From assembly GCF_001083805.1 (NCBI RefSeq), contig NZ_JXSK01000001.1:496001-560000 (forward strand): a DNA stretch of 64,000 nt, read 5' to 3'. Position numbers and translations under genes: made by a program. Shown here in pieces: positions 1 through 64,000 of this stretch. How positions within the stretch are numbered: the first letter of the stretch is position 1; every line of letters begins with the position of its first letter. The notes under the pieces are model-generated. The model was not told where the DNA came from. It was given only the letters and a program-made list of their open reading frames with translations, and ran no database searches. Origin of the DNA: Photorhabdus luminescens subsp. luminescens. GTDB taxonomy: Bacteria > Pseudomonadota > Gammaproteobacteria > Enterobacterales > Enterobacteriaceae.

Positions 1-830
1 AGCGGGGGCTTTCCAGACGCCACGACTGGCATCAGTTGACGCATAAATACCCGCAACAGCGGCGCTTGGGGTAAGGTAATTTTAGTGGTTTTCAATACGT
101 CATCGACCGCCTTTTTAGCTTTAGTGTGTTCGTCTGGAGAAGCAGTTTTCAGTGCTGCCAGGGTATCGATACCGTCATAACCGCTTAGCGTAATATGGGC
201 ATCTGCCGGTTGGCTGTAAGTAAAAGAGGTTTCTAAATTAGGGTAATAGACAGCGGTTTTATCTGGTTGGGTATTGGGTTTATCTGTTTCATTTTTACTA
301 TCAGCAATTAGGAAGTAACCTACTTTTTGTTGCAATAAGGAGTTTACTGCATCGTAGACCGCTTGTTTTGTGCAATTTACTAACGTTGTGTCTGTTTCAG
401 AGCAGACCAGTAAAGTGATTTCCTGTTGTTTTTCAATCACCTCTGGTAGTGCCGCTAATTCTGCTGTTGCAGTACTGCTGCTAGCTTCCAGCGGCAACAG
501 ATAACAGACTCCACCGCCGTTGTTAAAATAGTGTTGTATTGCAAAGGCGCTCAAAGAAGTGGCTGTGACAGTGGCGACATAGGTATAGGTTTTTTGGGAA
601 TTTTCACTCTTACTTGTAGCTTTCACTGACACAGCCGGTGAAAGTGAAAACTGTGAAATAAAATCCAACCAACTGGTGATTCTAATACAGCTCCCCTTTG
701 TGGGTTGACTCCCGTCTTTTTTAAAAAACTTACCAATAAAGACAGGAATGGCGGTTGGGCTATTGCTAATCGATAGCGATAGTGAGGCGTCTTCTTCAAT
801 ATAAACGCCGGGATGGGTTGTTATTGTCAT
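1..830 (-). CDS. PVC contractile tail sheath protein (partial, C-terminus outside window)
   Basis: About 276 codons are visible and the frame is open to the left edge, so the C-terminus is missing. The start is the ATG at 828-830, whose product begins MTITTHPGVYIEEDAS, the hallmark N-terminus of phage-tail-sheath proteins (PGVYIEE). In PVC/Afp-type extracellular contractile injection systems the sheath wraps the inner tube and contracts to drive it into the target cell. It lies 75 bp downstream of a tube-protein gene on the same strand, which matches the known pvc1 (tube) - pvc2 (sheath) order, so this is probably the Pvc2-like sheath. Which of the several sheath paralogues it is cannot be decided from the fragment. 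Confidence 0.88.
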   Translation of the reverse strand, partial: MTITTHPGVYIEEDASLSLSISNSPTAIPVFIGKFFKKDGSQPTKGSCIRITSWLDFISQFSLSPAVSVKATSKSENSQKTYTYVATVTATSLSAFAIQHYFNNGGGVCYLLPLEASSSTATAELAALPEVIEKQQEITLLVCSETDTTLVNCTKQAVYDAVNSLLQQKVGYFLIADSKNETDKPNTQPDKTAVYYPNLETSFTYSQPADAHITLSGYDGIDTLAALKTASPDEHTKAKKAVDDVLKTTKITLPQAPLLRVFMRQLMPVVASGKPP

Positions 831-905
831 ATATATTGCCTCCAATTATCTGGCGGTATTTTGCATGAACTGTAGCATGAGGAATTCAGCCGTTATTTTG
901 GCGTT

Positions 906-1355
906 TTAAGCTGCCTGAATCATTACTCTATCCGCAGTTAGTTTTATTTCTTGAACTGCAATATCATTGCTGGTGGCATCAAAAGAAGGGGAGGTTAATG
1001 AAGTTGGGAACGCATTTGCTACGCTCCAGCTCATTAAAATTTCGGTGCCGGCTTCATTAGTCAGGCTAATTGAAACATCTTTTTTCTCAACTTGATTAAG
1101 CTGAATGGAATTAAGCCAATCAAAAAGTTTTGTATCCCCAGGAAATACCCCTTTACGTAGCGTAATATTGATCAACTGACGTTGTCCCGGCATTTTATAG
1201 TGATTACCGGTACCATCTTTATATTCTATTACATCATAACTGATATCGAGCCCAGAAACGTTGTTGAAAGGGATTTGTTCATCACCAACGGAAACAACAA
1301 ATCGATAAGTTGGTATTGGATAATCAACCGCAATTTGTTCTGTAGTTACGGACAT
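906..1355 (-). CDS. PVC inner tube protein (T4 gp19-like, Pvc1-like)
   Basis: A 149-residue protein of the gp19/Hcp-like tail-tube family. The N-terminal part (YPIPTYRFVVSVGDEQIPF, then NNVSGLDI) and the central basic PGQRQ segment are typical of PVC/Afp tube subunits such as Pvc1. Tube subunits stack as hexameric rings inside the sheath and form the channel that carries the toxin payload. It is the first gene of the minus-strand operon, followed by the sheath gene, as in known PVC loci. Size fits the family. The remaining operon (baseplate, spike, ATPase, payloads) lies outside the window. The 550-bp stretch behind it must hold the promoter, but no clear boxes were identified. Confidence 0.88.
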   Translation of the reverse strand: MSVTTEQIAVDYPIPTYRFVVSVGDEQIPFNNVSGLDISYDVIEYKDGTGNHYKMPGQRQLINITLRKGVFPGDTKLFDWLNSIQLNQVEKKDVSISLTNEAGTEILMSWSVANAFPTSLTSPSFDATSNDIAVQEIKLTADRVMIQAA

Positions 1356-1406
1356 GGTTTATTTCCTTAATTTGTTATTTATAGAGTAGGTCAGTGCGGT
1401 TATCGC

Positions 1407-1533
1407 TATACCCTTCATCTTTCAAGCTGCTGCTTTGTTGGCTGCTTTCACTCACCCCAGTCACATAGTTATCTATGCTCCTGGGGATTCGTTCACTTGC
1501 CGCCGCGCGGCAACTTGAAATCTATTAGGTATA
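1407..1533. repeat. ERIC element, full length (127 bp)
   Basis: Inverted-repeat termini TATACC/GGTATA bound a 127-bp segment, exactly the canonical ERIC length. It contains the conserved core halves CTCACCCCAGTCAC and GCTCCTGGGGATTC and the outer arms TTTCAAG/CTTGAAA. ERIC elements are non-autonomous palindromic repeats of Enterobacterales that are transcribed and can affect mRNA stability. This one lies just upstream of the first PVC gene, between it and the divergent sulfatase gene. Confidence 0.92.
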
Positions 1534-2041
1534 TATTTCTCTTAGCATTTAGCGATAGACAATAGCTACCGCACTAACCTGTTTTGCCTTGGTTACTATT
1601 TATATAGGAGCGTTTTACATAGGAACGTTATTTGGTGAATCTAAGATCACATTAATGATCACGGTAAATTATAATCAACGTTTGTTAGTTTTAAATATCA
1701 ATTGTTAATACATGTGATTATTGGTTATAAAAACAATTCATATTGAAATTGTTTCTTAATCATATTGTTATACTTTTCTAGCAAAGCATGAATAAATATT
1801 GTGTTATAACTTTTGACATGAAGGTAATGATTCTTTGTTAATAAAATTATTTATTAACAAATGGTTATGTATTATTTTTTTGGATTTAATCCAGCAGGGC
1901 GCTTAGTTTTAATAATGGGAGGTTCATGAAATGAGGATCTCGTTATCTATCGTTAGTCAGCTATGATTCATATCGTTTTGGTTTTATGCATAAAGTTATA
2001 TTTGATTCGATAGTTAAATATTGCTAAAGGAATATTACCTT
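1534..2041. other. AT-rich divergent intergenic region
   Basis: About 500 bp without a credible gene between the divergently transcribed PVC operon and the alkylsulfatase gene. It is strongly AT-rich with runs such as TTATTTATTAACAAATGGTTATG. It presumably holds both promoters, possibly under H-NS-type control given the composition, but no promoter or operator can be assigned with confidence by eye. Confidence 0.4.
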
Positions 2042-4027
2042 ATGAATTATAAATACTTACTAGCTATTTCAACCGCAGTGTCGTTTACCCTTTTTACTAT
2101 GCCAACATTGAGTCACTCTGACCGTTCTCTTCCAGCGACTACAATAACCAAACAAGTCAATGCTGAAATGGCATCTACTTTACCTTTCAACGATAAATCT
2201 GATTTTGATGATGCTAAACGTGGTTTTATCGCTAAACCAGATTCTCTGATTATTCGTGATGCTAACGGTAAGGTGGTATTGGATCTTGACAGATATCGTC
2301 AATTTATTACCGATAAAACGCCAGCTCCAGATACCGTTAACCCGAGCTTGTGGCGTAATGCCCAACTCAATATGGAATATGGGCTTTATAAAGTGAGTGA
2401 TCACATTTATCAAGTGCGCGGCTATGACATATCTAATGTGACTTTTGTTGAGGGAAATACCGGGTGGATTGTTTTAGATCCGGCTACGTCTGCGGAAACA
2501 GCCAAAGCAGCCTATGATTTAGTCAGCGAAAATTTAGGTAAAAAGCCGGTGGTGGGGGTAGTTTATAGCCATTCTCATGTTGACCATTACGGTGGTGTGC
2601 GCGGCATTGTCAATGAGGATGATGTTAAAGCAGGTAAAGTTCAGATCCTAGCGCCGGAAGGTTTTATGGAACATGCCGCTAGTGAGAATGTGATTGCGGG
2701 TAATGCGATGGGCCGTCGGGTTGTTTATATGTTTGGTACCTTATTACCCAGTAACCCTCAAGGCAGTGTGAATTCTGGCTTAAGTGCAACAGTACCGACT
2801 GGAACGGTAACATTGATCCCACCAACACAGACTATCAAAGTAACCGGTGAGAAAGTGACGGTTGATGGTGTTGAGATGGTATTCCAGATAACGCCTGGCA
2901 CGGAAGCCCCTTCAGAGATGAATACTTGGTTTCCGCAATGGAAGGCGATGTGGATGGCAGAAAATACGACTAATTCCATGCACAATATTTTATCGTTGCG
3001 TGGAGCTCAGGTGCGTAATGCTTTGGCTTGGTCAAAATATATTAATCAGACCATCGATTTGTACGGCGATCAGGTTGAAGTGAAATTCCAGAGTCATAAC
3101 TGGCCAATGTGGGGCAAAGAGCGGGTGGTGGATTACTTTAAAAAACAACGTGATTTATACAAATATATCCACGACCAGACGGTGAATCTGATGAATAAAG
3201 GTTACACCGGTGAGGAGATTTCCGAGATGATAAATTTGCCATCAGAGTTGGCGAGTTATTTTCCGAATCGTGGTTATCATGGCGCATTGCGTCATAATGC
3301 CCGCGCGGTTTATCAGTTCTATATGGGGTGGTATAGCGGGAATCCCTCTGATCTAAATAACCTGCCGCCTAAACCTTCTGCGATTAAATATGTGGAATAT
3401 ATGGGGGGCGAGGCAGCGGTAATAAAACGTGCCCAAGCTGATTTTAATAAAGGGGAATATCGTTGGGCGGCACAAGTGCTTAAGCATGTTGTTTTTGCTA
3501 ATCCTGATAGTGTGGCAGGAAAAAGATTGCTAGCTAAAACCTATGAGCAGTTAGGTTACCAGTCTGAATCAAATTCCTGGCGGTCGGCTTATTTGCAGGG
3601 CGCTGCGGAGTTGCGTCGTGGTGTGCCAAAATCCGGTAGCTTGGATATTGCCAGCCCGGATACTATTCGTGCTATGTCGCCTGAAATGTTATTTGATTAT
3701 TTGGCGGTACGGTTAAACGGGTCTAAGGCTGCCGGTAAGAAATTAGTGATGAATGTTAATTTCACTGATCTCAATAAGCATTACACGTTGACGGTGGAAA
3801 ATGGTGTGCTGAATTATACTGAGAAGCAGGCGGTACAGGCGGATGTTACCTTGACGTTGACGAAAGCTGTTCTGGATAAGATTCAGTTGGGGGAAGGTAA
3901 ATTTGACAGTGAGGTGCAAAAACAGAATGTGAAGATTACGGGAAACCGAGCCAAGTTTGATGAATTTATCGGCCTGTTGGACAGCTTCCCATTCTGGTTC
4001 AATATAGTGACGCCCCGTGCAGAATAG
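2042..4027 (+). CDS. yjcS: Secreted linear primary-alkylsulfatase (SdsA/YjcS-like)
   Basis: A 661-residue metallo-beta-lactamase-fold enzyme that should hydrolyse the sulfate ester of primary alkyl sulfates such as SDS. The ATG at 2042 is preferred over the upstream TTG at 2021 because AAAGGAAT sits about ten bases ahead of it and it opens a signal peptide (MNYKYLLAISTAVSFTLF, cleavage after a Ser-His-Ser region). The zinc motif is H177-S-H179-V-D181-H182. Conserved YjcS blocks follow: VNPSLWR, DISNVTFVEG, PGTEAPSEM, SHNWPMWG, NARAVYQFY. After the catalytic part come the alpha-helical dimerisation domain and a C-terminal SCP2-like domain ending IVTP. No operon partner is visible. Strong full-length similarity to E. 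coli YjcS makes the family assignment secure; the natural substrate is unknown. Confidence 0.9.
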   Translation: MNYKYLLAISTAVSFTLFTMPTLSHSDRSLPATTITKQVNAEMASTLPFNDKSDFDDAKRGFIAKPDSLIIRDANGKVVLDLDRYRQFITDKTPAPDTVNPSLWRNAQLNMEYGLYKVSDHIYQVRGYDISNVTFVEGNTGWIVLDPATSAETAKAAYDLVSENLGKKPVVGVVYSHSHVDHYGGVRGIVNEDDVKAGKVQILAPEGFMEHAASENVIAGNAMGRRVVYMFGTLLPSNPQGSVNSGLSATVPTGTVTLIPPTQTIKVTGEKVTVDGVEMVFQITPGTEAPSEMNTWFPQWKAMWMAENTTNSMHNILSLRGAQVRNALAWSKYINQTIDLYGDQVEVKFQSHNWPMWGKERVVDYFKKQRDLYKYIHDQTVNLMNKGYTGEEISEMINLPSELASYFPNRGYHGALRHNARAVYQFYMGWYSGNPSDLNNLPPKPSAIKYVEYMGGEAAVIKRAQADFNKGEYRWAAQVLKHVVFANPDSVAGKRLLAKTYEQLGYQSESNSWRSAYLQGAAELRRGVPKSGSLDIASPDTIRAMSPEMLFDYLAVRLNGSKAAGKKLVMNVNFTDLNKHYTLTVENGVLNYTEKQAVQADVTLTLTKAVLDKIQLGEGKFDSEVQKQNVKITGNRAKFDEFIGLLDSFPFWFNIVTPRAE

Positions 4028-4127
4028 AAGGTAATGTAACCTGAGGTTTGCTTAAGAAGGGAACTCAGCGCCTGAGGCACGATCAAAGTTTTTGTCAAAG
4101 AAAACAAAATCGTGGAGATCCTCAGGC

Positions 4128-4219
4128 ATGCCTAATTTAGAAGAACTTTACTGCTGTGTCGATGATTTTTGCCAACAATTTATCCCTCTCTGGCATCAAC
4201 AGTTAATTGCAAATAAAAT
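4128..4219 (+). pseudogene. 5' remnant of an IS transposase (IS982-like)
   Basis: From ATG 4128 the first ~30 codons read MPNLEELYCCVDDFCQQF then IPLWHQQLI, which resembles the N-terminus of IS982-type transposases (…VDDFCQ.F.P.W…). After about codon 30 the similarity stops and the frame runs into unrelated DNA before ending at 4286. Only the first tenth of a transposase remains, so the element is dead. It marks an old insertion/deletion next to the mazEF pair. Confidence 0.55.
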
Positions 4220-4262
4220 TGGTTATTTTTTTACCCATCCCCCCGATAGGGTTCGCAAGTGC

Positions 4263-4322
4263 AGTATCAACAAAGTTGATACTTGAAATGAACACGGATA
4301 GAGTATCTTCATTGTTGATACT
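4263..4322 (+). promoter_or_regulatory. mazEF promoter/operator: two related palindromes
   Basis: A perfect palindrome with 9-bp arms AGTATCAAC / GTTGATACT around AAA spans 4263-4283. A second, imperfect copy (AGTATC … GTTGATACT) spans 4302-4322, 15 bp before the antitoxin start at 4337. Repeated half-sites just ahead of an AbrB/MazE-type antitoxin are the expected binding sites for autorepression by the MazE or MazE-MazF complex. Confidence 0.75.
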
Positions 4323-4336
4323 ATGAGGATTTAAAT

Positions 4337-4582
4337 ATGGCAAAAGTCGTCGTGAAAAAATGGGGAAACAGCCCTTCTGTACGTCTTCCGGTCGCTATTA
4401 TGCAAGCTGCTTCGCTAAATGTTGATGATACGGTTGATATTGCTGTTGAAGATGGTCGAATTATCATTATTCCGGTCAAAGCGAAAGAGTATTCTCTTGA
4501 CGCACTATTAGCTGGAATTACACCCGAAAATATTCATGAAAAAATGGATTTTGGTGCTCCAGTTGGTAAGGAATTGATCTGA
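4337..4582 (+). CDS. mazE: MazE-like antitoxin (AbrB/SpoVT fold)
   Basis: An 81-residue antitoxin. The N-terminal half is the swapped-hairpin AbrB/MazE DNA-binding domain (VVKKWGNSPSVRLP … AASLNVDDTVDIAVEDGRIII). The C-terminal tail (LDALLAGITPENIHEKMDF) is the acidic, toxin-wrapping region typical of MazE. It neutralises the downstream toxin and with it represses the operon through the palindromes upstream. The gene overlaps the toxin start by one base (TGATG), indicating translational coupling. Length and motif match E. coli MazE/ChpS. Confidence 0.88.
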   Translation: MAKVVVKKWGNSPSVRLPVAIMQAASLNVDDTVDIAVEDGRIIIIPVKAKEYSLDALLAGITPENIHEKMDFGAPVGKELI

Positions 4583-4914
4583 TGGTTTCTCGTTTTGTGC
4601 CTGATTCTGGTGATATTATTTGGATTGACTTTGATCCTATGGCTGGGCACGAGCAGGGAGGCCATCGCCCCGCAGTCGTACTGAGTCCATTTGCCTATAA
4701 CAATAAAGTGGGATTGCTGCTCTGTGTTCCTTGCACAACTAAAGTGAAAGATTATCCTTTTGAAGTTGAATTATCAGGAAGCCGTAATAGTGTTGCCTTA
4801 GCTGATCAGGTGACATGTGTTGATTGGCGAGCCAGAAAAGTAACAAAAAAAGGTCATGTTAATTCTTCAGAACTGGAGGATATAAAGGCTAAAGCAAAGG
4901 CGCTTATCGGATAA
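4582..4914 (+). CDS. mazF: MazF mRNA interferase toxin
   Basis: A 110-residue toxin, close to the 111 residues of E. coli MazF, with the family landmarks VPDSGDIIWIDFDP, the GHRPAVVLSP loop (catalytic Arg) and CVPCTTKVKDYPFEV, and ADQVTCVDWRAR near the C-terminus. MazF enzymes are sequence-specific, ribosome-independent endoribonucleases that cut ACA-type sites in single-stranded mRNA. It is transcribed directly after its antitoxin. Nothing looks inactivated. The cleavage specificity here is inferred only from the strong resemblance to E. coli MazF. Confidence 0.9.
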   Translation: MVSRFVPDSGDIIWIDFDPMAGHEQGGHRPAVVLSPFAYNNKVGLLLCVPCTTKVKDYPFEVELSGSRNSVALADQVTCVDWRARKVTKKGHVNSSELEDIKAKAKALIG

Positions 4915-5053
4915 CAGGGCACTTTAGGCGGCTTAATTGCTTATACATTCCCACCTAAAAAACCGAGCTTGAATTTACGGGATTGTGATATCGCTATTTT
5001 TAAACGAAACTGAGGTTAATGTAATCATTCGCCTTGATTGCGAATTTTTAATA

Positions 5054-5081
5054 TCAAACTACAGCGATTGAGCTGTAGTTT
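5054..5081. terminator. Hairpin between mazF and rnb (possible terminator)
   Basis: Perfect 11-bp stem CAAACTACAGC / GCTGTAGTTTG with a 6-nt loop, placed between the convergent 3' ends of mazF and rnb. A U-tract is weak on both strands, so the call is based on stem strength and position. Confidence 0.5.
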
Positions 5082-5107
5082 GACGCAGAAAGGGGTTATG
5101 AGAAAAA

Positions 5108-7051
5108 TCAGGCCGTAGGGCGGGCGACGATATTACGGGTTTCCATTCTGACTTCCTCAATACGAACATCAATGATATCGTTTAATTGGTAAGCGACTTC
5201 ACCTTTGATAATCACAGTGCCGGTCTCTTGGCTACATTGCAGTTCATCACGCACGGCATGTAGGAATGGCGCCGGTATAAAGGCCACCGCACCGTTATCG
5301 ACCAGTCGGACACGTAAACCACCACGGGTAATATCAATGATTTCTGCGGTAAATCGTTGCTCGGTTCCTGCATGTGGTTGCAGGAAGCGTGCATACAGCC
5401 AGTCTCCTACATCACGTTCGGCCATACGATTCAATCTGCGACGTTCAGCCAGTTGCAAACAGGTTTCTTCTGAGGGTTGTTCCGCGCCCGTTTTTTGAAT
5501 AATCGCTTTCAGTAAACGATGGTTAATCATGTCGCTGTATTTACGGATCGGTGATGTCCAGGTGGCGTAAGCATCAAAACCGAGACCAAAATGAGGACCG
5601 GGTTCAGGTTTAATTTCTGCGAAAGTCTGGAAACGACGAATGCGACTATCAAGGAATTGGGTTGGTTGTTTATCCAATTCACGGCGTAATTTGCAGAAGC
5701 CGTTTAAGGTCAACAATTCTTCTGTGTTGGCATCGATACCATTTTCTTGCAGTAATTCAACTACTTGTTCAATTTGCAGCGGCTCAAAGCCCATATGGAC
5801 ATTGTAAATACCAAAACCTAACTTATCGCGTAGTATTTTTGCGGCGCACAGGTTGGAAGTGATCATTGCTTCTTCAACAATACGGTTGGCTGTACGGCGT
5901 TGTTCTACCACGATATCCAGTACGTAACCATTATCATCGAGGATGAAGCGATAATCAGGACGATCTTTGAAAATAAGCGCATTTTGGTGGCGCCATTGGT
6001 TACGGCGATCACTCATTTCTTTCAGGAGAGTGATTTGAGTCTTAATCGCTTCAGAAGCAGGTTTCCAAGTTCCGGTTTCTTCCAGCCAGTCAGAAACTTC
6101 GTCATAAACCAATTTAGCTTTTGATTCAACCCAGGTAGAAAAAAACGCAATGTCATCACCCAGTTGACCATCTGCCAGAATCGAAACCTGACAAACCAAT
6201 GCCGGGCGACGGGCGTTAGGGCGCAGAGAGCATAAATTCTCTGACAGGTCGCGGGGCAACATGGGGATATTAAAACCGGGCAGGTAGTTGGTGAAAGCAC
6301 GTTGATGGGCGATTTGGTCCAGTTCGCTGTCAGCCGCAATATAAGCAGTTGGATCAGCGATGGCGATACTGAGTTTCAGGCTACCATCATTTTGCTTAGC
6401 GATATGTAAAGCATCGTCCATATCTTCCGTGGTTGCACTGTCGATAGTAACAAAATCCAGCGACGTTAAGTCAATACGCTCAAGATCGCCATCGTTCATC
6501 TGGCAATCAGCAGTCATGGAGGGAGCCTCACGTTCCAGATTATGGCGAGTGAGTGTTACCCACCAAGGGGCGTAGTGATTGTTACCCTCAGTAATATAGC
6601 CGGTAATTTCCGCATGAAAACCACGACTGCCTTTCAATGGATGATGGCGCATTTCAGCGACCGCCCAATCACCATGCTGAAATGGATGAATGACCTGATT
6701 GGCCGGCCGGCAAGGGATAGCATCTCTTAGCAGTGGGTGATCAGGAACGATCCATAAACGGTTATCATTTTCTTTTTTCTGGATACGGCCAACGAAACGA
6801 TTGAGAAATGGTTCAATCAAGGTTTCTGGTTCGGCGATCTCTCTTTCTTTATCAGTATGAATAGCGGCAGTGACTCGATCGCCATGCATAACTTTTTTCA
6901 TGTGTGGAGGAGGAATGAAATAACTTTTTTGCCCATCGACTTCTAAGAATCCGAATCCTTTTTCGGTACCTTTGACCAAACCTTCTACTCGAAGTGTTTG
7001 GGAATGAAGTTGCTGTTTTAGCTGTGCAAGCAGCGGGTTGTTTTGAAACAT
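5108..7051 (-). CDS. rnb: Exoribonuclease II
   Basis: A 647-residue RNase II, nearly the length of the E. coli protein (644). It begins [15 protein letters not shown] and contains two cold-shock/OB domains ([13 protein letters not shown]), the RNB catalytic domain with the acidic cluster [17 protein letters not shown] that binds the two metal ions, and a C-terminal S1 domain ([16 protein letters not shown]). It is the processive 3'-5' hydrolytic exonuclease that degrades unstructured mRNA tails. It stands alone, convergent with mazF, and no feature suggests inactivation. ATG 7049-7051 is the natural start. Confidence 0.96.
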
Positions 7052-7189
7052 AATATCCGCGGAGAAAGTTGAGGGTTATTATCAGATAGTTTTTGGAATA
7101 ACAGTTTTACGCGAATTGGCGGTGTCGAGCAAGCAACATCTGCAAAATAGCGTAAGACAGTATGGAAATTGCATTGAAAATTACAATAG

Positions 7190-7828
7190 TTACTCAGGGT
7201 AAATTTTTTCTTTAAATTCGCATAGATCTTCAATAATACAAGAACCACAACGAGGTTTACGGGCTATGCAGGTATAACGACCGTGTAAAATAAGCCAATG
7301 ATGACAATCAACTTTAAATTCGGCCGGGACGACTTGCAGTAATTTATTTTCGACTTCATCAACATTTTTACCGGGCGCGAATTGAGTACGGTTGCAAACG
7401 CGAAAAATATGGGTATCGACCGCAATAGTCGGCCAGCCGAAAGCGGTGTTTAATACCACATTGGCTGTCTTGCGGCCAACACCTGGCAATGCTTCCAATG
7501 CAGCGCGATCTTCAGGAACCTCGCCAGCATGTTTTTCTAGCAATATTCGGCAGGTTTTAATTGTGTTTTCCGCTTTGGTGTTATAAAGACCGATAGTTTT
7601 TATATACTCTTTTAGCCCATCTACACCAAGGTCAAGTATTGCCTTTGGGGTATTAGCAACCGGATAGAGTTTTGCTGTGGCTTTATTAACACTCACATCT
7701 GTCGCTTGTGCTGAAAGTAGTACTGAAATAAGTAACTCAAATGGTGTTGTGAAAACTAATTCAGTTGTTGGCTTTGGGTTGTTATCCCGTAAACGCGTTA
7801 GAATTTCGATACGTTTCTGTTTGTTCAT
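7190..7828 (-). CDS. nth: Endonuclease III (DNA glycosylase/AP lyase)
   Basis: A 212-residue base-excision-repair enzyme that removes oxidised pyrimidines and nicks the abasic site. The helix-hairpin-helix motif LPGVGRKTANVVLN carries the catalytic lysine, followed by the catalytic aspartate in VDTHIFRVCNR. The C-terminal [4Fe-4S] loop C-X6-C-X2-C-X5-C is intact (CIARKPRCGSC … C). It is the last gene of the rsx operon, one base after rsxE, as in E. coli where nth follows rsxABCDGE. Confidence 0.97.
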   Translation of the reverse strand: MNKQKRIEILTRLRDNNPKPTTELVFTTPFELLISVLLSAQATDVSVNKATAKLYPVANTPKAILDLGVDGLKEYIKTIGLYNTKAENTIKTCRILLEKHAGEVPEDRAALEALPGVGRKTANVVLNTAFGWPTIAVDTHIFRVCNRTQFAPGKNVDEVENKLLQVVPAEFKVDCHHWLILHGRYTCIARKPRCGSCIIEDLCEFKEKIYPE

Positions 7829-7829
7829 A

Positions 7830-8528
7830 TCAAATGGAACTCTCTGATCTTGGTGACACTGTTATTGCACTGCTTTTTTCTTTTATTGCTCTGGTTTTCA
7901 TTTTTTCGTCAATAAGATATTTCACTGCCAGCATTAATCCTAAACCGATAAAAGCGCCGGGTGGTAAAATCGCTAACAGGAAAGGGGAATCCATATGAAC
8001 GATTTCTATTCGTAATACTTTAGCCCAATTACCCAGAAGTAAATCCGCGCCATCAAAGAGGGTTCCATTACCGAGAACTTCTCTAATCGCACCGAGAACA
8101 AACAGCGCAAAAGTGGCTCCTAACCCCATAGCTAAGCCGTCAATCGTGGAAGGCATAATCGGGTTTTTCGCGGCGTAGGCTTCAGCGCGACCAATAACAA
8201 TACAGTTAGTCACAATCAGCGGAATGAAAATTCCTAATGATTCATACAGGCCAAAAGCATAGGCGTTAATCAGCATCTGAACAGCACTTACAACCGAGGC
8301 GATGATCATAACATAAATTGGAATACGGATCTCATTGGGCACCCAACGACGCAAACTGGAAACTGCAATGTTGGTACAGACAAGAACCAGTGTCGTTGCC
8401 AGTCCTAAACCGAGGGCGTTGGTTGCCGTGGAAGATACCGCTAACAGTGGACATAATCCTAGCAGTTGTACTAAAGCAGAGTTATTTTTCCATAACCCTT
8501 GGATAAATAAATTTTTGGTTTCACTCAT
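7830..8528 (-). CDS. rsxE: Electron transport complex subunit RsxE/RnfE
   Basis: About 232 residues, an integral membrane subunit of the Rsx/Rnf ion-translocating ferredoxin oxidoreductase. The start is taken as ATG 8526-8528 ([17 protein letters not shown]), which overlaps the rsxG stop as ATGA and matches the E. coli N-terminus; an in-frame ATG 15 bases upstream would add five unmatched residues. Conserved membrane segments include [22 protein letters not shown] and [15 protein letters not shown], the latter homologous to RsxA with its half-channel cysteine. The complex keeps SoxR reduced in E. coli. Confidence 0.96.
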
Positions 8529-9154
8529 GATTTTTCTCCACAAGATTCTAGAGAAGAGAGATGTTCAGGTAGGGTTTGTAAATAAAGCGCGGTCCGTTTA
8601 ACGGAGTTTACCACCGCGCGTGGGGTAATAGTGGCGCCGGTAAATTGATCAAACTCACCACCGTCTTTTTTCACCGCCCAGTGCCGGTCATGATTGGATG
8701 TGATGGTTTTCCCTGAGAATACATTAATCCAGTCTGAAATCCGGGTTTCAATTTTGTCCCCCAGTCCTGGGGTTTCATGATGTTCTGTAACTCGGACTCC
8801 TAGCACTTTTCCTGAGAAATCTGCTCCAACCAGTAACTGAATGGCGCCGGAATAACCATCCGGCGCCGTACTTTCTAGTGCTGCCGCTACGGGCTGACCA
8901 TTTTTACGGGCCAGGTAGAGACGATGAGGCAAGTTATTGCCCAGAGCATCAGCATTGACTAGATAGCATTCGTTTTGTATATCGTTGTCGTATAAAACAG
9001 GCGGAATAACCTGATCAAGCAGCGACTTGTGTTGTAATGCGGCCTGTTCTGCAATAGTACTTTTAGTGAGTGAATTCACGACAGCCGTCAGCCCGGTGGT
9101 AATTGCAGCAAAAATGGCTAGCGTGATGCCGTGACGTCGCATGGTTTCTAACAT
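8525..9154 (-). CDS. rsxG: Electron transport complex subunit RsxG/RnfG
   Basis: A 209-residue subunit with one N-terminal membrane anchor ([19 protein letters not shown]) and a periplasmic FMN-binding domain. The flavinylation motif S/T-G-A-T is present as FTGATITP, where a threonine carries covalent FMN. Other family blocks are [15 protein letters not shown] and [14 protein letters not shown]. It lies between rsxD (9-bp gap) and rsxE (ATGA overlap) in the conserved operon order. Confidence 0.96.
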
Positions 9155-9163
9155 AACGGCTCC

Positions 9164-10243
9164 TTATTTATGCCCGTAAACGCGGGGTTGGGTGTAATGG
9201 TCAATGAGCGGCACGGTGATATTCGCCAATAAGACCGCAAACGCTATGGCATCAGGATAACCACCATAAACACGGATAAGCCAGACTAACAAGCCAATCA
9301 TGGCGCCAAAAACCAAACGACCTTTAGGTGTCGTGGAAGCACTGACTGGATCGGTTGCAATAAAGAATGCGCCTAGCATGGTTGCACCGGAGAACAGTTG
9401 TAATAATGGCGGCGAATAACGGGATGGATCAATCAGCCAGCTTGTAAGTGCGCATAAGCCTAATACCAAGATAAATGCCACAGGAATTTGCCAGGTTATC
9501 ACTTTTCTGTTCAGTAGAATAAGCCCGCCAACAAGATAAGCAATGTTGACCCATTGCCAGCCAATACCAGCCAGAGATCCTTGTAATATGGGTTGGCGAA
9601 GAACGTCATCAATATTGTGAGTCAATAAACCGGTTTTGAAACTATCCAGCGGTGTGGCCTGGCTAATCCCGTCAAAGCCTTGTTGCAATTGCTGTAATGT
9701 TGTTCCATCGGGGGTATGGCTGGTGAAAATCACCATCAGGCAGTCTAGTGGTGTAATTTGTGTTGCCAGTAAATCCATCGGCGGCAACCAACTGGTCATT
9801 TGCACTGGAAATGATATTAGCAGTACGACATAACCCACCATTGCCGGGTTGAATGGATTTTGACCAAGACCGCCATATAAGTGTTTGGCAATAATCACTG
9901 CAAAGGCAGTCCCCAATACAATTAGCCACCAGGGAGCCAGCGGCGGAAGGCTGATTCCTAAAAGTAAGCCTGTTAGTAACGCCGAATTATCCTGTAAACG
10001 AGGCATAATTGCCTGTTTACGCAACGACAGGGAAAATGATTCCGCAAGCAGGGCAGTAATCACTGCGAGTAGGATCTGGAACAAGGTACCGTAACTAAAG
10101 AAGTAAGTTTGTACGGCAATACCGGGTATCGCTGCCAGCATAACCCACAGCATGATGCGGCTGGTACTTTGCTGATTGTGTGTAAAAGGCGAACTTGCGA
10201 CTTTTAGTTTTTTGTTGTCAGTCTGAATGGGTCTGAATTTCAT
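9164..10243 (-). CDS. rsxD: Electron transport complex subunit RsxD/RnfD
   Basis: A 359-residue polytopic membrane protein, the main ion-channel subunit related to NqrB. It has about nine hydrophobic segments and a covalent-FMN motif [17 protein letters not shown]. The conserved [16 protein letters not shown] block is present. It follows rsxC by 12 bases. Size and sequence agree with the E. coli protein (352 residues). Confidence 0.96.
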
Positions 10244-10255
10244 TTATAACAATCA

Positions 10256-12592
10256 CTATTCTATTGAAATTTTCTGTTGTTCCTGAGCGTCTTTTTTGGC
10301 CTTAACCCTGGCAATGGCAGCAGCGATCGCGGCTTTACGCGGATCAGTTTCTTCCGCTGGCGGTGCTTCTGACTGAATTTCAGTTAATTGCTGTGTTTGG
10401 GCTTTCTTAGCTTTAACACGAGCAATAGCGGCGGCGACAGCGGCTTTACGCGGATCAGTTTCTTCCACTGGCGGTGTTGCTGGCTGAGTTTCAGTTAATT
10501 GCTGTGTCTGAGCTTTTTTGGCTTTAACGCGAGCAATGGCAGCGGCAACGGCGGCTTTACGCGGATCGGTTTCTTCCACTGGCGGTGTTGCTGCCGGAGC
10601 TTCGGTTAATTGCTGTGTCTGGGCTTTTTTGGCTTTAACGCGAGCAATGGCAGCGGCGACGGCGGCTTTACGCGGATCAGTTTCTTCCGCTGGCGGTGTT
10701 GCTGGCTGAGTTTCAGTTAATTGCTGTGTCTGGGCTTTTTTGGCTTTAACGCGAGCAATAGCAGCGGCGACGGCATCTTTACGCGGATCTTGTTTTTCAC
10801 TAGCGGTAGATTCTGGTTCTCTCGCTTCTAGTGAGGGTGCTACTTCCTGATTTTGAGCTGCTTTCTTCGCTTTAGCTCTGGCAATTGCCGCTGCTAATGC
10901 GGCTTTGCGTGGATCTTCCGCACTTGTTGGTTCAGATGGAGCAATACTAATATCTTCCGCCGCCTGTTTTTCCGCTTGGCGAGCGCGAAGCTGTTCTTTT
11001 CTTGCCTGACGGGCCGCTATTGCTGTGGAATTATCGGGTACTTGTCCTGGTTCGATAGTGACGGTTTTACCCGCGTTAGCCTGTTTTTCTTTCACGCGGG
11101 AAAGCGCATTTTGTACAGCGCTTTTATCTTTATCATCAACTTGAACAGCCGATTTTTTATGTCGTTCCTCTCGGGCCAGTTTTTCCCGCTCCATACGAGC
11201 CTGTTTAGCTTCGAAACGAATTTTGGCTTCGGTTGAACGGCGGTTTTCCTGATCCAAAGCCCGAATTTCCGCTTTTTCCTGGCGATAATATTGCACCAGA
11301 GGAATATTGCTTGGGCAGACATAAGCACAGGCGCCACATTCAATACAGTCAAACAGATTGTGATCTCTGGCTTTTTCGTGCTCTTGTCCACGACTGAACC
11401 AATAGAGTTGTTGCGGCAATAAACGGGCAGGGCAGGCTTCCACACATAATCCACAACGGATACAAGCCTCCTCCGCTGTATTTGAGTCCATTTCCTGATG
11501 GGATGGCGCCAGAATACAGTTACTTATCTTAACGATGGGTACGTTGAGGTCAGGTAGAGTGAATCCCATTAAAGGGCCACCCATAATGACCATCTGTTCT
11601 GATTGTGGTTCAAACCCGGCTAACTGGAGAAGAAATTGTACCGGAGTACCGAGCCGCGCCCAGAAGTTACCCGGTGAGGCGACTGCTTCGCCAGTAAGCG
11701 TAACGACTCGCTCAATCAAAGGTTCTCCATCAATAATGGCGCGTTTGATCGCAACCACTGTACCCACGTTTTGCATTAGTACACCGATAGTAGAGGAACG
11801 GCCGCCGGAGGGGACCTCTTTACCGGTCAGGATCTTGGTCAGTTGTTTGGCGCCCCCGGAAGGATATTTGGTTGGAATAACCCGGACAATAATCGATTTA
11901 TCGCCTTTTAGGGCGGTTTTAAGCGCTTTTATCGCTTCGGGCTTATTATCTTCGATACCAATCAGGATCTGCTCTGGTTTAAGCAGATGTTCCAGAATAC
12001 GAATGCCCTCAATAAGTTCGCCAGCATGTTCCTGCATCAGGCGGTCATCCGCGGTAATATAAGGTTCGCATTCTGCCGCGTTAATAATCAGCGTCTTAAG
12101 ACCATGACGGCCGCTTTGTAGTTTGGCGGCGGTAGGAAAACCGGCTCCCCCTAAACCTGCGATACCTGCCTGATGGATTCGGTTCAGGATCGTCTCTGTA
12201 TCCAGTGCTTGATAATCAAGTGTCTGAATGCGTTCACACCATTGATCGGCACCGTCAGGGCATAAACGAACACATAGCTCTTTCAACCCGGATGGGTGCG
12301 CGGTAATACACGGTTCAATAGCAATGATGGTGCCGGAAGTCGATGCATGAACCGGTACAATACGGCCAGTGCCAAATGTTAAAGGTTGGCCTTTAAGCAC
12401 CTTATCACCCGCTTTAACCAGCAACTCGCCTTCCGTACCCAAATGTTGTTGCAATGGGATGATTAACTCTTCTGGTAGTGGCGCAATGCGTAAAGGAGCT
12501 TGGCTGGATTGCAGCTTCATTTCAGGTGGATGAATACCACCGGCAAAATCCCAGATTTTGTTTTTATTGAGTAAGTTGAAGAGATTAAACAT
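10256..12592 (-). CDS. rsxC: Electron transport complex subunit RsxC/RnfC with extended C-terminal repeats
   Basis: About 778 residues from the ATG at 12590-12592 ([19 protein letters not shown]), chosen to match the E. coli start; it overlaps rsxB by 8 bp. Residues ~1-370 form the flavin/NADH-binding module ([41 protein letters not shown]). Two [4Fe-4S] motifs follow: [12 protein letters not shown] and [12 protein letters not shown]. The last ~300 residues are a charged, alanine-rich helical tail with six copies of a [18 protein letters not shown] unit, most separated by a linker rich in Gln, Thr and Pro. It is the NADH/ferredoxin-side peripheral subunit. Confidence 0.96.
10290..10795 (-). 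repeat. 111-bp in-frame tandem repeats in rsxC
   Basis: The GGATC of each DPRK codon block recurs at 10341, 10452, 10563, 10674 and 10785, exactly 111 bp (37 codons) apart. The units are nearly identical at DNA level, differing mainly in the linker (TQPAT/APAAT/IQSEA). Two further, more diverged copies of the protein unit lie next to them. Copy number is likely to vary among strains by slippage or recombination. Confidence 0.95.
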
Positions 12593-13217
12593 GATGTTCA
12601 GCCTCAATATTTTTAACTGGGATACTGTTGGCGGAAATCGCGTACGACGGCTGAACAGGAATATTTTTGACTGGAATAGCTTTTAAATCCCATTTCCAAT
12701 TAGCAGTGGTTGTGACTACAGGGATCATCGTAATACAATCTGTCGGGCAAGGAGCAACGCACAGGTCACAACCGGTGCATAAATCTTCAACCACGGTATG
12801 CATAGCTCGGGTAGCACCGATAATAGCGTCTACTGGACAGGCCTGAATACATTTGGTGCAGCCAATGCAATTTTCTTCATCAATAAATGCGACTTTGCGA
12901 GCAGGGTTTTGTATGCTTGCATCACCGTCTAATGGTTGCGGATCGACACCGAGCAGCTCTGAAATTTTCAGCATGGCTTGTTCGCCGCCGGGTGCGCATT
13001 TGTTAATCATCTCACCATTATTCGCTATGGCTTCGGCATAAGGGCGACAGCCAGGGTAACCACATTGCCCACACTGGCTTTGCGGCAAAAGATCATCAAT
13101 GTTTTCAACAATGGGGTCCTCTTCCACCTGAAAACGGCGGGCAGCAAACCCCAGGATTAACCCAAAAATTAACCCTAGCGCACTGAGTGCGCCAATAGCA
13201 ATCCATAATGATGTCAT
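12585..13217 (-). CDS. rsxB: Electron transport complex subunit RsxB/RnfB
   Basis: A 210-residue iron-sulfur subunit. It has an N-terminal membrane anchor ([21 protein letters not shown]), a 4Fe-4S domain with [16 protein letters not shown], and two ferredoxin-type clusters [12 protein letters not shown] and [12 protein letters not shown]. It passes electrons within the Rsx complex. It overlaps rsxA by one base (TGATG) and rsxC by eight. The C-terminal ~40 residues are a variable tail. Confidence 0.97.
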
Positions 13218-13798
13218 CAGAACTTCACCAAACCACTAAAACCCATAAAAGCCAAGGACATTAAACCCGCAGTGATAAGACCAATAGATGATCCCTTGAA
13301 AGGGGCGGGTACATCAGCAACAGCCAGACGTTCACGAATAGCGGCAAACAGTACCATAACAAGAGAGAAACCGGCGGCAGCGCCGAAACCATAGATAGCG
13401 GATTGTAAAAAATTGTGTGATTGATTGATATTCAGTAGAGCCACACCAAGTACAGCACAGTTAGTCGTAATCAACGGCAGGAAAATACCCAATAACCGGT
13501 ATAACGTCGGGCTGGTTTTGCGTACAACAAGCTCGGTGAATTGCACGACAACCGCAATGACAAGAATAAAGCTCAGGGTACGCAAATAGATTAAGTCCAG
13601 AGGTAATAAAATAAAGGTATTCACCAGCCATGAACATACAGAAGCCAGTGTCATAACGAATGTTGTTGCAAATCCCATCCCGATAGCAGTTTCCAGCTTT
13701 TTAGATACGCCCATAAAAGGGCATAAGCCGAGAAATTTCACCAAGACGAAATTGTTAACCAATACGGTTCCAACAAATAAAAGAAAATAGTCAGTCAT
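13217..13798 (-). CDS. rsxA: Electron transport complex subunit RsxA/RnfA
   Basis: A 193-residue six-helix membrane protein, first gene of the operon. Conserved blocks are [24 protein letters not shown] and [16 protein letters not shown], whose cysteines in the RsxA/RsxE pair coordinate an intramembrane iron centre. It is homologous to rsxE. Upstream, ydgK lies on the same strand with a ~105-bp gap, and the operon promoter is presumably there. Confidence 0.97.
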
Positions 13799-13904
13799 TG
13801 CTGTGCCTGAAAATGGGTTTGTTGACTTTTTATTAAATTATAAGTATGCCCTCGTCTTACCAGGGGCAATCTATTGTTATGATAACAACCAAAGAAAGTT
13901 GAGG

Positions 13905-14345
13905 TTATCGATCTTGTGTGAAAGTCATTTTGACTCGATGAGAGCGTTTAATGTAGGGGACAAAAATAGCGGTTGCCAATAGTGGCCATGCTAATGCACG
14001 TAAAGCCATTTGATCAGGAATAGGGGAGAAAGCGAAAGTTTTCAATGCGATTAATACGGTAATAATAAGCCAAATAATAAAAGCTTGCGGGAATTTTTTT
14101 GATCGAGTGAAAAGCAGTTTCAATACCCATAGGGTGAAACACCACATTACCGCAGTAATGGCGACAGAAAGAAACCACATTAAAGTAAAGTGATTATTCC
14201 CGGCGCTCAGTACATTGTTTTGACTGAAAAATGCCATGATATATAGGGCAAGCATTACACTGGCGCTGAGAAAGGTCATAATCAGATAAGCCGCCGGAGC
14301 CAGAACCCAACCATTAATTCGGTGGTAATCATTGGTTTGATACAT
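13905..14345 (-). CDS. ydgK: DUF2569 inner-membrane protein YdgK
   Basis: A 146-residue membrane protein with four predicted hydrophobic helices and the DUF2569 opening RINGWVLAPAAYLI. Its function is unknown. The position between ydgJ and rsxA matches E. coli, which supports the symbol. Confidence 0.88.
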   Translation of the reverse strand: MYQTNDYHRINGWVLAPAAYLIMTFLSASVMLALYIMAFFSQNNVLSAGNNHFTLMWFLSVAITAVMWCFTLWVLKLLFTRSKKFPQAFIIWLIITVLIALKTFAFSPIPDQMALRALAWPLLATAIFVPYIKRSHRVKMTFTQDR

Positions 14346-14529
14346 AAATCATTCCACTTGAAGCTATACGAAAGAAGAATAATAGGCGATTCTAATGACT
14401 TAGGAAATAGATTGATTGAAAGATCTTCAAGGCTGGACTTGGAGATAATTTGCGAAACGGTCATCACCGATGATATTTTTTACGGATGCTGAAATTGCTG
14501 CATATTATTAATGAGTTTGAGGGGCTGTT

Positions 14530-15567
14530 ATGCGTGAGCTGTTAAAGGTTGGGTTGGTGGGGTATGGTTATGCGAGTAAAACGTTCCATGCACCATTAAT
14601 TGCTGGCGCTGCTGGTATTAAATTGGCCGCCATTTCCAGTAGTGATGCTGAGAAAGTGAAATCAGATTGGCCAAATATTCCAATGGTATCCTGCCCTGAG
14701 GATCTTTTTAATGATCCCGACATTGATTTAATCGTTATTCCGACACCTAATGATACGCATTATCCTCTAGCACAGAAAGCATTGGCAGCGGGTAAGCATG
14801 TTGTGGTGGATAAACCATTTACCATCACAGTTGAACAAGCGGAATCTTTAAAAGAGCAGGCAGAAAAGGCGAATTTATTACTTTCTGTATTTCATAACCG
14901 CCGTTGGGATTCCGGCTTTCTAACCATAAAATCGTTAATTAAAGAGAATCGTCTGGGCAAATTAAAATATTTTGCCGCCCATTTTGATCGTTATCGTCCG
15001 GTTATACGTCAAAGATGGCGTGAAGCGGCGGGGCAAGGGAGTGGGATTTGGTATGATTTAGGTCCTCATTTACTCGATCAAGCGGTTCAACTGTTTGGTA
15101 AACCGCAATTTATTACGGCTGATTTAGGGATGATCCGCCCACATGCGGAAGCGGTAGATTATTTCCACGTGTTGTTGAATTATCCGGATATCAAAGTGGT
15201 TCTTCATGCAACAACAGTGGCAGCGGCTGAATCTGCTGTTTATACGTTGCATGGTATGGAAGGCAGTTACGTAAAATATGGTCTTGATCCTCAGGAAGAG
15301 CGATTGAAAGCAGGGGAAAGGCCCCCGCATGCCGATTGGGGATATGATATTCGTGATGGTATTGTGACGCTGTCACGTGGAGAGGAGTTAGTGACTGAAC
15401 ATGTACCGACTTTGCCTGGTAATTATTCTGCTTATTATGCTGCTATCCGTGATGCGATTACACTAGGTAAACCTAATCCAGTGACGGCAAGTGAAGCAAT
15501 TCAAATCATGAAATTAATTGAAGCTGGTATTCAATCGGCAGAACAACAACGTACAGTAGCAATTTAA
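14530..15567 (+). CDS. ydgJ: Gfo/Idh/MocA-family oxidoreductase YdgJ
   Basis: A 345-residue NAD(P)-dependent oxidoreductase. It has the N-terminal Rossmann motif GLVGYGYASKTFHAPL, the EKP-type signature as VDKPFT, and the C-terminal (beta)-sheet domain with LGPHLLDQAVQLFG. It matches E. coli YdgJ across its whole length; the substrate is not established. In E. coli ydgJ is next to add; here about 16 kb, mostly accessory DNA, separates them. Confidence 0.93.
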   Translation: MRELLKVGLVGYGYASKTFHAPLIAGAAGIKLAAISSSDAEKVKSDWPNIPMVSCPEDLFNDPDIDLIVIPTPNDTHYPLAQKALAAGKHVVVDKPFTITVEQAESLKEQAEKANLLLSVFHNRRWDSGFLTIKSLIKENRLGKLKYFAAHFDRYRPVIRQRWREAAGQGSGIWYDLGPHLLDQAVQLFGKPQFITADLGMIRPHAEAVDYFHVLLNYPDIKVVLHATTVAAAESAVYTLHGMEGSYVKYGLDPQEERLKAGERPPHADWGYDIRDGIVTLSRGEELVTEHVPTLPGNYSAYYAAIRDAITLGKPNPVTASEAIQIMKLIEAGIQSAEQQRTVAI

Positions 15568-15579
15568 GCTATTTATTGA

Positions 15580-15601
15580 TTAGCCTGGTTTGCCGGGCTA
15601 A
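15580..15601 (+). terminator. Hairpin after ydgJ
   Basis: Stem TTAGCCTGG / CCGGGCTAA with a four-base loop starts 13 bp after the ydgJ stop. A T-rich ATTATTTG follows. Probable intrinsic terminator, perhaps partial read-through into the transporter gene 28 bp further on. Confidence 0.65.
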
Positions 15602-15628
15602 TTATTTGCAAAGCAAGGAAAATGATAA

Positions 15629-16606
15629 ATGATTTGGTGGCAAAGGTTAAGAATAGATCCTTTTTTGATGATATTAGTGACGGTAGTCGTTATTGCGACA
15701 TTCTTTCCTTGCGAGGGTGAAATTAAAGTTTGGTTTCAACGATTAACCACAGCGGCTATTGCTCTGCTGTTCTTTATGCATGGCGCCAAATTATCTCGTC
15801 AAGCTATTATTGCCGGCATAGGACATTGGCGACTTCATTTGTTGGTCTTTCTCAGTACCTTTGTCTTATTTCCGATTATTGGATTAGGATTGAATTTTCT
15901 AGTACCCGAAATCATGACGCCAACGGTTTATTGGGGATTCCTTTATCTTTGTGCATTACCGGCTACGGTTCAGTCAGCTATTGCTTTTACCTCGGTTGCT
16001 GGTGGTAATGTTGCCGCTGCTATTTGCAGTGCTTCGGCATCCAGTATTTTGGGCGTGTTTTTGTCGCCAATATTAGTTGGACTGATGATCCATATCCAGG
16101 GTGAAGGTAGCCCCGATACGTTAGAGGCAATAAAATCTATAATTCTTCAATTAATGGTTCCTTTTATTATCGGGCATCTGTCACGGCCATTAATTGCACG
16201 TTGGGTGGAGAAACATAAAAAACTGGTCAATATGACTGACCGGTCATCAATTCTTTTGGTGGTTTATGTGGCGTTTAGTGAGGCGGTTGTAGAAGGTATT
16301 TGGCATAAGATTGATGGTTATTCGTTACTGATGATTGGGGTTATTTGCTGCATTATGCTGGCGATTGTGCTGATGATTAATACTTATACTGCTCGCTGGT
16401 TGGGTTTTAATAAAGAAGACGAAATCACGATTGTTTTTTGCGGTTCGAAAAAGAGTCTGGCTAATGGCGTGCCAATGGCGAATGTTCTATTCCCGGCGGC
16501 GACAGTTGGCGTAATGTTGTTGCCGTTGATGATTTTTCATCAAATTCAGTTGATGGTGTGTGCGGTATTAGCGCAACGTTATGCTCAGAGGTTAAAACGG
16601 AAATAG
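15629..16606 (+). CDS. yfeH: YfeH-like putative sodium-dependent transporter (SBF-like)
   Basis: A 325-residue protein with about nine to ten hydrophobic helices, resembling the bile acid:sodium symporter-like family of E. coli YfeH. Conserved parts are ALLFFMHGAKLSRQAI, ALPATVQSAIAFTSVAGGN, and FCGSKKSLANGVPMANVLF with charged residues in the core region. Substrate is unknown. It lies just before the accessory junction zone and is not in this place in E. coli. Confidence 0.82.
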   Translation: MIWWQRLRIDPFLMILVTVVVIATFFPCEGEIKVWFQRLTTAAIALLFFMHGAKLSRQAIIAGIGHWRLHLLVFLSTFVLFPIIGLGLNFLVPEIMTPTVYWGFLYLCALPATVQSAIAFTSVAGGNVAAAICSASASSILGVFLSPILVGLMIHIQGEGSPDTLEAIKSIILQLMVPFIIGHLSRPLIARWVEKHKKLVNMTDRSSILLVVYVAFSEAVVEGIWHKIDGYSLLMIGVICCIMLAIVLMINTYTARWLGFNKEDEITIVFCGSKKSLANGVPMANVLFPAATVGVMLLPLMIFHQIQLMVCAVLAQRYAQRLKRK

Positions 16607-16640
16607 ATATAAATCTATAATAGGAAATTGTTGTAAATAT

Positions 16641-16902
16641 ATATTAATGATGACGAACGCTCATTAACAAAAGACGCGTTATTGCAGGTCTGGAGGCAGC
16701 TAACCGGAGAGAAAAATGAGGTGGACGGCCTTTGGCGATCACGGGTGAAAAATTGGATGCAATCCTTATAGCATTGGAAGGTGGGATGTCTAAAGCTGCA
16801 ATTTGTCGTAATTTTGGCGTAAAAAGAACAACACTAATTGATACATTGAATCGCATAGATAAAACAGAAAATACAAAGAGAAATTATGTTGAAGATAGTT
16901 AA
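16641..16902 (+). pseudogene. C-terminal remnant of a serine recombinase (resolvase/invertase)
   Basis: In the frame starting 16666 the translation reads KRRVIAGLEAANRREK-stop-GGRPLAITGEKLDAIL, then IALEGGMSKAAICRNFGVKR and TTLIDTLNRI. This is the hinge and C-terminal helix-turn-helix DNA-binding domain of Pin/Tn3-resolvase-type recombinases (…GRKGGRP…). A TGA replaces one codon inside the GRKGGRP-like stretch, a frame change is needed at about 16665 to reach NDDERS, and the whole catalytic domain is missing. It is a dead relic and marks past mobile DNA at this edge of the island. Confidence 0.75.
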
Positions 16903-17242
16903 ATTGATAACATGAATTTTGGTTAAAAATTAAAATCTTTATATTCAGTAAGTTACCCTTTCGTATAGACCGATTTAAAATCAATTTTTCTTCTTAAAGC
17001 CAGACGTAGCAAGGGCTGGGAGGGAACGAAGGAACAAATGGGGCTATGGTCGGAAAACCTCTTACAGGCGAATCAGCTCAAGCATCCACATTAGCTGCTT
17101 TTCGCCTATGCTAATTATGTTGTAATACACCACATTAATAGTTAATGTATATATATAACTATAGATTAAAAAATCCAATCAGACAACTACTTAAAATTAA
17201 AATTGACAGATGCTTAGATGTATATCTGGACAAAACTTTCGG
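16903..17242. other. Intergenic region without recognised gene
   Basis: About 340 bp between the recombinase relic and the parD operator. It contains an imperfect hairpin (AGGCGAA near 17066, TTTTCGCCT near 17118) and an AT-rich stretch. A short frame from ATG 17046 (MVGKPLTGESAQASTLAAF) ends after about 20 codons and is not supported. Confidence 0.3.
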
Positions 17243-17265
17243 AGTGTAAGAATATGTCTTACACT
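17243..17265 (+). promoter_or_regulatory. parD operator palindrome
   Basis: Perfect 9-bp inverted repeat AGTGTAAGA / TCTTACACT with a 5-bp spacer, 36 bp before the antitoxin start. This is the expected autoregulatory site for a ribbon-helix-helix antitoxin. Confidence 0.7.
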
Positions 17266-17301
17266 ATGGAATGTTAATTAATTATCTGAATGAGGTGTAC
17301 T

Positions 17302-17562
17302 ATGGTATCGCGTACAATGACAGTAGATACCGGCGAAGAATTACGTGGTTTTGTAGAAAGCCTAGTTAAATCAGGTTATTACAAAACTAATAGTGAAGTC
17401 GTTCGGGAGGGATTACGGTTATTACAGGAAAAACAAGCTGAGTCTAAACTTGAAGCACTTCGTCAGCTAATTGATGAAGGTGATAACAGTGGAGAAGTTG
17501 TAGCGTGGGATCTCAATACTTTCCTTACACGTATGAAAAATAAAACACCCAATGTCCAGTAA
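17302..17562 (+). CDS. parD: ParD-like antitoxin (ribbon-helix-helix)
   Basis: An 86-residue antitoxin from ATG 17302, preferred because GAGGTG lies ahead of it and the family starts MVSRTMTVD; an upstream ATG at 17290 would lie on the ribosome binding site. The N-terminal RHH domain (TMTVDTGEELRGFVESLVKSG, YKTNSEVVREGLRLL) binds DNA, and the C-terminal part wraps the toxin. It overlaps the start of a ParE gene by 11 bp, but that toxin is truncated. The antitoxin itself looks intact and may still repress or cross-neutralise. Confidence 0.87.
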   Translation: MVSRTMTVDTGEELRGFVESLVKSGYYKTNSEVVREGLRLLQEKQAESKLEALRQLIDEGDNSGEVVAWDLNTFLTRMKNKTPNVQ

Positions 17563-17692
17563 AACATTTTTTCTAAAGCCTAAAGCTGAACAGGATTTAG
17601 AGGCTATTTTTGAATACAGTTATCAAGAATTTGGCCTGGAAAGAGCGTATCAAGATATTGAATTACGCAGCCATATTGTAACAATATTAATA
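17552..17692 (+). pseudogene. Truncated ParE-like toxin
   Basis: The first ~40 codons (SSKTFFLKPKAEQDLEAIF, EYSYQEFGLERAYQ) match the N-terminus of ParE/RelE-superfamily gyrase toxins. ParE proteins are ~95-105 residues with a conserved C-terminal half; here the homology ends near 17675 and the frame continues to 17896 through AT-rich DNA and the add-derived repeat. The cut falls within ~20 bp of the start of that repeat (17697), so the event that brought in the repeat probably destroyed parE. An active toxin is not expected. Confidence 0.8.
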
Positions 17693-17696
17693 GTAT

Positions 17697-18254
17697 ATAT
17701 ATCCTTTAAACTGAGTCATAAGAAAAATTTATTTTTTGTACATTCAGTCTGGCATCCAATTATATTGTATTTTATATTCCAAATATATAACTACATGGCA
17801 CTCAGCATAATCAGGAATGGAATTTCCATTCCTGAACTATTTGTATTTAACGATTTGCTGCTTTCACTTGTAATGCTTGTTTTTCTGCATCACTGATAAA
17901 AGCGGTTTCCAGCCCATTTATCTGAGCCTGGCGAATTTGAGCAATAGATAAACCGGCGGCAGGGGCGGCAACTTCATATTCATGGCGGATGTCGATACCT
18001 TCAACGGCTGGATCATCTGTATTAATGGAAGCAAGAATACCTTTTTCCAAGAATCGTTTGAGTGGATGGTCCAATAAAGAATTAACGGTGCTGGTTTGAA
18101 GGTTTGAGGTTAAACAAGATTCAATACCAATACGGTTTTCAACCAAATAATCCATCAATAAGGGATCGGTTATGGCTTTTACTCCATGACCAATACGAGT
18201 AGCGCCTAATTCCCTAATTGCTTGCCAAATACTTTCAGCGCCGGCATGGATGGT
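17697..18254. repeat. Direct repeat copy 1: duplicated add 3' end (left boundary of island)
   Basis: This segment matches 31745-32301 in the same orientation, at roughly 95% identity by eye over the coding part. It includes ~150 bp downstream of the add stop and ~400 bp of add coding sequence. Differences include a ~13-bp insertion near 17795 and a 12-bp deletion near 18238. The two copies bracket the 19.5-31.4 kb gene cluster. Confidence 0.9.
17847..18254 (-). pseudogene. 3' fragment of adenosine deaminase gene
   Basis: It encodes roughly the last 135 residues of Add (…[17 protein letters not shown] to the stop at 17847-17849), with RIGHG and ASINTDDP retained. The N-terminal ~195 residues, including the metal-binding HLDG motif, are absent. 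Relative to the intact copy, four residues including the catalytic Glu of HAGE are deleted in frame. It is clearly non-functional, but apart from that deletion it reads through without a stop, so the duplication is not very old or was acquired from a functional relative. Confidence 0.92.
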
Positions 18255-18669
18255 GAGCTAAATAAGATATATGGACACCGACTTTATTCATTCCTGATTT
18301 TTGCTGTGCTGAAATCGATTCCAAGAAAATATCAACATAGCTTAGCAATAGCTACATAGATTGACAGCTATGGTTCCGTGTGGCTGTCTCATGCAACGAT
18401 TGCTTTTATTCAACTAGGGGGAATAATTCGGTAAAAATAAAAGGGTAAACTTTGGATTCTATTCCAACTAGTCTTTGACTTTATTGACTGTTAAGGTAGT
18501 CTGCAAGGTAATAGTTTGGGATTCTGTGATTTTTGTGTGAGAGATAAATTGAGCAATTTATTGGATGGTATGGGTTATTAGGACTTCCAACCAGTAAATT
18601 TTTAAGCCCTTTTTATTTACTTTCAATATCGTTGTTTCCTGAAACTAATCCAAATGGGTTCCACCGAAA
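18255..18669. other. Non-coding stretch inside left boundary
   Basis: About 415 bp with no convincing reading frame, homology or strong palindrome recognised on either strand. It begins exactly where similarity to add ends. Confidence 0.4.
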
Positions 18670-18819
18670 TCAGTCTTCAATGTGTTTCCTATTATTCGCA
18701 CAAGTAATGGTGGTACAAACAATTAAGAATAAAACGCCAAAGCGGAAATGAGTGACTTTGGGAAACAGTCTCGGAGCTTGTATGCAGCTAAGATAATGTG
18801 CAAATACATCAGTAGGCAT
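18670..18819 (-). CDS. Possible small membrane protein, unknown
   Basis: A 49-codon frame from ATG 18817-18819 (MPTDVFAHYLSC…) is preceded by AGGAGA seven bases upstream, a good ribosome binding site. It holds one hydrophobic stretch (FGVLFLIVCTTITC) and a basic/acidic tail. I recognise no family. The strong ribosome binding site and membrane segment are the only support; it could also be part of a decayed gene. Confidence 0.25.
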   Translation of the reverse strand: MPTDVFAHYLSCIQAPRLFPKVTHFRFGVLFLIVCTTITCANNRKHIED

Positions 18820-18873
18820 AATTCGGTCTCCTGTAAAAGGAAGCATAAGGTCATATGTTTCCGTGTGGGGCAA

Positions 18874-19485
18874 GTCCTTTATGATTTTTTTAAATATCCG
18901 TAATTTTGTCTTAGTAGGTAACTATGATGGAAAATAATATATTTAATATTTTACTTCATAAAATAATTAAATTTAACATATAAACTATGAATTAATATAA
19001 TCATGAGATTGTTATCACAATTTGAAAGTTGTTTTTCTTAAAATTTTCATGTGTTAATTAGGAGGGATTTATAATTTCTTTATGAAAATTTTTATAAGTG
19101 TTTTATTATTGATAGGATATAATGTTAAATGATGGCTATATATATTTATTTTTATAAGAAAAAGTGATTTTCACCTATGAATTGGATTTTTATTTTAAAT
19201 CTTTGATTGTTTTTTTTAATTTTGTATTTATAATGATGATGCGTTGTAAGTGAGCTAATAAGTATTCACATTTATATATCTCAATTATGTTGAGATATAT
19301 TAAATAGCATTTCGTAATATCGATACAGTAATTAATTTGATTGGCGCCTGAGCTGTGGAAGTTTGACGCCTGATAAACAGTACTAATTCATGGTCTTGCT
19401 ATAGCTAGTATTCCTTGTTGTACAAGTTATTTTGCAAAGTGATCTAATATTTTGAAAGCTTATTTAGTGCGTATTAGTCTGAAAA
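18874..19485. other. AT-rich leader region of the island
   Basis: About 600 bp, extremely AT-rich (long stretches such as TTATTTTTATAAGAAAAAG), without a credible gene. It must contain the promoter of the ten-gene cluster. I looked for a JUMPstart/ops element near 19340-19400 and did not find one. Confidence 0.4.
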
Positions 19486-19495
19486 TGGAGGTGAG

Positions 19496-20634
19496 GTGAA
19501 AAAGTCAAATATTTTAATTGTTGGTTGTGGTTATGCTGCAGATTTCTATGTGTCAAATCTTAATGACTATGATTGCCTAAATATTGTTGGCTGTGTCGAT
19601 AGAGATAGCAATCGACTTGAAGCTTTCTCAAACTATCATGGTTTCGATGCTTACTCTTCGGTAAGCGATGTGTTAGAAAATGTAAATGTTGACATATTGC
19701 TAAACTTGACGAATCCAGAGGAGCACTACAATGTGTCATTGGAAGCTGTGGCTAATGGAATTTCAGTATACAGTGAAAAGCCATTTACTATGGACATTAC
19801 AGAATCAAGAAAATTGGTAGAAGTTGCCAAAAATAATAACTGTATTATAACAAGTGCACCCTCCTTATTATTAAATCCGCCTATCATCAAGGTAATAGAG
19901 ATATTGAGCTCTGGCGAAATTGGAGAAATACGTTTAATTAAGAGTGCGATTCATGAGGGACCAGTTCATAAAATGAACTTTGGTAGTTGGATTAGTCCTT
20001 CAGGCGCACCTTGGCCGGCAAAGAATGAATTCGAAGTTGGTTGTGGCTTTGAACATGGTTCTTATGTGATTGATTTAATTTTGGCTTTAATGGGGACGCC
20101 AGATAGCATGAGCTATAGCTCTGCCTTAATCTACCCGGATAAAGAAGTTACAGATTCACCTGCCCCTGATTGGATTGATCTCACTTTGGAATATTGTGAT
20201 AGTAGAAGAGCAAAAATTGAGCTTAGCATTGTTGAAAGTGAGGATCATAGTTTTCGGATAATTGGAGATGAAGGTGAAATAATAGTTGAAGATTTATGGA
20301 TGGCGAATTCTCCAATAATTTTAAGAAAGAATAAAGAAGATAAAATCGATCGCCCCCAGAACACTTTTCGCTAAGAAAAACGCTTCACCCCTACAAGATA
20401 GACAGAAGATATGATGATACCCACTTTATTGACCAAGCTACTGGAGTCTTAGATTTAGCCATTTCACTAAATTACAAATTAGAACCTTTACTTGATATTA
20501 AACGGTCTTTGGAGTCCATCAATATCATAGAAACAATAATGACGAATAGTAAATTTAGGCCGCTTACTAAAATGAATGAGACGTTATTAGATATAGAATT
20601 ATTTTCATCAAGGATAAGGAGGTTCTTCTTATGA
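19496..20634 (+). pseudogene. Gfo/Idh/MocA dehydrogenase, likely inositol dehydrogenase; apparent frameshift
   Basis: The start is GTG 19496 behind GGAGGTGAG. Frame one covers 292 codons to a stop at 20372-20374, with the Rossmann motif ILIVGCGYAADFY and the EKPFT signature. Adding one C to the CCCCC run at 20353-20357 restores a 379-codon gene: …DRPPEHFSLRKTLHPYK and the family C-terminus DQATGVLDLAISL, ending in TGA 20632-20634 that overlaps the next ATG as ATGA. That overlap argues the long form is ancestral. Expected role, by context: NAD-dependent oxidation of myo-inositol (or a related cyclitol) to an inosose, the substrate of the aminotransferase encoded two genes downstream. Substrate is inference; a sugar or scyllo-inosamine dehydrogenase is possible. 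It is either a real inactivating mutation or a sequencing error. Confidence 0.8.
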
Positions 20635-22586
20635 TAACTCTAGGGATTAGCGGTAGTTTCGAAACATTTGAAACACCTGTTATTGGGGATATACCAAATT
20701 GGTTTGGTCATGATGCCTCAGCTGCGATCATCAAAGATGGTAAGATTGTTGCTGCTGTGGAGCAAGAGCGTCTGGATAGAATTAAACACTCTAATCAGTT
20801 TCCTATTGATGCCATTGTTGAGTGCTTAAAAATCGCACAAGTTGAAATAACTGATGTTGACAAAATTGCATTTTATTTTGAAGAGTTAAATACAGACACG
20901 GGACTTGGCTTACAATATATTGAAAGAAAAAATCTTGAGGTTGAAACTTCTAGAAGTTTAATTAACAAGATACTTGTGCGTAAATTTGGTGAAGAAGTTA
21001 GAAATATCCCAATTGAATATGTGCGTCATCATGACACCCATGCTATCATGGCGGCTGAAAATTCTGGCTTCGATAGTTCATTAGTTATTGTAATAGATGG
21101 AAATGGGGAAGATGAGTCTACATCAATCTATTCATATATCGATGGGGTTGTTAGAAGTATATATAGATATCCAGTTTCTTCATCACTAGGAAGATATTAC
21201 CTCGATTGTATATCTTTACTAGGATATGAACGATTTGATGAGTATAAGGTAATGGGATTGGCTTCTTATGGCAAACAAAATCAATTTGATGAGCTTTTCG
21301 AAGAACTTATAAATTTTGAAGAAGGTGGAAAGGTTTCATTTAATCATACAAATATACCTGCTTACTTTTTAGATAGAGGTATTTTGCCAAGGAGAGAAAA
21401 TGAATACATTTCAGAAAATCATCAAAACTTTGCGCATTCCATACAAAAGTACCTAGAAAAGATGGCATTCCATATAATATCTTTCTGGTCACAGAAGCTA
21501 AGTCAGAGAAACCTATGTCTCAGTGGTGGAGTAGCTCTAAACTGTACATTGAATGGAAAGCTCGCCTTCAGCGAATTGTTTGATAACATTTTTGTTCATC
21601 CTGCCTCACACGATGGTGGAAGCGCTGTCGGTGCTGCCATGTGCGCAATGTATCCTAACGCTAGGATTAATGGGAATAAGATCGAGAATGTTTACTTAGG
21701 ACCTGATATAAATAGTAAATATGCGCTTGAAATAATAGATAGAAACCAAGATATTATAGAAATTATTAATGCTGAAGATGAGTTTCAATTTCTTGCGAAT
21801 GAAATTAGTAATGGCAAGATAATAGGATGGGCTAGAGGTAGAATGGAATATGGTCCAAGAGCTCTTGGTAGTCGTAGTATTCTAGCTGATCCCAGACCTA
21901 TTGAATCAAAATATAGAACTAATCAAATTATTAAGCAACGAGAATCCTATCGTCCATTTGCACCCATGGTGTTGGTGGATGAAATTTCAGATTGGTTCCT
22001 AGTTCCAGATTGCAAAGTGAACTTGGAATATATGGTATTTAATCTCCCAGTTGTTAAGAAAAACCAACAAAAACTTGCAGCTATAACACATATAGACAAC
22101 ACAGCGAGAGTTCAAGTTGTTGGAGAATATAATAAGGATATCTACCAGCTAATAAAGAATTTTAAAGAAATTACAGGGGTTCCTGTTTTGTTGAATACCT
22201 CATTCAATGTAAATGCGGAGCCAATTGTATGTGACGCGTATGATGCTATACAGTGCTTTCTACTTACAGACTTGGACTATCTGGTTGTCGGCGATTTCAT
22301 TATTAAGAAAAGAATTCGTGGTGATAATCTATACGAGTTATTGCGGCCAATAAAAAAAGAGTTTGTAACTACTATCAAAAAAGTTACAAGTGAATCTTGT
22401 TCATACTACATCAATACAGCAACATACAGCGAGTGGGTTACAGAGACAGAGTTGTCCTGTTTTGATGCCGCCGATGGTATTAAAACAATTAGTCAATTTC
22501 TACTGGATGGACGTATTCGAGAAGGCGATATCATAAGTGCCTACAAGCGGTTGTTAAGCAAGAGGCTATTAAATTTGGCGTTATAG
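20631..22586 (+). CDS. NodU/TobZ-type O-carbamoyltransferase with C-terminal extension
   Basis: A 651-residue enzyme of the NodU/CmcH/TobZ family, which makes carbamoyladenylate from carbamoyl phosphate and ATP and transfers the carbamoyl group to a hydroxyl. The N-terminal ASKHA/Kae1-like domain shows GHDASAAI, RHHDTHA, DGNGEDEST, VMGLASYG, LSGGVALNCTLNGK and SHDGGSAVGAA. The C-terminal YrdC-like domain shows GPRALGSRSILADPR, ESYRPFAPM and LLNTSFN. Beyond about residue 565 there is an extra ~80-residue tail (YYINTATYSEWVTETELSCF … LDGRIREGDI) that could be a small winged-helix-like domain. It overlaps the dehydrogenase gene by ATGA and precedes the aminotransferase by 8 bp. The acceptor is unknown but likely the glycosylated cyclitol. 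Confidence 0.9.
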   Translation: MITLGISGSFETFETPVIGDIPNWFGHDASAAIIKDGKIVAAVEQERLDRIKHSNQFPIDAIVECLKIAQVEITDVDKIAFYFEELNTDTGLGLQYIERKNLEVETSRSLINKILVRKFGEEVRNIPIEYVRHHDTHAIMAAENSGFDSSLVIVIDGNGEDESTSIYSYIDGVVRSIYRYPVSSSLGRYYLDCISLLGYERFDEYKVMGLASYGKQNQFDELFEELINFEEGGKVSFNHTNIPAYFLDRGILPRRENEYISENHQNFAHSIQKYLEKMAFHIISFWSQKLSQRNLCLSGGVALNCTLNGKLAFSELFDNIFVHPASHDGGSAVGAAMCAMYPNARINGNKIENVYLGPDINSKYALEIIDRNQDIIEIINAEDEFQFLANEISNGKIIGWARGRMEYGPRALGSRSILADPRPIESKYRTNQIIKQRESYRPFAPMVLVDEISDWFLVPDCKVNLEYMVFNLPVVKKNQQKLAAITHIDNTARVQVVGEYNKDIYQLIKNFKEITGVPVLLNTSFNVNAEPIVCDAYDAIQCFLLTDLDYLVVGDFIIKKRIRGDNLYELLRPIKKEFVTTIKKVTSESCSYYINTATYSEWVTETELSCFDAADGIKTISQFLLDGRIREGDIISAYKRLLSKRLLNLAL

Positions 22587-22594
22587 GAGGATGC

Positions 22595-23824
22595 ATGAAA
22601 CCTTTTGAGATGAATTGGCCGGTGTGTGATGTTGATCTGCTAACTGATGTAGAAGGAGCACTTAGATCTACGCGTTGGACATTGTCAGGCCAGTCTGAGA
22701 CATTGCCACACTTTAGTACTCTTTTCTCAAGAAAATGGGCAGACTATATAGGTACTAAACACGCCATTCCATGCACTTCTGGAACAGCGGCGTTGTCCAT
22801 CGCACTTGAAGCGATAGGTATCTTACCTGGAGATGAAGTTATAGTACCAGGTATGACTTGGGTTGCAGTTGCTCAAGTTGTGTATAATCTAGGTGCCATT
22901 CCTGTTTTGACTGATATTGATCCTTTAACCGGACAAATATCAGAGAAGGCAATACGAGAGAATATTACCCAAAACACCAAAGCCATTATTTTGGTACATG
23001 CTTATTGCGGCATGGTAGATGTGAAAAAAATTGGTGTTATTGCAAGTAATTATGGTTTAAAAGTTATTGAAGATTGTTCACAAAGTCATGGGGCAACGTG
23101 GAAGTCAAAGAAGGCTGGTTCTTTTTTTGATATATCTGTATTTTCTACTCAGCAATCAAAACTGCTTACTAGTGGGGAAGGTGGAGTTATTGCTACGAGC
23201 TCGGATGTTTACTATTCCATAATACAAAATTTGATGATGGATGGAAGAGCTAGAACTGATAGTGTAAATCCAAGAAATCTTATGGTTATTTCCGGTAATG
23301 GAGAAGTGCAAGGAAGGAACTACAACATTACTGAGATGCAGTGTGCTATTTTGTTAAATGGCCTTAAAAGATTAGATTGCGAGAACGAAAAGCGACGTTT
23401 AAACGCCATGGTTCTTGATGACTGCCTTAGAGAAAATAAAATATGTAATATCCTTGACGCAGACGAAAATATTGATCAGAGAGTATATTGGCGTTGTGTC
23501 GTGGACTTCAACTGTGAAGTTAAAGATGAACAAGTACAAGAAATATCGAACTATTTCTCAGAGAAATATCGAATACCTTTTGAAAGGCTTGATAAACCTT
23601 TAAATAACAATCCACTCTACCAACCAAGTCGAGTTGATAGAAACAAATATTATAGCCATTTTGAAAGGCTGAATAGTATAAATTATAGTCTTCCAGGAGC
23701 TGAAAATTTTTACAATCGAACAATGGCGTTCCCTCATCAAGTGTTACTTCAGCCGAAGGATTGGATAGTTGATTTTGCAAAAGAAATAAATAAGGTTGCA
23801 CATAAATGTCAAATTGGTTTGTGA
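22595..23824 (+). CDS. DegT/DnrJ/StrS aminotransferase, likely inosose aminotransferase
   Basis: A 409-residue PLP-dependent aminotransferase. PLP-binding blocks are TSGTAALSIALEAIG, PGMTWVAVAQVVYNLGAIPV and EDCSQSHGATW; the Schiff-base lysine is K189 in STQQSKLLTSGEGG. The QQ-x-K-x-LTSGEGG form of the lysine loop is, to my knowledge, characteristic of the StsC/BtrR subfamily that aminates scyllo-inosose or 2-deoxy-scyllo-inosose in aminoglycoside pathways, rather than of the common sugar aminotransferases. The neighbouring inositol-phosphate synthase and dehydrogenase genes fit that substrate. GGAGG sits before ATG 22595, and the 3' end overlaps the next gene by 19 bp. Alternative: amination of a keto-sugar nucleotide. 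Confidence 0.88.
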   Translation: MKPFEMNWPVCDVDLLTDVEGALRSTRWTLSGQSETLPHFSTLFSRKWADYIGTKHAIPCTSGTAALSIALEAIGILPGDEVIVPGMTWVAVAQVVYNLGAIPVLTDIDPLTGQISEKAIRENITQNTKAIILVHAYCGMVDVKKIGVIASNYGLKVIEDCSQSHGATWKSKKAGSFFDISVFSTQQSKLLTSGEGGVIATSSDVYYSIIQNLMMDGRARTDSVNPRNLMVISGNGEVQGRNYNITEMQCAILLNGLKRLDCENEKRRLNAMVLDDCLRENKICNILDADENIDQRVYWRCVVDFNCEVKDEQVQEISNYFSEKYRIPFERLDKPLNNNPLYQPSRVDRNKYYSHFERLNSINYSLPGAENFYNRTMAFPHQVLLQPKDWIVDFAKEINKVAHKCQIGL

Positions 23825-24747
23825 TTCCTCATCATGCAAAGAGCAAGCGAGGTAATGATTATTTGATTGAAACCTTATTTTCAATACATGCTCAGTCAAC
23901 CCCAGATTGGTGTGTTGTAATAGTGGATGATAATTCAAGTTTCTATGATCGATTGAATGTCAGAATAAAAGACTATTTTCCGAGCGATATAATTGATAAT
24001 AGATTTCATTTTATAGTTAACGAGAAGAGTGGTGGGGTGTCGTCAGCAAGAAATATTGGGGTTAAGTATGCTCACAAACACGGTGCTAATATCATTTTTT
24101 TTCAGGACGATGATGATATTGCTCATCCATATCGTATAGAGAAAACGTTATGTGCTGTAGAACAGATTAATCAACCAGACTTAATTATTAGTACAACCTT
24201 TACCGGAATTGATGGAAATAGTAATTCGGTTTCTCTCGAAAACTTTAGGAGTGATATGTTCGACGTCGCTGTTCAGCATAGTCGGTATACTCCAGAAGGA
24301 AGCAATAAATACCTAGATATGATTAGGTGCTGTGGGTACATATTTCCGACGTCAGGAACGGCAGTCAATGTTGACTTGGCGCTTAGATGTCCATTTCCAG
24401 ACTTTTTAGTTTCGGAAGATCATGTCACTTGGATGAATATGGTTGCAGATGGAGCATTTATTAAAATACTAGAAGACATTCCATTTAAATATAGATTCAA
24501 AGGAGATGCTGTACATCGTCCTGATACCTTTTTAGCGGAGAAGTATAAGAACGATATTGAAGGCTTTATAATCTCAATGAATTTATATATTGAAAAGTTT
24601 GGTGCTTATTTCAATATTAATGAAGTTATAGAGGAATTCCTAAATAGATTAAATAATTGCTTATCTCTGCAAGGAAACTACACCCTATCAGATATGCATA
24701 ATTTTAAATCCTCTTTTCTTGGAATAAAAAGTAAGATTAAGGAATAA
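23806..24747 (+). CDS. Glycosyltransferase, GT-A fold (family 2-like)
   Basis: A 313-residue cytoplasmic glycosyltransferase with the GT-A nucleotide-sugar fold: WFVIPHHAKSK, VVIVDDNSS, SGGVSSARNIGVKYA and an acidic FFQDDDDIAHP metal-binding motif (DxD). A later SEDHVTWMNMVADGA segment resembles the catalytic-base region. No membrane segment is seen. It overlaps the aminotransferase gene and is 7 bp before the next glycosyltransferase, so they are co-translated. Donor and acceptor cannot be read from the sequence; context suggests a sugar transfer onto an aminocyclitol. Confidence 0.85.
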   Translation: MSNWFVIPHHAKSKRGNDYLIETLFSIHAQSTPDWCVVIVDDNSSFYDRLNVRIKDYFPSDIIDNRFHFIVNEKSGGVSSARNIGVKYAHKHGANIIFFQDDDDIAHPYRIEKTLCAVEQINQPDLIISTTFTGIDGNSNSVSLENFRSDMFDVAVQHSRYTPEGSNKYLDMIRCCGYIFPTSGTAVNVDLALRCPFPDFLVSEDHVTWMNMVADGAFIKILEDIPFKYRFKGDAVHRPDTFLAEKYKNDIEGFIISMNLYIEKFGAYFNINEVIEEFLNRLNNCLSLQGNYTLSDMHNFKSSFLGIKSKIKE

Positions 24748-24754
24748 GAAATTT

Positions 24755-25612
24755 ATGACTCTAAGTATAATCATCCCTTCTTATAACAAAAAAGAAAGTC
24801 TAATGTCTTTGCTCTCTTTACTAAACAAGCAAAGTGCGGACTTTAATGAATTCGAAGTAATAGTTGTAGATGATGGTTCTAGCGATGAGACTTGTCTTGC
24901 TGTTACTAAACGAGTTTACAACTATAAACTCAAGTATATATATGTACCCGACGAAGGTTTTCGTGTAGCCCGAGCGAGAAATATTGGAGCTAAAAATGCA
25001 AAAGGGGAGCTACTAGCTTTTGTTGATGCTGACGTACTTTTGCCGAGCTATTTCGTTAAGAGAGTGATCAGGTTCCATAGCTCTAACCCACAATCAGTTT
25101 CGATTGGAAATGTATACGGTCTGTACTCTGAAAATAAGTGGGATCTAAAAGTTGACCTGGATGATATAGATAGCACAATTAAAAGGATGAAAGAATTTGA
25201 TGTTGGCAAAGATATTCGTCAAAGCTCGTACGCGAGATTCAACTATAAATTATGCTCCATGCCTGCACCTTGGGTTTTTTTATGGGGAACAATATTTAGT
25301 GTAGAAAAAGAACTCTTTGAAAAAGTGGGCTGTTTTGATGAACACTTTAAATCATGGGGTGGTGAAGATATTGATCTTGGTTTCCGGCTTCACAAAGCTA
25401 ATTCTGAATTTCATTTATTTGAGGGGATAGAAGGTGTACATCTGTCTCATCCAGAAGATGATGATGTAAACTATAAAACTAACTTAGAAAATAAAAAATA
25501 TATTTCTGAGAAGTATAGTAATGAAATGACAGATTGGCTTGTAAAAGAAGAGAATATATTTAAACTAAATGATTTAATAATTTCAAAAAACACTAATAAA
25601 AAGGATTCTTAA
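24755..25612 (+). CDS. Glycosyltransferase family 2 with galactosyltransferase-type C-terminal domain
   Basis: A 285-residue GT-A enzyme: LSIIIPSYNKKESL, VIVVDDGSSDET, DEGFRVARARNIGAKNA, and the DxD motif FVDADVLLP. The second half has FDEHFKSWGGEDIDLGFRL, the WGGED signature of the Glyco_transf_7C/chondroitin-polymerase-like domain, followed by HLSHPEDD. It is a soluble enzyme of single-sugar-transfer size. It shares this architecture with the third glycosyltransferase at 29207. It ends 1 bp before the inositol-phosphate synthase gene. Confidence 0.87.
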   Translation: MTLSIIIPSYNKKESLMSLLSLLNKQSADFNEFEVIVVDDGSSDETCLAVTKRVYNYKLKYIYVPDEGFRVARARNIGAKNAKGELLAFVDADVLLPSYFVKRVIRFHSSNPQSVSIGNVYGLYSENKWDLKVDLDDIDSTIKRMKEFDVGKDIRQSSYARFNYKLCSMPAPWVFLWGTIFSVEKELFEKVGCFDEHFKSWGGEDIDLGFRLHKANSEFHLFEGIEGVHLSHPEDDDVNYKTNLENKKYISEKYSNEMTDWLVKEENIFKLNDLIISKNTNKKDS

Positions 25613-25613
25613 T

Positions 25614-26699
25614 ATGATTAACGTTGCTATTGCAGGTATTGGAAATTGCTGTTCGTCTCTTTATCAAGGGATTTATTTTCACTTAGATAGCGATCCAATA
25701 ATTAATGATCTAGGTATTTCAATCAAAGATATAAATGTCAAAGCTGCATATGATGTTGACTGTAGGAAAGTTGGCTTACCAATATCAAAAGCAATTTTTG
25801 CAAAACCCAATTGTGCAAGGGTATTCTGCACCGATTTGCCAGAAGGTCCGATCGTCGAAAAAATTGAAGTTTTTGATGGTGTATCTCTGTATATGAGCAA
25901 TCAACCAGAAGATCGCGGGTTTCGTGTATCGAGTGATCAAAAACCAATTAACTTGGTTTCTAGCCTTAAAGAAAACGAAATAGATATATTGATAAATTAT
26001 TTACCTGTTGGCTCTCAAAAGGCTACCGAGTATCTTGCTGAATGTTGTCTGGAATCTGGTGTTTCGTTGCTTAATTGTATCCCAGTTTTCATAGCGTCTG
26101 ATCCAGAGTGGGATAAAAAGTTCTACGATAAAGGCATCCCTATCATAGGTGATGATATGAAGAGTCATTTAGGTGCGTCAATTTTGTCGCAAGTATACCA
26201 GGAATTAGCACACTCAAGAAATCTAGCTGTTGACTATCACCAGCAAATTAATATTGGAGGAAATACTGATTTTAATAATATGATGGTTCAAGATAGATTA
26301 ACATCAAAAAAAATTTCGAAAGAAAATGTTATTAGAAGTCAAAATGAAATTGCAGGAGTGAATGTCCTTGAGGATTCTATTTTTGCTGGACCATCGACTT
26401 ATATACCTTATTTGAAGGATAACAAAGTTGCGCATATACGTCTGGAGCTTACTGGGTTTGGCGGAAGCAAAGTCGAAATTGATACTAAATTATCGGTGCA
26501 AGATTCTGAGAATTCAGCTGGTGTTGTGATTGATGCTATACGTTATTTGAAGATTGCTAGAAACATGGGACTAAAAGGTGCTTTAAAAGGCCCTTCAGCA
26601 TGGACTCAGAAAACACCCCCTGTGCAATTAAAAATCGAAGAAGCAATTTCTGAGTGTCAAAAGCTGGCAGCCTTTGAAGTACCGAAACACATGCTTTAA
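25614..26699 (+). CDS. ino1: myo-Inositol-1-phosphate synthase
   Basis: A 361-residue enzyme of the short prokaryotic MIPS type, best known from actinobacteria, which cyclises D-glucose-6-phosphate to 1L-myo-inositol-1-phosphate using bound NAD. Landmarks are the nucleotide-binding VAIAGIGNCCSSLYQG, the catalytic-lysine segment IIGDDMKSHLGASILSQ, INIGGNTDFNNM, AHIRLELTGFGGS and the late NSAGVVIDAIRYLKIARNMG. This enzyme is rare in Enterobacterales, and here it stands between glycosyltransferase and carbamoyltransferase genes, so it should supply cyclitol precursor for the cluster product. The ATG at 25614 follows the previous stop by 1 bp. Foreign origin is likely from rarity and AT-rich composition. 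Confidence 0.92.
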   Translation: MINVAIAGIGNCCSSLYQGIYFHLDSDPIINDLGISIKDINVKAAYDVDCRKVGLPISKAIFAKPNCARVFCTDLPEGPIVEKIEVFDGVSLYMSNQPEDRGFRVSSDQKPINLVSSLKENEIDILINYLPVGSQKATEYLAECCLESGVSLLNCIPVFIASDPEWDKKFYDKGIPIIGDDMKSHLGASILSQVYQELAHSRNLAVDYHQQINIGGNTDFNNMMVQDRLTSKKISKENVIRSQNEIAGVNVLEDSIFAGPSTYIPYLKDNKVAHIRLELTGFGGSKVEIDTKLSVQDSENSAGVVIDAIRYLKIARNMGLKGALKGPSAWTQKTPPVQLKIEEAISECQKLAAFEVPKHML

Positions 26700-26712
26700 G
26701 TTTGAGGGAACT

Positions 26713-28403
26713 ATGAACAAGCCAATTTATGTTTTAGGTTCTGGGTTATCACATGACGGATCAGCATGCTTAATGAAGAATGGTAAAATCATCGTTGGCA
26801 TTGAAAAGAAAGAATTACGAAGATTAAGCATGATGGATTTAATGATAATGATGCTATAAGGTATTGCTTAGATGCAGCAGGAATCACTTTTAAGGATGTA
26901 GATTTATTTGTTGAGAAATATACGGTAAATGAAAAACACAAGCCTGATGATCTAATCAAGCGTCGAGGTAGAATTATACCCGATTACCTCCCCGTTGTTA
27001 GAATCGGCCACCACATTGCGCATGCATACAGTGCAGTTGGTACGTCTCCATTTTCAGAGTCTGCCGTGATTGTATGTGATGGAATGGGAGGAAGTATTGA
27101 TAGTTGCCTAGATCATGACATAAACCTAGTTCCCAGCGATATAGCAAAATTATCTAGATCGGACTATATCGACTATTTTGAAAAGGAGAGCTACTATAAG
27201 TTCTTTAATAATAATATAATACCAGTATTTAAAGATTACTCAAGATTTCATCTTAATGACCTAAATAGATATAAAATTGCTCCTTATGATATCGAACATT
27301 CTATAGGTGGGCTATATGGAGGTGCTAGTAAGTTTGTATTCGGTAACGACTTCAACGAAGGAAAATTAATGGGTTTAGCACCATATGGTAAGAGTGGAAG
27401 ATTCTCAGGCGAACTATTTCTGATGGAGGATACTAGGGTCAAAATAAACTATGACCTAATTGAGAACTTGGGCCTAAAAGATACAAATATCAAAGATGAC
27501 TTCCAGTATTGTGCTGATTTATCTAAGTGGGTGCAAGAACAAACTGAGGAAGCTTTATTTTACCTGCTTAATGAATACCACAAGATGTACTCGTCAGATA
27601 ACTTATGTTATGCGGGTGGATTAGCATTAAACGCAGTAGCTAATGGTAAAATAACACATAATACGCCATTCAAGAATGTTTATATTCAGCCGGCTGCTGG
27701 TGATAATGGCCTCGCAATCGGAGCATGTTATTACGGCTGGATGAAAGTGCTTAATAAAGAAAAAGTCCCATTTAATGGAAACCCATATTTTGGCATAAAG
27801 TACGATACCTTTGAGTCTAGTTTACGTAAATGCTTGGATGACAACTATGTAATAACTAATCCAGATAATTTGGAAGAAGTTGTCGCAAAGCATATTAGTG
27901 AGGGAAAGGTAGTCGGGTGTTTTAGAGATGGATCTGAATTTGGGCCTCGGGCTTTGGGGAACAGGAGTATATTAGCTGATCCAAGAAGAAAAGAGATGCT
28001 TGATTATATCAACATTGAAATCAAGAATCGTGAAGAATTTCGTCCATTTGCGCCTTCAATTTTAAAGGATAGGTATTCAGACTTTTTTAGGTTTGGCAAT
28101 GAAGATAGCGATTATATGGTCAAGGTTTCACAAGTAATACCGGAGAAATCAGAGCAAATTGGAGCGGTAGTACATGTCGATGGAACTGCTCGTGTCCAAA
28201 CAGTGACTAGAGAATTAAACAGAAATTACTATAATCTTATTAATGAGTTTTACAAACTTACGGGTGTGCCAATTTTGCTGAATACCTCCTTTAATGGCAA
28301 GGACACTCCCATTGTAGAAACTCCCGAAGATGCGATTAATTTCTATAGGGAAAGCAAGTTGGATTTTTTAATTATAAATGACTATCTCATTCATAGGAAA
28401 TAG
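26713..28403 (+). pseudogene. Second NodU/TobZ-type carbamoyltransferase; apparent frameshift near N-terminus
   Basis: From ATG 26713 (GAGGGAAC upstream) the frame reads MNKPIYVLGSGLSHDGSACL and stops at 26857-26859. One extra A in the AAAA run at 26804-26807 restores EKERITKIKHDGFNDNDAIR and joins it to the long downstream frame (ending 28403), giving 563 codons. The rebuilt protein has SHDGSA, GHHIAHAYSA, VCDGMGGS, AGGLALNAVANGK, AAGDNGLAIGA, FGPRALGNRSILADPRR, EFRPFAPS and LLNTSFNGKDTPI. It lacks the long C-terminal tail of the first carbamoyltransferase. If the deletion is real the enzyme is probably lost, because the SHDGSA start would be separated; if not, the cluster adds two carbamoyl groups or acts on two acceptors. 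Confidence 0.82.
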
Positions 28404-28409
28404 AGAAGT

Positions 28410-29195
28410 ATGTTAAAGAATGAAAGGTTTGTACATGCCAAGCAAGTTATTGCAGGTGCAGGAGATATTGCACTCGAAATGTTCAACAACCTAGCTTTTA
28501 TATGTGAACATAAAAAAGAAGGAGATGTGCTTACCAGCTCTGACCTGATTGTAGATGAATATATAAAAAGCTCCATTTCAGATATATTTCCTAGTGATAC
28601 GATTATTTCTGAAGAGTCTTCCTTTCACCGCTTTACAGATACAAGCGAATATACCTGGCTAATTGATCCAATTGATGGAACTCATAGCTTTTCTACAGGT
28701 GTGTTTGGATGGTGTATATCTATTGCTGCCTTTAGGAAAGGCAGCATATTATTTGGTTTAATCTACGATCCAATTCGTAAAGAATGTTTTAGTGCTTACC
28801 ATAGTCAAGGTGCTTTCTTAAATTCCACAAGATTATCTGCAAGCGCCCAGCCGCTCGTAGAGCAGGAACATAGTCCTATGCCTTACTTAGCGTTTGGTAC
28901 GTCTTATCGTGATGACAAGAGGAAAATTTCAAAAGCATTAACAAGTTTATTTGAACTTGGCTATTTGCCCTATAGAAATGGTAGTGCAGCTCTCTGTATG
29001 TCATACGTTGCTGCAAACCGCTTGCTTGCCTTCTTTGAGCTAAATTTGTATCAATGGGATGTCGCAGCGGGATATATTATATTAAAAGAGGCAGGCTTTC
29101 AGGTACATTACTCCTTTAGTGATATAAGCAGTGCTCAAGCATTGATATGCGGTAGGCATGACATTGTAAAAATGATTAAAAGTGAGATATTTTAG
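28410..29195 (+). CDS. Inositol monophosphatase family phosphatase
   Basis: A 261-residue Mg2+-dependent phosphatase of the IMPase/CysQ family. The metal-binding residues are in place: E68-E69-S70, WLIDPIDGTHSF (D86, D89) and QWDVAAGYIILKEAG with the third Asp. It would dephosphorylate myo-inositol-1-phosphate from the ino1 product to free inositol, or a phosphorylated intermediate. It begins 6 bp after the carbamoyltransferase gene and is followed after 11 bp by a glycosyltransferase. A CysQ-type role is less likely in this context. Confidence 0.88.
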   Translation: MLKNERFVHAKQVIAGAGDIALEMFNNLAFICEHKKEGDVLTSSDLIVDEYIKSSISDIFPSDTIISEESSFHRFTDTSEYTWLIDPIDGTHSFSTGVFGWCISIAAFRKGSILFGLIYDPIRKECFSAYHSQGAFLNSTRLSASAQPLVEQEHSPMPYLAFGTSYRDDKRKISKALTSLFELGYLPYRNGSAALCMSYVAANRLLAFFELNLYQWDVAAGYIILKEAGFQVHYSFSDISSAQALICGRHDIVKMIKSEIF

Positions 29196-29206
29196 GCTGG
29201 CTTATT

Positions 29207-30070
29207 ATGATTATCAGTATTATCATTCCTTGTTATAATAATACCATTCAATTGCTATCGACTATATCATCTTTAGATAATCAAATACTATCAGATAAAG
29301 TTGAACTGGAGGTGGTTATAGTTGATGACGGTTCAGATGAGTCTATAAATGTAAGCAATATTAATTGCACGCATGAAATAATTGTCGTTTCTCAAAAGGA
29401 TGATGGATTTCGAGTTGCATTAGCTAGAAACCGAGGGGCAAGGATTGCCAGTGGTGAAATTTTATTGTTCGTTGATTGTGGAATATATCTAGAAAAAAAT
29501 GCCGTTTCGAGTATTATCGAACCTTCTTTATATGATAAATGCTGTGTCTCTTTAGGAAGTATTTACGGAATCACTAACTGCTCTAACAACAAGAAAATCA
29601 TTCTTAGAGATATTGAAAATTATGGAGTCGAAGGTGCATTAAAATTATATATCTCAACTTCCACTTTTCCTGATCCTAGAATCTATCATCTTTCATATCA
29701 TGGTATGGATATGCGGAATTTACGTGCTCCATGGGTATATTGCTGGGGTGGGGTAATAGCTATACGCAAGTCTTTATTTGACTCTATATCTGGATTTGAT
29801 GAGTCGTTCAGATCTTGGGGAGGAGAGGATATCGAGTTGGGTATTAGACTTATGAAAGAGGGGGCAATATTTAGTTTCGTTTCTAAATCAGCTTCGATAC
29901 ATATTCCTCAACCAGAAGATGTTGTCAGTAAAAAGAAGTCTAACTTTAATGCCTTTGAATATATACACTCTAAGCATTTACTAGATGAAACATACTTGTT
30001 ATTACAGCATGAGTATTGGGGGATTGAAGAGATACTTCGTCAAAGATCAGTTTTGAGGCGGCACCAATGA
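29207..30070 (+). CDS. Glycosyltransferase family 2 with galactosyltransferase-type C-terminal domain, altered DxD
   Basis: A 287-residue enzyme, same architecture as the one at 24755: ISIIIPCYNNTIQLL, VVIVDDGSDES, DDGFRVALARNRGARIA, and FDESFRSWGGEDIELGIRL with HIPQPED at the end. Where the paralogue has FVDADVLLP, this one has FVDCGIYLE, so the second Asp of the metal-binding DxD is replaced by Gly. It may be metal-independent, use another acidic residue, or have reduced activity. Its TGA overlaps the MATE gene's ATG (ATGA). Confidence 0.85.
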   Translation: MIISIIIPCYNNTIQLLSTISSLDNQILSDKVELEVVIVDDGSDESINVSNINCTHEIIVVSQKDDGFRVALARNRGARIASGEILLFVDCGIYLEKNAVSSIIEPSLYDKCCVSLGSIYGITNCSNNKKIILRDIENYGVEGALKLYISTSTFPDPRIYHLSYHGMDMRNLRAPWVYCWGGVIAIRKSLFDSISGFDESFRSWGGEDIELGIRLMKEGAIFSFVSKSASIHIPQPEDVVSKKKSNFNAFEYIHSKHLLDETYLLLQHEYWGIEEILRQRSVLRRHQ

Positions 30071-31410
30071 CGTCTCGCGTAGCCACTGATATTTATCGAA
30101 TAACTAAGCTTGCGTTGCCGATTACGGCTCAGTCGATATTGTTTACTTCGATGTCAATTATCGACACGATAATGATTGGATATATAGGCACAGAAGAGCT
30201 AGCTGGAATGGGATTGGCAACTAGCATTATGTTAGTTTTTTTGAGTGTAGTCTATTCTTTTTCAAATTCAGTATCAGTTATAGTTGCTCAAAATAAGCAC
30301 TTTCCAAACACTCTAAAATTGATTGTGACTAATGGGCTTGTACTTAGTTTTACTTTATCATTTTTTATTTTTTCTATTGTTAAGCTGTTTAATAAAGATG
30401 TTATTTTGTTTTTTTGGGGAGAAGGAGATTATACCTCTAAAGCAATAGACTACCTTGATGTCATTTCATATACAATTTTGACGTCCGCCATCATTCAAGT
30501 TTATATAGGTCTTCTCAATGCGCTCGGTAACACATCGTTAACGTTTTTGATATCTGCAAGTGGTGTTGTTGCTAATATCTTTTTCAGTTATTTTTTGGTT
30601 TTTGGCATAGCTGATGTGGATGGATACGGAGTGATTGGAGCTGCATTGGGTTCAGTTCTTTCAAAGTTAATAGAAATATTCCTAATCATATTCTTTCTAT
30701 TAAAAAAGTACAATGGATTGTACCTTGACTTTTACAAGTTTAATTATAAGTGCAAATCCTCTAGAGAGTTGTTGAATATAGGAGGTGCGCAAGCTATAAA
30801 TGCTTTACTGTGGGCGGCGAGTATGAGCCTATACACTTTAATAATTGCTTTTCAAGGCAAAGATTTAGTGGCTTCAGCAGCGGTGATCTCCTCAATTATT
30901 AACCTAGCCCATATTTCTTATTGGGGGATTGCAATCGCAGCAGGGATAGTGATAAGTGAAGCGTTAGGCAAAAAGGAGTATGAAAAAGCCACGGCTATAT
31001 CACGTTTGTGTATAGTGTTAGGTTTGGCATTCGCTTTACCACTCACAGCCCTGCTCTATCTGCTAAATGGGTTTATTTTATCCTTTTATCCTGAGTTATC
31101 ACAAAGGTCTATTGACTTTATTCATGACGCTTATGTTATTGTGTTAGTTACTATTATTATCAGGTCACTTTCAACGATAAATATCGTTGGCGCTCTCAGA
31201 AGTGGGGGAGATAATCGCTTTATCATCATTATAGATATGGTAGCAGCATGGTTCTTTGGTATACCTCTTTGCTACATAATACTTTTCTATACAGATTTAC
31301 CTTTGTTTTTGGCTTTCTCTGCACCAATGGTGGAAGACATGGTAAAAGCGGTCCTTTCAACCTTTCGAGTGATTGGAGAAAAATGGCAGAGAACTATTAG
31401 TGTGTCTTAG
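30067..31410 (+). CDS. MATE-family multidrug/natural-product exporter
   Basis: A 447-residue protein with about 12 hydrophobic helices and the MATE opening KLALPITAQSILFTSMSIIDTIMIGYIG. The repeat-like second half starts near ELLNIGGAQAINALLWAASM. MATE proteins export organic cations by H+ or Na+ antiport, suitable for a cationic aminocyclitol. It is the last gene of the cluster and overlaps the preceding glycosyltransferase by ATGA, so it is co-expressed and probably provides export and self-protection. Confidence 0.88.
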   Translation: MTSRVATDIYRITKLALPITAQSILFTSMSIIDTIMIGYIGTEELAGMGLATSIMLVFLSVVYSFSNSVSVIVAQNKHFPNTLKLIVTNGLVLSFTLSFFIFSIVKLFNKDVILFFWGEGDYTSKAIDYLDVISYTILTSAIIQVYIGLLNALGNTSLTFLISASGVVANIFFSYFLVFGIADVDGYGVIGAALGSVLSKLIEIFLIIFFLLKKYNGLYLDFYKFNYKCKSSRELLNIGGAQAINALLWAASMSLYTLIIAFQGKDLVASAAVISSIINLAHISYWGIAIAAGIVISEALGKKEYEKATAISRLCIVLGLAFALPLTALLYLLNGFILSFYPELSQRSIDFIHDAYVIVLVTIIIRSLSTINIVGALRSGGDNRFIIIIDMVAAWFFGIPLCYIILFYTDLPLFLAFSAPMVEDMVKAVLSTFRVIGEKWQRTISVS

Positions 31411-31744
31411 TAATTCAGTATAAATATCTTAGCCCAAATAGGTATCACTACATTATGCTTACATAACCTAATAAAATCAGATAAATGGCTAAATAAAAAT
31501 AAAGAGCCTGCTGCGGTTGATATTACAGCCGCAGGGTGAAGAAGTCATCTTCTGAGACTGGCTCTGAGTTGCTCCTGAATTTTTGTCTGTGCGCGACGCT
31601 TGGGAGAAGTAGAACATTGGGAGCGTTCTGATGGTCACGGTTTTGTAATGTTAATAATACGGGAGGATGGGGAGCCGAAGTCATATTTTATCAAGCAGTT
31701 ACATCGTTATTTATGATAAAAATGTTCAGGATAGAGATCGTTGG
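31411..31744. other. Right-hand non-coding region of the island
   Basis: About 330 bp without a gene. An inverted repeat CTGCGG/CCGCAG at 31511-31534 could be the cluster terminator. On the minus strand a short frame ending near 31558 (SERSQCSTSPKRRAQTKIQE) looks like the tail of some decayed gene that I cannot identify. Confidence 0.35.
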
Positions 31745-32301
31745 ATATATCCTTTAAATTGAGTAATGAGAAAGAGCTTATCGTTTTTATATTCAGATTA
31801 GCATCCAATTCTATTGTATTTTATATTCCAAATATATAACCATAATCAGGAATGGAATTTCCATTCCTGAACTATTTGTATTTAACGATTTGCTACTTTC
31901 AGCCGTAATGCTTGTTTTTCTGCATCACTGATAAAAGCGGTTTCCAGCCCATTTATCTGAGCCTGGCGAATTTGGGCAATAGATAAACCGGCGGCAGGTG
32001 CGGCAATTTCATATTCATGGCGGATGTCGATGCCTTCAACTGCTGGATCATCTGTATTAATGGAAGCAAGAATACCTTTTTCCAGAAATCTTTTTAGTGG
32101 ATGGTCCAATAAAGAATTAATGGTGCTGGTTTGAAGGTTTGAGGTTAAACAGGCTTCAATACCAATACGGTTTTCAACCAAATAATCCATCAATAAGGGA
32201 TCGGTTATGGCTTTTACTCCATGACCAATACGAGTAGCGCCTAATTCCCTAATTGCTTGCCAAATACTTTCTGCGCCAGCGGCTTCGCCGGCATGGATGG
32301 T
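31745..32301. repeat. Direct repeat copy 2: 3' end of add (right boundary of island)
   Basis: Partner of 17697-18254, same orientation, roughly 95% identical by eye over the coding part. This copy belongs to the intact add gene. Similarity starts at ATATATCCTTTAAA in both copies and stops abruptly within the HAGE region of add. Confidence 0.9.
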
Positions 32302-32883
32302 TATATGCCAACCAGCATCACGGGCTTTATTAAAATGGGATTGAAACAGATGACCGGGAAAACCTAATTCGTCACCCGCCAGATCCAGTGCAGTAATATG
32401 TTGTTGGTGAGTTAACAAGCTAGCTAATTCCTGAGTACAGGCTTGCTCACCGAAAGTTCTGCTCAAAATGCCGATAAGACGAATGTCGATATCGTTATTT
32501 TGACGGGCAGAATGGATACCATCAATAATCGCCTCAACAACCCCTTCAATTGGCAATTTGTGGTTCATCGCCATGTAATAAGGGGAAAAACGTAATTCAG
32601 CATAGTCGAGCCCAGTATTGATGGCATCTTCAACATTCTCAATAGCAACACGACGACAAGCGTCCAAATCAGCGAGTACCGCCACTCCCCAATCAAGTTT
32701 TTGCAAAAAGCTTACCAAGCTCGGTTCATTTTCAATAATTTGTACGTGAGGGCGGAGTGATTCCAGATCATTTGCTGGAAGCTGAATATTATGCTGGTTG
32801 GCAAGATCTAAGATAGTCTCCGGCCGAATATTTCCGTCGAGATGGCGGTGTAAATCTGTCAGTGGGAGTTTTGTGTCAATCAT
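31882..32883 (-). CDS. add: Adenosine deaminase
   Basis: A 333-residue purine-salvage enzyme that converts adenosine and deoxyadenosine to inosine derivatives. The zinc-binding [14 protein letters not shown], the catalytic [14 protein letters not shown] and LASINTDDP blocks are all intact. It is followed downstream by ~140 bp that are also duplicated at the other end of the island. Its neighbours ydgA and manA are as in E. coli. The ATG at 32881-32883 has AAAGGACC upstream. Confidence 0.97.
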
Positions 32884-32907
32884 ATTCCGGTCCTTTTTAT
32901 ATAAAAA

Positions 32908-32932
32908 TGCCAGTCACATGCATTGACTGGCA
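32908..32932 (-). terminator. Intrinsic terminator between ydgA and add
   Basis: Stem TGCCAGTCA / TGACTGGCA with a 7-nt loop; on the minus strand it is followed by TTTTTATAT. It ends the ydgA transcript just before add. Confidence 0.8.
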
Positions 32933-32959
32933 ATTTAACAAAACATTTATGGATGCGTT

Positions 32960-34510
32960 TTATTGTGCAGGTTGCTCAGTACCTTCTTCTTTCACCTTTC
33001 CACTGTCGTGGGTATCACTTTCTGGCGCTATTTGCTCTGGCGCTTCACTATCATCGGAAGGGTCAGATAAACCGTATTCAGACATGAATTGATGTAAGGA
33101 CATTTTCTTACCATTCATTTCTACATTACCATCTGCATAGTTAAATTTAATGCTGATAGCATCTTTATCAACCGTGGTAATTTTAAACAGTTGTCCTAAT
33201 TGTTCAAACTGTTTTATCTGTTGTTCAGCCTTTTGTTCAGCCTTTGCTTTGTCCATGCCATTCACTATCATTGACTGGGTGGAGAACTCAATCATCATAG
33301 GTCTTGGTAATGTGACATTTAGAGACATGTTTTGAATTAAAGTGCGAATAGCTTCTTCTGTTTTCATTGAATAGAAGCTACTTTTATCTTTCGGTAAGTT
33401 CTTCAAACTCACTTGGTAATTAATGGTGCTTTCACCTTTGGCATTTTTCCAAGTTAATGGTTCGATACCAAATTGTGGATTGTTTTTCAGCAAAATAGGC
33501 AGGTTAGAAGCTACTGCATCAATAATAGCGGTATTTGCCGCATCGGAAGAGAGATCGCCGGAAGAGAGCGATTTAGCTGTGGCATCATTGTAAGCTTGAG
33601 TAAATTTACGCACGGCTTCACCATCCAGACGATCCGCAGTAATTACAAATTGACCAGAACCAAAATCGATATTTTTCAGTTTGAGACCATCTAAACTGTA
33701 AGTGATTTTCCCTTTCAGATTGGTTTCATCTTCACCGATATTTGAATCTATTTTCACACCGGAAAGTATCATATCTTCATTACCGATGCCTTTTAGGCTG
33801 ACTTCCTGAATTTTAATGCTTTGATCGCCAATATAGATATCAAATTTGCCTTTTTTATTGGACAGATTTAAATCAATACCTTTGGCAAGGAAATTTTCGT
33901 TATTTTTATTGATGGCTAACTGGTCACTCTTGATTGCCAGTGATATTTCTTTCAGATCACGGCTGAGATCGGAAGTGAGTTTGGCGCCGGAAAAATTGAA
34001 CTTAGCGCCATTTTGTTCAAAATCGACAGGGACGATATCAACATCAGAAATAACAGAACCACTATAACTAACACGTGAGTCAGAAGTGAACAGTGATTTT
34101 CCTTTAGTGATTGCAAACAGCGGTTTTAAAGCTTCATTATTCTCCAGTTCGGAATGAACGGAAGCCAGACTAGGGATTAAGGTTAATTTTTTCACTTGTG
34201 TAAGTGGGAAAGGGCCGTGATCAATCACAGATTTAATTGAAATCTCTTCACCTGGTTTAATTTCTGCGTTTTTAACACCATCTTTAGTTGTCAAAACGAT
34301 ACGAACGTCAGAACTGAACACACCTCGGTGGAAATCTTTACTCTGTAACATCAGACCTGTTTCAGGGAAGGCTTTTTTCATCTCAGCATTAGCGCGGGAA
34401 ATTGATTGATCTATACGTTTTTCAATCTGTTTACCTGTATACCATGAAGCTCCAGTCCAGGCTGCGCCTAAGGCAACAATAATGCCTACGGCCACTAACG
34501 ATTTTTTCAT
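32960..34510 (-). CDS. ydgA: YdgA family protein (DUF945)
   Basis: About 516 residues from ATG 34508-34510 (MKKSLVAVGIIVALGAAWTG), which matches the E. coli YdgA N-terminus; a longer frame from 34534 would put eight extra residues before the signal anchor. It has an N-terminal membrane-anchor/signal segment and then a long extracytoplasmic DUF945 region (FHRGVFSSDVRI, VDHGPFPL, NYADGNVEMNGKKMSL). The C-terminus is a short acidic tail. Function is not well defined; E. coli YdgA is a membrane-associated protein. Synteny with add and manA supports orthology. Confidence 0.92.
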   Translation of the reverse strand: MKKSLVAVGIIVALGAAWTGASWYTGKQIEKRIDQSISRANAEMKKAFPETGLMLQSKDFHRGVFSSDVRIVLTTKDGVKNAEIKPGEEISIKSVIDHGPFPLTQVKKLTLIPSLASVHSELENNEALKPLFAITKGKSLFTSDSRVSYSGSVISDVDIVPVDFEQNGAKFNFSGAKLTSDLSRDLKEISLAIKSDQLAINKNNENFLAKGIDLNLSNKKGKFDIYIGDQSIKIQEVSLKGIGNEDMILSGVKIDSNIGEDETNLKGKITYSLDGLKLKNIDFGSGQFVITADRLDGEAVRKFTQAYNDATAKSLSSGDLSSDAANTAIIDAVASNLPILLKNNPQFGIEPLTWKNAKGESTINYQVSLKNLPKDKSSFYSMKTEEAIRTLIQNMSLNVTLPRPMMIEFSTQSMIVNGMDKAKAEQKAEQQIKQFEQLGQLFKITTVDKDAISIKFNYADGNVEMNGKKMSLHQFMSEYGLSDPSDDSEAPEQIAPESDTHDSGKVKEEGTEQPAQ

Positions 34511-34652
34511 AATGGAAATCCATCCTTTTAGCACATACTTTGCAAGTAAGTAATATGCGCTCTCTTAGTATAAAAATGGCCGTTAGCATCACTTGGAATT
34601 TAAACAGTTGCTTAACGGCCTGTGAATAAGTTTTAGACCCGGATTGGCATTA

Positions 34653-35825
34653 TTAATTAAAAACCTGGGCGGTAAAACCATCACCGTGAATAATCACAGC
34701 CTTTTCGGCAGCAGATATAAATACTGACTCACCTGGGAAAATTCTTAATTGGTGTTCTCCAGATTGTATAACTGTTTGACCTTCAACACAAAAAACAATC
34801 GATGCTGAATTGTTATCAAGCATAATTGGCTGTTCTGATAGAGAATAAATAGAAAATGCAAAATCATCCACTGGAATAGGGAAATTTTTCGCTGTTTTTT
34901 CCTGCTCTGGTAGCGTAAATAGAGTGTTTGTCGGCTTTGATACAAAATCAATGTTTGCCATTAACTCAGGAATATCCATATATTTGTTGGTCAAACCCGC
35001 TCGTAGGACATTATCTGAGTTTGCCATAACTTCTAGAGCAACCCCTTCCAGATAAGCGTGAGGCGTGCGTGCACATAGAAACATGGCTTGACCAGGCTCA
35101 AGTTCGATAACATTAAGTAAAAGTGGAATAAACAGGCCATTATCGTCAGGGTAAAACTCTGTCATTTTCTTGATGGAATCCCAAGGTTCGCCGAATCGAC
35201 TGTTTAACGCCGATTTTAATACACCAAGAGCTAATTGCTTTTGTTTACCACTCATATTGAGCAATTGGGAGAATAAGCAGGCAAGACTCTGTTCGTTTGG
35301 TGTTTGAATAAAGAACGGAATCTTGGGATGGGCCGCAGTAACAAATGCCAATAATTGCGCGATTTCGTTTAATGGACGGAATCCATTCATTGCCCGAAAA
35401 GGGGTAAGAGCATAAACCAATTCAGGCTTATGGTTATCATCTTTGTAATTTCTTTCGGGTGAATCTAACGGAATACCCGCGATATTCTCTTTGGCAAAAC
35501 CTTCTTCTGCGGATTTTTTATCAGGATGAACCTGAATTGAGAGAGGTTGAGCCGCGCACAATACCTTAAATAGGAAAGGCAAACGGTGAAATCTATCTGA
35601 AACTTTCTTCCCCAGATATTTTTCTGGATCACTGGCGATTAATTCATTTAAGGCAATTGGTTTTCCCGTTTCAGGATTGGCTACGAGTGAACTGCTTTTA
35701 GGATGGGCGCCCATCCATAATTCAGCCATTGGTAGATTATCTGGATTTTCAACACCATAAATATCCGTCAGGGCAGTTTTACTTCCCCATGAATAGTGCT
35801 GGATCTGATTTATCATCTTCAACAT
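34653..35825 (-). CDS. manA: Mannose-6-phosphate isomerase
   Basis: A 390-residue type I phosphomannose isomerase that interconverts fructose-6-P and mannose-6-P and feeds GDP-mannose synthesis. It has the start MINQIQHYSWGSKTAL, the zinc-site segment SIQVHPDKKSAEEGF, and HKPELVYALTPF and ARTPHAYLEG blocks. It is divergent from fumC and precedes ydgA on the same strand. The N-terminal MLK before MINQIQ may or may not be translated. Confidence 0.96.
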   Translation of the reverse strand: MLKMINQIQHYSWGSKTALTDIYGVENPDNLPMAELWMGAHPKSSSLVANPETGKPIALNELIASDPEKYLGKKVSDRFHRLPFLFKVLCAAQPLSIQVHPDKKSAEEGFAKENIAGIPLDSPERNYKDDNHKPELVYALTPFRAMNGFRPLNEIAQLLAFVTAAHPKIPFFIQTPNEQSLACLFSQLLNMSGKQKQLALGVLKSALNSRFGEPWDSIKKMTEFYPDDNGLFIPLLLNVIELEPGQAMFLCARTPHAYLEGVALEVMANSDNVLRAGLTNKYMDIPELMANIDFVSKPTNTLFTLPEQEKTAKNFPIPVDDFAFSIYSLSEQPIMLDNNSASIVFCVEGQTVIQSGEHQLRIFPGESVFISAAEKAVIIHGDGFTAQVFN

Positions 35826-36004
35826 GGCCGTTACTCTCTTTTTAAAAAAATCAATCTATTTCCTTTCCGCCACAATACGATAAATACGACTTGGTTGGCA
35901 TAATCAGGAACTAATATGTGGCATGATAGCAGAATGCTAATCAGTTTATCTGCAAAGACCGATTATGCATATTCGATTATTCTGTGTGTTAAGGAGAGAT
36001 AGTA

Positions 36005-37399
36005 ATGGCAGCCACTCGCATTGAAAAAGACTCAATGGGGCCTATCGAAGTACCTGCTGACCAATTGTGGGGAGCGCAAACTCAACGCTCACTTGAGCAC
36101 TTCCGCATTTCGCAGGAGAAAATGCCGGTTGCATTAATTCATGCTTTGGCATTAACCAAACAGGCTGCGGCCAGTGTCAATATGGATTTAGGCCTTTTGC
36201 CGCAAGAACGTGGAGAAGCAATTATTGCTGCTGCGAAAGAAGTGCTGGAAGGTAAACATCCGACAGAATTTCCGCTTGCTATCTGGCAGACCGGTTCTGG
36301 AACACAAAGTAACATGAACATGAACGAAGTGTTGGCGAACCGTGGTAGCGAGATCCTTGGTGGGGTGAGGGGGAATGAACGCCTTATCCATCCTAACGAT
36401 GATGTCAATAAAAGTCAGAGTTCTAACGACGTTTTCCCAACAGCAATGCATGTTGCCGCTGTTATCGCGTTGCGTGAACACCTTATTCCTGAGCTGAAAA
36501 TATTACAAAAAACATTGGCTGATAAAGCTGAAGCTTATAAGGATATCGTTAAAATTGGTCGTACCCACCTGCAAGATGCGACGCCATTGACCCTTGGTCA
36601 GGAAATTTCAGGTTGGGCGACAATGTTAACGCATAACTTGAAACACATTGAAGACAGTATTCCCCATGTTTGTGAACTGGCTCTAGGGGGAACTGCGGTT
36701 GGCACCGGTTTAAATACTCATCCTGAATATGCTGTTCGTGTTGCTAAAAAATTGGCTGAATTGACCAATCATCCGTTTGTTACTGCGCCAAATAAATTTG
36801 AAGCACTGGCGACTTGTGATGCGCTGGTTCATTCTCATGGGGCATTAAAAGGTCTGGCGGCATCCATGATGAAAATCGCAAACGATGTTCGTTGGTTGGC
36901 TTCCGGCCCTCGCTGTGGTATCGGCGAAATTTCAATTCCAGAAAATGAGCCGGGCAGTTCAATCATGCCAGGTAAAGTTAACCCAACTCAGTGTGAAGCG
37001 GTGACGATGCTTTGTGCCCAGGTGATGGGTAATGATGTTGCTATTAATATTGGTGGCGCGTCAGGCAATTTTGAGCTGAATGTGTTCCGCCCAATGGTGA
37101 TTAATAACTTCTTGCAATCTATTCGCTTGTTGGCTGACGGTATGCGTAGCTTTAATGAACATTGCGCTGTTGGTATCGAGCCTAACCGCGATCGTATTAC
37201 TCAGTTGCTGAATGAATCTCTGATGCTGGTGACGGCGTTGAATACGCATATTGGTTATGACAAGGCCGCGGAAATTGCTAAGAAAGCCCATAAAGAAGGG
37301 CTGACATTGAAACAGTCGGCGATGAAACTGGGTTATCTGACAGAAGCTGAGTTTGATGAGTGGGTTCGTCCAGAAGATATGGTTGGCAGCTTGAAGTAA
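36005..37399 (+). CDS. fumC: Fumarase C (class II fumarate hydratase)
   Basis: A 464-residue TCA-cycle enzyme, oxygen-stable, forming a homotetramer. It carries [34 protein letters not shown] and the signature [16 protein letters not shown] good AAGGAGA lies ahead of ATG 36005. It is followed by a hairpin and by a vapBC-like module on the other strand, then tus, as fumC and tus are neighbours in E. coli. Confidence 0.97.
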
Positions 37400-37421
37400 T
37401 TGTTATTTAGTCATGAAAAAT

Positions 37422-37446
37422 TAACCGGAGACGAGTGCTCCGGTTA
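37422..37446. terminator. Terminator hairpin between fumC and the PIN toxin gene
   Basis: Stem TAACCGGAG / CTCCGGTTA, preceded by AAAAA on the plus strand, which serves as U-tract for the minus-strand transcript. The stop codon of the toxin gene (37444-37446) lies inside the stem, so the hairpin serves both convergent genes. Confidence 0.75.
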
Positions 37447-37878
37447 AGGCTCTTCTGTACCATCGATCACCAGAGCAGCTTTATCAAATGTATAAAGCGG
37501 CGAGACCGATTCTTTGTTTTTTACTCCATACCGCTGAGACTTATTGACTATCAATGCGTCTGCAAAGTCGGCCTGCTTAGTTTTGCCGCCGCATTTAATC
37601 GGTTTGGCATTGATGTAATCATCCAATGCACACCAGAGCGCATGACCATCTTCGAAGACAACATTAGGCTCTTCAATGAGTCTGTGTAACACCTCTACCA
37701 GCGTCTCTTTAGGTAGCAAGTAACGCTTGCCTCTTAATGTCCAAATTGTCTCAACTAAGACCACGTCTGTGATCAAGATTTTTTGCTTACCTTCAAAGAG
37801 TGCATTGGCCTTTTGAGACTGGTTAGCGTCATCTTGCAGCAAATATCTGAGTACAACATTTGTATCTACCGCAATCAT
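37444..37878 (-). CDS. PIN-domain toxin (VapC-like)
   Basis: A 144-residue PIN-domain ribonuclease, with the first acidic residue in IAVDTNVVLRYLL, the conserved Glu in VVLVETIWTLRG and a late Asp in ADFADALIV. Such toxins cleave tRNA or rRNA. It starts by TGATG overlap with the antitoxin gene upstream. All expected acidic residues seem present, so it could be active. Confidence 0.88.
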   Translation of the reverse strand: MIAVDTNVVLRYLLQDDANQSQKANALFEGKQKILITDVVLVETIWTLRGKRYLLPKETLVEVLHRLIEEPNVVFEDGHALWCALDDYINAKPIKCGGKTKQADFADALIVNKSQRYGVKNKESVSPLYTFDKAALVIDGTEEP

Positions 37879-38096
37879 CAGTGTATGGCACTCTCAAGTG
37901 ATTCTTCTTCACTTACTTGGTGATCAACCAAGATACCCTTCAATATCCCCTTTGCGGCCCCCTTGCGTTTTGTAACAATTGAAATGACCCCTTTTCGGCT
38001 GACGAAACTCTCATATTCATCACCTGGTTGAATGCCAGCTATCGAACATTGCTCAAGCGGTAACGTTACCTGTCTTTTCTGACTAACTATTGGCAT
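37878..38096 (-). CDS. AbrB/SpoVT-type antitoxin (VapB-like)
   Basis: A 72-residue antitoxin with an AbrB/MazE-like swapped-hairpin start (SQKRQVTLPLEQCSIAGIQPGDEY) and an acidic toxin-binding tail (QVSEEESLESAI). It is coupled to the PIN toxin by a one-base overlap. An inverted repeat directly upstream suits autoregulation. Confidence 0.85.
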   Translation of the reverse strand: MPIVSQKRQVTLPLEQCSIAGIQPGDEYESFVSRKGVISIVTKRKGAAKGILKGILVDHQVSEEESLESAIH

Positions 38097-38124
38097 AAAA
38101 ATACCTCTTTACTAAATTTAAAAA

Positions 38125-38146
38125 GTAAAGATATATACATCTTTAC
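38125..38146 (-). promoter_or_regulatory. Operator palindrome of the vapBC-like module
   Basis: 8-bp inverted repeat GTAAAGAT / ATCTTTAC with 6-bp spacer, ~30 bp upstream of the antitoxin start. It overlaps the likely promoter region. Confidence 0.6.
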
Positions 38147-38248
38147 ATATTGTCAATAGTAAATACCTATCCTTTTCTGTGAAGTTATCCGCAGAACTTT
38201 CTGATAATGTTGTTTTAATAACGACCCCTTTTTCTTCGTATTCTGTCA

Positions 38249-39175
38249 TTAAATCTCTCGATATAAATGTAGCCTTGGAATAATCAATTCCAGTGGTTTG
38301 GCTTTGGGTTTATAGCGATGCACTATGGCGTTGGCATCGTAATTAGCAAGTCTCCCTATCTTTGGTTGATTATCACCATAGTTAACATAAAACGCGATTA
38401 TTGGCAGGGGACAAGCATATTGCACCTGTTTTTGTTGTTCCGCATACCAGACTCGTGCAATGGGTTGCACTTTCACTGGGCGCTTGATTTTTAAAACCAC
38501 ATCATCAGGCAATTTTTTTATATCGGTGATTTCCTTGCCAACCAATGCTACCCATTGTTCACGAGAATAAGGGGGAACGGCACGACCCGCGTTATAACTT
38601 TTTTCCAAACGTTGCAGAATTTGATCTTTTGTCACTTTATTGATGATATTTTTATTTGCCCAACCAAAACGAACTGAATCAGGATTGAGAAGGGGAGTGA
38701 TGGTTCTGTAAGCGTTTAGAGTTATCAAGCCATGTAACTGACTGTGGACAAAATCAAACCGTTGCTCTTTATCCACCCCTGATTGCACAGTTACGATATG
38801 TTCAAGTTCTGCTTTTAACTTATTAATTTCTTCAACCAATAGTAAAGCAGAGTGATATTGTTGTTGGTTCATTGAAAAACATAATACACCGGGAAGACGA
38901 ACGGCAGCTTTACTGCTGATATTTTGATTATTGTGATATATAAATAGCTTCTGATAATGACTTAATCCTAAATTTAGGGCGTTATTACCCGTCGTTTCAT
39001 TAACAATTATTTCTGTTACAGCATCGTGTTCACTGCCTTTTTCTACATCAGGCAGAACGAACACATGGGCGGCCAACAACGAATAGCTACGCAATTGTTC
39101 ATACAATTGTTTCAGCTTACTCTCTTGTTTTTGAAAACAACTAGTTAAATCTTCAATTGATAAATATTTACTCAT
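38249..39175 (-). CDS. tus: Replication terminus site-binding protein Tus
   Basis: A 308-residue Tus protein, which binds Ter sites and blocks replication forks in one orientation. It matches E. coli Tus along its whole length: SSKAAVRLPGVLCF, HIVTVQSGVD, LHGLITLNAYRTITPL, RFGWANKNII, KIKRPVKVQPIARVWY and the end LIIPRLHLYREI. A Ter-like sequence lies 11 bp upstream of the start, in the position of E. coli TerB, which implies autorepression. Its presence places this window in the chromosome's terminus region. Confidence 0.96.
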   Translation of the reverse strand: MSKYLSIEDLTSCFQKQESKLKQLYEQLRSYSLLAAHVFVLPDVEKGSEHDAVTEIIVNETTGNNALNLGLSHYQKLFIYHNNQNISSKAAVRLPGVLCFSMNQQQYHSALLLVEEINKLKAELEHIVTVQSGVDKEQRFDFVHSQLHGLITLNAYRTITPLLNPDSVRFGWANKNIINKVTKDQILQRLEKSYNAGRAVPPYSREQWVALVGKEITDIKKLPDDVVLKIKRPVKVQPIARVWYAEQQKQVQYACPLPIIAFYVNYGDNQPKIGRLANYDANAIVHRYKPKAKPLELIIPRLHLYREI

Positions 39176-39185
39176 TTGAATAACA

Positions 39186-39204
39186 AAATTAGTTACAACA
39201 TACT
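39186..39204 (-). promoter_or_regulatory. Ter site (Tus binding site)
   Basis: Read on the minus strand: AGTATGTTGTAACTAATTT. It contains the conserved GTTGTAAC core of E. coli Ter sites (TerB reads AGTATGTTGTAACTAAAGT). Position directly ahead of tus gives both fork arrest and autoregulation of tus, as at TerB. Confidence 0.9.
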
Positions 39205-39408
39205 ATTAATTATAAAACAAAAGGTGCAAACATCAAACTCACAAGTCGCATTTAAACGCAAACCACACAAAATAAGGGAGAAACTGGCAGTTCCGCCATT
39301 ATTAGATTCATTATTTTTGTAGGAATTTTGACATAACCCATGATTAATCCGTTTTTGTGTTTCGATTATGTTGATGATAGATTAATTAATTTAATGTAAG
39401 AGGAAAAA

Positions 39409-40524
39409 ATGATGAAACGAAAGACGGGGTTTTTCTTTGACGAACATTGTTTTTGGCATAGTACTGGCGCGTATGTAGTTACTCTGCCTGTCGGAGGTTG
39501 GGTTCAGCCTTCTTCTGGGACTGCACATGCTGAATCGCCGGAAACAAAAAGACGGTTGAAAAATTTGATGGATGTATCAGGCTTGAGTCACTCTTTGCAC
39601 CTTTCTTCGGCATCACCTATTGATGAACCAACATTACGTAAAATTCATCCAGAAGAATATCTGAAACGGTTTAAGCAAGTCAGTGATAATGGCGGAGGAA
39701 TGCTTGGTATAGAAGCACCTTTGGGACCAGGAAGCTATGAAATTGCTAAACTCTCTGCCGGCCTTGCTTGCGCTGCGGTGGAAGCTGTGCTTAGCGGTGA
39801 GCTTGATAATGCTTACAGCCTTTCTCGACCGCCAGGTCATCACTGTTTGCCTGATAAGCCAATGGGATTTTGTTTTCTAGCCAATATCCCATTGGCAATT
39901 GAACAGGCAAAAGAACGTTTTGATTTAAAACGAGTGGCGGTCATTGATTGGGATGTTCATCACGGTAATGGCACTCAACATATTTATTGGGATCGTTCTG
40001 ATGTTTTGACCATCTCGATGCATCAGGATGGTTGTTTCCCTCCAGGATACAGTGGTGAAGATGATATCGGGGAAGGGGAAGGGACTGGTTATAACCTGAA
40101 TATCCCACTACTTGCAGGAGCCGGACATCATAGCTATATCTATGCAATGACACAGATAGTCCTTCCTGCGCTTGAACGTTTTAAACCGGAACTGATTATT
40201 GTTGCCTGTGGCTATGATGCGAATGCAGTGGATCCTTTGGCAAGAATGCAGCTCCATAGTGAAAGTTTCCGAGAGATGACCCGGCTAGTGCAACAGGCCG
40301 CAGATAGTTTATGCGACGGAAAACTAGTCGTTGTACACGAAGGCGGGTATGCGGAGTCTTATGTACCATTCTGTGGATTGGCTGTACTTGAACAGATGAG
40401 CGGCATTCGTACTGAAGTCAAAGATCCAATGTTAGATTCTATACGTTTGCAGCAACCAAGAGAGGAGTTTGAGTTATTTCAACAACAGCAGCTTGATAAA
40501 CTAAAAGAAAAATTCGGTCTTTAA
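39409..40524 (+). CDS. Class II histone deacetylase-like amidohydrolase
   Basis: A 371-residue zinc-dependent deacetylase of the HDAC/acetylpolyamine amidohydrolase superfamily. Catalytic blocks are SRPPGHHCLPDKPMGFC, VIDWDVHHGNGTQ (metal-binding Asp/His), and VACGYDANAVDPLARM; an EGGYAESY motif comes near the end. Bacterial members deacetylate small amines or lysine side chains, and the true substrate here is unknown. AAGAGGAAAAA precedes the start; ATG 39409 and 39412 are both possible. Monocistronic, with a terminator after it. Confidence 0.9.
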   Translation: MMKRKTGFFFDEHCFWHSTGAYVVTLPVGGWVQPSSGTAHAESPETKRRLKNLMDVSGLSHSLHLSSASPIDEPTLRKIHPEEYLKRFKQVSDNGGGMLGIEAPLGPGSYEIAKLSAGLACAAVEAVLSGELDNAYSLSRPPGHHCLPDKPMGFCFLANIPLAIEQAKERFDLKRVAVIDWDVHHGNGTQHIYWDRSDVLTISMHQDGCFPPGYSGEDDIGEGEGTGYNLNIPLLAGAGHHSYIYAMTQIVLPALERFKPELIIVACGYDANAVDPLARMQLHSESFREMTRLVQQAADSLCDGKLVVVHEGGYAESYVPFCGLAVLEQMSGIRTEVKDPMLDSIRLQQPREEFELFQQQQLDKLKEKFGL

Positions 40525-40530
40525 GCTAAT

Positions 40531-40557
40531 GGCAGAGGCTTTTCATTTGCCTCTGCC
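40531..40557. terminator. Terminator between convergent deacetylase and beta-lactamase genes
   Basis: Perfect stem GGCAGAGGC / GCCTCTGCC with a 9-nt T-rich loop, 6 bp after the deacetylase stop and 7 bp before the beta-lactamase 3' end. Probably bidirectional. Confidence 0.8.
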
Positions 40558-40564
40558 TGAATAA

Positions 40565-41434
40565 TTATTGCGCTGGCAAAAATAAAATTTTACCTATGCG
40601 AGCAATAGCCTCATTACTCTGTGCAATGGTCGCTTCAGTTTGTGTAATATAAATAGCGACGATTAGTGGGCTGCTATCTTTCGGCCAGACGATGCTGATA
40701 ATTGACCGCGAACCATAATCGCCTGCCCCGGTTTTGTCAGCAATTTTCCACCCGGCAGGCAAAACGGAGCGCAGCAATGCATCCGCCACCTTATCATCAC
40801 GCATCCATTCTACAAGCTGCTGACGAGATGACGGTTTCAACACCTCTCCCAGCGTCAATTTCTGTAACGTCTGGCTGACAGCTACGGGCGTGGTGGTATC
40901 GCGCTTATCGCCGGGGATGGCACTGTTTAATTCCGGCTCATAACGGTCAAGATGCGTGACGTTGTCGCCTAAACCAGAAAAGAAAAGGTTCATTGCAACC
41001 GGTCCTCCTACCTTTTTCGCTATCAGATTTGCGGCCGTGTTATCGCTGTAGCTAACCGCCGCGCTACACAGTTGTTGCCAGTTCATCGAAGCGGGCACGA
41101 CAAATTTCTCACTCACCGGTGAATATTCCACAAGCTCAGTTTTATCAAACTGAATGGCGTCTGTAAGCGCTACCTTGCCTTTGTCCACCTCGCTGAGTAG
41201 TACGCCGCATAGCAACGCCTTAAACGTGCTATTCAGTGGGAAACGCTCGTTGCCGCGATAGCTGACCATTTTGTCTGACGCCGTATCGATAACGGCCACT
41301 CCAATGCGGGCATTCAGCGTCTGCTCTTCCTGTTTTACCACCGTAGCCAAACGGGCGCTATCAATGGGCATTGCATTAATACTGGCTGAGATAAACATCA
41401 ACAGAAAACAGATTGATTTAGAAGGGGAAAACAT
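40565..41434 (-). CDS. Class A serine beta-lactamase
   Basis: A 289-residue periplasmic beta-lactamase with a signal peptide (ICFLLMFISASINA). Catalytic motifs are complete: S69-T-F-K72, S130-D-N132, E166 in EPELN and K234-T-G236. It should hydrolyse penicillins; the spectrum cannot be read from sequence, and I cannot name the allele or subfamily. Codon use and composition look more GC-rich than the neighbouring genes, which suggests acquisition. AAGGATTATACTT precedes the ATG. No ampR-like regulator is nearby. Confidence 0.95.
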   Translation of the reverse strand: MFSPSKSICFLLMFISASINAMPIDSARLATVVKQEEQTLNARIGVAVIDTASDKMVSYRGNERFPLNSTFKALLCGVLLSEVDKGKVALTDAIQFDKTELVEYSPVSEKFVVPASMNWQQLCSAAVSYSDNTAANLIAKKVGGPVAMNLFFSGLGDNVTHLDRYEPELNSAIPGDKRDTTTPVAVSQTLQKLTLGEVLKPSSRQQLVEWMRDDKVADALLRSVLPAGWKIADKTGAGDYGSRSIISIVWPKDSSPLIVAIYITQTEATIAQSNEAIARIGKILFLPAQ

Positions 41435-41678
41435 AAGTATAATCCTTTATAAGGTAAAGATTTAGTGACTGACATAAACGAGTGCCAGCAATATATAACG
41501 TAGCAGTAAAATAGAGAATAGCAATCGCATTGCTGATGATGAAAAAACAGGTTTAGTTTTCACGCCCGTTTTCATACTCAGCCTCTTTACCCCAAAAATT
41601 CTTTATCAAAATATTTTCCAGTTGACAAATATGTCTCATATAATAGCGCATTCAATGCGCGGCCGAATTCGATAAACA

Positions 41679-41699
41679 GGAACAGCATCATGCTGTTCC
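41679..41699 (-). terminator. Hairpin downstream of the LPMO gene
   Basis: Stem GGAACAGCAT / ATGCTGTTCC around a single base, ~34 bp after the LPMO stop. Probable terminator of that gene. Confidence 0.6.
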
Positions 41700-41732
41700 C
41701 GATAATAGTTATTTTATAAGATGTACCAAATA

Positions 41733-42335
41733 TCAAGCAGGGCTAATCGTTGTATCAATCACTTGGTAAAATGCATTTAAGGTATCTGAGATTGTCCAAA
41801 CACCCAGTATAATGTGATAGCCTTGATAACCCTCTGGTAAAGTACATTTATTAATAACTCTGCTGCCCGGCATTTTTTCCTGATAATCCTCAAAACAGAA
41901 AGGTGTGCTATTAAATTGCTCTCTGGTTAAAGGTTTATTGGGATCCCAATCAGGTTTGGTAATAAAATATTCCCAACTTGCGGTTTTGTGTTGAATCACA
42001 ATTTCCCACTGGAACTCAATATCACCGGCAGTAATAGGAATTTTTTTCCAGCGATCTTCGGTTTGAACATCCAATGCGCCAAAATGACCTATACCAGCGC
42101 TGGCAATATGACCATCTTCCGGGCCAGATTGTGGAAAGCCTTTCTTGGCTTCAAGAGATTGAGGCTCATATTTGACCAACCCACAATCCGTATTTTGTCC
42201 ATTTCCCTGTGCAGAACAAAGGAATGCACGACTTCCTGGGCTATCAATATAACCATGAGCCCATGCGCTATTAGATAAAGCTGTCATCATCGTAGCGGCT
42301 AAAGTCATTACTTTCACTTTATGTTGTTTATACAT
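41733..42335 (-). CDS. Chitin-active lytic polysaccharide monooxygenase (AA10)
   Basis: A 200-residue secreted copper enzyme. From the ATG at 42333-42335 (MYKQHKVKVM), the signal peptide ends SAWA before HGYIDSPGSR, so the mature N-terminus is the His of the copper 'histidine brace'; the second His is in VIQHKTASWEYFITK. Conserved FCFEDYQEKMP and LGVWTISDT follow. Single-domain, no extra chitin-binding module. It would attack crystalline chitin such as insect cuticle or gut lining. Five upstream codons from 42350 are probably not translated. Confidence 0.92.
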   Translation of the reverse strand: MYKQHKVKVMTLAATMMTALSNSAWAHGYIDSPGSRAFLCSAQGNGQNTDCGLVKYEPQSLEAKKGFPQSGPEDGHIASAGIGHFGALDVQTEDRWKKIPITAGDIEFQWEIVIQHKTASWEYFITKPDWDPNKPLTREQFNSTPFCFEDYQEKMPGSRVINKCTLPEGYQGYHIILGVWTISDTLNAFYQVIDTTISPA

Positions 42336-42350
42336 AATAGTGTCCTCCAT

Positions 42351-42762
42351 TTTACAGGATGATTTATCTACGACAAATAAAGCCCCAGGACTTAATTATT
42401 TATTCTAGATGAATATAATATGATTATCCATTTCATAAATTGATTAATAATCTAATTATATTAAGTTATTGAAATTTTGTTTAAAGTATGCCTGTTACTA
42501 TTTTTTGTAATATAAAACGATATGATTTTCCTAATTTATTTGACATAGTTCATATAATAAATGATTTTTGCGTTTTAATTATCATCAGGTAACTAGAAAA
42601 CACTTATTTATAGTTATAGTGATGTATTCCTATCAGTCTATTCTTATGCAGATAATCTCAATGAAAAATTTACCGATATAAAATTCTAATGAAATTAATT
42701 GATGAAAATATAAAATCATATCGTAAAAATACTATCTGAAAAAAATATTAATATTATAAAAT
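42351..42762. other. AT-rich intergenic region upstream of LPMO gene
   Basis: About 410 bp, very AT-rich, no credible gene. It contains the LPMO promoter, which is not identified. Confidence 0.35.
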
Positions 42763-43032
42763 AAAATCTTTAACCACAATTCACCTTTCCTTTTTAATTT
42801 TATTTCACCAGAATTTAGCCAAGATTCTCTTTGGAAAAGTGAGTTAGAACACGATGTTGGTGGAATATGGGGTGATTGGAGTGACAATGTTACTACTCCT
42901 CAAGGTTTAATTGAAATTTTAATTGAATATCGTTATGTCTTCGATATTCCTAAATTGGAAGAGTGGTGCGAAAAAAATCAGGAATATTGCGATGATCGTT
43001 ATGGATCTTTGGCAGTCTTCATAAATATATGA
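42763..43032 (+). pseudogene. Truncated reading frame of unknown protein
   Basis: An open frame of ~90 codons lacking any ATG, GTG or TTG start, ending at TGA 43030-43032. The translation is protein-like: ISPEFSQDSLWKSELEHDV, GGIWGDWSDNV, EYRYVFDIPKLEEWCEKNQ, DDRYGSLAVFINI. The acidic, aromatic-rich composition recalls small immunity-type proteins, but I recognise no family. The missing start suggests a 5' truncation. Confidence 0.4.
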
Positions 43033-43179
43033 TTAAAGGAAAACAGTTTATCTACTTCCGTTTTCTATTAATGGTTAATTTACCATATCTATAATATATT
43101 TTTGTCTACATATTACGGTTTAAAACAACCAAACTGTTCAAAACCGTAATATCCACCTAAATACTAAAATAATATTCTA

Positions 43180-44787
43180 CTAATTCTTAATAACATAAAG
43201 ATCTTTTGTCGATACAAAACCCAATGGACTCATATAATACCCACCAATATAAGGTTTAACTAATCTGACGCCGATATAGTAATAAACAGGAATTGCCGGT
43301 ACATCTTTTGCCAGAATATCTTCTGCTTGCTGAAAATATTTTCTTTCATTTGTTGCTTTAGCTTTATTTATCAAATCATCATAAGCAGGATTGCTATATA
43401 AGAATGTATTATTAGAACTACCAGTAACAAAATTATTTAAAAACGAGGCAGGATTATCATAATCAGCAATCCGCGCATATCTCACCATCTCAAAATTGCC
43501 TTGACGAATAACATCTAACATAGCTTTTCGTTCTTGGTTCTGCAAAACAATATCTACATCCAGACTTTTTTTCCACATTGAAGTCGCCGCAATAGCAATC
43601 CGTTTATGCTCTTCTGATGTATTATAAAGAAGTTTAAATTTCAATGGGTTATCTTTATTATAACCCGCTTCATTTAATAATTTCCTAGCTTTCTCAATTC
43701 TTACTTGTTGTGTCCATGATGCATAATCAGGCTGCCCTAAATCCATTCCTCCAGTATTGGGCGGCGTATGATTATAAGCGGGTTCTTGTCCTTGCCCTAA
43801 AACCTTATTCGCGATGATCTCTTTATCTAAAGCCAGATTTAATGCCTGTCTGACTCTGACATCATTAAAAGGCGCTTTTTGATTATTAAAATCATAATAA
43901 TAAACACCTAACGCTGGCGTAATATGAACCTGATCACCTAATTTGGTTTTTAAGGATTTAAATAAAACTGATGGAATATTCTTAGTGATATCGATTTCTC
44001 CGGCCAAATAACGATTTATATCTGCTGTTTCTGATGCTATTGGAAGATAAGTGACTTTATTAATAACAGTGTGGGCATTATCCCAATATTGTGAATTCCT
44101 GACGCCAACAACTTTCTCATTAACAACCCATTCGGACAACTTAAATGGCCCGCTACTAACAAATACATCGGCATGAGTCCATTTTTCGCCATATTTTTCA
44201 ACCGCTTTTTGGCTAATCGGTACCATGACAGGATACGCCAGCATCTGTAAAAAATAGGATACCGGTTGTTCTAACGTCACTTGCAAAGTCAAGTTATCCA
44301 GTGCTTTTACACCTAATTCATTTATTTTTTTCTTACCAGAAACAATATCTTTAGCATTGACTACGTGCATATTTCCAAGATAACTGCCATACGGAGACGC
44401 CATTTTGGGATCAACTAAACGCCGCCAGCTAAAAACCACATCATGAGCAGTAATAGGGGAGCCATCAGACCACTTTATTCCCTTTCTTAGATGAAATAAC
44501 CACACTTTATTATCTTTGGTTTCCCAACTGACGGCTAAATCAGAATTGATTTTTCCATCGCTGCCTGCGCTGACTAATCCACTGAAAAAATCATGAACAA
44601 TATTAAATTCCACATCATTTTCAACTTTATGAACATCAAGAGACACAGGTTCTGAACCATTATTGCGGACGATATCTTGATTAACTGATAATAATGTACC
44701 TGCCGGAATAATTGCGGCATGAGATAATGCCAGATTACCAAATATAATGCCTGTGAATAAGGATATATTCCTTAATGTTTTATTCAT
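43180..44787 (-). CDS. OppA-like oligopeptide ABC transporter substrate-binding protein
   Basis: A 535-residue periplasmic solute-binding protein (SBP family 5) with a signal peptide ending ALSHA. It resembles OppA/MppA: SLDVHKVENDVEFNIVHDFF, WLFHLRKGIKWSDGSPITAHDVVFSWRRL, SSGPFKLSEW, VRQALNLALDKE. It captures peptides for uptake by an Opp-type permease. No permease or ATPase genes adjoin it, so it is an orphan that probably uses the genome's main Opp system. Confidence 0.92.
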   Translation of the reverse strand: MNKTLRNISLFTGIIFGNLALSHAAIIPAGTLLSVNQDIVRNNGSEPVSLDVHKVENDVEFNIVHDFFSGLVSAGSDGKINSDLAVSWETKDNKVWLFHLRKGIKWSDGSPITAHDVVFSWRRLVDPKMASPYGSYLGNMHVVNAKDIVSGKKKINELGVKALDNLTLQVTLEQPVSYFLQMLAYPVMVPISQKAVEKYGEKWTHADVFVSSGPFKLSEWVVNEKVVGVRNSQYWDNAHTVINKVTYLPIASETADINRYLAGEIDITKNIPSVLFKSLKTKLGDQVHITPALGVYYYDFNNQKAPFNDVRVRQALNLALDKEIIANKVLGQGQEPAYNHTPPNTGGMDLGQPDYASWTQQVRIEKARKLLNEAGYNKDNPLKFKLLYNTSEEHKRIAIAATSMWKKSLDVDIVLQNQERKAMLDVIRQGNFEMVRYARIADYDNPASFLNNFVTGSSNNTFLYSNPAYDDLINKAKATNERKYFQQAEDILAKDVPAIPVYYYIGVRLVKPYIGGYYMSPLGFVSTKDLYVIKN

Positions 44788-45152
44788 CGTTTGTTCTCCA
44801 AGAAGATCTCATTTTGGGGTATCTGTTTCAGGGGAGCCAGTTATTTGATAATTAAGGTTTTTATGCAATATTGCAAACCAAACTTCCGAATGTTGATGAC
44901 TATGACAGATGTTAAGTTAAAATTATATGACTCTATTGAATACCCTATTTTGAATGCGAGAGGTATAACTATCATTAGGTATTAGTATAAAATATTTAGC
45001 GCTACTCCATCAATATCATGAAATCTAAATAGTAAATTTATATACATCCTGAAATATTCACTCATGATATGAGTTATTTTAAGACATTCATTTCAGCACC
45101 AATTTGTTAATTGTTAACCAGATTTAGCAAAACTTTTCAATAAAATGTGATC
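44788..45152. other. Divergent intergenic region
   Basis: About 365 bp between the oppA-like gene and the molybdoenzyme gene, containing their promoters. A 64-codon frame from 44791 has no supporting signal. Nothing further recognised. Confidence 0.35.
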
Positions 45153-45234
45153 TATACCCTATGGATTTCAAGATGCATCGCGACGGCAAGGGAGCGCAGC
45201 CAACAAAGAGGCAACTTGAAAGATAACAGGTATA
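45153..45234. repeat. Short ERIC-like palindromic element (82 bp)
   Basis: Shares with the full ERIC at 1407 the termini TATACCC … GGTATA and the subterminal arms TTTCAAG / GGCAACTTGAAA, but the ERIC core is replaced by TGCATCGCGACGGCAAGG and AGCGCAGCCAACAAAG. It is a shorter relative or an internally deleted member. It sits ~40 bp upstream of the molybdoenzyme start, so it is probably in the 5' UTR or promoter. Confidence 0.7.
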
Positions 45235-45273
45235 AATAACATCCAACGAAAGAGATGCAATGTGGAGGCGAAT

Positions 45274-47682
45274 ATGAAACACAGAAAAATAAACCATGAA
45301 GCCAATAAACAGAATGATAACCTGACCGTCATCCGTCATCGTTTTATTCAAGCGAGTGCGGCGCTTATATCTATTCCTTTTATTTCTACCCGCCAGGCAA
45401 CCACCGAAGAGAAAACAAACCAGGGCTCGCTACCGATTCATGTTATTGATGCGGGAGAAACAAAAGTCGTACCTACCTGTAGCACATTTGATTGCGGAGG
45501 AAGATGCGATATCCGAGCTCATGTTCGAGAAGGTGTTGTCACCCGCATCACCACCAGACCTGATCATGAACTTGATGAATCAATGCCGATCATGCGAGCT
45601 TGCATCCGCGGCAAGGGTTATCGCAAATTTGTTTATCATCCTGATCGCTTAAAATATCCGATGAAACGAGTTGGTAAGCGGGGAGAGGGGAAATTTGAGC
45701 GAATCTCTTGGGATGAAGCGACAACCATTATTGCGGATAAACTGAAACACATTACTGAAAAATATGGCCCAGCTTGCCGCTATGTTAGCGTTAATACCGC
45801 AGTAATCGGCGGTGTATCATCAGGTGATAAAATGTTACGTCGCTTACTCAATATTACCGGCGGGCATTTACAATTTTACCATTCCGTGAGTATGGGCAAT
45901 ACAGCGGCAGCGACACCTTATACCTATGGTGTGGCAACTTCAGGCAGTACATTAGATACTTTGGAAGATACTCCATTAGTGATTCTTTGGGGCCATAATC
46001 CGGCTGAAACTATTTTTGGTCACACCAATCACTATTTCCAGAAGATGAAAAAGAATGGCGCCAAATTTATTGTTGTCGATCCTCGTTATTCTGATTCTGC
46101 TTCCTCGTTGGCTGACCAATGGATTCCTTTGCTACCAACAACTGATAACGCATTAATGGATGCAATGATGTATGTAATTGTCAGTGAAAACCTGCACGAT
46201 AAAGAATTTATCGATCGTTATACGATTGGTTTTGATGAAGACAATATGCCGGATGGCGTTCCTGCCAATGAATCTCTAGTTGCTTACCTGACAGGCGCTA
46301 AAGATGGGATTGTGAAAACAGCGGAATGGGCCGAAAAAATCACTAAAGTGCCGGCGAATATTATTCGTCAGCTTGCCCGTGAATATGCCAGTACTAAACC
46401 CGCAGCCCTGATTCAGGGATGGGGACCACAACGTCATATCTGTGGTGAGCGTGTTGCACGTGGTTCAACAATTTTAGCCGCAATAACCGGCAATGTAGGT
46501 AAAAAAGGGGGATGGGCCGCCGGTTTCGGTGGTATCGCAGGTAATAAATCCCTCTATGGACTTGATCTTGGTAAAAACCCGGTAAAAGAAAAAATCTCCG
46601 TGATGAACTGGGTCCAGGCAGCCGATGATGCCAGTAAAGTCACCCCGGCAGACGGTTTAGTTGGCGCCGATAAGCTGAATACCAATATCCGAATGCTATT
46701 CTCGCTGGCCGGTAATTACCTCGCAAATCAAAACCCAGATATCAATCAAGCAGTAAAAATATTAGCAGATGAATCTAAAATTGAATTCATTGTTTCCAGT
46801 GACCTTTATCTAACACCAAGCGCCCGCTATGCCGATATTTTATTACCGGAAACCAGTTTTATGGAACGCTGGAATATTGCCTATCCTTGGGGTACCGGCA
46901 GCTATTTCATTCTGTCATCAAAATTGATCGAACCTGAATTCGAACGGCGTTCTGATTATGAATGGATACGCGAAGTGGCAGCAAAACTGGGCGTTGAGCA
47001 GGAATTCAGCCAGGGACGTGACGAAAAAGCGTGGATAGCCCATATTATGGAATCTAATCGTCAGGCTATGCCAAAAGAAAATTTGCCCACTTTTGAAGAA
47101 TTACAACAAACACACAAGCATCTTTTCAAAATACCGCCTTATGTCGCTTTTGAAGAAAATATTCGTGACCCAGAAAATCATCCATTTCCAACGCCTTCAG
47201 GAAAAATAGAGATATTTTCTAAGCGCCTGTATGACATACAAGATCCTGAAATCCCTGCGTTGTCACATTATGTGCCGGCATTCGAAGGGCCGGAGGATAA
47301 ATTAACTGAAAAATACCCACTGCAACTAATTACCTGGAAAGGGAAAAACCGCTCCAATTCAACACAATATTCAAATCCTGGGTTAAAGGAAGTACAAACG
47401 CAAAAGTTGTGGATTAATCCGCTGGATGCGCAGAAACGCAAAATTAAACAAGGGGATTTGGTTCGGGTATTTAATGACCGCGGTATTTCTATGATCCCGG
47501 CGGAAGTGACTCAACGTATTATCCCCGGCGTAGTGGCAATGCCAACCGGCGCATGGTGGCAACCGGATAAGAATGGTGTTGATTGGGGTGGTTGTGTCAA
47601 TGTGCTGACATCATCCCGTAAAACCCCACTTGCACATGGAAACTCCCATCAAACATTACTGGTCGAGGTCAATAAAGCATGA
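45274..47682 (+). CDS. DMSO reductase family molybdopterin oxidoreductase (DmsA/YnfE-like), catalytic subunit
   Basis: An 802-residue molybdoenzyme from ATG 45274, chosen because GGAGGCG directly precedes it. The [4Fe-4S] site is CSTFDCGGRCDIRAHV … MRACIRGKG, and DmsA/YnfE blocks follow: YHPDRLKYPMKRVGKRGEGKF, LWGHNPAETIFGH, QGWGPQRHICGERVARG and the C-terminal molybdopterin domain. The leader (VIRHRFIQASAALISIP) looks like a Tat signal but has R-H-R instead of the twin arginine. No DmsB or DmsC genes follow. Substrate unknown; an S- or N-oxide is likely. Confidence 0.88.
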   Translation: MKHRKINHEANKQNDNLTVIRHRFIQASAALISIPFISTRQATTEEKTNQGSLPIHVIDAGETKVVPTCSTFDCGGRCDIRAHVREGVVTRITTRPDHELDESMPIMRACIRGKGYRKFVYHPDRLKYPMKRVGKRGEGKFERISWDEATTIIADKLKHITEKYGPACRYVSVNTAVIGGVSSGDKMLRRLLNITGGHLQFYHSVSMGNTAAATPYTYGVATSGSTLDTLEDTPLVILWGHNPAETIFGHTNHYFQKMKKNGAKFIVVDPRYSDSASSLADQWIPLLPTTDNALMDAMMYVIVSENLHDKEFIDRYTIGFDEDNMPDGVPANESLVAYLTGAKDGIVKTAEWAEKITKVPANIIRQLAREYASTKPAALIQGWGPQRHICGERVARGSTILAAITGNVGKKGGWAAGFGGIAGNKSLYGLDLGKNPVKEKISVMNWVQAADDASKVTPADGLVGADKLNTNIRMLFSLAGNYLANQNPDINQAVKILADESKIEFIVSSDLYLTPSARYADILLPETSFMERWNIAYPWGTGSYFILSSKLIEPEFERRSDYEWIREVAAKLGVEQEFSQGRDEKAWIAHIMESNRQAMPKENLPTFEELQQTHKHLFKIPPYVAFEENIRDPENHPFPTPSGKIEIFSKRLYDIQDPEIPALSHYVPAFEGPEDKLTEKYPLQLITWKGKNRSNSTQYSNPGLKEVQTQKLWINPLDAQKRKIKQGDLVRVFNDRGISMIPAEVTQRIIPGVVAMPTGAWWQPDKNGVDWGGCVNVLTSSRKTPLAHGNSHQTLLVEVNKA

Positions 47683-48045
47683 GTGAATTCAATCTGTTAT
47701 CAGTAAGACAACAATAATAGATTTCTATCCTTATTATTCACTATTCACAAATATGCCATCCTCGCCAGCGGGAATCAGTAGCTGGCAAACCTATTTTATT
47801 GAAGGACATATTTGGCTCGTCATCAATATGGAATAGGTAAAGTATAGTCAGAAATAATTTATTTAGAAAATATTCTGGTAGAAATAAAATCATTTCTTGA
47901 TAGATGATTTTATTATGGATGTTGGGCAATTTGTTAGTAATGATATCATTTCAAATGAATCATAAATTACTCTATAGATTCGACGTAATGCAGTTAATCT
48001 GCATTATTTCAATGCTTCCATCCTAAATAAAAAGGTAATGATAAA
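47683..48045. other. Intergenic region with an 11-bp hairpin
   Basis: A stem AATAAAATCAT / ATGATTTTATT (47883-47893, 47904-47914; 10-nt loop) is the only clear structure in ~360 bp between the molybdoenzyme and M60 peptidase genes. It might be a terminator or a regulatory palindrome. No gene is seen. Confidence 0.45.
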
Positions 48046-49554
48046 ATGAGAGAGAATAAAAAAGAAATAATCGTACAGGGTAACGGCTTAGCTAATGAAT
48101 ATAAAAGAATCCAGCGAAGAATTTTTGCACATAGTGAACTACAACCTACAGGGTTTTACATTACGGCCGGACAGGAGCTCATTATCAATGTTGAAGGAGA
48201 AATACGTGGTGCTGTAAATGCCGCGATTGGTGTGCCTGAGTTGAATAAACCTGTGAAATATTTGCTAACGAAAGGGTTAAATAAACTCAGACCGAGAAAT
48301 GAAGGTTTACTCTGTTTTTCTAACAATAATAATAATGGTTATGTAAAGATTACTGTTGAATCAGAATTACAGCAAGTCCCGTCATTTAAACTAAATGAAA
48401 CCAGTAATGCAGATTGGGAAAATATGATGGAGTTGTATTCTGATGCGCCTGTCGTTCAACTTAGCAGTGAACGAGCCATAATTGTTGTAAGATACCAGAG
48501 CGCTAAAAAATATCTTACTGATCCCAATGTATTAATGAAATATTACGATGACTTTATTCGTTTTCAGGATCGCATATCAGGGGTATTAGAAAACGGAAAA
48601 GCAGATTATAAGGCAGACCCAAATAAATCATTATATGTAGAATCAGATCGCTTTTATATGTTCGCTACACATGGACATATGGGTTTTAATGGTGATGCGG
48701 CCCTGAAACGATTATTAACGACCAATAATGGTTGGGGGATCTGGCATGAAAGTGGGCATCAAAGACAACAATTTCCTTATAGTTGGAGCGATGGAACAGG
48801 AATGATGGAGGTTACAGTGAATTTGTACTCTTTAGCTGTTCAAGAAGGGATTCATGGTAGAGCAGGTCAGCTAGACAAACATTACCCGAAGATTAAAGAG
48901 TATTTAGCTGCGGACAAAAAGAATTTTGACACTCAGGATGTTAATATAAAGTTAGGAATGCTATGGCAATTAAGATTAGCATTTGGTAACGGGTTTTATC
49001 CTCAGCTCCATCAGGTTTATAGAATGATGGATTCACTACCAATAAACAATAGCGATAAAAAACAACAATTTATAATATCATCATCTCAATTGGCGAATAT
49101 TAATCTGGCAACTTTCTTTAATAAATGGGGTATTACACCTAATGAGAAAACATTAGAAATATTAAAAACACTGCCGCCGTTAGAGAAAAATATATGGGAA
49201 AATGATGACAAAAATTTAATTACAATACAAATTCCACAGGAAAAGTATATTCCCGAATTGGCTTATTTCAAGAAAAGTATAAAGAAAACGTCATTAAGCG
49301 AAAATCAATTTGAATTCACTATTGATCGTGATTGGTACACACCATATCAATATGTTATTAAAAAGAATAATCAATATCTTGCAGAGATAAAAGAGGGCAA
49401 ACCATTTGATTGCACTGTAAATTTAGATGAAAATGGCTTGAGTGTGAAAGTTTCTCATCATTTCATTTTAGATGATTTAATTGAAATTGAAGTCAGGTTT
49501 GCTGGAGACAAATATGCCATTTACAACATGAAAGTTCATGATGTTACATTATGA
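48046..49554 (+). CDS. M60-family (enhancin-like) metallopeptidase
   Basis: A 502-residue zinc peptidase with the M60 consensus HEXGH as H234-E-S-G-H238 and the downstream Glu in MMEVTVNLYSLAVQE. The N-terminal ~120 residues are a beta-rich domain (FYITAGQELIINVEGE). The family includes baculoviral enhancins and bacterial mucin-degrading proteases that cleave O-glycosylated mucins. No signal peptide is apparent, so export would need another route or lysis. A role against the insect peritrophic membrane is inference from the family. Confidence 0.88.
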   Translation: MRENKKEIIVQGNGLANEYKRIQRRIFAHSELQPTGFYITAGQELIINVEGEIRGAVNAAIGVPELNKPVKYLLTKGLNKLRPRNEGLLCFSNNNNNGYVKITVESELQQVPSFKLNETSNADWENMMELYSDAPVVQLSSERAIIVVRYQSAKKYLTDPNVLMKYYDDFIRFQDRISGVLENGKADYKADPNKSLYVESDRFYMFATHGHMGFNGDAALKRLLTTNNGWGIWHESGHQRQQFPYSWSDGTGMMEVTVNLYSLAVQEGIHGRAGQLDKHYPKIKEYLAADKKNFDTQDVNIKLGMLWQLRLAFGNGFYPQLHQVYRMMDSLPINNSDKKQQFIISSSQLANINLATFFNKWGITPNEKTLEILKTLPPLEKNIWENDDKNLITIQIPQEKYIPELAYFKKSIKKTSLSENQFEFTIDRDWYTPYQYVIKKNNQYLAEIKEGKPFDCTVNLDENGLSVKVSHHFILDDLIEIEVRFAGDKYAIYNMKVHDVTL

Positions 49555-49611
49555 TATCTTTAAAGTTATCCAACCATATTATTAAACTATCTATATATTG
49601 AGGATGAATTA

Positions 49612-51114
49612 ATGTCTAGTTTCTTCAAAAGAATAACTATTGCCCTGTGGTTATTGGTGGCTACTACTACTAATAGTTATGCCCAATCTAATACAGCACA
49701 ATCACCATGCTCTAATAAGGCTGATATCAATTTCACCAATGTACTTCCTTGTTATCGAGAGGAATTAGCAACCCAGCCTCTTAAATATTCGCTGTTAAGT
49801 AAAGAAAAACTGCCCCAGATTGAGCTACGTCACTATCAATTGACATCACAATTCTGGTCTCCAGGGAATGTTATTCTACCCGCCGAATGGCAACACAATG
49901 TTGATATATTTATTCCTGATCATCCGCTTTCACAACGAGCACTTGTCATTGTGAATAACGGAACTAACTATAATAGTGGGTCTGAGGCGCCTGTTTTGCC
50001 AACAGATTTCAGCGCGACAACCTTGGCGGCTATTGCTCGTGCAACAAATACGATAGTTATCTCGATCAGTAATATTCCTAATCAATATCTTGTGTACCGA
50101 GACGACGGTAAACCCCGCAAAGAAGATGATAGTATTGCTCACAGTTGGACATTATTCATGAGCGAACCAGAAAAGCAGTCGTTGATTCCTTTGCGCATTC
50201 CTATGGTTACTTCTGTTTCTCAAGCGATAACTTTGGCGCAACAAGAGTTAACATCGTGGAATATTAATAAATTTATTGTTTCTGGCGCATCGAAACGAGG
50301 TTGGACAACTTGGTTATCAGCAATAGCAGATACACGCGTTGATGCAATAGTACCTTTTATTATCGATATACTTGGTACCCACGCAGCATTCAAACATGTC
50401 TATGAATCTTACGGAAAAAACTGGCCGATTGCTTTTTATCCGTATTATCAGGAACATGTCGATGAAAAAGTAGATACTCCTGCATTTGCTAAATTAATGC
50501 AGATAGAAGATCCGCTGCAATATTTGGGATCAATTTATGAATCTCGGCTTGCCATTCCTAAATATATTGTTAATGCCAGTGGGGATGATTATTTTGCTCC
50601 TGATAATGCGAGATTCTATTATGATACTCTTCCTGGGGACAAATCTTTACGAGTAGCCCCCAATTCGGATCATCGTGGCATTAGGAACTTTACAGAACAG
50701 TCATTGATTACATTTATTAATCGGCTACAGCAATCTATTCCTCTGCCAAAGCTTAATGTAACTCTGCATGCACAACAGAATTCGCAAATACTAACCGTCA
50801 CTTTTTCAGAAAAGCCTGAAAAAGTAATACGTTGGACTGCTACAAATCCAATCTCACGAGATTTTCGTTATGCATGCGGTATCCGATATAAAGCGTCACC
50901 ATTCGATATGAGTACAACGCAACAAATTGAAATTTCGTTAAACTCCCCAAACATAGGATGGGAAGCGACTTATATTGAAGCGACTTTCAGTGATGGATAT
51001 GTGGCGACAACACGAGTTTACATTACCCCTGATGACAAATATCCAGTAACCGCTCCTTTATCAAGCGGACCAACATGCCAAACATTGCCAGGTCGAGGGT
51101 TAGGTTCGGAATAA
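49612..51114 (+). CDS. pqaA: PqaA-like (PhoPQ-activated pathogenicity-related) secreted protein
   Basis: A 500-residue protein with a signal peptide (ITIALWLLVATTTNSYA) and an alpha/beta-hydrolase-like core: VIVNNGTNYNSG, FIVSGASKRGWTTWLSAIAD (GxSxRGW nucleophile-elbow type), VNASGDDYFAPDNARFYYD and PNSDHRG. It matches the PhoPQ_related family, first seen in Salmonella and linked to antimicrobial peptide resistance. Its biochemical activity is unknown. It lies 57 bp after the M60 peptidase gene and may be co-transcribed with it. Confidence 0.88.
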   Translation: MSSFFKRITIALWLLVATTTNSYAQSNTAQSPCSNKADINFTNVLPCYREELATQPLKYSLLSKEKLPQIELRHYQLTSQFWSPGNVILPAEWQHNVDIFIPDHPLSQRALVIVNNGTNYNSGSEAPVLPTDFSATTLAAIARATNTIVISISNIPNQYLVYRDDGKPRKEDDSIAHSWTLFMSEPEKQSLIPLRIPMVTSVSQAITLAQQELTSWNINKFIVSGASKRGWTTWLSAIADTRVDAIVPFIIDILGTHAAFKHVYESYGKNWPIAFYPYYQEHVDEKVDTPAFAKLMQIEDPLQYLGSIYESRLAIPKYIVNASGDDYFAPDNARFYYDTLPGDKSLRVAPNSDHRGIRNFTEQSLITFINRLQQSIPLPKLNVTLHAQQNSQILTVTFSEKPEKVIRWTATNPISRDFRYACGIRYKASPFDMSTTQQIEISLNSPNIGWEATYIEATFSDGYVATTRVYITPDDKYPVTAPLSSGPTCQTLPGRGLGSE

Positions 51115-51157
51115 GGTAAGAATGATAAAGCCTGAATAAGCTATTTGTGAAACATTG

Positions 51158-51191
51158 GACCTCCGGCGTTTTCTAACGGTAACCGGAGGTC
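51158..51191 (+). terminator. Terminator after pqaA
   Basis: 9-bp stem GACCTCCGG / CCGGAGGTC with a 16-nt loop, ~44 bp after the pqaA stop. A following U-tract is weak. Confidence 0.6.
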
Positions 51192-51389
51192 TGAATATGT
51201 TAAGCGTTTAGGAAAAATGGGACATAATTCATAAAATCAACATTACTTTACCGATATGTCTTAAACGAGCACTCCTGGAGTAACCCTCTATAAGTATTCT
51301 GTGTTTCACTAAGCAATTATTGATAACGTCACCGTATGATCTGTCTCAAATAGCGCCTGTGATAGCGCGATACAATGAGGAACATCAAA

Positions 51390-52160
51390 ATGGACCGTAT
51401 GCTAGAAGGTAAAGTTGTCATTGTCACTGGCGGCGCAAGTGGTATCGGAGCAGGTATTGCTTTAGCGGCGGCGCGTCATGGCGCGGCAACTGTAATTATC
51501 GGAGATATCACTGATCAACCCCGAGAAGGAGGAGCGCCGGTACTTCAGCGTCTTAATTCGCTTGGTACAAAAGCCATATTCCACCAGTGTGATGTCACCT
51601 CACGGAGCAATATGGATGCATTGGTCGATGTTGCTACACCATTCGGCGGTGTTGATCTGATGGCTTGCAATGCAGGAATTGCATTAGCTACTGATGGCCC
51701 ACAGATTAGTGCGGATGATTTTCACAAGCTGCTTACAGTCAACCTTGATGGCGTTTTATTTGGCGCACAGGCGGCGGCTGAACAGATGATAAAACTGGGC
51801 AAACGCGGAAGTATTGTAGCAACGTCAAGTATGGGGTCCATTAGGACAGGCCAACTTACAACTGCGTATTCTACGAGCAAAGCAGGGGTGAACATGATGG
51901 TGGCCGCATTGGCCGATGCTTTCGGACCATCAGGAATTCGTGTTAATGCAGTATGCCCTGGACTGATCAATACCGCACTTCCTCTTTCCTCGCCGGAAGT
52001 TGCGAAAATGTTTGATGGGTTACGGGAGAGAATGCCTCTCCGAAGATTAGGAGAACCGGAAGAGGTAGGAAATGCGGTCGTATGGTTAGGATCGGATCTT
52101 GCGTCGTTTATAACCGGCGTATCACTGCTAGTCGATGGCGGACAAACAGCAGTATTGTGA
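51390..52160 (+). CDS. Short-chain dehydrogenase/reductase
   Basis: A 256-residue classical SDR from ATG 51390 (MDRMLEGKVVIVTGG), with GAGGAAC as ribosome binding site; the ATG at 51375 would overlap that site. It has the cofactor motif TGGASGIGAGIA, the NAG at ACNAGIA, the catalytic Ser in ATSSMGSI and YSTSK (Y-x3-K). C-terminal LVDGGQTAVL is typical. Substrate unknown. It appears monocistronic. Confidence 0.9.
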   Translation: MDRMLEGKVVIVTGGASGIGAGIALAAARHGAATVIIGDITDQPREGGAPVLQRLNSLGTKAIFHQCDVTSRSNMDALVDVATPFGGVDLMACNAGIALATDGPQISADDFHKLLTVNLDGVLFGAQAAAEQMIKLGKRGSIVATSSMGSIRTGQLTTAYSTSKAGVNMMVAALADAFGPSGIRVNAVCPGLINTALPLSSPEVAKMFDGLRERMPLRRLGEPEEVGNAVVWLGSDLASFITGVSLLVDGGQTAVL

Positions 52161-52242
52161 GAACACGCATTTTAAGGCAGTTGGTATATTCCGAAGGGGG
52201 GTAGGGTTAAATGGCTGTTTTTCAGTGATATGCTGGAATTGT

Positions 52243-52950
52243 TTACATAAAATCAACAGAACCGAAGATTTTCGCCAGTTTTACCAATTGAGCAATTTCA
52301 TTATTGGAGGCGCCATTTCTGAGGATATCCAGTACCGTCGAGGATTCAGCCAGATCGATACCAAGATTCAATGTTTTGATTTTACGGAGGAAAAAACCGC
52401 ACTTTTTTACACCGCTGACTGGACCTAGATTAGCCAGTATTTCTGGCACACCTTTTAAATATCCCTTATTGCTAGTTTTTTTATTTACCGAAAACTGGAA
52501 TACAGGATATAAATTCTCTACTCCCCAATTTAATACAATGAGTTTATGATTTTCACCATATTTATTTACTGTCGGGCGGGTCACCCCTAATATATCAGCA
52601 ACCTTACTGGACTTATAAACACCACCATATTCCCCAAGATGGGCAAGAAAAGCGTTTCTGCTTTCGATAAATTCCTCATGTTCTTTCTTTTCCAATGTGA
52701 TATTTTCCACTATTTCAATATAGTTAGCTCGTCCTTTGACTTCGGCCCAAAATTCATCATCAGGTAGCGTTAACAACTGAGAAATACTCTCCGAGTCTTT
52801 ATTTTTAAGCACATTAATAAAATGTTCCGCAAGATTGATGATGCGTGCTTTAACCAGTTCAGATTGTTCAAACCCGCTTTTCGGTTTTACTGTCCGGTCA
52901 TCGGATTTTTTTGCTGATATTTCCATTAGCACCTCAATGGTATTTTGCAA
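52243..52950 (-). CDS. Xre/MbcA/ParS-like DNA-binding protein, unpaired
   Basis: A 235-residue protein with a helix-turn-helix around residues 115-135 (SSKVADILGVTRPTVNKYGE) followed by a region (LYPVFQFS … KGVPEILANLGPVSG … ESSTVLDILRNG) resembling the toxin-binding end of DUF2384-type antitoxins. In those systems the partner is a RES-domain or similar toxin, but no such gene is adjacent here. The first ~100 residues are helical and charged. It could be an orphan antitoxin or a plain regulator. I cannot name it more closely. Confidence 0.6.
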   Translation of the reverse strand: MQNTIEVLMEISAKKSDDRTVKPKSGFEQSELVKARIINLAEHFINVLKNKDSESISQLLTLPDDEFWAEVKGRANYIEIVENITLEKKEHEEFIESRNAFLAHLGEYGGVYKSSKVADILGVTRPTVNKYGENHKLIVLNWGVENLYPVFQFSVNKKTSNKGYLKGVPEILANLGPVSGVKKCGFFLRKIKTLNLGIDLAESSTVLDILRNGASNNEIAQLVKLAKIFGSVDFM

Positions 52951-53409
52951 TTTCGAAAAATTAGCTTACAGGAAGGAAAGCTTTTTCACCATTCTCTTTT
53001 TAAAAAGCCATACTAGTCGGTAATGCGGTTCAATTCTTCCAACACCGTACGATTTTCCTTTTACCACTTTAATTCCACCCTAATTTGATGATAATTTAGC
53101 TAGATTATGCTAGTCAAATATTATTATCTTACTATAACTAGAGATCATTTTATTGACTACCTTTGAGTTTGATTTTCTATTGAAAGAAAAATCGAAGAGG
53201 ATGTGGATACCAAAAGTTGAAATTTACCAAGATCATCTACCGATGGTTCAATCGCAAAAATGGTGAATATTAGTTGACTTGAACAAAGTTACAACTGATC
53301 CTTAAAACGCCAAGCTATCTAGCAAAATGGAAAAACCTGTTTAAATCTCCACTTATCATATTAAACGTAACCCAATAAAAAGGATCGTCAAAAGAAATAA
53401 GAGGTATAT
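52951..53409. other. Intergenic region, nothing recognised
   Basis: About 460 bp between the divergent HTH gene and the quinone reductase gene. No gene, repeat or strong palindrome was recognised; both promoters should lie here. Confidence 0.35.
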
Positions 53410-54426
53410 ATGCACAGCCAAATTAATTCGTTACCCCAATATATGTCAGCGATCAGCATCATTAAACCCGGAGGACCGGAGAAATTGCATCTGGTTCAGG
53501 TTCCGCTGCCACGGCCGGGAAAAGGCTACTTGTTGGTAAAAGTGGCTGCGGCAGGCGTTAATCGGCCTGATATATTTCAGAGAATGGGTTCTTATCCACC
53601 ACCACCTGATGCATCGCCATTGCCGGGTTTGGAGATTGCAGGAGAGGTGGTTGCCAAAGGTGAAGATTGCGAACGCTGGAATCTTGGCGATAAAGTTTGC
53701 GCCCTCGTTGCCGGAGGCGGTTACGCTGAGTATTGTCTGGTGCATGATTCCGTTGCTTTACCCATCTATGGCTTGGACTTTGTTCAGGCAGCCGCATTGC
53801 CAGAAAACTTTTTTACCGTCTGGGCTAACGTTTTTCAGACCGGCAAGTTGAAACACGGCGAAAACTTGCTGATTCATGGTGGTACTTCTGGGATAGGCAG
53901 TGTCACTATTATGTTAGCAAAAGCCTTTGGCGCTAAAGTCATTACTACCGTCGGCTCTGATGAGAAAGCTAAAGTTGCACACAGTTTAGGTGCCGATTTT
54001 GTTATTAATTACCGTAAAGAAGATTTCGTTGATCGAGTATTGAAAATCACGGGCAATCATGGAGTTGATATAGTTGTTGATTTAATCGGTGGTGATTATG
54101 TTAATAAGAACTATAAGGTTGCTGCTAAATTCGGGAGAATTATTCAGATCGGTATGATGAAAGGAAACCCGGAAAATCTTAATCTGATGCCCTTAATGTT
54201 AAAACGTCTGACCCATACGGGTTCTACATTGCGTTCTCGCAGTGTAGAGGAAAAAGCTGAGATAGCCAGGGAGTTGGAAAAACACGTTTGGCCATTATTG
54301 AAATCAGGAAAAGTCAGCCCATTAATTTGTAAAGTTTTTGATCTGAAAGATGCCGCTGATGCACATCGAATGATGGAAGCCGGTGATGTTATCGGCAAGG
54401 TTATGCTGGTAAATGTATCATCTTAA
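53410..54426 (+). CDS. Zinc-independent NAD(P)H:quinone oxidoreductase (PIG3/zeta-crystallin-like)
   Basis: A 338-residue medium-chain dehydrogenase/reductase. N-terminal GroES-like domain (AGVNRPDIFQRMGSYPPPP) and a Rossmann domain with LIHGGTSGIGSVTIMLAKAFGAKV. It lacks the catalytic zinc cysteines of alcohol dehydrogenases. The PPPPDASPLPGLEIAGEV block is typical of the TP53I3/PIG3 subgroup. AGAGG precedes ATG 53410. It should reduce quinones one electron at a time with NADPH. Confidence 0.9.
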   Translation: MHSQINSLPQYMSAISIIKPGGPEKLHLVQVPLPRPGKGYLLVKVAAAGVNRPDIFQRMGSYPPPPDASPLPGLEIAGEVVAKGEDCERWNLGDKVCALVAGGGYAEYCLVHDSVALPIYGLDFVQAAALPENFFTVWANVFQTGKLKHGENLLIHGGTSGIGSVTIMLAKAFGAKVITTVGSDEKAKVAHSLGADFVINYRKEDFVDRVLKITGNHGVDIVVDLIGGDYVNKNYKVAAKFGRIIQIGMMKGNPENLNLMPLMLKRLTHTGSTLRSRSVEEKAEIARELEKHVWPLLKSGKVSPLICKVFDLKDAADAHRMMEAGDVIGKVMLVNVSS

Positions 54427-54444
54427 TAGTACTTCTGCTTAAAT

Positions 54445-54470
54445 CAGGGCTATTTTAACTTGTAGCCCTG
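54445..54470 (+). terminator. Terminator after the quinone oxidoreductase gene
   Basis: Stem CAGGGCTA / TAGCCCTG with a 10-nt AT-rich loop, 18 bp after the stop codon. Confidence 0.7.
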
Positions 54471-54880
54471 CATTCTATCTACTAACCATTTCACGTTAAA
54501 ACAAATCCTTATAATTAATAAGCTTAATCACTGATAAATCATCATTTCCCTCTGTTTTTTGATCTGTTTTTATTCGTTCTTTGTCCTTGCGCACAAAATC
54601 AGAATTTATATTTAATGTCATTGTTAATATTTTAACAAATATAGTCTATATCTATTAACAAGTGCTCATTTATAGATATGTTAATGACTAATCTAGTTCA
54701 CCTGATAGATTTTTCTTAATGTCTAGAATAATGAGGTATGACCAGCTATCAGTAGGTTAGGTGGCATATAATTTTCTGTCTACCCATCAGAGAATGATAG
54801 TGATTTCATTAACAAATAAAGAATTTCATAATCTCTCTGTTGCTGACAGCCGTTTTTGTTAGTTTAAAGGGTATGTGATT
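54471..54880. other. Upstream region of the tyrosine decarboxylase operon
   Basis: About 410 bp, AT-rich, no gene. It must contain the decarboxylase promoter. No operator recognised. Confidence 0.35.
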
Positions 54881-56803
54881 ATGACCAAGCAGTTTACTTC
54901 GCACTTAAACATTGATGCGTTGTTTTTAGGCCCTAAATCAGAAAATACGGTTTTTTTCAGAGAAATGATGGAATATGCCGTAAGTGAGCACATGCACTGG
55001 CGTTCTGATTTTCACCCAGAAGATCCCGCCTTAGTCACCTCGGTTGATCGTTACGCACCTGATTATAGAGAAACACTTTATCGGACAGAGGGTATTCTGA
55101 ACCAGCTATCCGCTAAACTGAAAAACACCTCTATTCCCTGGTTTTCTCCTCGCTATATGGGGCATATGAATGCCGATACCCTGATGGTTTCCAATCTCGC
55201 TTATGTCATGGCGATGATGTACAACCCGAACAATTGTGCCCACGAGTCATCACCGACAACAACGGAGTTAGAAATTGAAGCAGGGCTGGATCTATGTCGG
55301 ATGTTTGGTTATGACCCTCGCCGAGCATGGGGGCACATTACATCAGGCGGAACCGTCGCCAATTATGAAGGGCTATGGGTTGCGCGTAATTTAAAAACCA
55401 TGCCTCTTGCCATTGCCCAACACCCGCAATCCAGCGATCTGGTCGCAAACAAATCAGAACAACAACTGCTGAATATGTCGCCATCAGATATTCTGGATTT
55501 AACGGATGAATTAAAAAAACGGGGCATTTTCGAAGAAGTTCGTGAACTTTCCTGCCGTGGCGTCGGGATAAAGCAGGGGATGTTTGGCAAGGTACTGGTT
55601 CCACAGTCGAAACACTATTCATGGATGAAAGCAATGGATGTTCTGGGGATTGGTCAACAGCATATCGTGCCATTGCCAGTCGATGCGAATTATCGCACCG
55701 ATATTGAAAAGATGCGTGAAATTACGTTCAGTCTGATAGAGCAGGGGGAACCTATTCTGGCAATGGTAACCGTAGTTGGAACGACGGAAGTGGGAGCCAT
55801 TGACCGAGTTGACGAAGTTATTACGTTGCGCAAAGAGTGTGAGGAGCGCTATGGCGTCTCATTTTATGTGCATATTGATGCTGCTTATGCAGGTTATGCC
55901 AGCGCGATGTTCCTCAATGAACGGGGAGAATTCATGGAATATGATGAACTTATCCGTCGTTATCGTGAATTGGCAATCATTCCCGAAGATATTATTTGGC
56001 CTAAACCTGAAATTTACCAAAGCTTCCGGGCCATGTGTCAGGCTGATTCAATCACCGTCGATCCGCATAAAGTTGGATTTATTCAATATGCCGCCGGTGC
56101 AATATGCATGAAAGATAAACGTATTGTTGACCTCATTTCCTACCGTGCAGCTTATGTTTTTGAAGATGTTGATACTCAATCTGAGCAAGCCGCTGTTAAC
56201 CGACATGTCGTACTCGGCGCCTCTATTATGGAGGGATCTAAAGCCGGAGCTATCGCCGCGGCAATTTGGGCCGCACACCGATTGGTTCCTCTTAATATCA
56301 GCGGCTACGGAAAAGTGATTGCTGCCGGTATTGTGACAGCGAATTGGATGATTAAAAAACTTTTAACCACAGAACCATTGGTTGTTGGCAAACGCCGGTT
56401 TGAAATTCATACCATGCCGACCCCCGATTTCCATATGGTCAATTTTACTTTTAAAGAGCAAGGAAATAACAATTTAAGTCACCACAACCGTCTTAATAAA
56501 CGGATGTACGAGCTTTGTTCATATACCTCTGGACGTAGTTATACCAATGATTTTTTAACTTCTTCCACCTCCCTTGGTTACGGAGAGTATGGTGATACGC
56601 CTTGGCATTACGTTGAAAGTTGCGGTTTTGAACAACAAGAATGGCAGAAAGTCCACAGTTTATATGTCCTACGTGCTGCTGTGATGACCCATTGTTTACG
56701 TAATGCTGACGATTTTGACGAGTATTGGGAAAGGCTCCAGAAAATTTTTATCCACAAACTGACTCAAATTGTTGATGAAGAAGAAAAAAAGAAAGTAGCC
56801 TGA
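54881..56803 (+). CDS. Pyridoxal-phosphate-dependent tyrosine decarboxylase
   Basis: A 640-residue group II decarboxylase from ATG 54881 with AAAGGG upstream. PLP is bound at K397 in TVDPHKVGFIQYAAGAI. Its length and blocks (IPWFSPRYMGHMNADTLM, YNPNNCAHESSPTT, WGHITSGGTVANYEGLW) match the bacterial TyrDC type known from Enterococcus rather than the ~480-residue plant/animal type. It converts L-tyrosine to tyramine, possibly also L-DOPA or phenylalanine. It is followed by a TyrP-like transporter gene 45 bp on, forming a tyramine operon. Confidence 0.9.
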   Translation: MTKQFTSHLNIDALFLGPKSENTVFFREMMEYAVSEHMHWRSDFHPEDPALVTSVDRYAPDYRETLYRTEGILNQLSAKLKNTSIPWFSPRYMGHMNADTLMVSNLAYVMAMMYNPNNCAHESSPTTTELEIEAGLDLCRMFGYDPRRAWGHITSGGTVANYEGLWVARNLKTMPLAIAQHPQSSDLVANKSEQQLLNMSPSDILDLTDELKKRGIFEEVRELSCRGVGIKQGMFGKVLVPQSKHYSWMKAMDVLGIGQQHIVPLPVDANYRTDIEKMREITFSLIEQGEPILAMVTVVGTTEVGAIDRVDEVITLRKECEERYGVSFYVHIDAAYAGYASAMFLNERGEFMEYDELIRRYRELAIIPEDIIWPKPEIYQSFRAMCQADSITVDPHKVGFIQYAAGAICMKDKRIVDLISYRAAYVFEDVDTQSEQAAVNRHVVLGASIMEGSKAGAIAAAIWAAHRLVPLNISGYGKVIAAGIVTANWMIKKLLTTEPLVVGKRRFEIHTMPTPDFHMVNFTFKEQGNNNLSHHNRLNKRMYELCSYTSGRSYTNDFLTSSTSLGYGEYGDTPWHYVESCGFEQQEWQKVHSLYVLRAAVMTHCLRNADDFDEYWERLQKIFIHKLTQIVDEEEKKKVA

Positions 56804-56848
56804 CTTTCTATTATTAAATATTTGTTATTGATTCGAAGGGAAAAAAAC

Positions 56849-58057
56849 GTGAAGAACCGTACTTTTGGCAGTACTTTTATTATAGCCGGAACGACCATCG
56901 GCGCTGGTATGTTAGCCATGCCATTAGCCACCGCCGGTGTAGGATTTGGTGTAAGTTTAATCATGCTGATTGGCTTGTGGGTTTTGATGAGTTACACCGC
57001 ATTATTGCTAGTTGAAGCTTATCAATATGAGTCTCCTGATACAGGATTAGGGACACTTGCTCAACGTTATCTTGGCAACGGCGGCAAAATATTAACGGGT
57101 TTCAGCATGATGTTTCTGATGTATGCGCTAACATCAGCCTATATTAGCGGCGCCGGGGAATTACTGACAGTCAGCCTCAATAAATGGCTTAATTTATCCC
57201 TTCCTGCTTCCGTGGGCGTTATCCTATTTACCGTGATTGGTGGAGGAATCGTTTGCATTGGCACCAGTTCAGTCGATATGGTCAACCGAGTTATTTTCAG
57301 TGCAAAAATTATTTTTCTGGTATTGATGTTGGGGCTGATGATGCCGCATGTCCAGCATATTAACCTACTGACATTACCATTAGAACAAGGGTTAATATTA
57401 TCTTCAATCCCTGTGATATTCACATCGTTTGGTTTTCACGGTAGTGTTCCCAGTATTGTGAAATATATGGATGGCGATATCCGTCGCCTCCGTTGGGTGT
57501 TTATTATCGGCAGTGCAATTCCGCTAATTGCTTATATTTTCTGGCAATTGGCGACATTAGGAAGTATCCATTCCAACACATTCGTCGATATCTTAGCTGA
57601 AAATGCAGGATTGAATGGCTTATTACACAGCATTCGTGAAGTTGTTGCTTCACCGAAAACTGAACTTTCAGTACAAATGTTTGCTAATCTAGCGCTCGCA
57701 ACCTCATTCCTCGGTGTCACACTTGGCCTGTTTGATTTTCTGGGTGATCTATTTAAACGCAAAGATAGCATAGCCGGGCGTATGCAAACGGGTTTGCTGA
57801 CTTTCGTTCCGCCATTGATTTTCGCACTCTTTTACCCAAAAGGATTTGTGATGGCGTTGGGATATGCCGCCGTCGCGCTGTCAATTTTGGCGTTAGTATT
57901 GCCTAGCCTTCTGGCCTATAAATCCCGTCAGCAAAATGAACGTCGATATCGGGTACCTGGCGGTAAACCTGTACTATTGCTGGTATTTGCCTGCGGTATT
58001 GCAGTAATAGCAATCCAGATTGGCATAGTGAGTGGCATGTTGCCGGAAGTAGGGTGA
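56849..58057 (+). CDS. tyrP: TyrP-like tyrosine transporter
   Basis: About 402 residues and 11 hydrophobic helices, of the aromatic amino acid permease (ArAAP/HAAAP) family. The start is taken as GTG 56849 (product starts (M)[20 protein letters not shown]), which matches E. coli TyrP and has GAAGGG upstream. Conserved AISGAGELL-like, [20 protein letters not shown] and [16 protein letters not shown] blocks are seen. It probably imports tyrosine for the decarboxylase, or exchanges it for tyramine. Confidence 0.92.
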
Positions 58058-58164
58058 ATGCTGGGTTATCGAAGATAGCTCTTCTTTGACCTAAAGGGTA
58101 TTCTCTGACAAACTGCTACATAAACTATCTGCATAGCATAATAGACCTATTAGTGGAGGCAATT

Positions 58165-58599
58165 ATGAATCATACCCGTTACGAAACTGATGTGGTCGCT
58201 TGGGCAAATGAGCAGGCGGCGTTATTACGTGCCGGTAAATTCTCTGAGATTGACATAGCCAATATTGCTGAGGAGATTGAAGACGTGGGCAAGAGTGAAC
58301 AGCGTGAGTTGGCTAGCCGCATGGCAGTATTAATTGCTCACTTATTAAAATGGAAATACCAGTCAAGCCATAGAGGAACAAGTTGGGAGAGAACAATTAA
58401 AGCGCAAAGAAAAGAGATTCTTTATGGTTTAAAAGAATCACCGAGCTTAAAGACAAAGTTAAATGATTCAGACTGGGTTGATGTTGTCTGGTCTAAAGCC
58501 GTTGCCTCAGCAATGAACGAAACCGGGTTGGACGTGTTTCCTGATGTATGCATTTGGAGTATGTCCCAGATACTGTCCCCTGAATTTTATCCTGACTAG
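58165..58599 (+). CDS. DUF29 family protein
   Basis: A 144-residue protein from ATG 58165 with GGAGG ahead. It has the DUF29 pattern: YETDVVAWANEQAALLRAG, IANIAEEIEDVGKSEQRELASR, LLKWKYQSSHRGTSWERTI. DUF29 proteins are common in cyanobacteria and proteobacteria, function unknown. A ~190-bp AT-rich gap with no gene follows. Confidence 0.85.
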   Translation: MNHTRYETDVVAWANEQAALLRAGKFSEIDIANIAEEIEDVGKSEQRELASRMAVLIAHLLKWKYQSSHRGTSWERTIKAQRKEILYGLKESPSLKTKLNDSDWVDVVWSKAVASAMNETGLDVFPDVCIWSMSQILSPEFYPD

Positions 58600-58791
58600 C
58601 AAAAATCTATATGAGTTGAGCACCAGACAGTGCTGAATTGGGCTGAAAATCTGGATACTGATGGAACAAGCCGGGAAAGAACAATTAAAGGATAAGCACT
58701 TTAAAAACAAAATGGAGAAAAATTAAAAGTTATAATAACTATCTCTGTTTACCCGTGTGAAAAACTAATATTAATTATGAGGAGTTAAATC

Positions 58792-59232
58792 ATGGCGAAA
58801 GAATTATTTACTGCCACAGTAAAATCTGTAGCTGGATTGAAAGTTGAATGTACATCAAGAGATTTCTCCTTTTATTTGGATGAACCGCGTAATTTAGGCG
58901 GTACTGATCAGGGGATGAATCCAGTTGAAGCTTTACTCTGTTCTCTCGGGGCCTGTAAATGTATCGTAGCAAAGGCTTTTGCTAAACTGCACAAAATTAA
59001 CTTAATTGATATTCACGTTGATCTGGAAGGGGAGCTTGATACTGATGGTTTCACTGGTAGAAATAAACAAGCGAAATTAGGTTTCTCTAAAATAGTGACA
59101 AAATTTCATATTAAAGCTGATAATAGTGAAGAAGAAATTCACGCCTTTGTCGATTTTATTAATAAAACCTGTCCGGTTCACGATACCATCGAGAATGCGC
59201 CAAGTTTTGTCACTGAAATATATTGTGAATAA
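58792..59232 (+). CDS. OsmC/Ohr-family peroxiredoxin-like protein
   Basis: A 146-residue protein of the OsmC fold, which reduces organic hydroperoxides with two cysteines. The Cys residues are in GACKCIVAKAFA (helix start) and TCPVHDTI. The NPVEALLCSLGAC block is diagnostic. A strong terminator follows. The exact subgroup (YhfA/OsmC-like) is not decided. Confidence 0.88.
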   Translation: MAKELFTATVKSVAGLKVECTSRDFSFYLDEPRNLGGTDQGMNPVEALLCSLGACKCIVAKAFAKLHKINLIDIHVDLEGELDTDGFTGRNKQAKLGFSKIVTKFHIKADNSEEEIHAFVDFINKTCPVHDTIENAPSFVTEIYCE

Positions 59233-59288
59233 AGTAGGTGTTGTGCCAAAATAATTTAGAAAAGAAAATGTTGTTTACATTAATCTAA

Positions 59289-59318
59289 AAAATCCTCTAC
59301 GGTGAAGTAGAGGATTTT
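59289..59318. terminator. Strong terminator after the OsmC-like gene
   Basis: Perfect 12-bp stem AAAATCCTCTAC / GTAGAGGATTTT with a 6-nt loop, flanked by A- and T-rich runs, so it may work in both directions. Very similar stems occur at 59927 and 61121. Confidence 0.9.
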
Positions 59319-59387
59319 ATTATAAAGTTAAGTAAATCAATGTTTATCTATCTTTTATCCCATTGATAAAAACATAAGAAATAATGA

Positions 59388-59702
59388 CTATTGTTTAATA
59401 ACGTAAACCGTAGTGATATTACAACTTACGTTTTCTATGCCAACTTTAATATTCAAACCCTGTGCATAAGCTTGGCTTAATAGCCTATTAACGTTTTCAG
59501 CGCTTGATCCTGACCAAATATAACCAGGCTTTCCACAGTTACCGGCTAAGCTCCCGCTGAATGTATAAAAATAATGTGCAGGATTATCCCAATCAGCTTT
59601 GATTTCTGCGACTCTAACAATGCCGCTATTCGTTTCCGCTGAGAATGCAGGGGCGCTAATCATACCAATGAAAATAAATAACATAGATATCAATTTTTTC
59701 AT
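59388..59702 (-). CDS. Small secreted protein, unknown
   Basis: A 104-residue protein with a signal peptide (KKLISMLFIFIGMISAPAFSA). The mature part is ~82 residues with two cysteines (GNCGKPG … NVSCNI), likely one disulfide. It has aromatic segments (WDNPAHYFYTFSG) and ends in VYVIKQ. No family recognised, no partner gene nearby. Confidence 0.7.
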   Translation of the reverse strand: MKKLISMLFIFIGMISAPAFSAETNSGIVRVAEIKADWDNPAHYFYTFSGSLAGNCGKPGYIWSGSSAENVNRLLSQAYAQGLNIKVGIENVSCNITTVYVIKQ

Positions 59703-59926
59703 GTTCTACTCCTAGTTAATAATAAAGAAAATTTGACGCATTTGAAGTGTAAATTACGCAAATAATCTTTGCACCCATTTCCTGTCAATATAAAAGGTAT
59801 TCTGTCTGATAAATAATGTCTGGATATTTTCTTGCTAAAATTAATACTATGTTTTTATGATAATGATTTTTTTATAGAGAATAAGATAGCAATAATGATA
59901 TAAATCGTATTATTCAAATTAATAAA
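59703..59926. other. AT-rich intergenic region
   Basis: About 220 bp upstream of the small secreted protein gene; no further gene or site recognised. It ends where the Tc-derived direct repeat begins. Confidence 0.3.
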
Positions 59927-60139
59927 AAATCCCCCACAATAAAGTAGAGGATTTTATTGTTAAACTAAAATGTTTAATAACTCAATATTACATTGCGGCT
60001 CTATTTGCCTCTTCTGCTAATTTATCAGCCACTTCTTTGGCAAACTGATTACCACCATCTAGTGCGGTATAATGCAAATGAATAATAATATCCTTTAATT
60101 TCCAACTACCATCCGTGTTTTTCAACACTTGATCGATAA
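59927..60139. repeat. Direct repeat copy A: Tc toxin gene 3' end
   Basis: 213 bp aligned without gaps to 61121-61333, with about 11 differences by eye (~95% identity). It contains the last ~50 codons of the Tc gene and its downstream hairpin. The GNAT/RHH toxin-antitoxin module lies between the two copies. Confidence 0.92.
59988..60139 (-). pseudogene. C-terminal fragment of a Tc toxin gene
   Basis: About 50 codons (…WKLKDIIIHLHYTALDGG … ADKLAEEANRAAM) ending at 59988, nearly identical to the end of the intact toxin gene at 61182. The rest is absent, so it is a remnant of a duplicated or second tc gene. It abuts the stop of the GNAT toxin gene by 12 bp. Confidence 0.9.
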
Positions 60140-60151
60140 ACAAGACCCGAT

Positions 60152-60951
<800 letters not shown>

Positions 60952-60969
60952 GGTTAAGCTCTCCTTTTT

Positions 60970-61017
60970 GTACATATTGAAAATGTACGCTAAAGCAAGC
61001 TTACTTTCAATATGTAC
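60970..61017 (-). promoter_or_regulatory. Operator inverted repeat of the GNAT/RHH module
   Basis: Perfect 13-bp inverted repeat GTACATATTGAAA / TTTCAATATGTAC with a 22-bp spacer, immediately upstream of the antitoxin gene. Binding of the RHH antitoxin here would autoregulate the operon. Confidence 0.75.
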
Positions 61018-61120
61018 TCATTGAATTCATACGTAGTAGAAACGAACGTGTATGTGACAGGTATGATATGAACAATTATTACAATATCTGTCACCACTGG
61101 GCTGGGAACACATCAATCTG

Positions 61121-61333
61121 AAATCCTCCACAATAAAGTAGAGGATTTCATTGTTAAACTAAAATGTTTAATAATTCAATATTACATTTCGGATCTATTT
61201 GCCTCTTCTGCTAATTTATCAGCTACTTCTTTGGCAAACTGATTACCACCATCTAGCGCGGTATAATGCAAATGAATAATAATATCCTTTAATTTCCAAC
61301 TACCATCCGCATTTTTCAACACCTGATTGATAA
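61121..61333. repeat. Direct repeat copy B: Tc toxin gene 3' end
   Basis: Partner of 59927-60139. Belongs to the intact toxin gene and its 3' flank, including the GAAATCCTC/GAGGATTTC hairpin at about 61120-61151. Confidence 0.9.
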
Positions 61334-64000
61334 CTTGTTTATCAGGGAATGTCAGATTCCAGGTTGAAATAGCGCCAGTTCCTTCAAATGGCAAATACCG
61401 ATTATCATCAAACATTAAGGTGCATAACCAATTTTCGGTTGCTACCCGACCATCATCTTCCTGTACGGAGGAGAGAGCAATCTGTTGCTGGGCGCGTAAA
61501 TTGGTTTTGATATTCTTATTACTTCCAGCTTGTCTCGTAGGATCATAGAGCCAATTAACGCCTTCAATATCGGTACTGACTAATGTTGAACTGCCTGTTT
61601 GAGTCAAAACCGCACAAATTTCCGGTGTAACAACTGGCTCAGAACCAGAATTTTCCAGAGACAATGACACTGAAATTCGTTTTATTTGGCGCAGATAATG
61701 TCCGGGGTAATTTTTATCAAAGTCCCTTGCATTCAGAGTGAAATTTACCTCTTGTTTTTCGTCAATTTGGCCAGTTATCTCTTTGAAGGAAGAAGCAGTA
61801 CTAAGAAGGGAGAAGGTTTTTTTGATATTCAAATGACGTTCGTGACGTTGTAACCAGGCCGCTTCCATTTGCTGTAGATCCAATTGCAATGATTCACCTG
61901 CCAATAATCCCCGGTAAGAGTCATTCCAGGCATTGGTTTTGATAAAACCTTGTCGCTGGTAATCACCAACTTCATAACGCCAGCTAGCTTCAGCCATTAA
62001 ACATAGTGATAAAACAGCATCATAAGCAGGCGCATATAAGGCAGAAAGTCGTCCCATCAGCCACTGATATGTCGGTACAATAAGGAAACTTGTCGTCATA
62101 AATTCATACAACTCGATAGCGGCGTTTCGCTGTGCTTTCGCTTCCCGTAATGAAGTTTGAGCAGTTTTAATCAGTAACTCCTGTTCTTTTAACTGCTTAT
62201 CAATGATATTGATTTCACTTTGTGCTTGCTTCCACTCAATTTCCCAATCCTGACGACGCCGCTGATAGTTTGCCCCATCTTGCAGCCGATCCGCTGTCGT
62301 GCCTAATGTCAGGCCTGTGATTTCCGCAACCAGCGCTGTTTTTACCAGCGGGGCTGAATATTTACTCCCCCCGGCCGCCAGACCAAAAATATTGGGTAAA
62401 GTTTCCAACGCCGCACTCATGATATGGAAAGGAACCGCTGCCATTCTGGTGACTTCCGATGTGGTTTTAAGGGCTATAGCTGATATTTCCAGGCTGGAAA
62501 GATTCTCCTCATATAAACCATAGTAATGCTCATACCGTTGTTGTGCCATATTTTTACTTTCTTCTAAAGCTACTTTACCAGCCTGAGCAATTTCAATAGC
62601 TTGTTGTTGTAGTTCTATCGTGAAAGCAGACAACTTAACGATTTGCGATTGTTCCAGTACTGCCTGTTCAGCGTCAACCTCGCTTTCTATCGCACTAAAT
62701 AGTCGGTGTCCCAGTTGTATCAGTTGTTTCACTGAATCACTCGCGCGTTTTAACATCACCGGGAAACGGTACGGAGGAACTTGTTGCAGCAAACTATTAG
62801 GCGTGCCGGTGACATTACCTGAACGTCGCCGAATCAGACTCTCTGCATCCTCAGATTCAGCATAGAGAGGCAGAGGTAACGCCTTACCATCCAGCGTTAA
62901 CCCGTGACGAAGATTGTAGAGACGACTTTTCAGCGTTTTTTGATATTCAATTAGCCGGGTATTAAAAGGAGACATAAAATTGCTATCAACAGCCCGGATA
63001 TTTGGCTTAAATTTTGCTTTGATCTTTTCAAGGTTCTCTGGATGCCAGCGAGTGGCAGTGACACCTTCCGGTAAGGTTCCTAATAGTTGTAAAGCTTGCT
63101 GATAACATAAACTGGCTTCATTCAGACTGTCTCGGGTCAGTTGTCGGTAAAGGTTGTCACCTTCTTGTGTCCAAAGCTTGATAAGAAATTGGAACAGGGC
63201 TTTTTGATAGTGAATTGGTAAATTATAGGCCACGACATCTGGATCATCATTCTTTATAGAAGGAGGAAGATTGCTGCCACGTTCATTTATCGGGCGCGAA
63301 TTCCAGAGTCGGCTACCGTAAGGGTCAAACAAATAGCTAAAAAACCAGCGCCGGGCATCATAATAACGGCGTTCTTCTCCAAGCCGATGGGATACCAAGA
63401 AAGGCAGGTGGAAGAATAATTCCCAGAAATACTGTCCGTTAGCACCTCGGAAATCGACAGGGGATGATGAAGTAGATTGAGAGCCTGTACCTAATGGCGG
63501 TTCGGATAACCACTGGGTATCCCATTCCAAAACACGTTCTATTGATTGAGTTGCACGAGCGACTAGCTGTGTTCCAAATAGAGTGTTCAGGCGAATAAAG
63601 GGATAAGGGAATTTTAATGTTTGAATATCCAGATATTGAGCCTGTTGGCTATTACGGCGCAATGTAATAGCCGGAATCTTATCCATTTCTTCAATAGAAA
63701 GGGTATATTCACTTGAAATTTTACTGACGTATTCTTTTTGACCACCAGACCTAATGAATATTTCCTGTGTTGCCGTCAGGAAAAAGGAATATTGATTCAC
63801 CGCTGACTCTATCGGGAAGGTTATTTCCCCGGTGGTAGCTGTGCCATTTAGTCGAGTTATTGCAGAAGAAAGCGTTTTTTGTCCAGAAGATGCGGTGACA
63901 ACGCCAAGTTCCAGCTTTGATTCTACATATTCCCAATCAGCGGATATATCAAAATCAATACGATCAAATACTTTGTTATCCACAGATATGGAAAGTTCTT
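61182..64000 (-). CDS. Tc insecticidal toxin complex TcaB/TccB-like subunit (partial)
   Basis: At least 939 residues are visible and the frame is open at the right edge (…ELSISVDNKVF), so the N-terminus is outside the window. The sequence is the C-terminal half of a TcA toxin: beta-rich receptor-region part, PFIRLNTLFGTQLVARA, the YFWELFFHLPFLV and YYDARRWFFSYLFDPYG blocks, a long coiled-coil/translocation channel region (KLSAFTIELQQQAIEIAQAG, hydrophobic segment near FGLAAGGSKYSAP), and a TcB-binding C-terminus. Split TcA proteins (TcaA/TcaB, TccA/TccB) form the pore that injects the BC cocoon's toxin into insect cells. Whether it is TcaB or TccB is not decided. Confidence 0.93.
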   Translation of the reverse strand, partial: ELSISVDNKVFDRIDFDISADWEYVESKLELGVVTASSGQKTLSSAITRLNGTATTGEITFPIESAVNQYSFFLTATQEIFIRSGGQKEYVSKISSEYTLSIEEMDKIPAITLRRNSQQAQYLDIQTLKFPYPFIRLNTLFGTQLVARATQSIERVLEWDTQWLSEPPLGTGSQSTSSSPVDFRGANGQYFWELFFHLPFLVSHRLGEERRYYDARRWFFSYLFDPYGSRLWNSRPINERGSNLPPSIKNDDPDVVAYNLPIHYQKALFQFLIKLWTQEGDNLYRQLTRDSLNEASLCYQQALQLLGTLPEGVTATRWHPENLEKIKAKFKPNIRAVDSNFMSPFNTRLIEYQKTLKSRLYNLRHGLTLDGKALPLPLYAESEDAESLIRRRSGNVTGTPNSLLQQVPPYRFPVMLKRASDSVKQLIQLGHRLFSAIESEVDAEQAVLEQSQIVKLSAFTIELQQQAIEIAQAGKVALEESKNMAQQRYEHYYGLYEENLSSLEISAIALKTTSEVTRMAAVPFHIMSAALETLPNIFGLAAGGSKYSAPLVKTALVAEITGLTLGTTADRLQDGANYQRRRQDWEIEWKQAQSEINIIDKQLKEQELLIKTAQTSLREAKAQRNAAIELYEFMTTSFLIVPTYQWLMGRLSALYAPAYDAVLSLCLMAEASWRYEVGDYQRQGFIKTNAWNDSYRGLLAGESLQLDLQQMEAAWLQRHERHLNIKKTFSLLSTASSFKEITGQIDEKQEVNFTLNARDFDKNYPGHYLRQIKRISVSLSLENSGSEPVVTPEICAVLTQTGSSTLVSTDIEGVNWLYDPTRQAGSNKNIKTNLRAQQQIALSSVQEDDGRVATENWLCTLMFDDNRYLPFEGTGAISTWNLTFPDKQVINQVLKNADGSWKLKDIIIHLHYTALDGGNQFAKEVADKLAEEANRSEM

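What the first reader, a model, noticed from the sequence alone, without database searches (positions are those of the whole stretch)
19496..31410. Putative aminocyclitol glycoside biosynthetic island, carbamoylated and exported
Ten tightly packed plus-strand genes (overlaps or gaps of a few bases, several ATGA couplings) encode a complete logic not explained by core metabolism: inositol-1-phosphate synthase, inositol-monophosphatase family enzyme, Gfo/Idh/MocA dehydrogenase, DegT/StrS aminotransferase, three GT-A glycosyltransferases, two O-carbamoyltransferases, a MATE exporter. From established pathways (streptomycin-type inosose amination, TobZ/NodU carbamoylation) I infer glucose-6-P → myo-inositol → scyllo-inosose → scyllo-inosamine-type aminocyclitol → glycosylated and carbamoylated pseudo-oligosaccharide → export. 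I know of no aminocyclitol product from Photorhabdus. No PKS/NRPS and no NDP-sugar genes are present, so sugars would come from common nucleotide sugars.
Basis: partly seen in the sequence, partly recalled or inferred. Interest (0 to 1): 0.9.

Follow-up and report, generated by a model that had tools for sequence, protein, structure and literature searches.

The report
Decaying sugar-antibiotic-like island in Photorhabdus
An insect-killing bacterium carries a ten-gene island, shared with a few other nematode symbionts, that looks built to turn inositol into an exported, carbamoyl-decorated, aminoglycoside-like sugar compound, although two of its genes have broken reading frames in this genome.

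Summary
The ten plus-strand genes are real (19496-31410) and the family assignments hold. The intact set is in P. asymbiotica DSM 15149, a damaged one in Xenorhabdus stockiae, remnants in two more Photorhabdus. Synonymous divergence from P. asymbiotica (0.13-0.29) is well below that of two flanking genes (0.57, 0.62): recent transfer; dN/dS is 0.06-0.29. The aminotransferase groups with 2-deoxy-scyllo-inosose aminotransferases, not nucleotide-sugar ones; the synthase is nearer to M. tuberculosis INO1 than to Ari2; the exporter is a MATE; no Wzx/Wzy. Best reading: a cluster for an exported, carbamoylated glycoside of an inositol-derived amine, probably failing in this strain. The dehydrogenase's substrate is unproven, and all 12 Photorhabdus genomes searched have a true inositol dehydrogenase elsewhere. 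DOI-synthase genes, another aminocyclitol type, occur in 4 of those 12. No product is known. New variant of a known kind.

The parts
17806..18245 (-). Truncated copy of the 3' part of add (adenosine deaminase, name by eye); left direct repeat flanking the island
   Evidence: blastn 95.9% over 440 bases to 31841-32280
19496..20374 (+). Gfo/Idh/MocA dehydrogenase, frame broken near residue 290; rest readable in another frame to 20634
   Evidence: PF01408 E 5e-21; three-frame view; 379-aa homologue in P. asymbiotica L006 3878-5017
20631..22586 (+). O-carbamoyltransferase 1 (651 aa), GdmN/NovN-like
   Evidence: PF02543+PF16861; GdmN 457, decarbamoylnovobiocin carbamoyltransferase 428, TobZ 217 bits; 38-43% to rhizobial plasmid carbamoyltransferases, one annotated nolO
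22595..23824 (+). DegT/StrS aminotransferase, inosose-aminotransferase-like
   Evidence: 5w70/2c7t/5w71 DOI aminotransferases 227-235 bits against 146 for the next; tree
23806..24747 (+). Glycosyltransferase 1 (GT2 family, FQDDDD)
   Evidence: PF00535; 31% to a Streptomyces sp. BB1-1-1 protein next to a dehydrogenase homologue
24755..25612 (+). Glycosyltransferase 2 (GT2 family with DAD and WGGED motifs)
   Evidence: PF00535, PF02709; chondroitin synthase 91 bits; motifs
25614..26699 (+). Actinobacterial-type inositol-1-phosphate synthase
   Evidence: PF01658, TIGR03450 299 bits of a 638 cut-off; 1gr0 271 bits, Ari2 6k96 165 bits
26713..28403 (+). O-carbamoyltransferase 2, frame broken near the N-terminus; first start codon of the long frame is internal (27066)
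   Evidence: 567-aa homologue L006 11089-12792
28410..29195 (+). Inositol monophosphatase family phosphatase
   Evidence: PF00459 E 4e-44; WLIDPIDGT and WDVAAG
29207..30070 (+). Glycosyltransferase 3, about 35% identical to 2; the usual DxD reads DCG
30067..31410 (+). MATE exporter
   Evidence: PF01554; TIGR00797 177.8 bits over cut-off 147.4
31846..31870 (.). Terminator-like hairpin, 11 pairs, between the convergent operon and add
   Evidence: pattern scan, 11 such sites found against 7.0 +/- 2.7 in shuffles: a pattern match only
31882..32883 (-). Full-length add (right repeat 31841-32280); island border

Best explanation
A horizontally exchanged biosynthetic island for a secreted, carbamoylated glycoside of an inositol-derived aminocyclitol. 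Inferred route: glucose-6-phosphate to inositol-1-phosphate (synthase), to myo-inositol (phosphatase), to an inosose (island Gfo/Idh enzyme or the resident IolG), to an inosamine (DegT/StrS), then addition of up to three sugars from common nucleotide sugars (three GT2 enzymes), one or two O-carbamoylations, and export by the MATE protein. Shown: gene content, enzyme families and motifs, inosose-type grouping of the aminotransferase, conserved order, purifying selection and transfer. Inferred: every substrate, the order of steps, the product and its use against competitors or the insect. In this genome two of the ten genes are frame-broken, so the path is probably lost or being lost; P. asymbiotica DSM 15149 has all ten frames open.
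For: Families and motifs. Aminotransferase: DOI aminotransferases 227-235 bits over nearly the whole length, next 146; in a group of 8 of 20 tree rows at 100/98 with them. Of 25 plasmid DegT hits listed (1016 records matched) I opened 5: one lies in a cluster with a DOI synthase (Sodalis), one two genes from an inosamine-phosphate amidinotransferase (Streptomyces NBC_00853), one in a Streptomyces cluster with a carbamoyltransferase and an aminoglycoside-phosphotransferase-family protein; the other two, haloarchaeal, show no cyclitol genes. The BB1-1-1 cluster also has a homologue of the island's dehydrogenase (36%) next to one of its GT1 (31%). Synthase nearer to M. tuberculosis INO1 than to Ari2, and the only one in this genome. 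Ten genes in the same order in P. asymbiotica. dN/dS 0.06-0.29.
Against: Frame breaks in 2 of 10 genes here; damage also in X. stockiae. The dehydrogenase is not assignable to an inositol enzyme by model score, and an equally close relative (Komagataeibacter, 37%) has no cyclitol neighbours. NCBIfam's best model for the aminotransferase is PseC, a nucleotide-sugar enzyme, at 170 of a 423.5 cut-off; the Sodalis one also scores best there (179), so that library does not separate them. The aminotransferase group also holds a row (G190, L067) from a cluster without visible cyclitol genes, and two haloarchaeal rows just outside share the Q of the lysine motif. No resistance, amidino or deacetylase gene among the ten. 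No product known.
Confidence: 0.62

Rival explanations
1. The island makes an inositol glycoside whose amine is not on the cyclitol: the Gfo/Idh and DegT enzymes act as a pair on a nucleotide sugar or an attached sugar (as 3-dehydrogenase/3-aminotransferase pairs do, recalled), and the inositol is only the acceptor, as in mycothiol (recalled).
For: Best NCBIfam model for the dehydrogenase is UDP-GlcNAc 3-dehydrogenase (56 bits of a 450 cut-off), IolG 41. 12 of 12 genomes have a resident IolG, so the island enzyme need not be one. The synthase hits TIGR03450 mycothiol_INO1, below cut-off.
Against: The aminotransferase groups with inosose, not nucleotide-sugar, enzymes.
Confidence: 0.18
2. A surface polysaccharide or LPS-modifying locus.
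For: Three GT2-family enzymes; GT2 and GT3 score best with the exopolysaccharide model EpsD, below cut-off; MATE and Wzx share a superfamily (recalled).
Against: No Wzx, Wzy or lipid-linked sugar-phosphate transferase among the ten; MATE model over cut-off; aminotransferase grouping; patchy presence, 2 full copies and 2 remnants among 11 genomes viewed.
Confidence: 0.1
3. A cyclopentitol rather than cyclohexitol product: the synthase is a five-membered-cyclitol-phosphate synthase as in aristeromycin.
For: Ari2 (6k96) is the second-best solved relative, 165 bits.
Against: INO1 is clearly better, 271 bits. But a second, different synthase in P. asymbiotica scores in the same order (298 against 197), so bit scores alone do not settle the ring size.
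Confidence: 0.07

Closest known systems
Streptomyces sp. BB1-1-1 plasmid cluster (NZ_CP134205.1, about 326-372 kb); no product named in the record
   Same: Homologues of dehydrogenase (36%) and GT1 (31%) adjacent, DegT (36%), carbamoyltransferase (33-39%), and a GT2 relative at 30% nearby
   Different: Much larger; has acyl carrier, condensation and AMP-binding proteins, an argininosuccinate-synthase-domain protein, a phosphotransferase; no synthase or inositol monophosphatase homologue in the 49.9 kb examined
2-Deoxystreptamine-type clusters (butirosin BtrS; Sodalis praecaptivus pHS1)
   Same: Aminotransferase of the same group
   Different: They start from DOI synthase; this island has inositol-1-phosphate synthase instead
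Streptomycin/bluensomycin-type inositol-derived aminocyclitols (pathway and the carbamoyl group of bluensomycin recalled, no call)
   Same: Inositol route, StrS-family aminotransferase; O-carbamoylated cyclitol in bluensomycin (recalled)
   Different: No amidinotransferase, phosphotransferase or deoxysugar genes among the ten
Carbamoylated tobramycin (TobZ)
   Same: Same carbamoyltransferase family
   Different: Carbamoyltransferase 1 is nearer GdmN and decarbamoylnovobiocin carbamoyltransferase (457, 428 bits) than TobZ (217)

Membership tests
Aminocyclitol/aminoglycoside biosynthetic cluster | Cyclitol-forming synthase in the cluster | tested here: met
   PF01658 at 84 bits over cut-off 27; NxGGNxDF and KLxVxDSxNSAG kept; TIGR03450 299 bits is under its equivalog cut-off 638
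Aminocyclitol/aminoglycoside biosynthetic cluster | Inosose-type aminotransferase | tested here: met
   grouping by sequence, not activity; NCBIfam has no model that separates it
Aminocyclitol/aminoglycoside biosynthetic cluster | Dehydrogenase that forms the inosose | tested here: inconclusive
   Gfo/Idh fold but no specific model reached; IolG elsewhere in genome
Aminocyclitol/aminoglycoside biosynthetic cluster | Glycosyltransferases for a pseudo-oligosaccharide | tested here: met
   three GT2-family proteins; acceptors untested
Aminocyclitol/aminoglycoside biosynthetic cluster | Self-resistance gene (phosphotransferase or rRNA methylase) | tested here: not met
   none among the ten proteins; the exporter might serve; not a strict requirement
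Aminocyclitol/aminoglycoside biosynthetic cluster | An aminocyclitol product | not testable with these tools
   needs chemistry
Streptomycin-type cluster | Amidinotransferase | tested here: not met
   absent among the ten
O-antigen/capsule cluster | Wzx/Wzy and nucleotide-sugar aminotransferase | tested here: not met
Azasugar three-gene cluster | GabT1-type aminotransferase with GutB1-type dehydrogenase and phosphatase | tested here: not met
   aminotransferase is DegT and dehydrogenase Gfo/Idh; cluster definition from passages of PMC8382821, the families of GabT1 and GutB1 recalled

The most novel reading that the evidence does not exclude
Nematode-symbiotic gammaproteobacteria trade a self-contained pathway, starting from inositol-1-phosphate synthase rather than DOI synthase, for a new class of doubly O-carbamoylated inosamine pseudo-oligosaccharides made with GT2-family rather than GT4-family glycosyltransferases; and of the 12 Photorhabdus genomes none carries both this island and a DOI synthase.
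Probability: 0.4. Interest if true: 0.75.

Novelty: new variant of a known kind. Interest (0 to 1): 0.57.

Why it matters
If true, Gram-negative insect pathogens make an aminoglycoside-like compound by an inositol route known to me mainly from actinobacteria, on an island small enough to test. Ten searches of the open-access library (seven of them with the word Photorhabdus) listed no paper that by title or by the passages I saw describes this island; I opened only five of the papers listed, and subscription papers and bioRxiv preprints are mostly not held. The P. asymbiotica copy with all frames open gives a place to look for the compound, and the decay in sister genomes is a natural experiment on its value.

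Tried and rejected
Wider relatives: GT1 matched 0 of 396 Actinomycetota and only the own genome of 369 Gammaproteobacteria; DegT at E 1e-60 matched 0 of 396 and 2 of 369 (own and G190). The Actinomycetota draws had no positive control and show little. The G190 locus (L067) was opened and shows no other island gene and no cyclitol gene by eye. The synthase's 57-64% relatives (28 loci, mostly Saccharibacteria, some actinobacterial or unnamed MAGs) show no other island gene within the fetched flanks at E 1e-8, and 7 such genomes searched had no DegT match; not pursued. GT2 relatives opened in Agrobacterium, Serratia and Streptomyces plasmids lie in other kinds of loci, the Serratia one with a distant MATE (22.6%). 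Azasugar, O-antigen and aristeromycin-type readings were weighed and put lower. Whether the two frame breaks are assembly errors could not be settled; the genome's 100% completeness argues weakly against many errors. The add-yfeH region was viewed in the own genome and 10 of 11 others (not G149); in G151 and G138 the 13-kb stretch did not reach yfeH, so their site was seen only in part, though neither has a synthase match. The listing left out matches under 28% identity.

Full report
What is there. The window is G000 contig 1, 496001-560000; the nearest named genomes are Photorhabdus. The island has GC 33-38%, lies between two genes that I call ydgJ and yfeH and the gene add (names by eye and recall, not scanned), and is bracketed by a 440-base direct repeat of the add 3' end at 95.9% identity.

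Two genes are broken. The dehydrogenase ORF ends at 292 aa and its remainder is readable in another frame; the second carbamoyltransferase has its first roughly 30 residues in a different frame from the rest, and the long frame's first start codon is an internal GTG. In P. asymbiotica DSM 15149 both are open, at 379 and 567 aa. In X. stockiae DSM 17904 the second carbamoyltransferase is split by a stretch with a minus-strand ORF that I take for a transposase by eye (not scanned), the DegT and phosphatase frames are broken, and the dehydrogenase lies beyond the contig start, if present. That contig also has an integrase, two antirestriction proteins, a toprim/primase protein and type VI secretion genes.

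Distribution. A scan of one genome for each of 84,980 species with six exact peptides of the synthase gave 31 loci; in the fetched flanks only P. asymbiotica, X. stockiae and a remnant in P. namnaonensis have other island genes. The synthase was found in 3 of 12 Photorhabdus genomes including the own one, and in 1 of 149 genomes drawn across the family, the own one; GT1 in 1 of 30 of the X. stockiae genus, itself. At the add-yfeH site, viewed in 11 of 12 Photorhabdus genomes (two of them only in part), two have the full set (own, P. asymbiotica), two have remnants (P. namnaonensis: GT1 pieces, GT2, synthase pieces; G156: GT2 alone), and seven show none of the ten. In P. asymbiotica other genes also lie between the island and add, and no add copy was found left of the island.

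Transfer and selection. Against P. asymbiotica, dS is 0.13-0.29 for the ten island genes (in-frame parts only) and 0.57 and 0.62 for ydgJ and yfeH, the only two flanking genes measured; dN/dS is 0.06-0.29, highest for GT3 and the exporter. Against X. stockiae, the six genes measured gave dS 0.38-0.54 and dN/dS 0.06-0.18. I read this as recent exchange between species plus purifying selection for most of the island's history.

The aminotransferase. Its best solved relatives are three DOI aminotransferase chains (227-235 bits); perosamine synthase follows at 146. The lysine motif reads FSTQQSKLLTSGEGG, against FSCQQGKVLTAGEGG (2c7t), FSMQHSKVLTSGEGG (5w70) and FSFFGNKIITTGEGG (3bn1). In a midpoint-rooted tree of 20 rows the own and P. 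asymbiotica proteins fall in a group of 8 (100/98) with both DOI enzymes, the Sodalis protein from a DOI-synthase cluster, two Streptomyces proteins and the G190 protein; 7 of 10 further DegT matches from P. asymbiotica, P. namnaonensis and X. stockiae (those with loci), and the one of L079, lie outside. Of four of those 7 scanned, one passes the ArnB cut-off (700.6 against 631); the other three score best with PseC below cut-off. Against this: NCBIfam's best model for the island's own protein is also PseC (170 of 423.5), as it is for the Sodalis protein (179); the group's inner order is unresolved; G190 comes from a cluster without visible cyclitol genes; and haloarchaeal rows just outside share the motif's Q.

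The synthase, phosphatase and dehydrogenase. The synthase aligns to M. tuberculosis INO1 at 271 bits and to Ari2 at 165 and is the only match in this genome. The phosphatase keeps WxxDPxDGT and WDxAxG (that these are the family's metal motifs is recalled). The dehydrogenase is Gfo/Idh by family, but neither the IolG nor the UDP-GlcNAc 3-dehydrogenase model comes near its cut-off. A true IolG (over cut-off) is in 12 of 12 Photorhabdus genomes, so scyllo-inosose may be supplied by resident catabolism and the island enzyme may do something else.

Decoration and export. Carbamoyltransferase 1 is nearer to GdmN and decarbamoylnovobiocin carbamoyltransferase than to TobZ and 38-43% identical to rhizobial plasmid carbamoyltransferases, one annotated nolO (41.9%) (25 of 326 records listed). 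The two carbamoyltransferases are about 29-36% identical over parts. GT2 and GT3 are about 35% identical; GT3 has DCG where GT2 has DAD, in the own, P. asymbiotica and X. stockiae proteins. GT1 has no match at E 0.001 among solved-structure sequences. The exporter passes the MATE cut-off.

Context elsewhere. The most similar gene set found outside is in Streptomyces sp. BB1-1-1: dehydrogenase and GT1 homologues side by side, DegT, carbamoyltransferase. For such annotated neighbours I searched only plasmid records, so closer chromosomal clusters may exist.

What is in print. Of the four papers that hold both Photorhabdus and aminocyclitol I saw passages of three (PMC12383660, PMC8382821, PMC8749412) and only the listing of PMC6804068; the passages do not describe this island. 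PMC9491552 (passages and section 23) lists antiSMASH class Amglyccycl five times in 4 of 15 Photorhabdus genomes, none in P. asymbiotica ATCC 43949 or P. namnaonensis. Of PMC12637814 (saskemycin) I saw passages only. A Sodalis DOI synthase matches 4 of 12 genomes at 65-66%; the other 8, this one and P. asymbiotica included, have only a weak match (32-35%, which I take by recall to be dehydroquinate synthase). So the genus has another aminocyclitol-type gene set, in genomes other than those with this island. That these are the Amglyccycl clusters of the paper is a guess.

Verdict.

Noticed in passing
L079 (P. asymbiotica G150 contig 4, about 739-748 kb): A second, different cluster: another inositol-1-phosphate synthase (38-39% to the island's), a SurE-like protein, carbamoyltransferase, S-adenosylmethionine-synthetase-like protein, DegT protein (26%), kinase-like and NUDIX-like proteins (names by eye except synthase, carbamoyltransferase and DegT).
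   Followed up: partly
G149, G151, G157, G158; L098; Sodalis L039: DOI-synthase genes in 4 of 12 Photorhabdus genomes, 65-66% to that of Sodalis praecaptivus plasmid pHS1; one neighbourhood (L098) fetched, no island homologue in it.
   Followed up: partly
29207-30070: GT3 has DCG in place of DxD, kept in three species, next to a paralogue with DAD: possibly altered donor use or a partner subunit.
   Followed up: no
17290-17896: Small overlapping gene pair that looks by eye like a ParD/ParE toxin-antitoxin with the second gene degraded, just left of the add copy.
   Followed up: no
G149 contig 202, 3854-4504 (L065): A second, partial add copy (residues 117-333) in another Photorhabdus genome, and a 46-residue add piece beside the remnant in P. 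namnaonensis: the add 3' end is duplicated repeatedly in the genus.
   Followed up: no
L008-L035: Inositol-1-phosphate synthases of Saccharibacteria and some other MAGs are the closest found outside (57-64% over most of their length), nearer than the best plasmid ones (43-46%); the sample is biased by the exact-peptide search.
   Followed up: partly
L041/L042, NZ_CP134205.1: A large cluster in a bumble-bee Streptomyces sharing four gene types with this island.
   Followed up: partly
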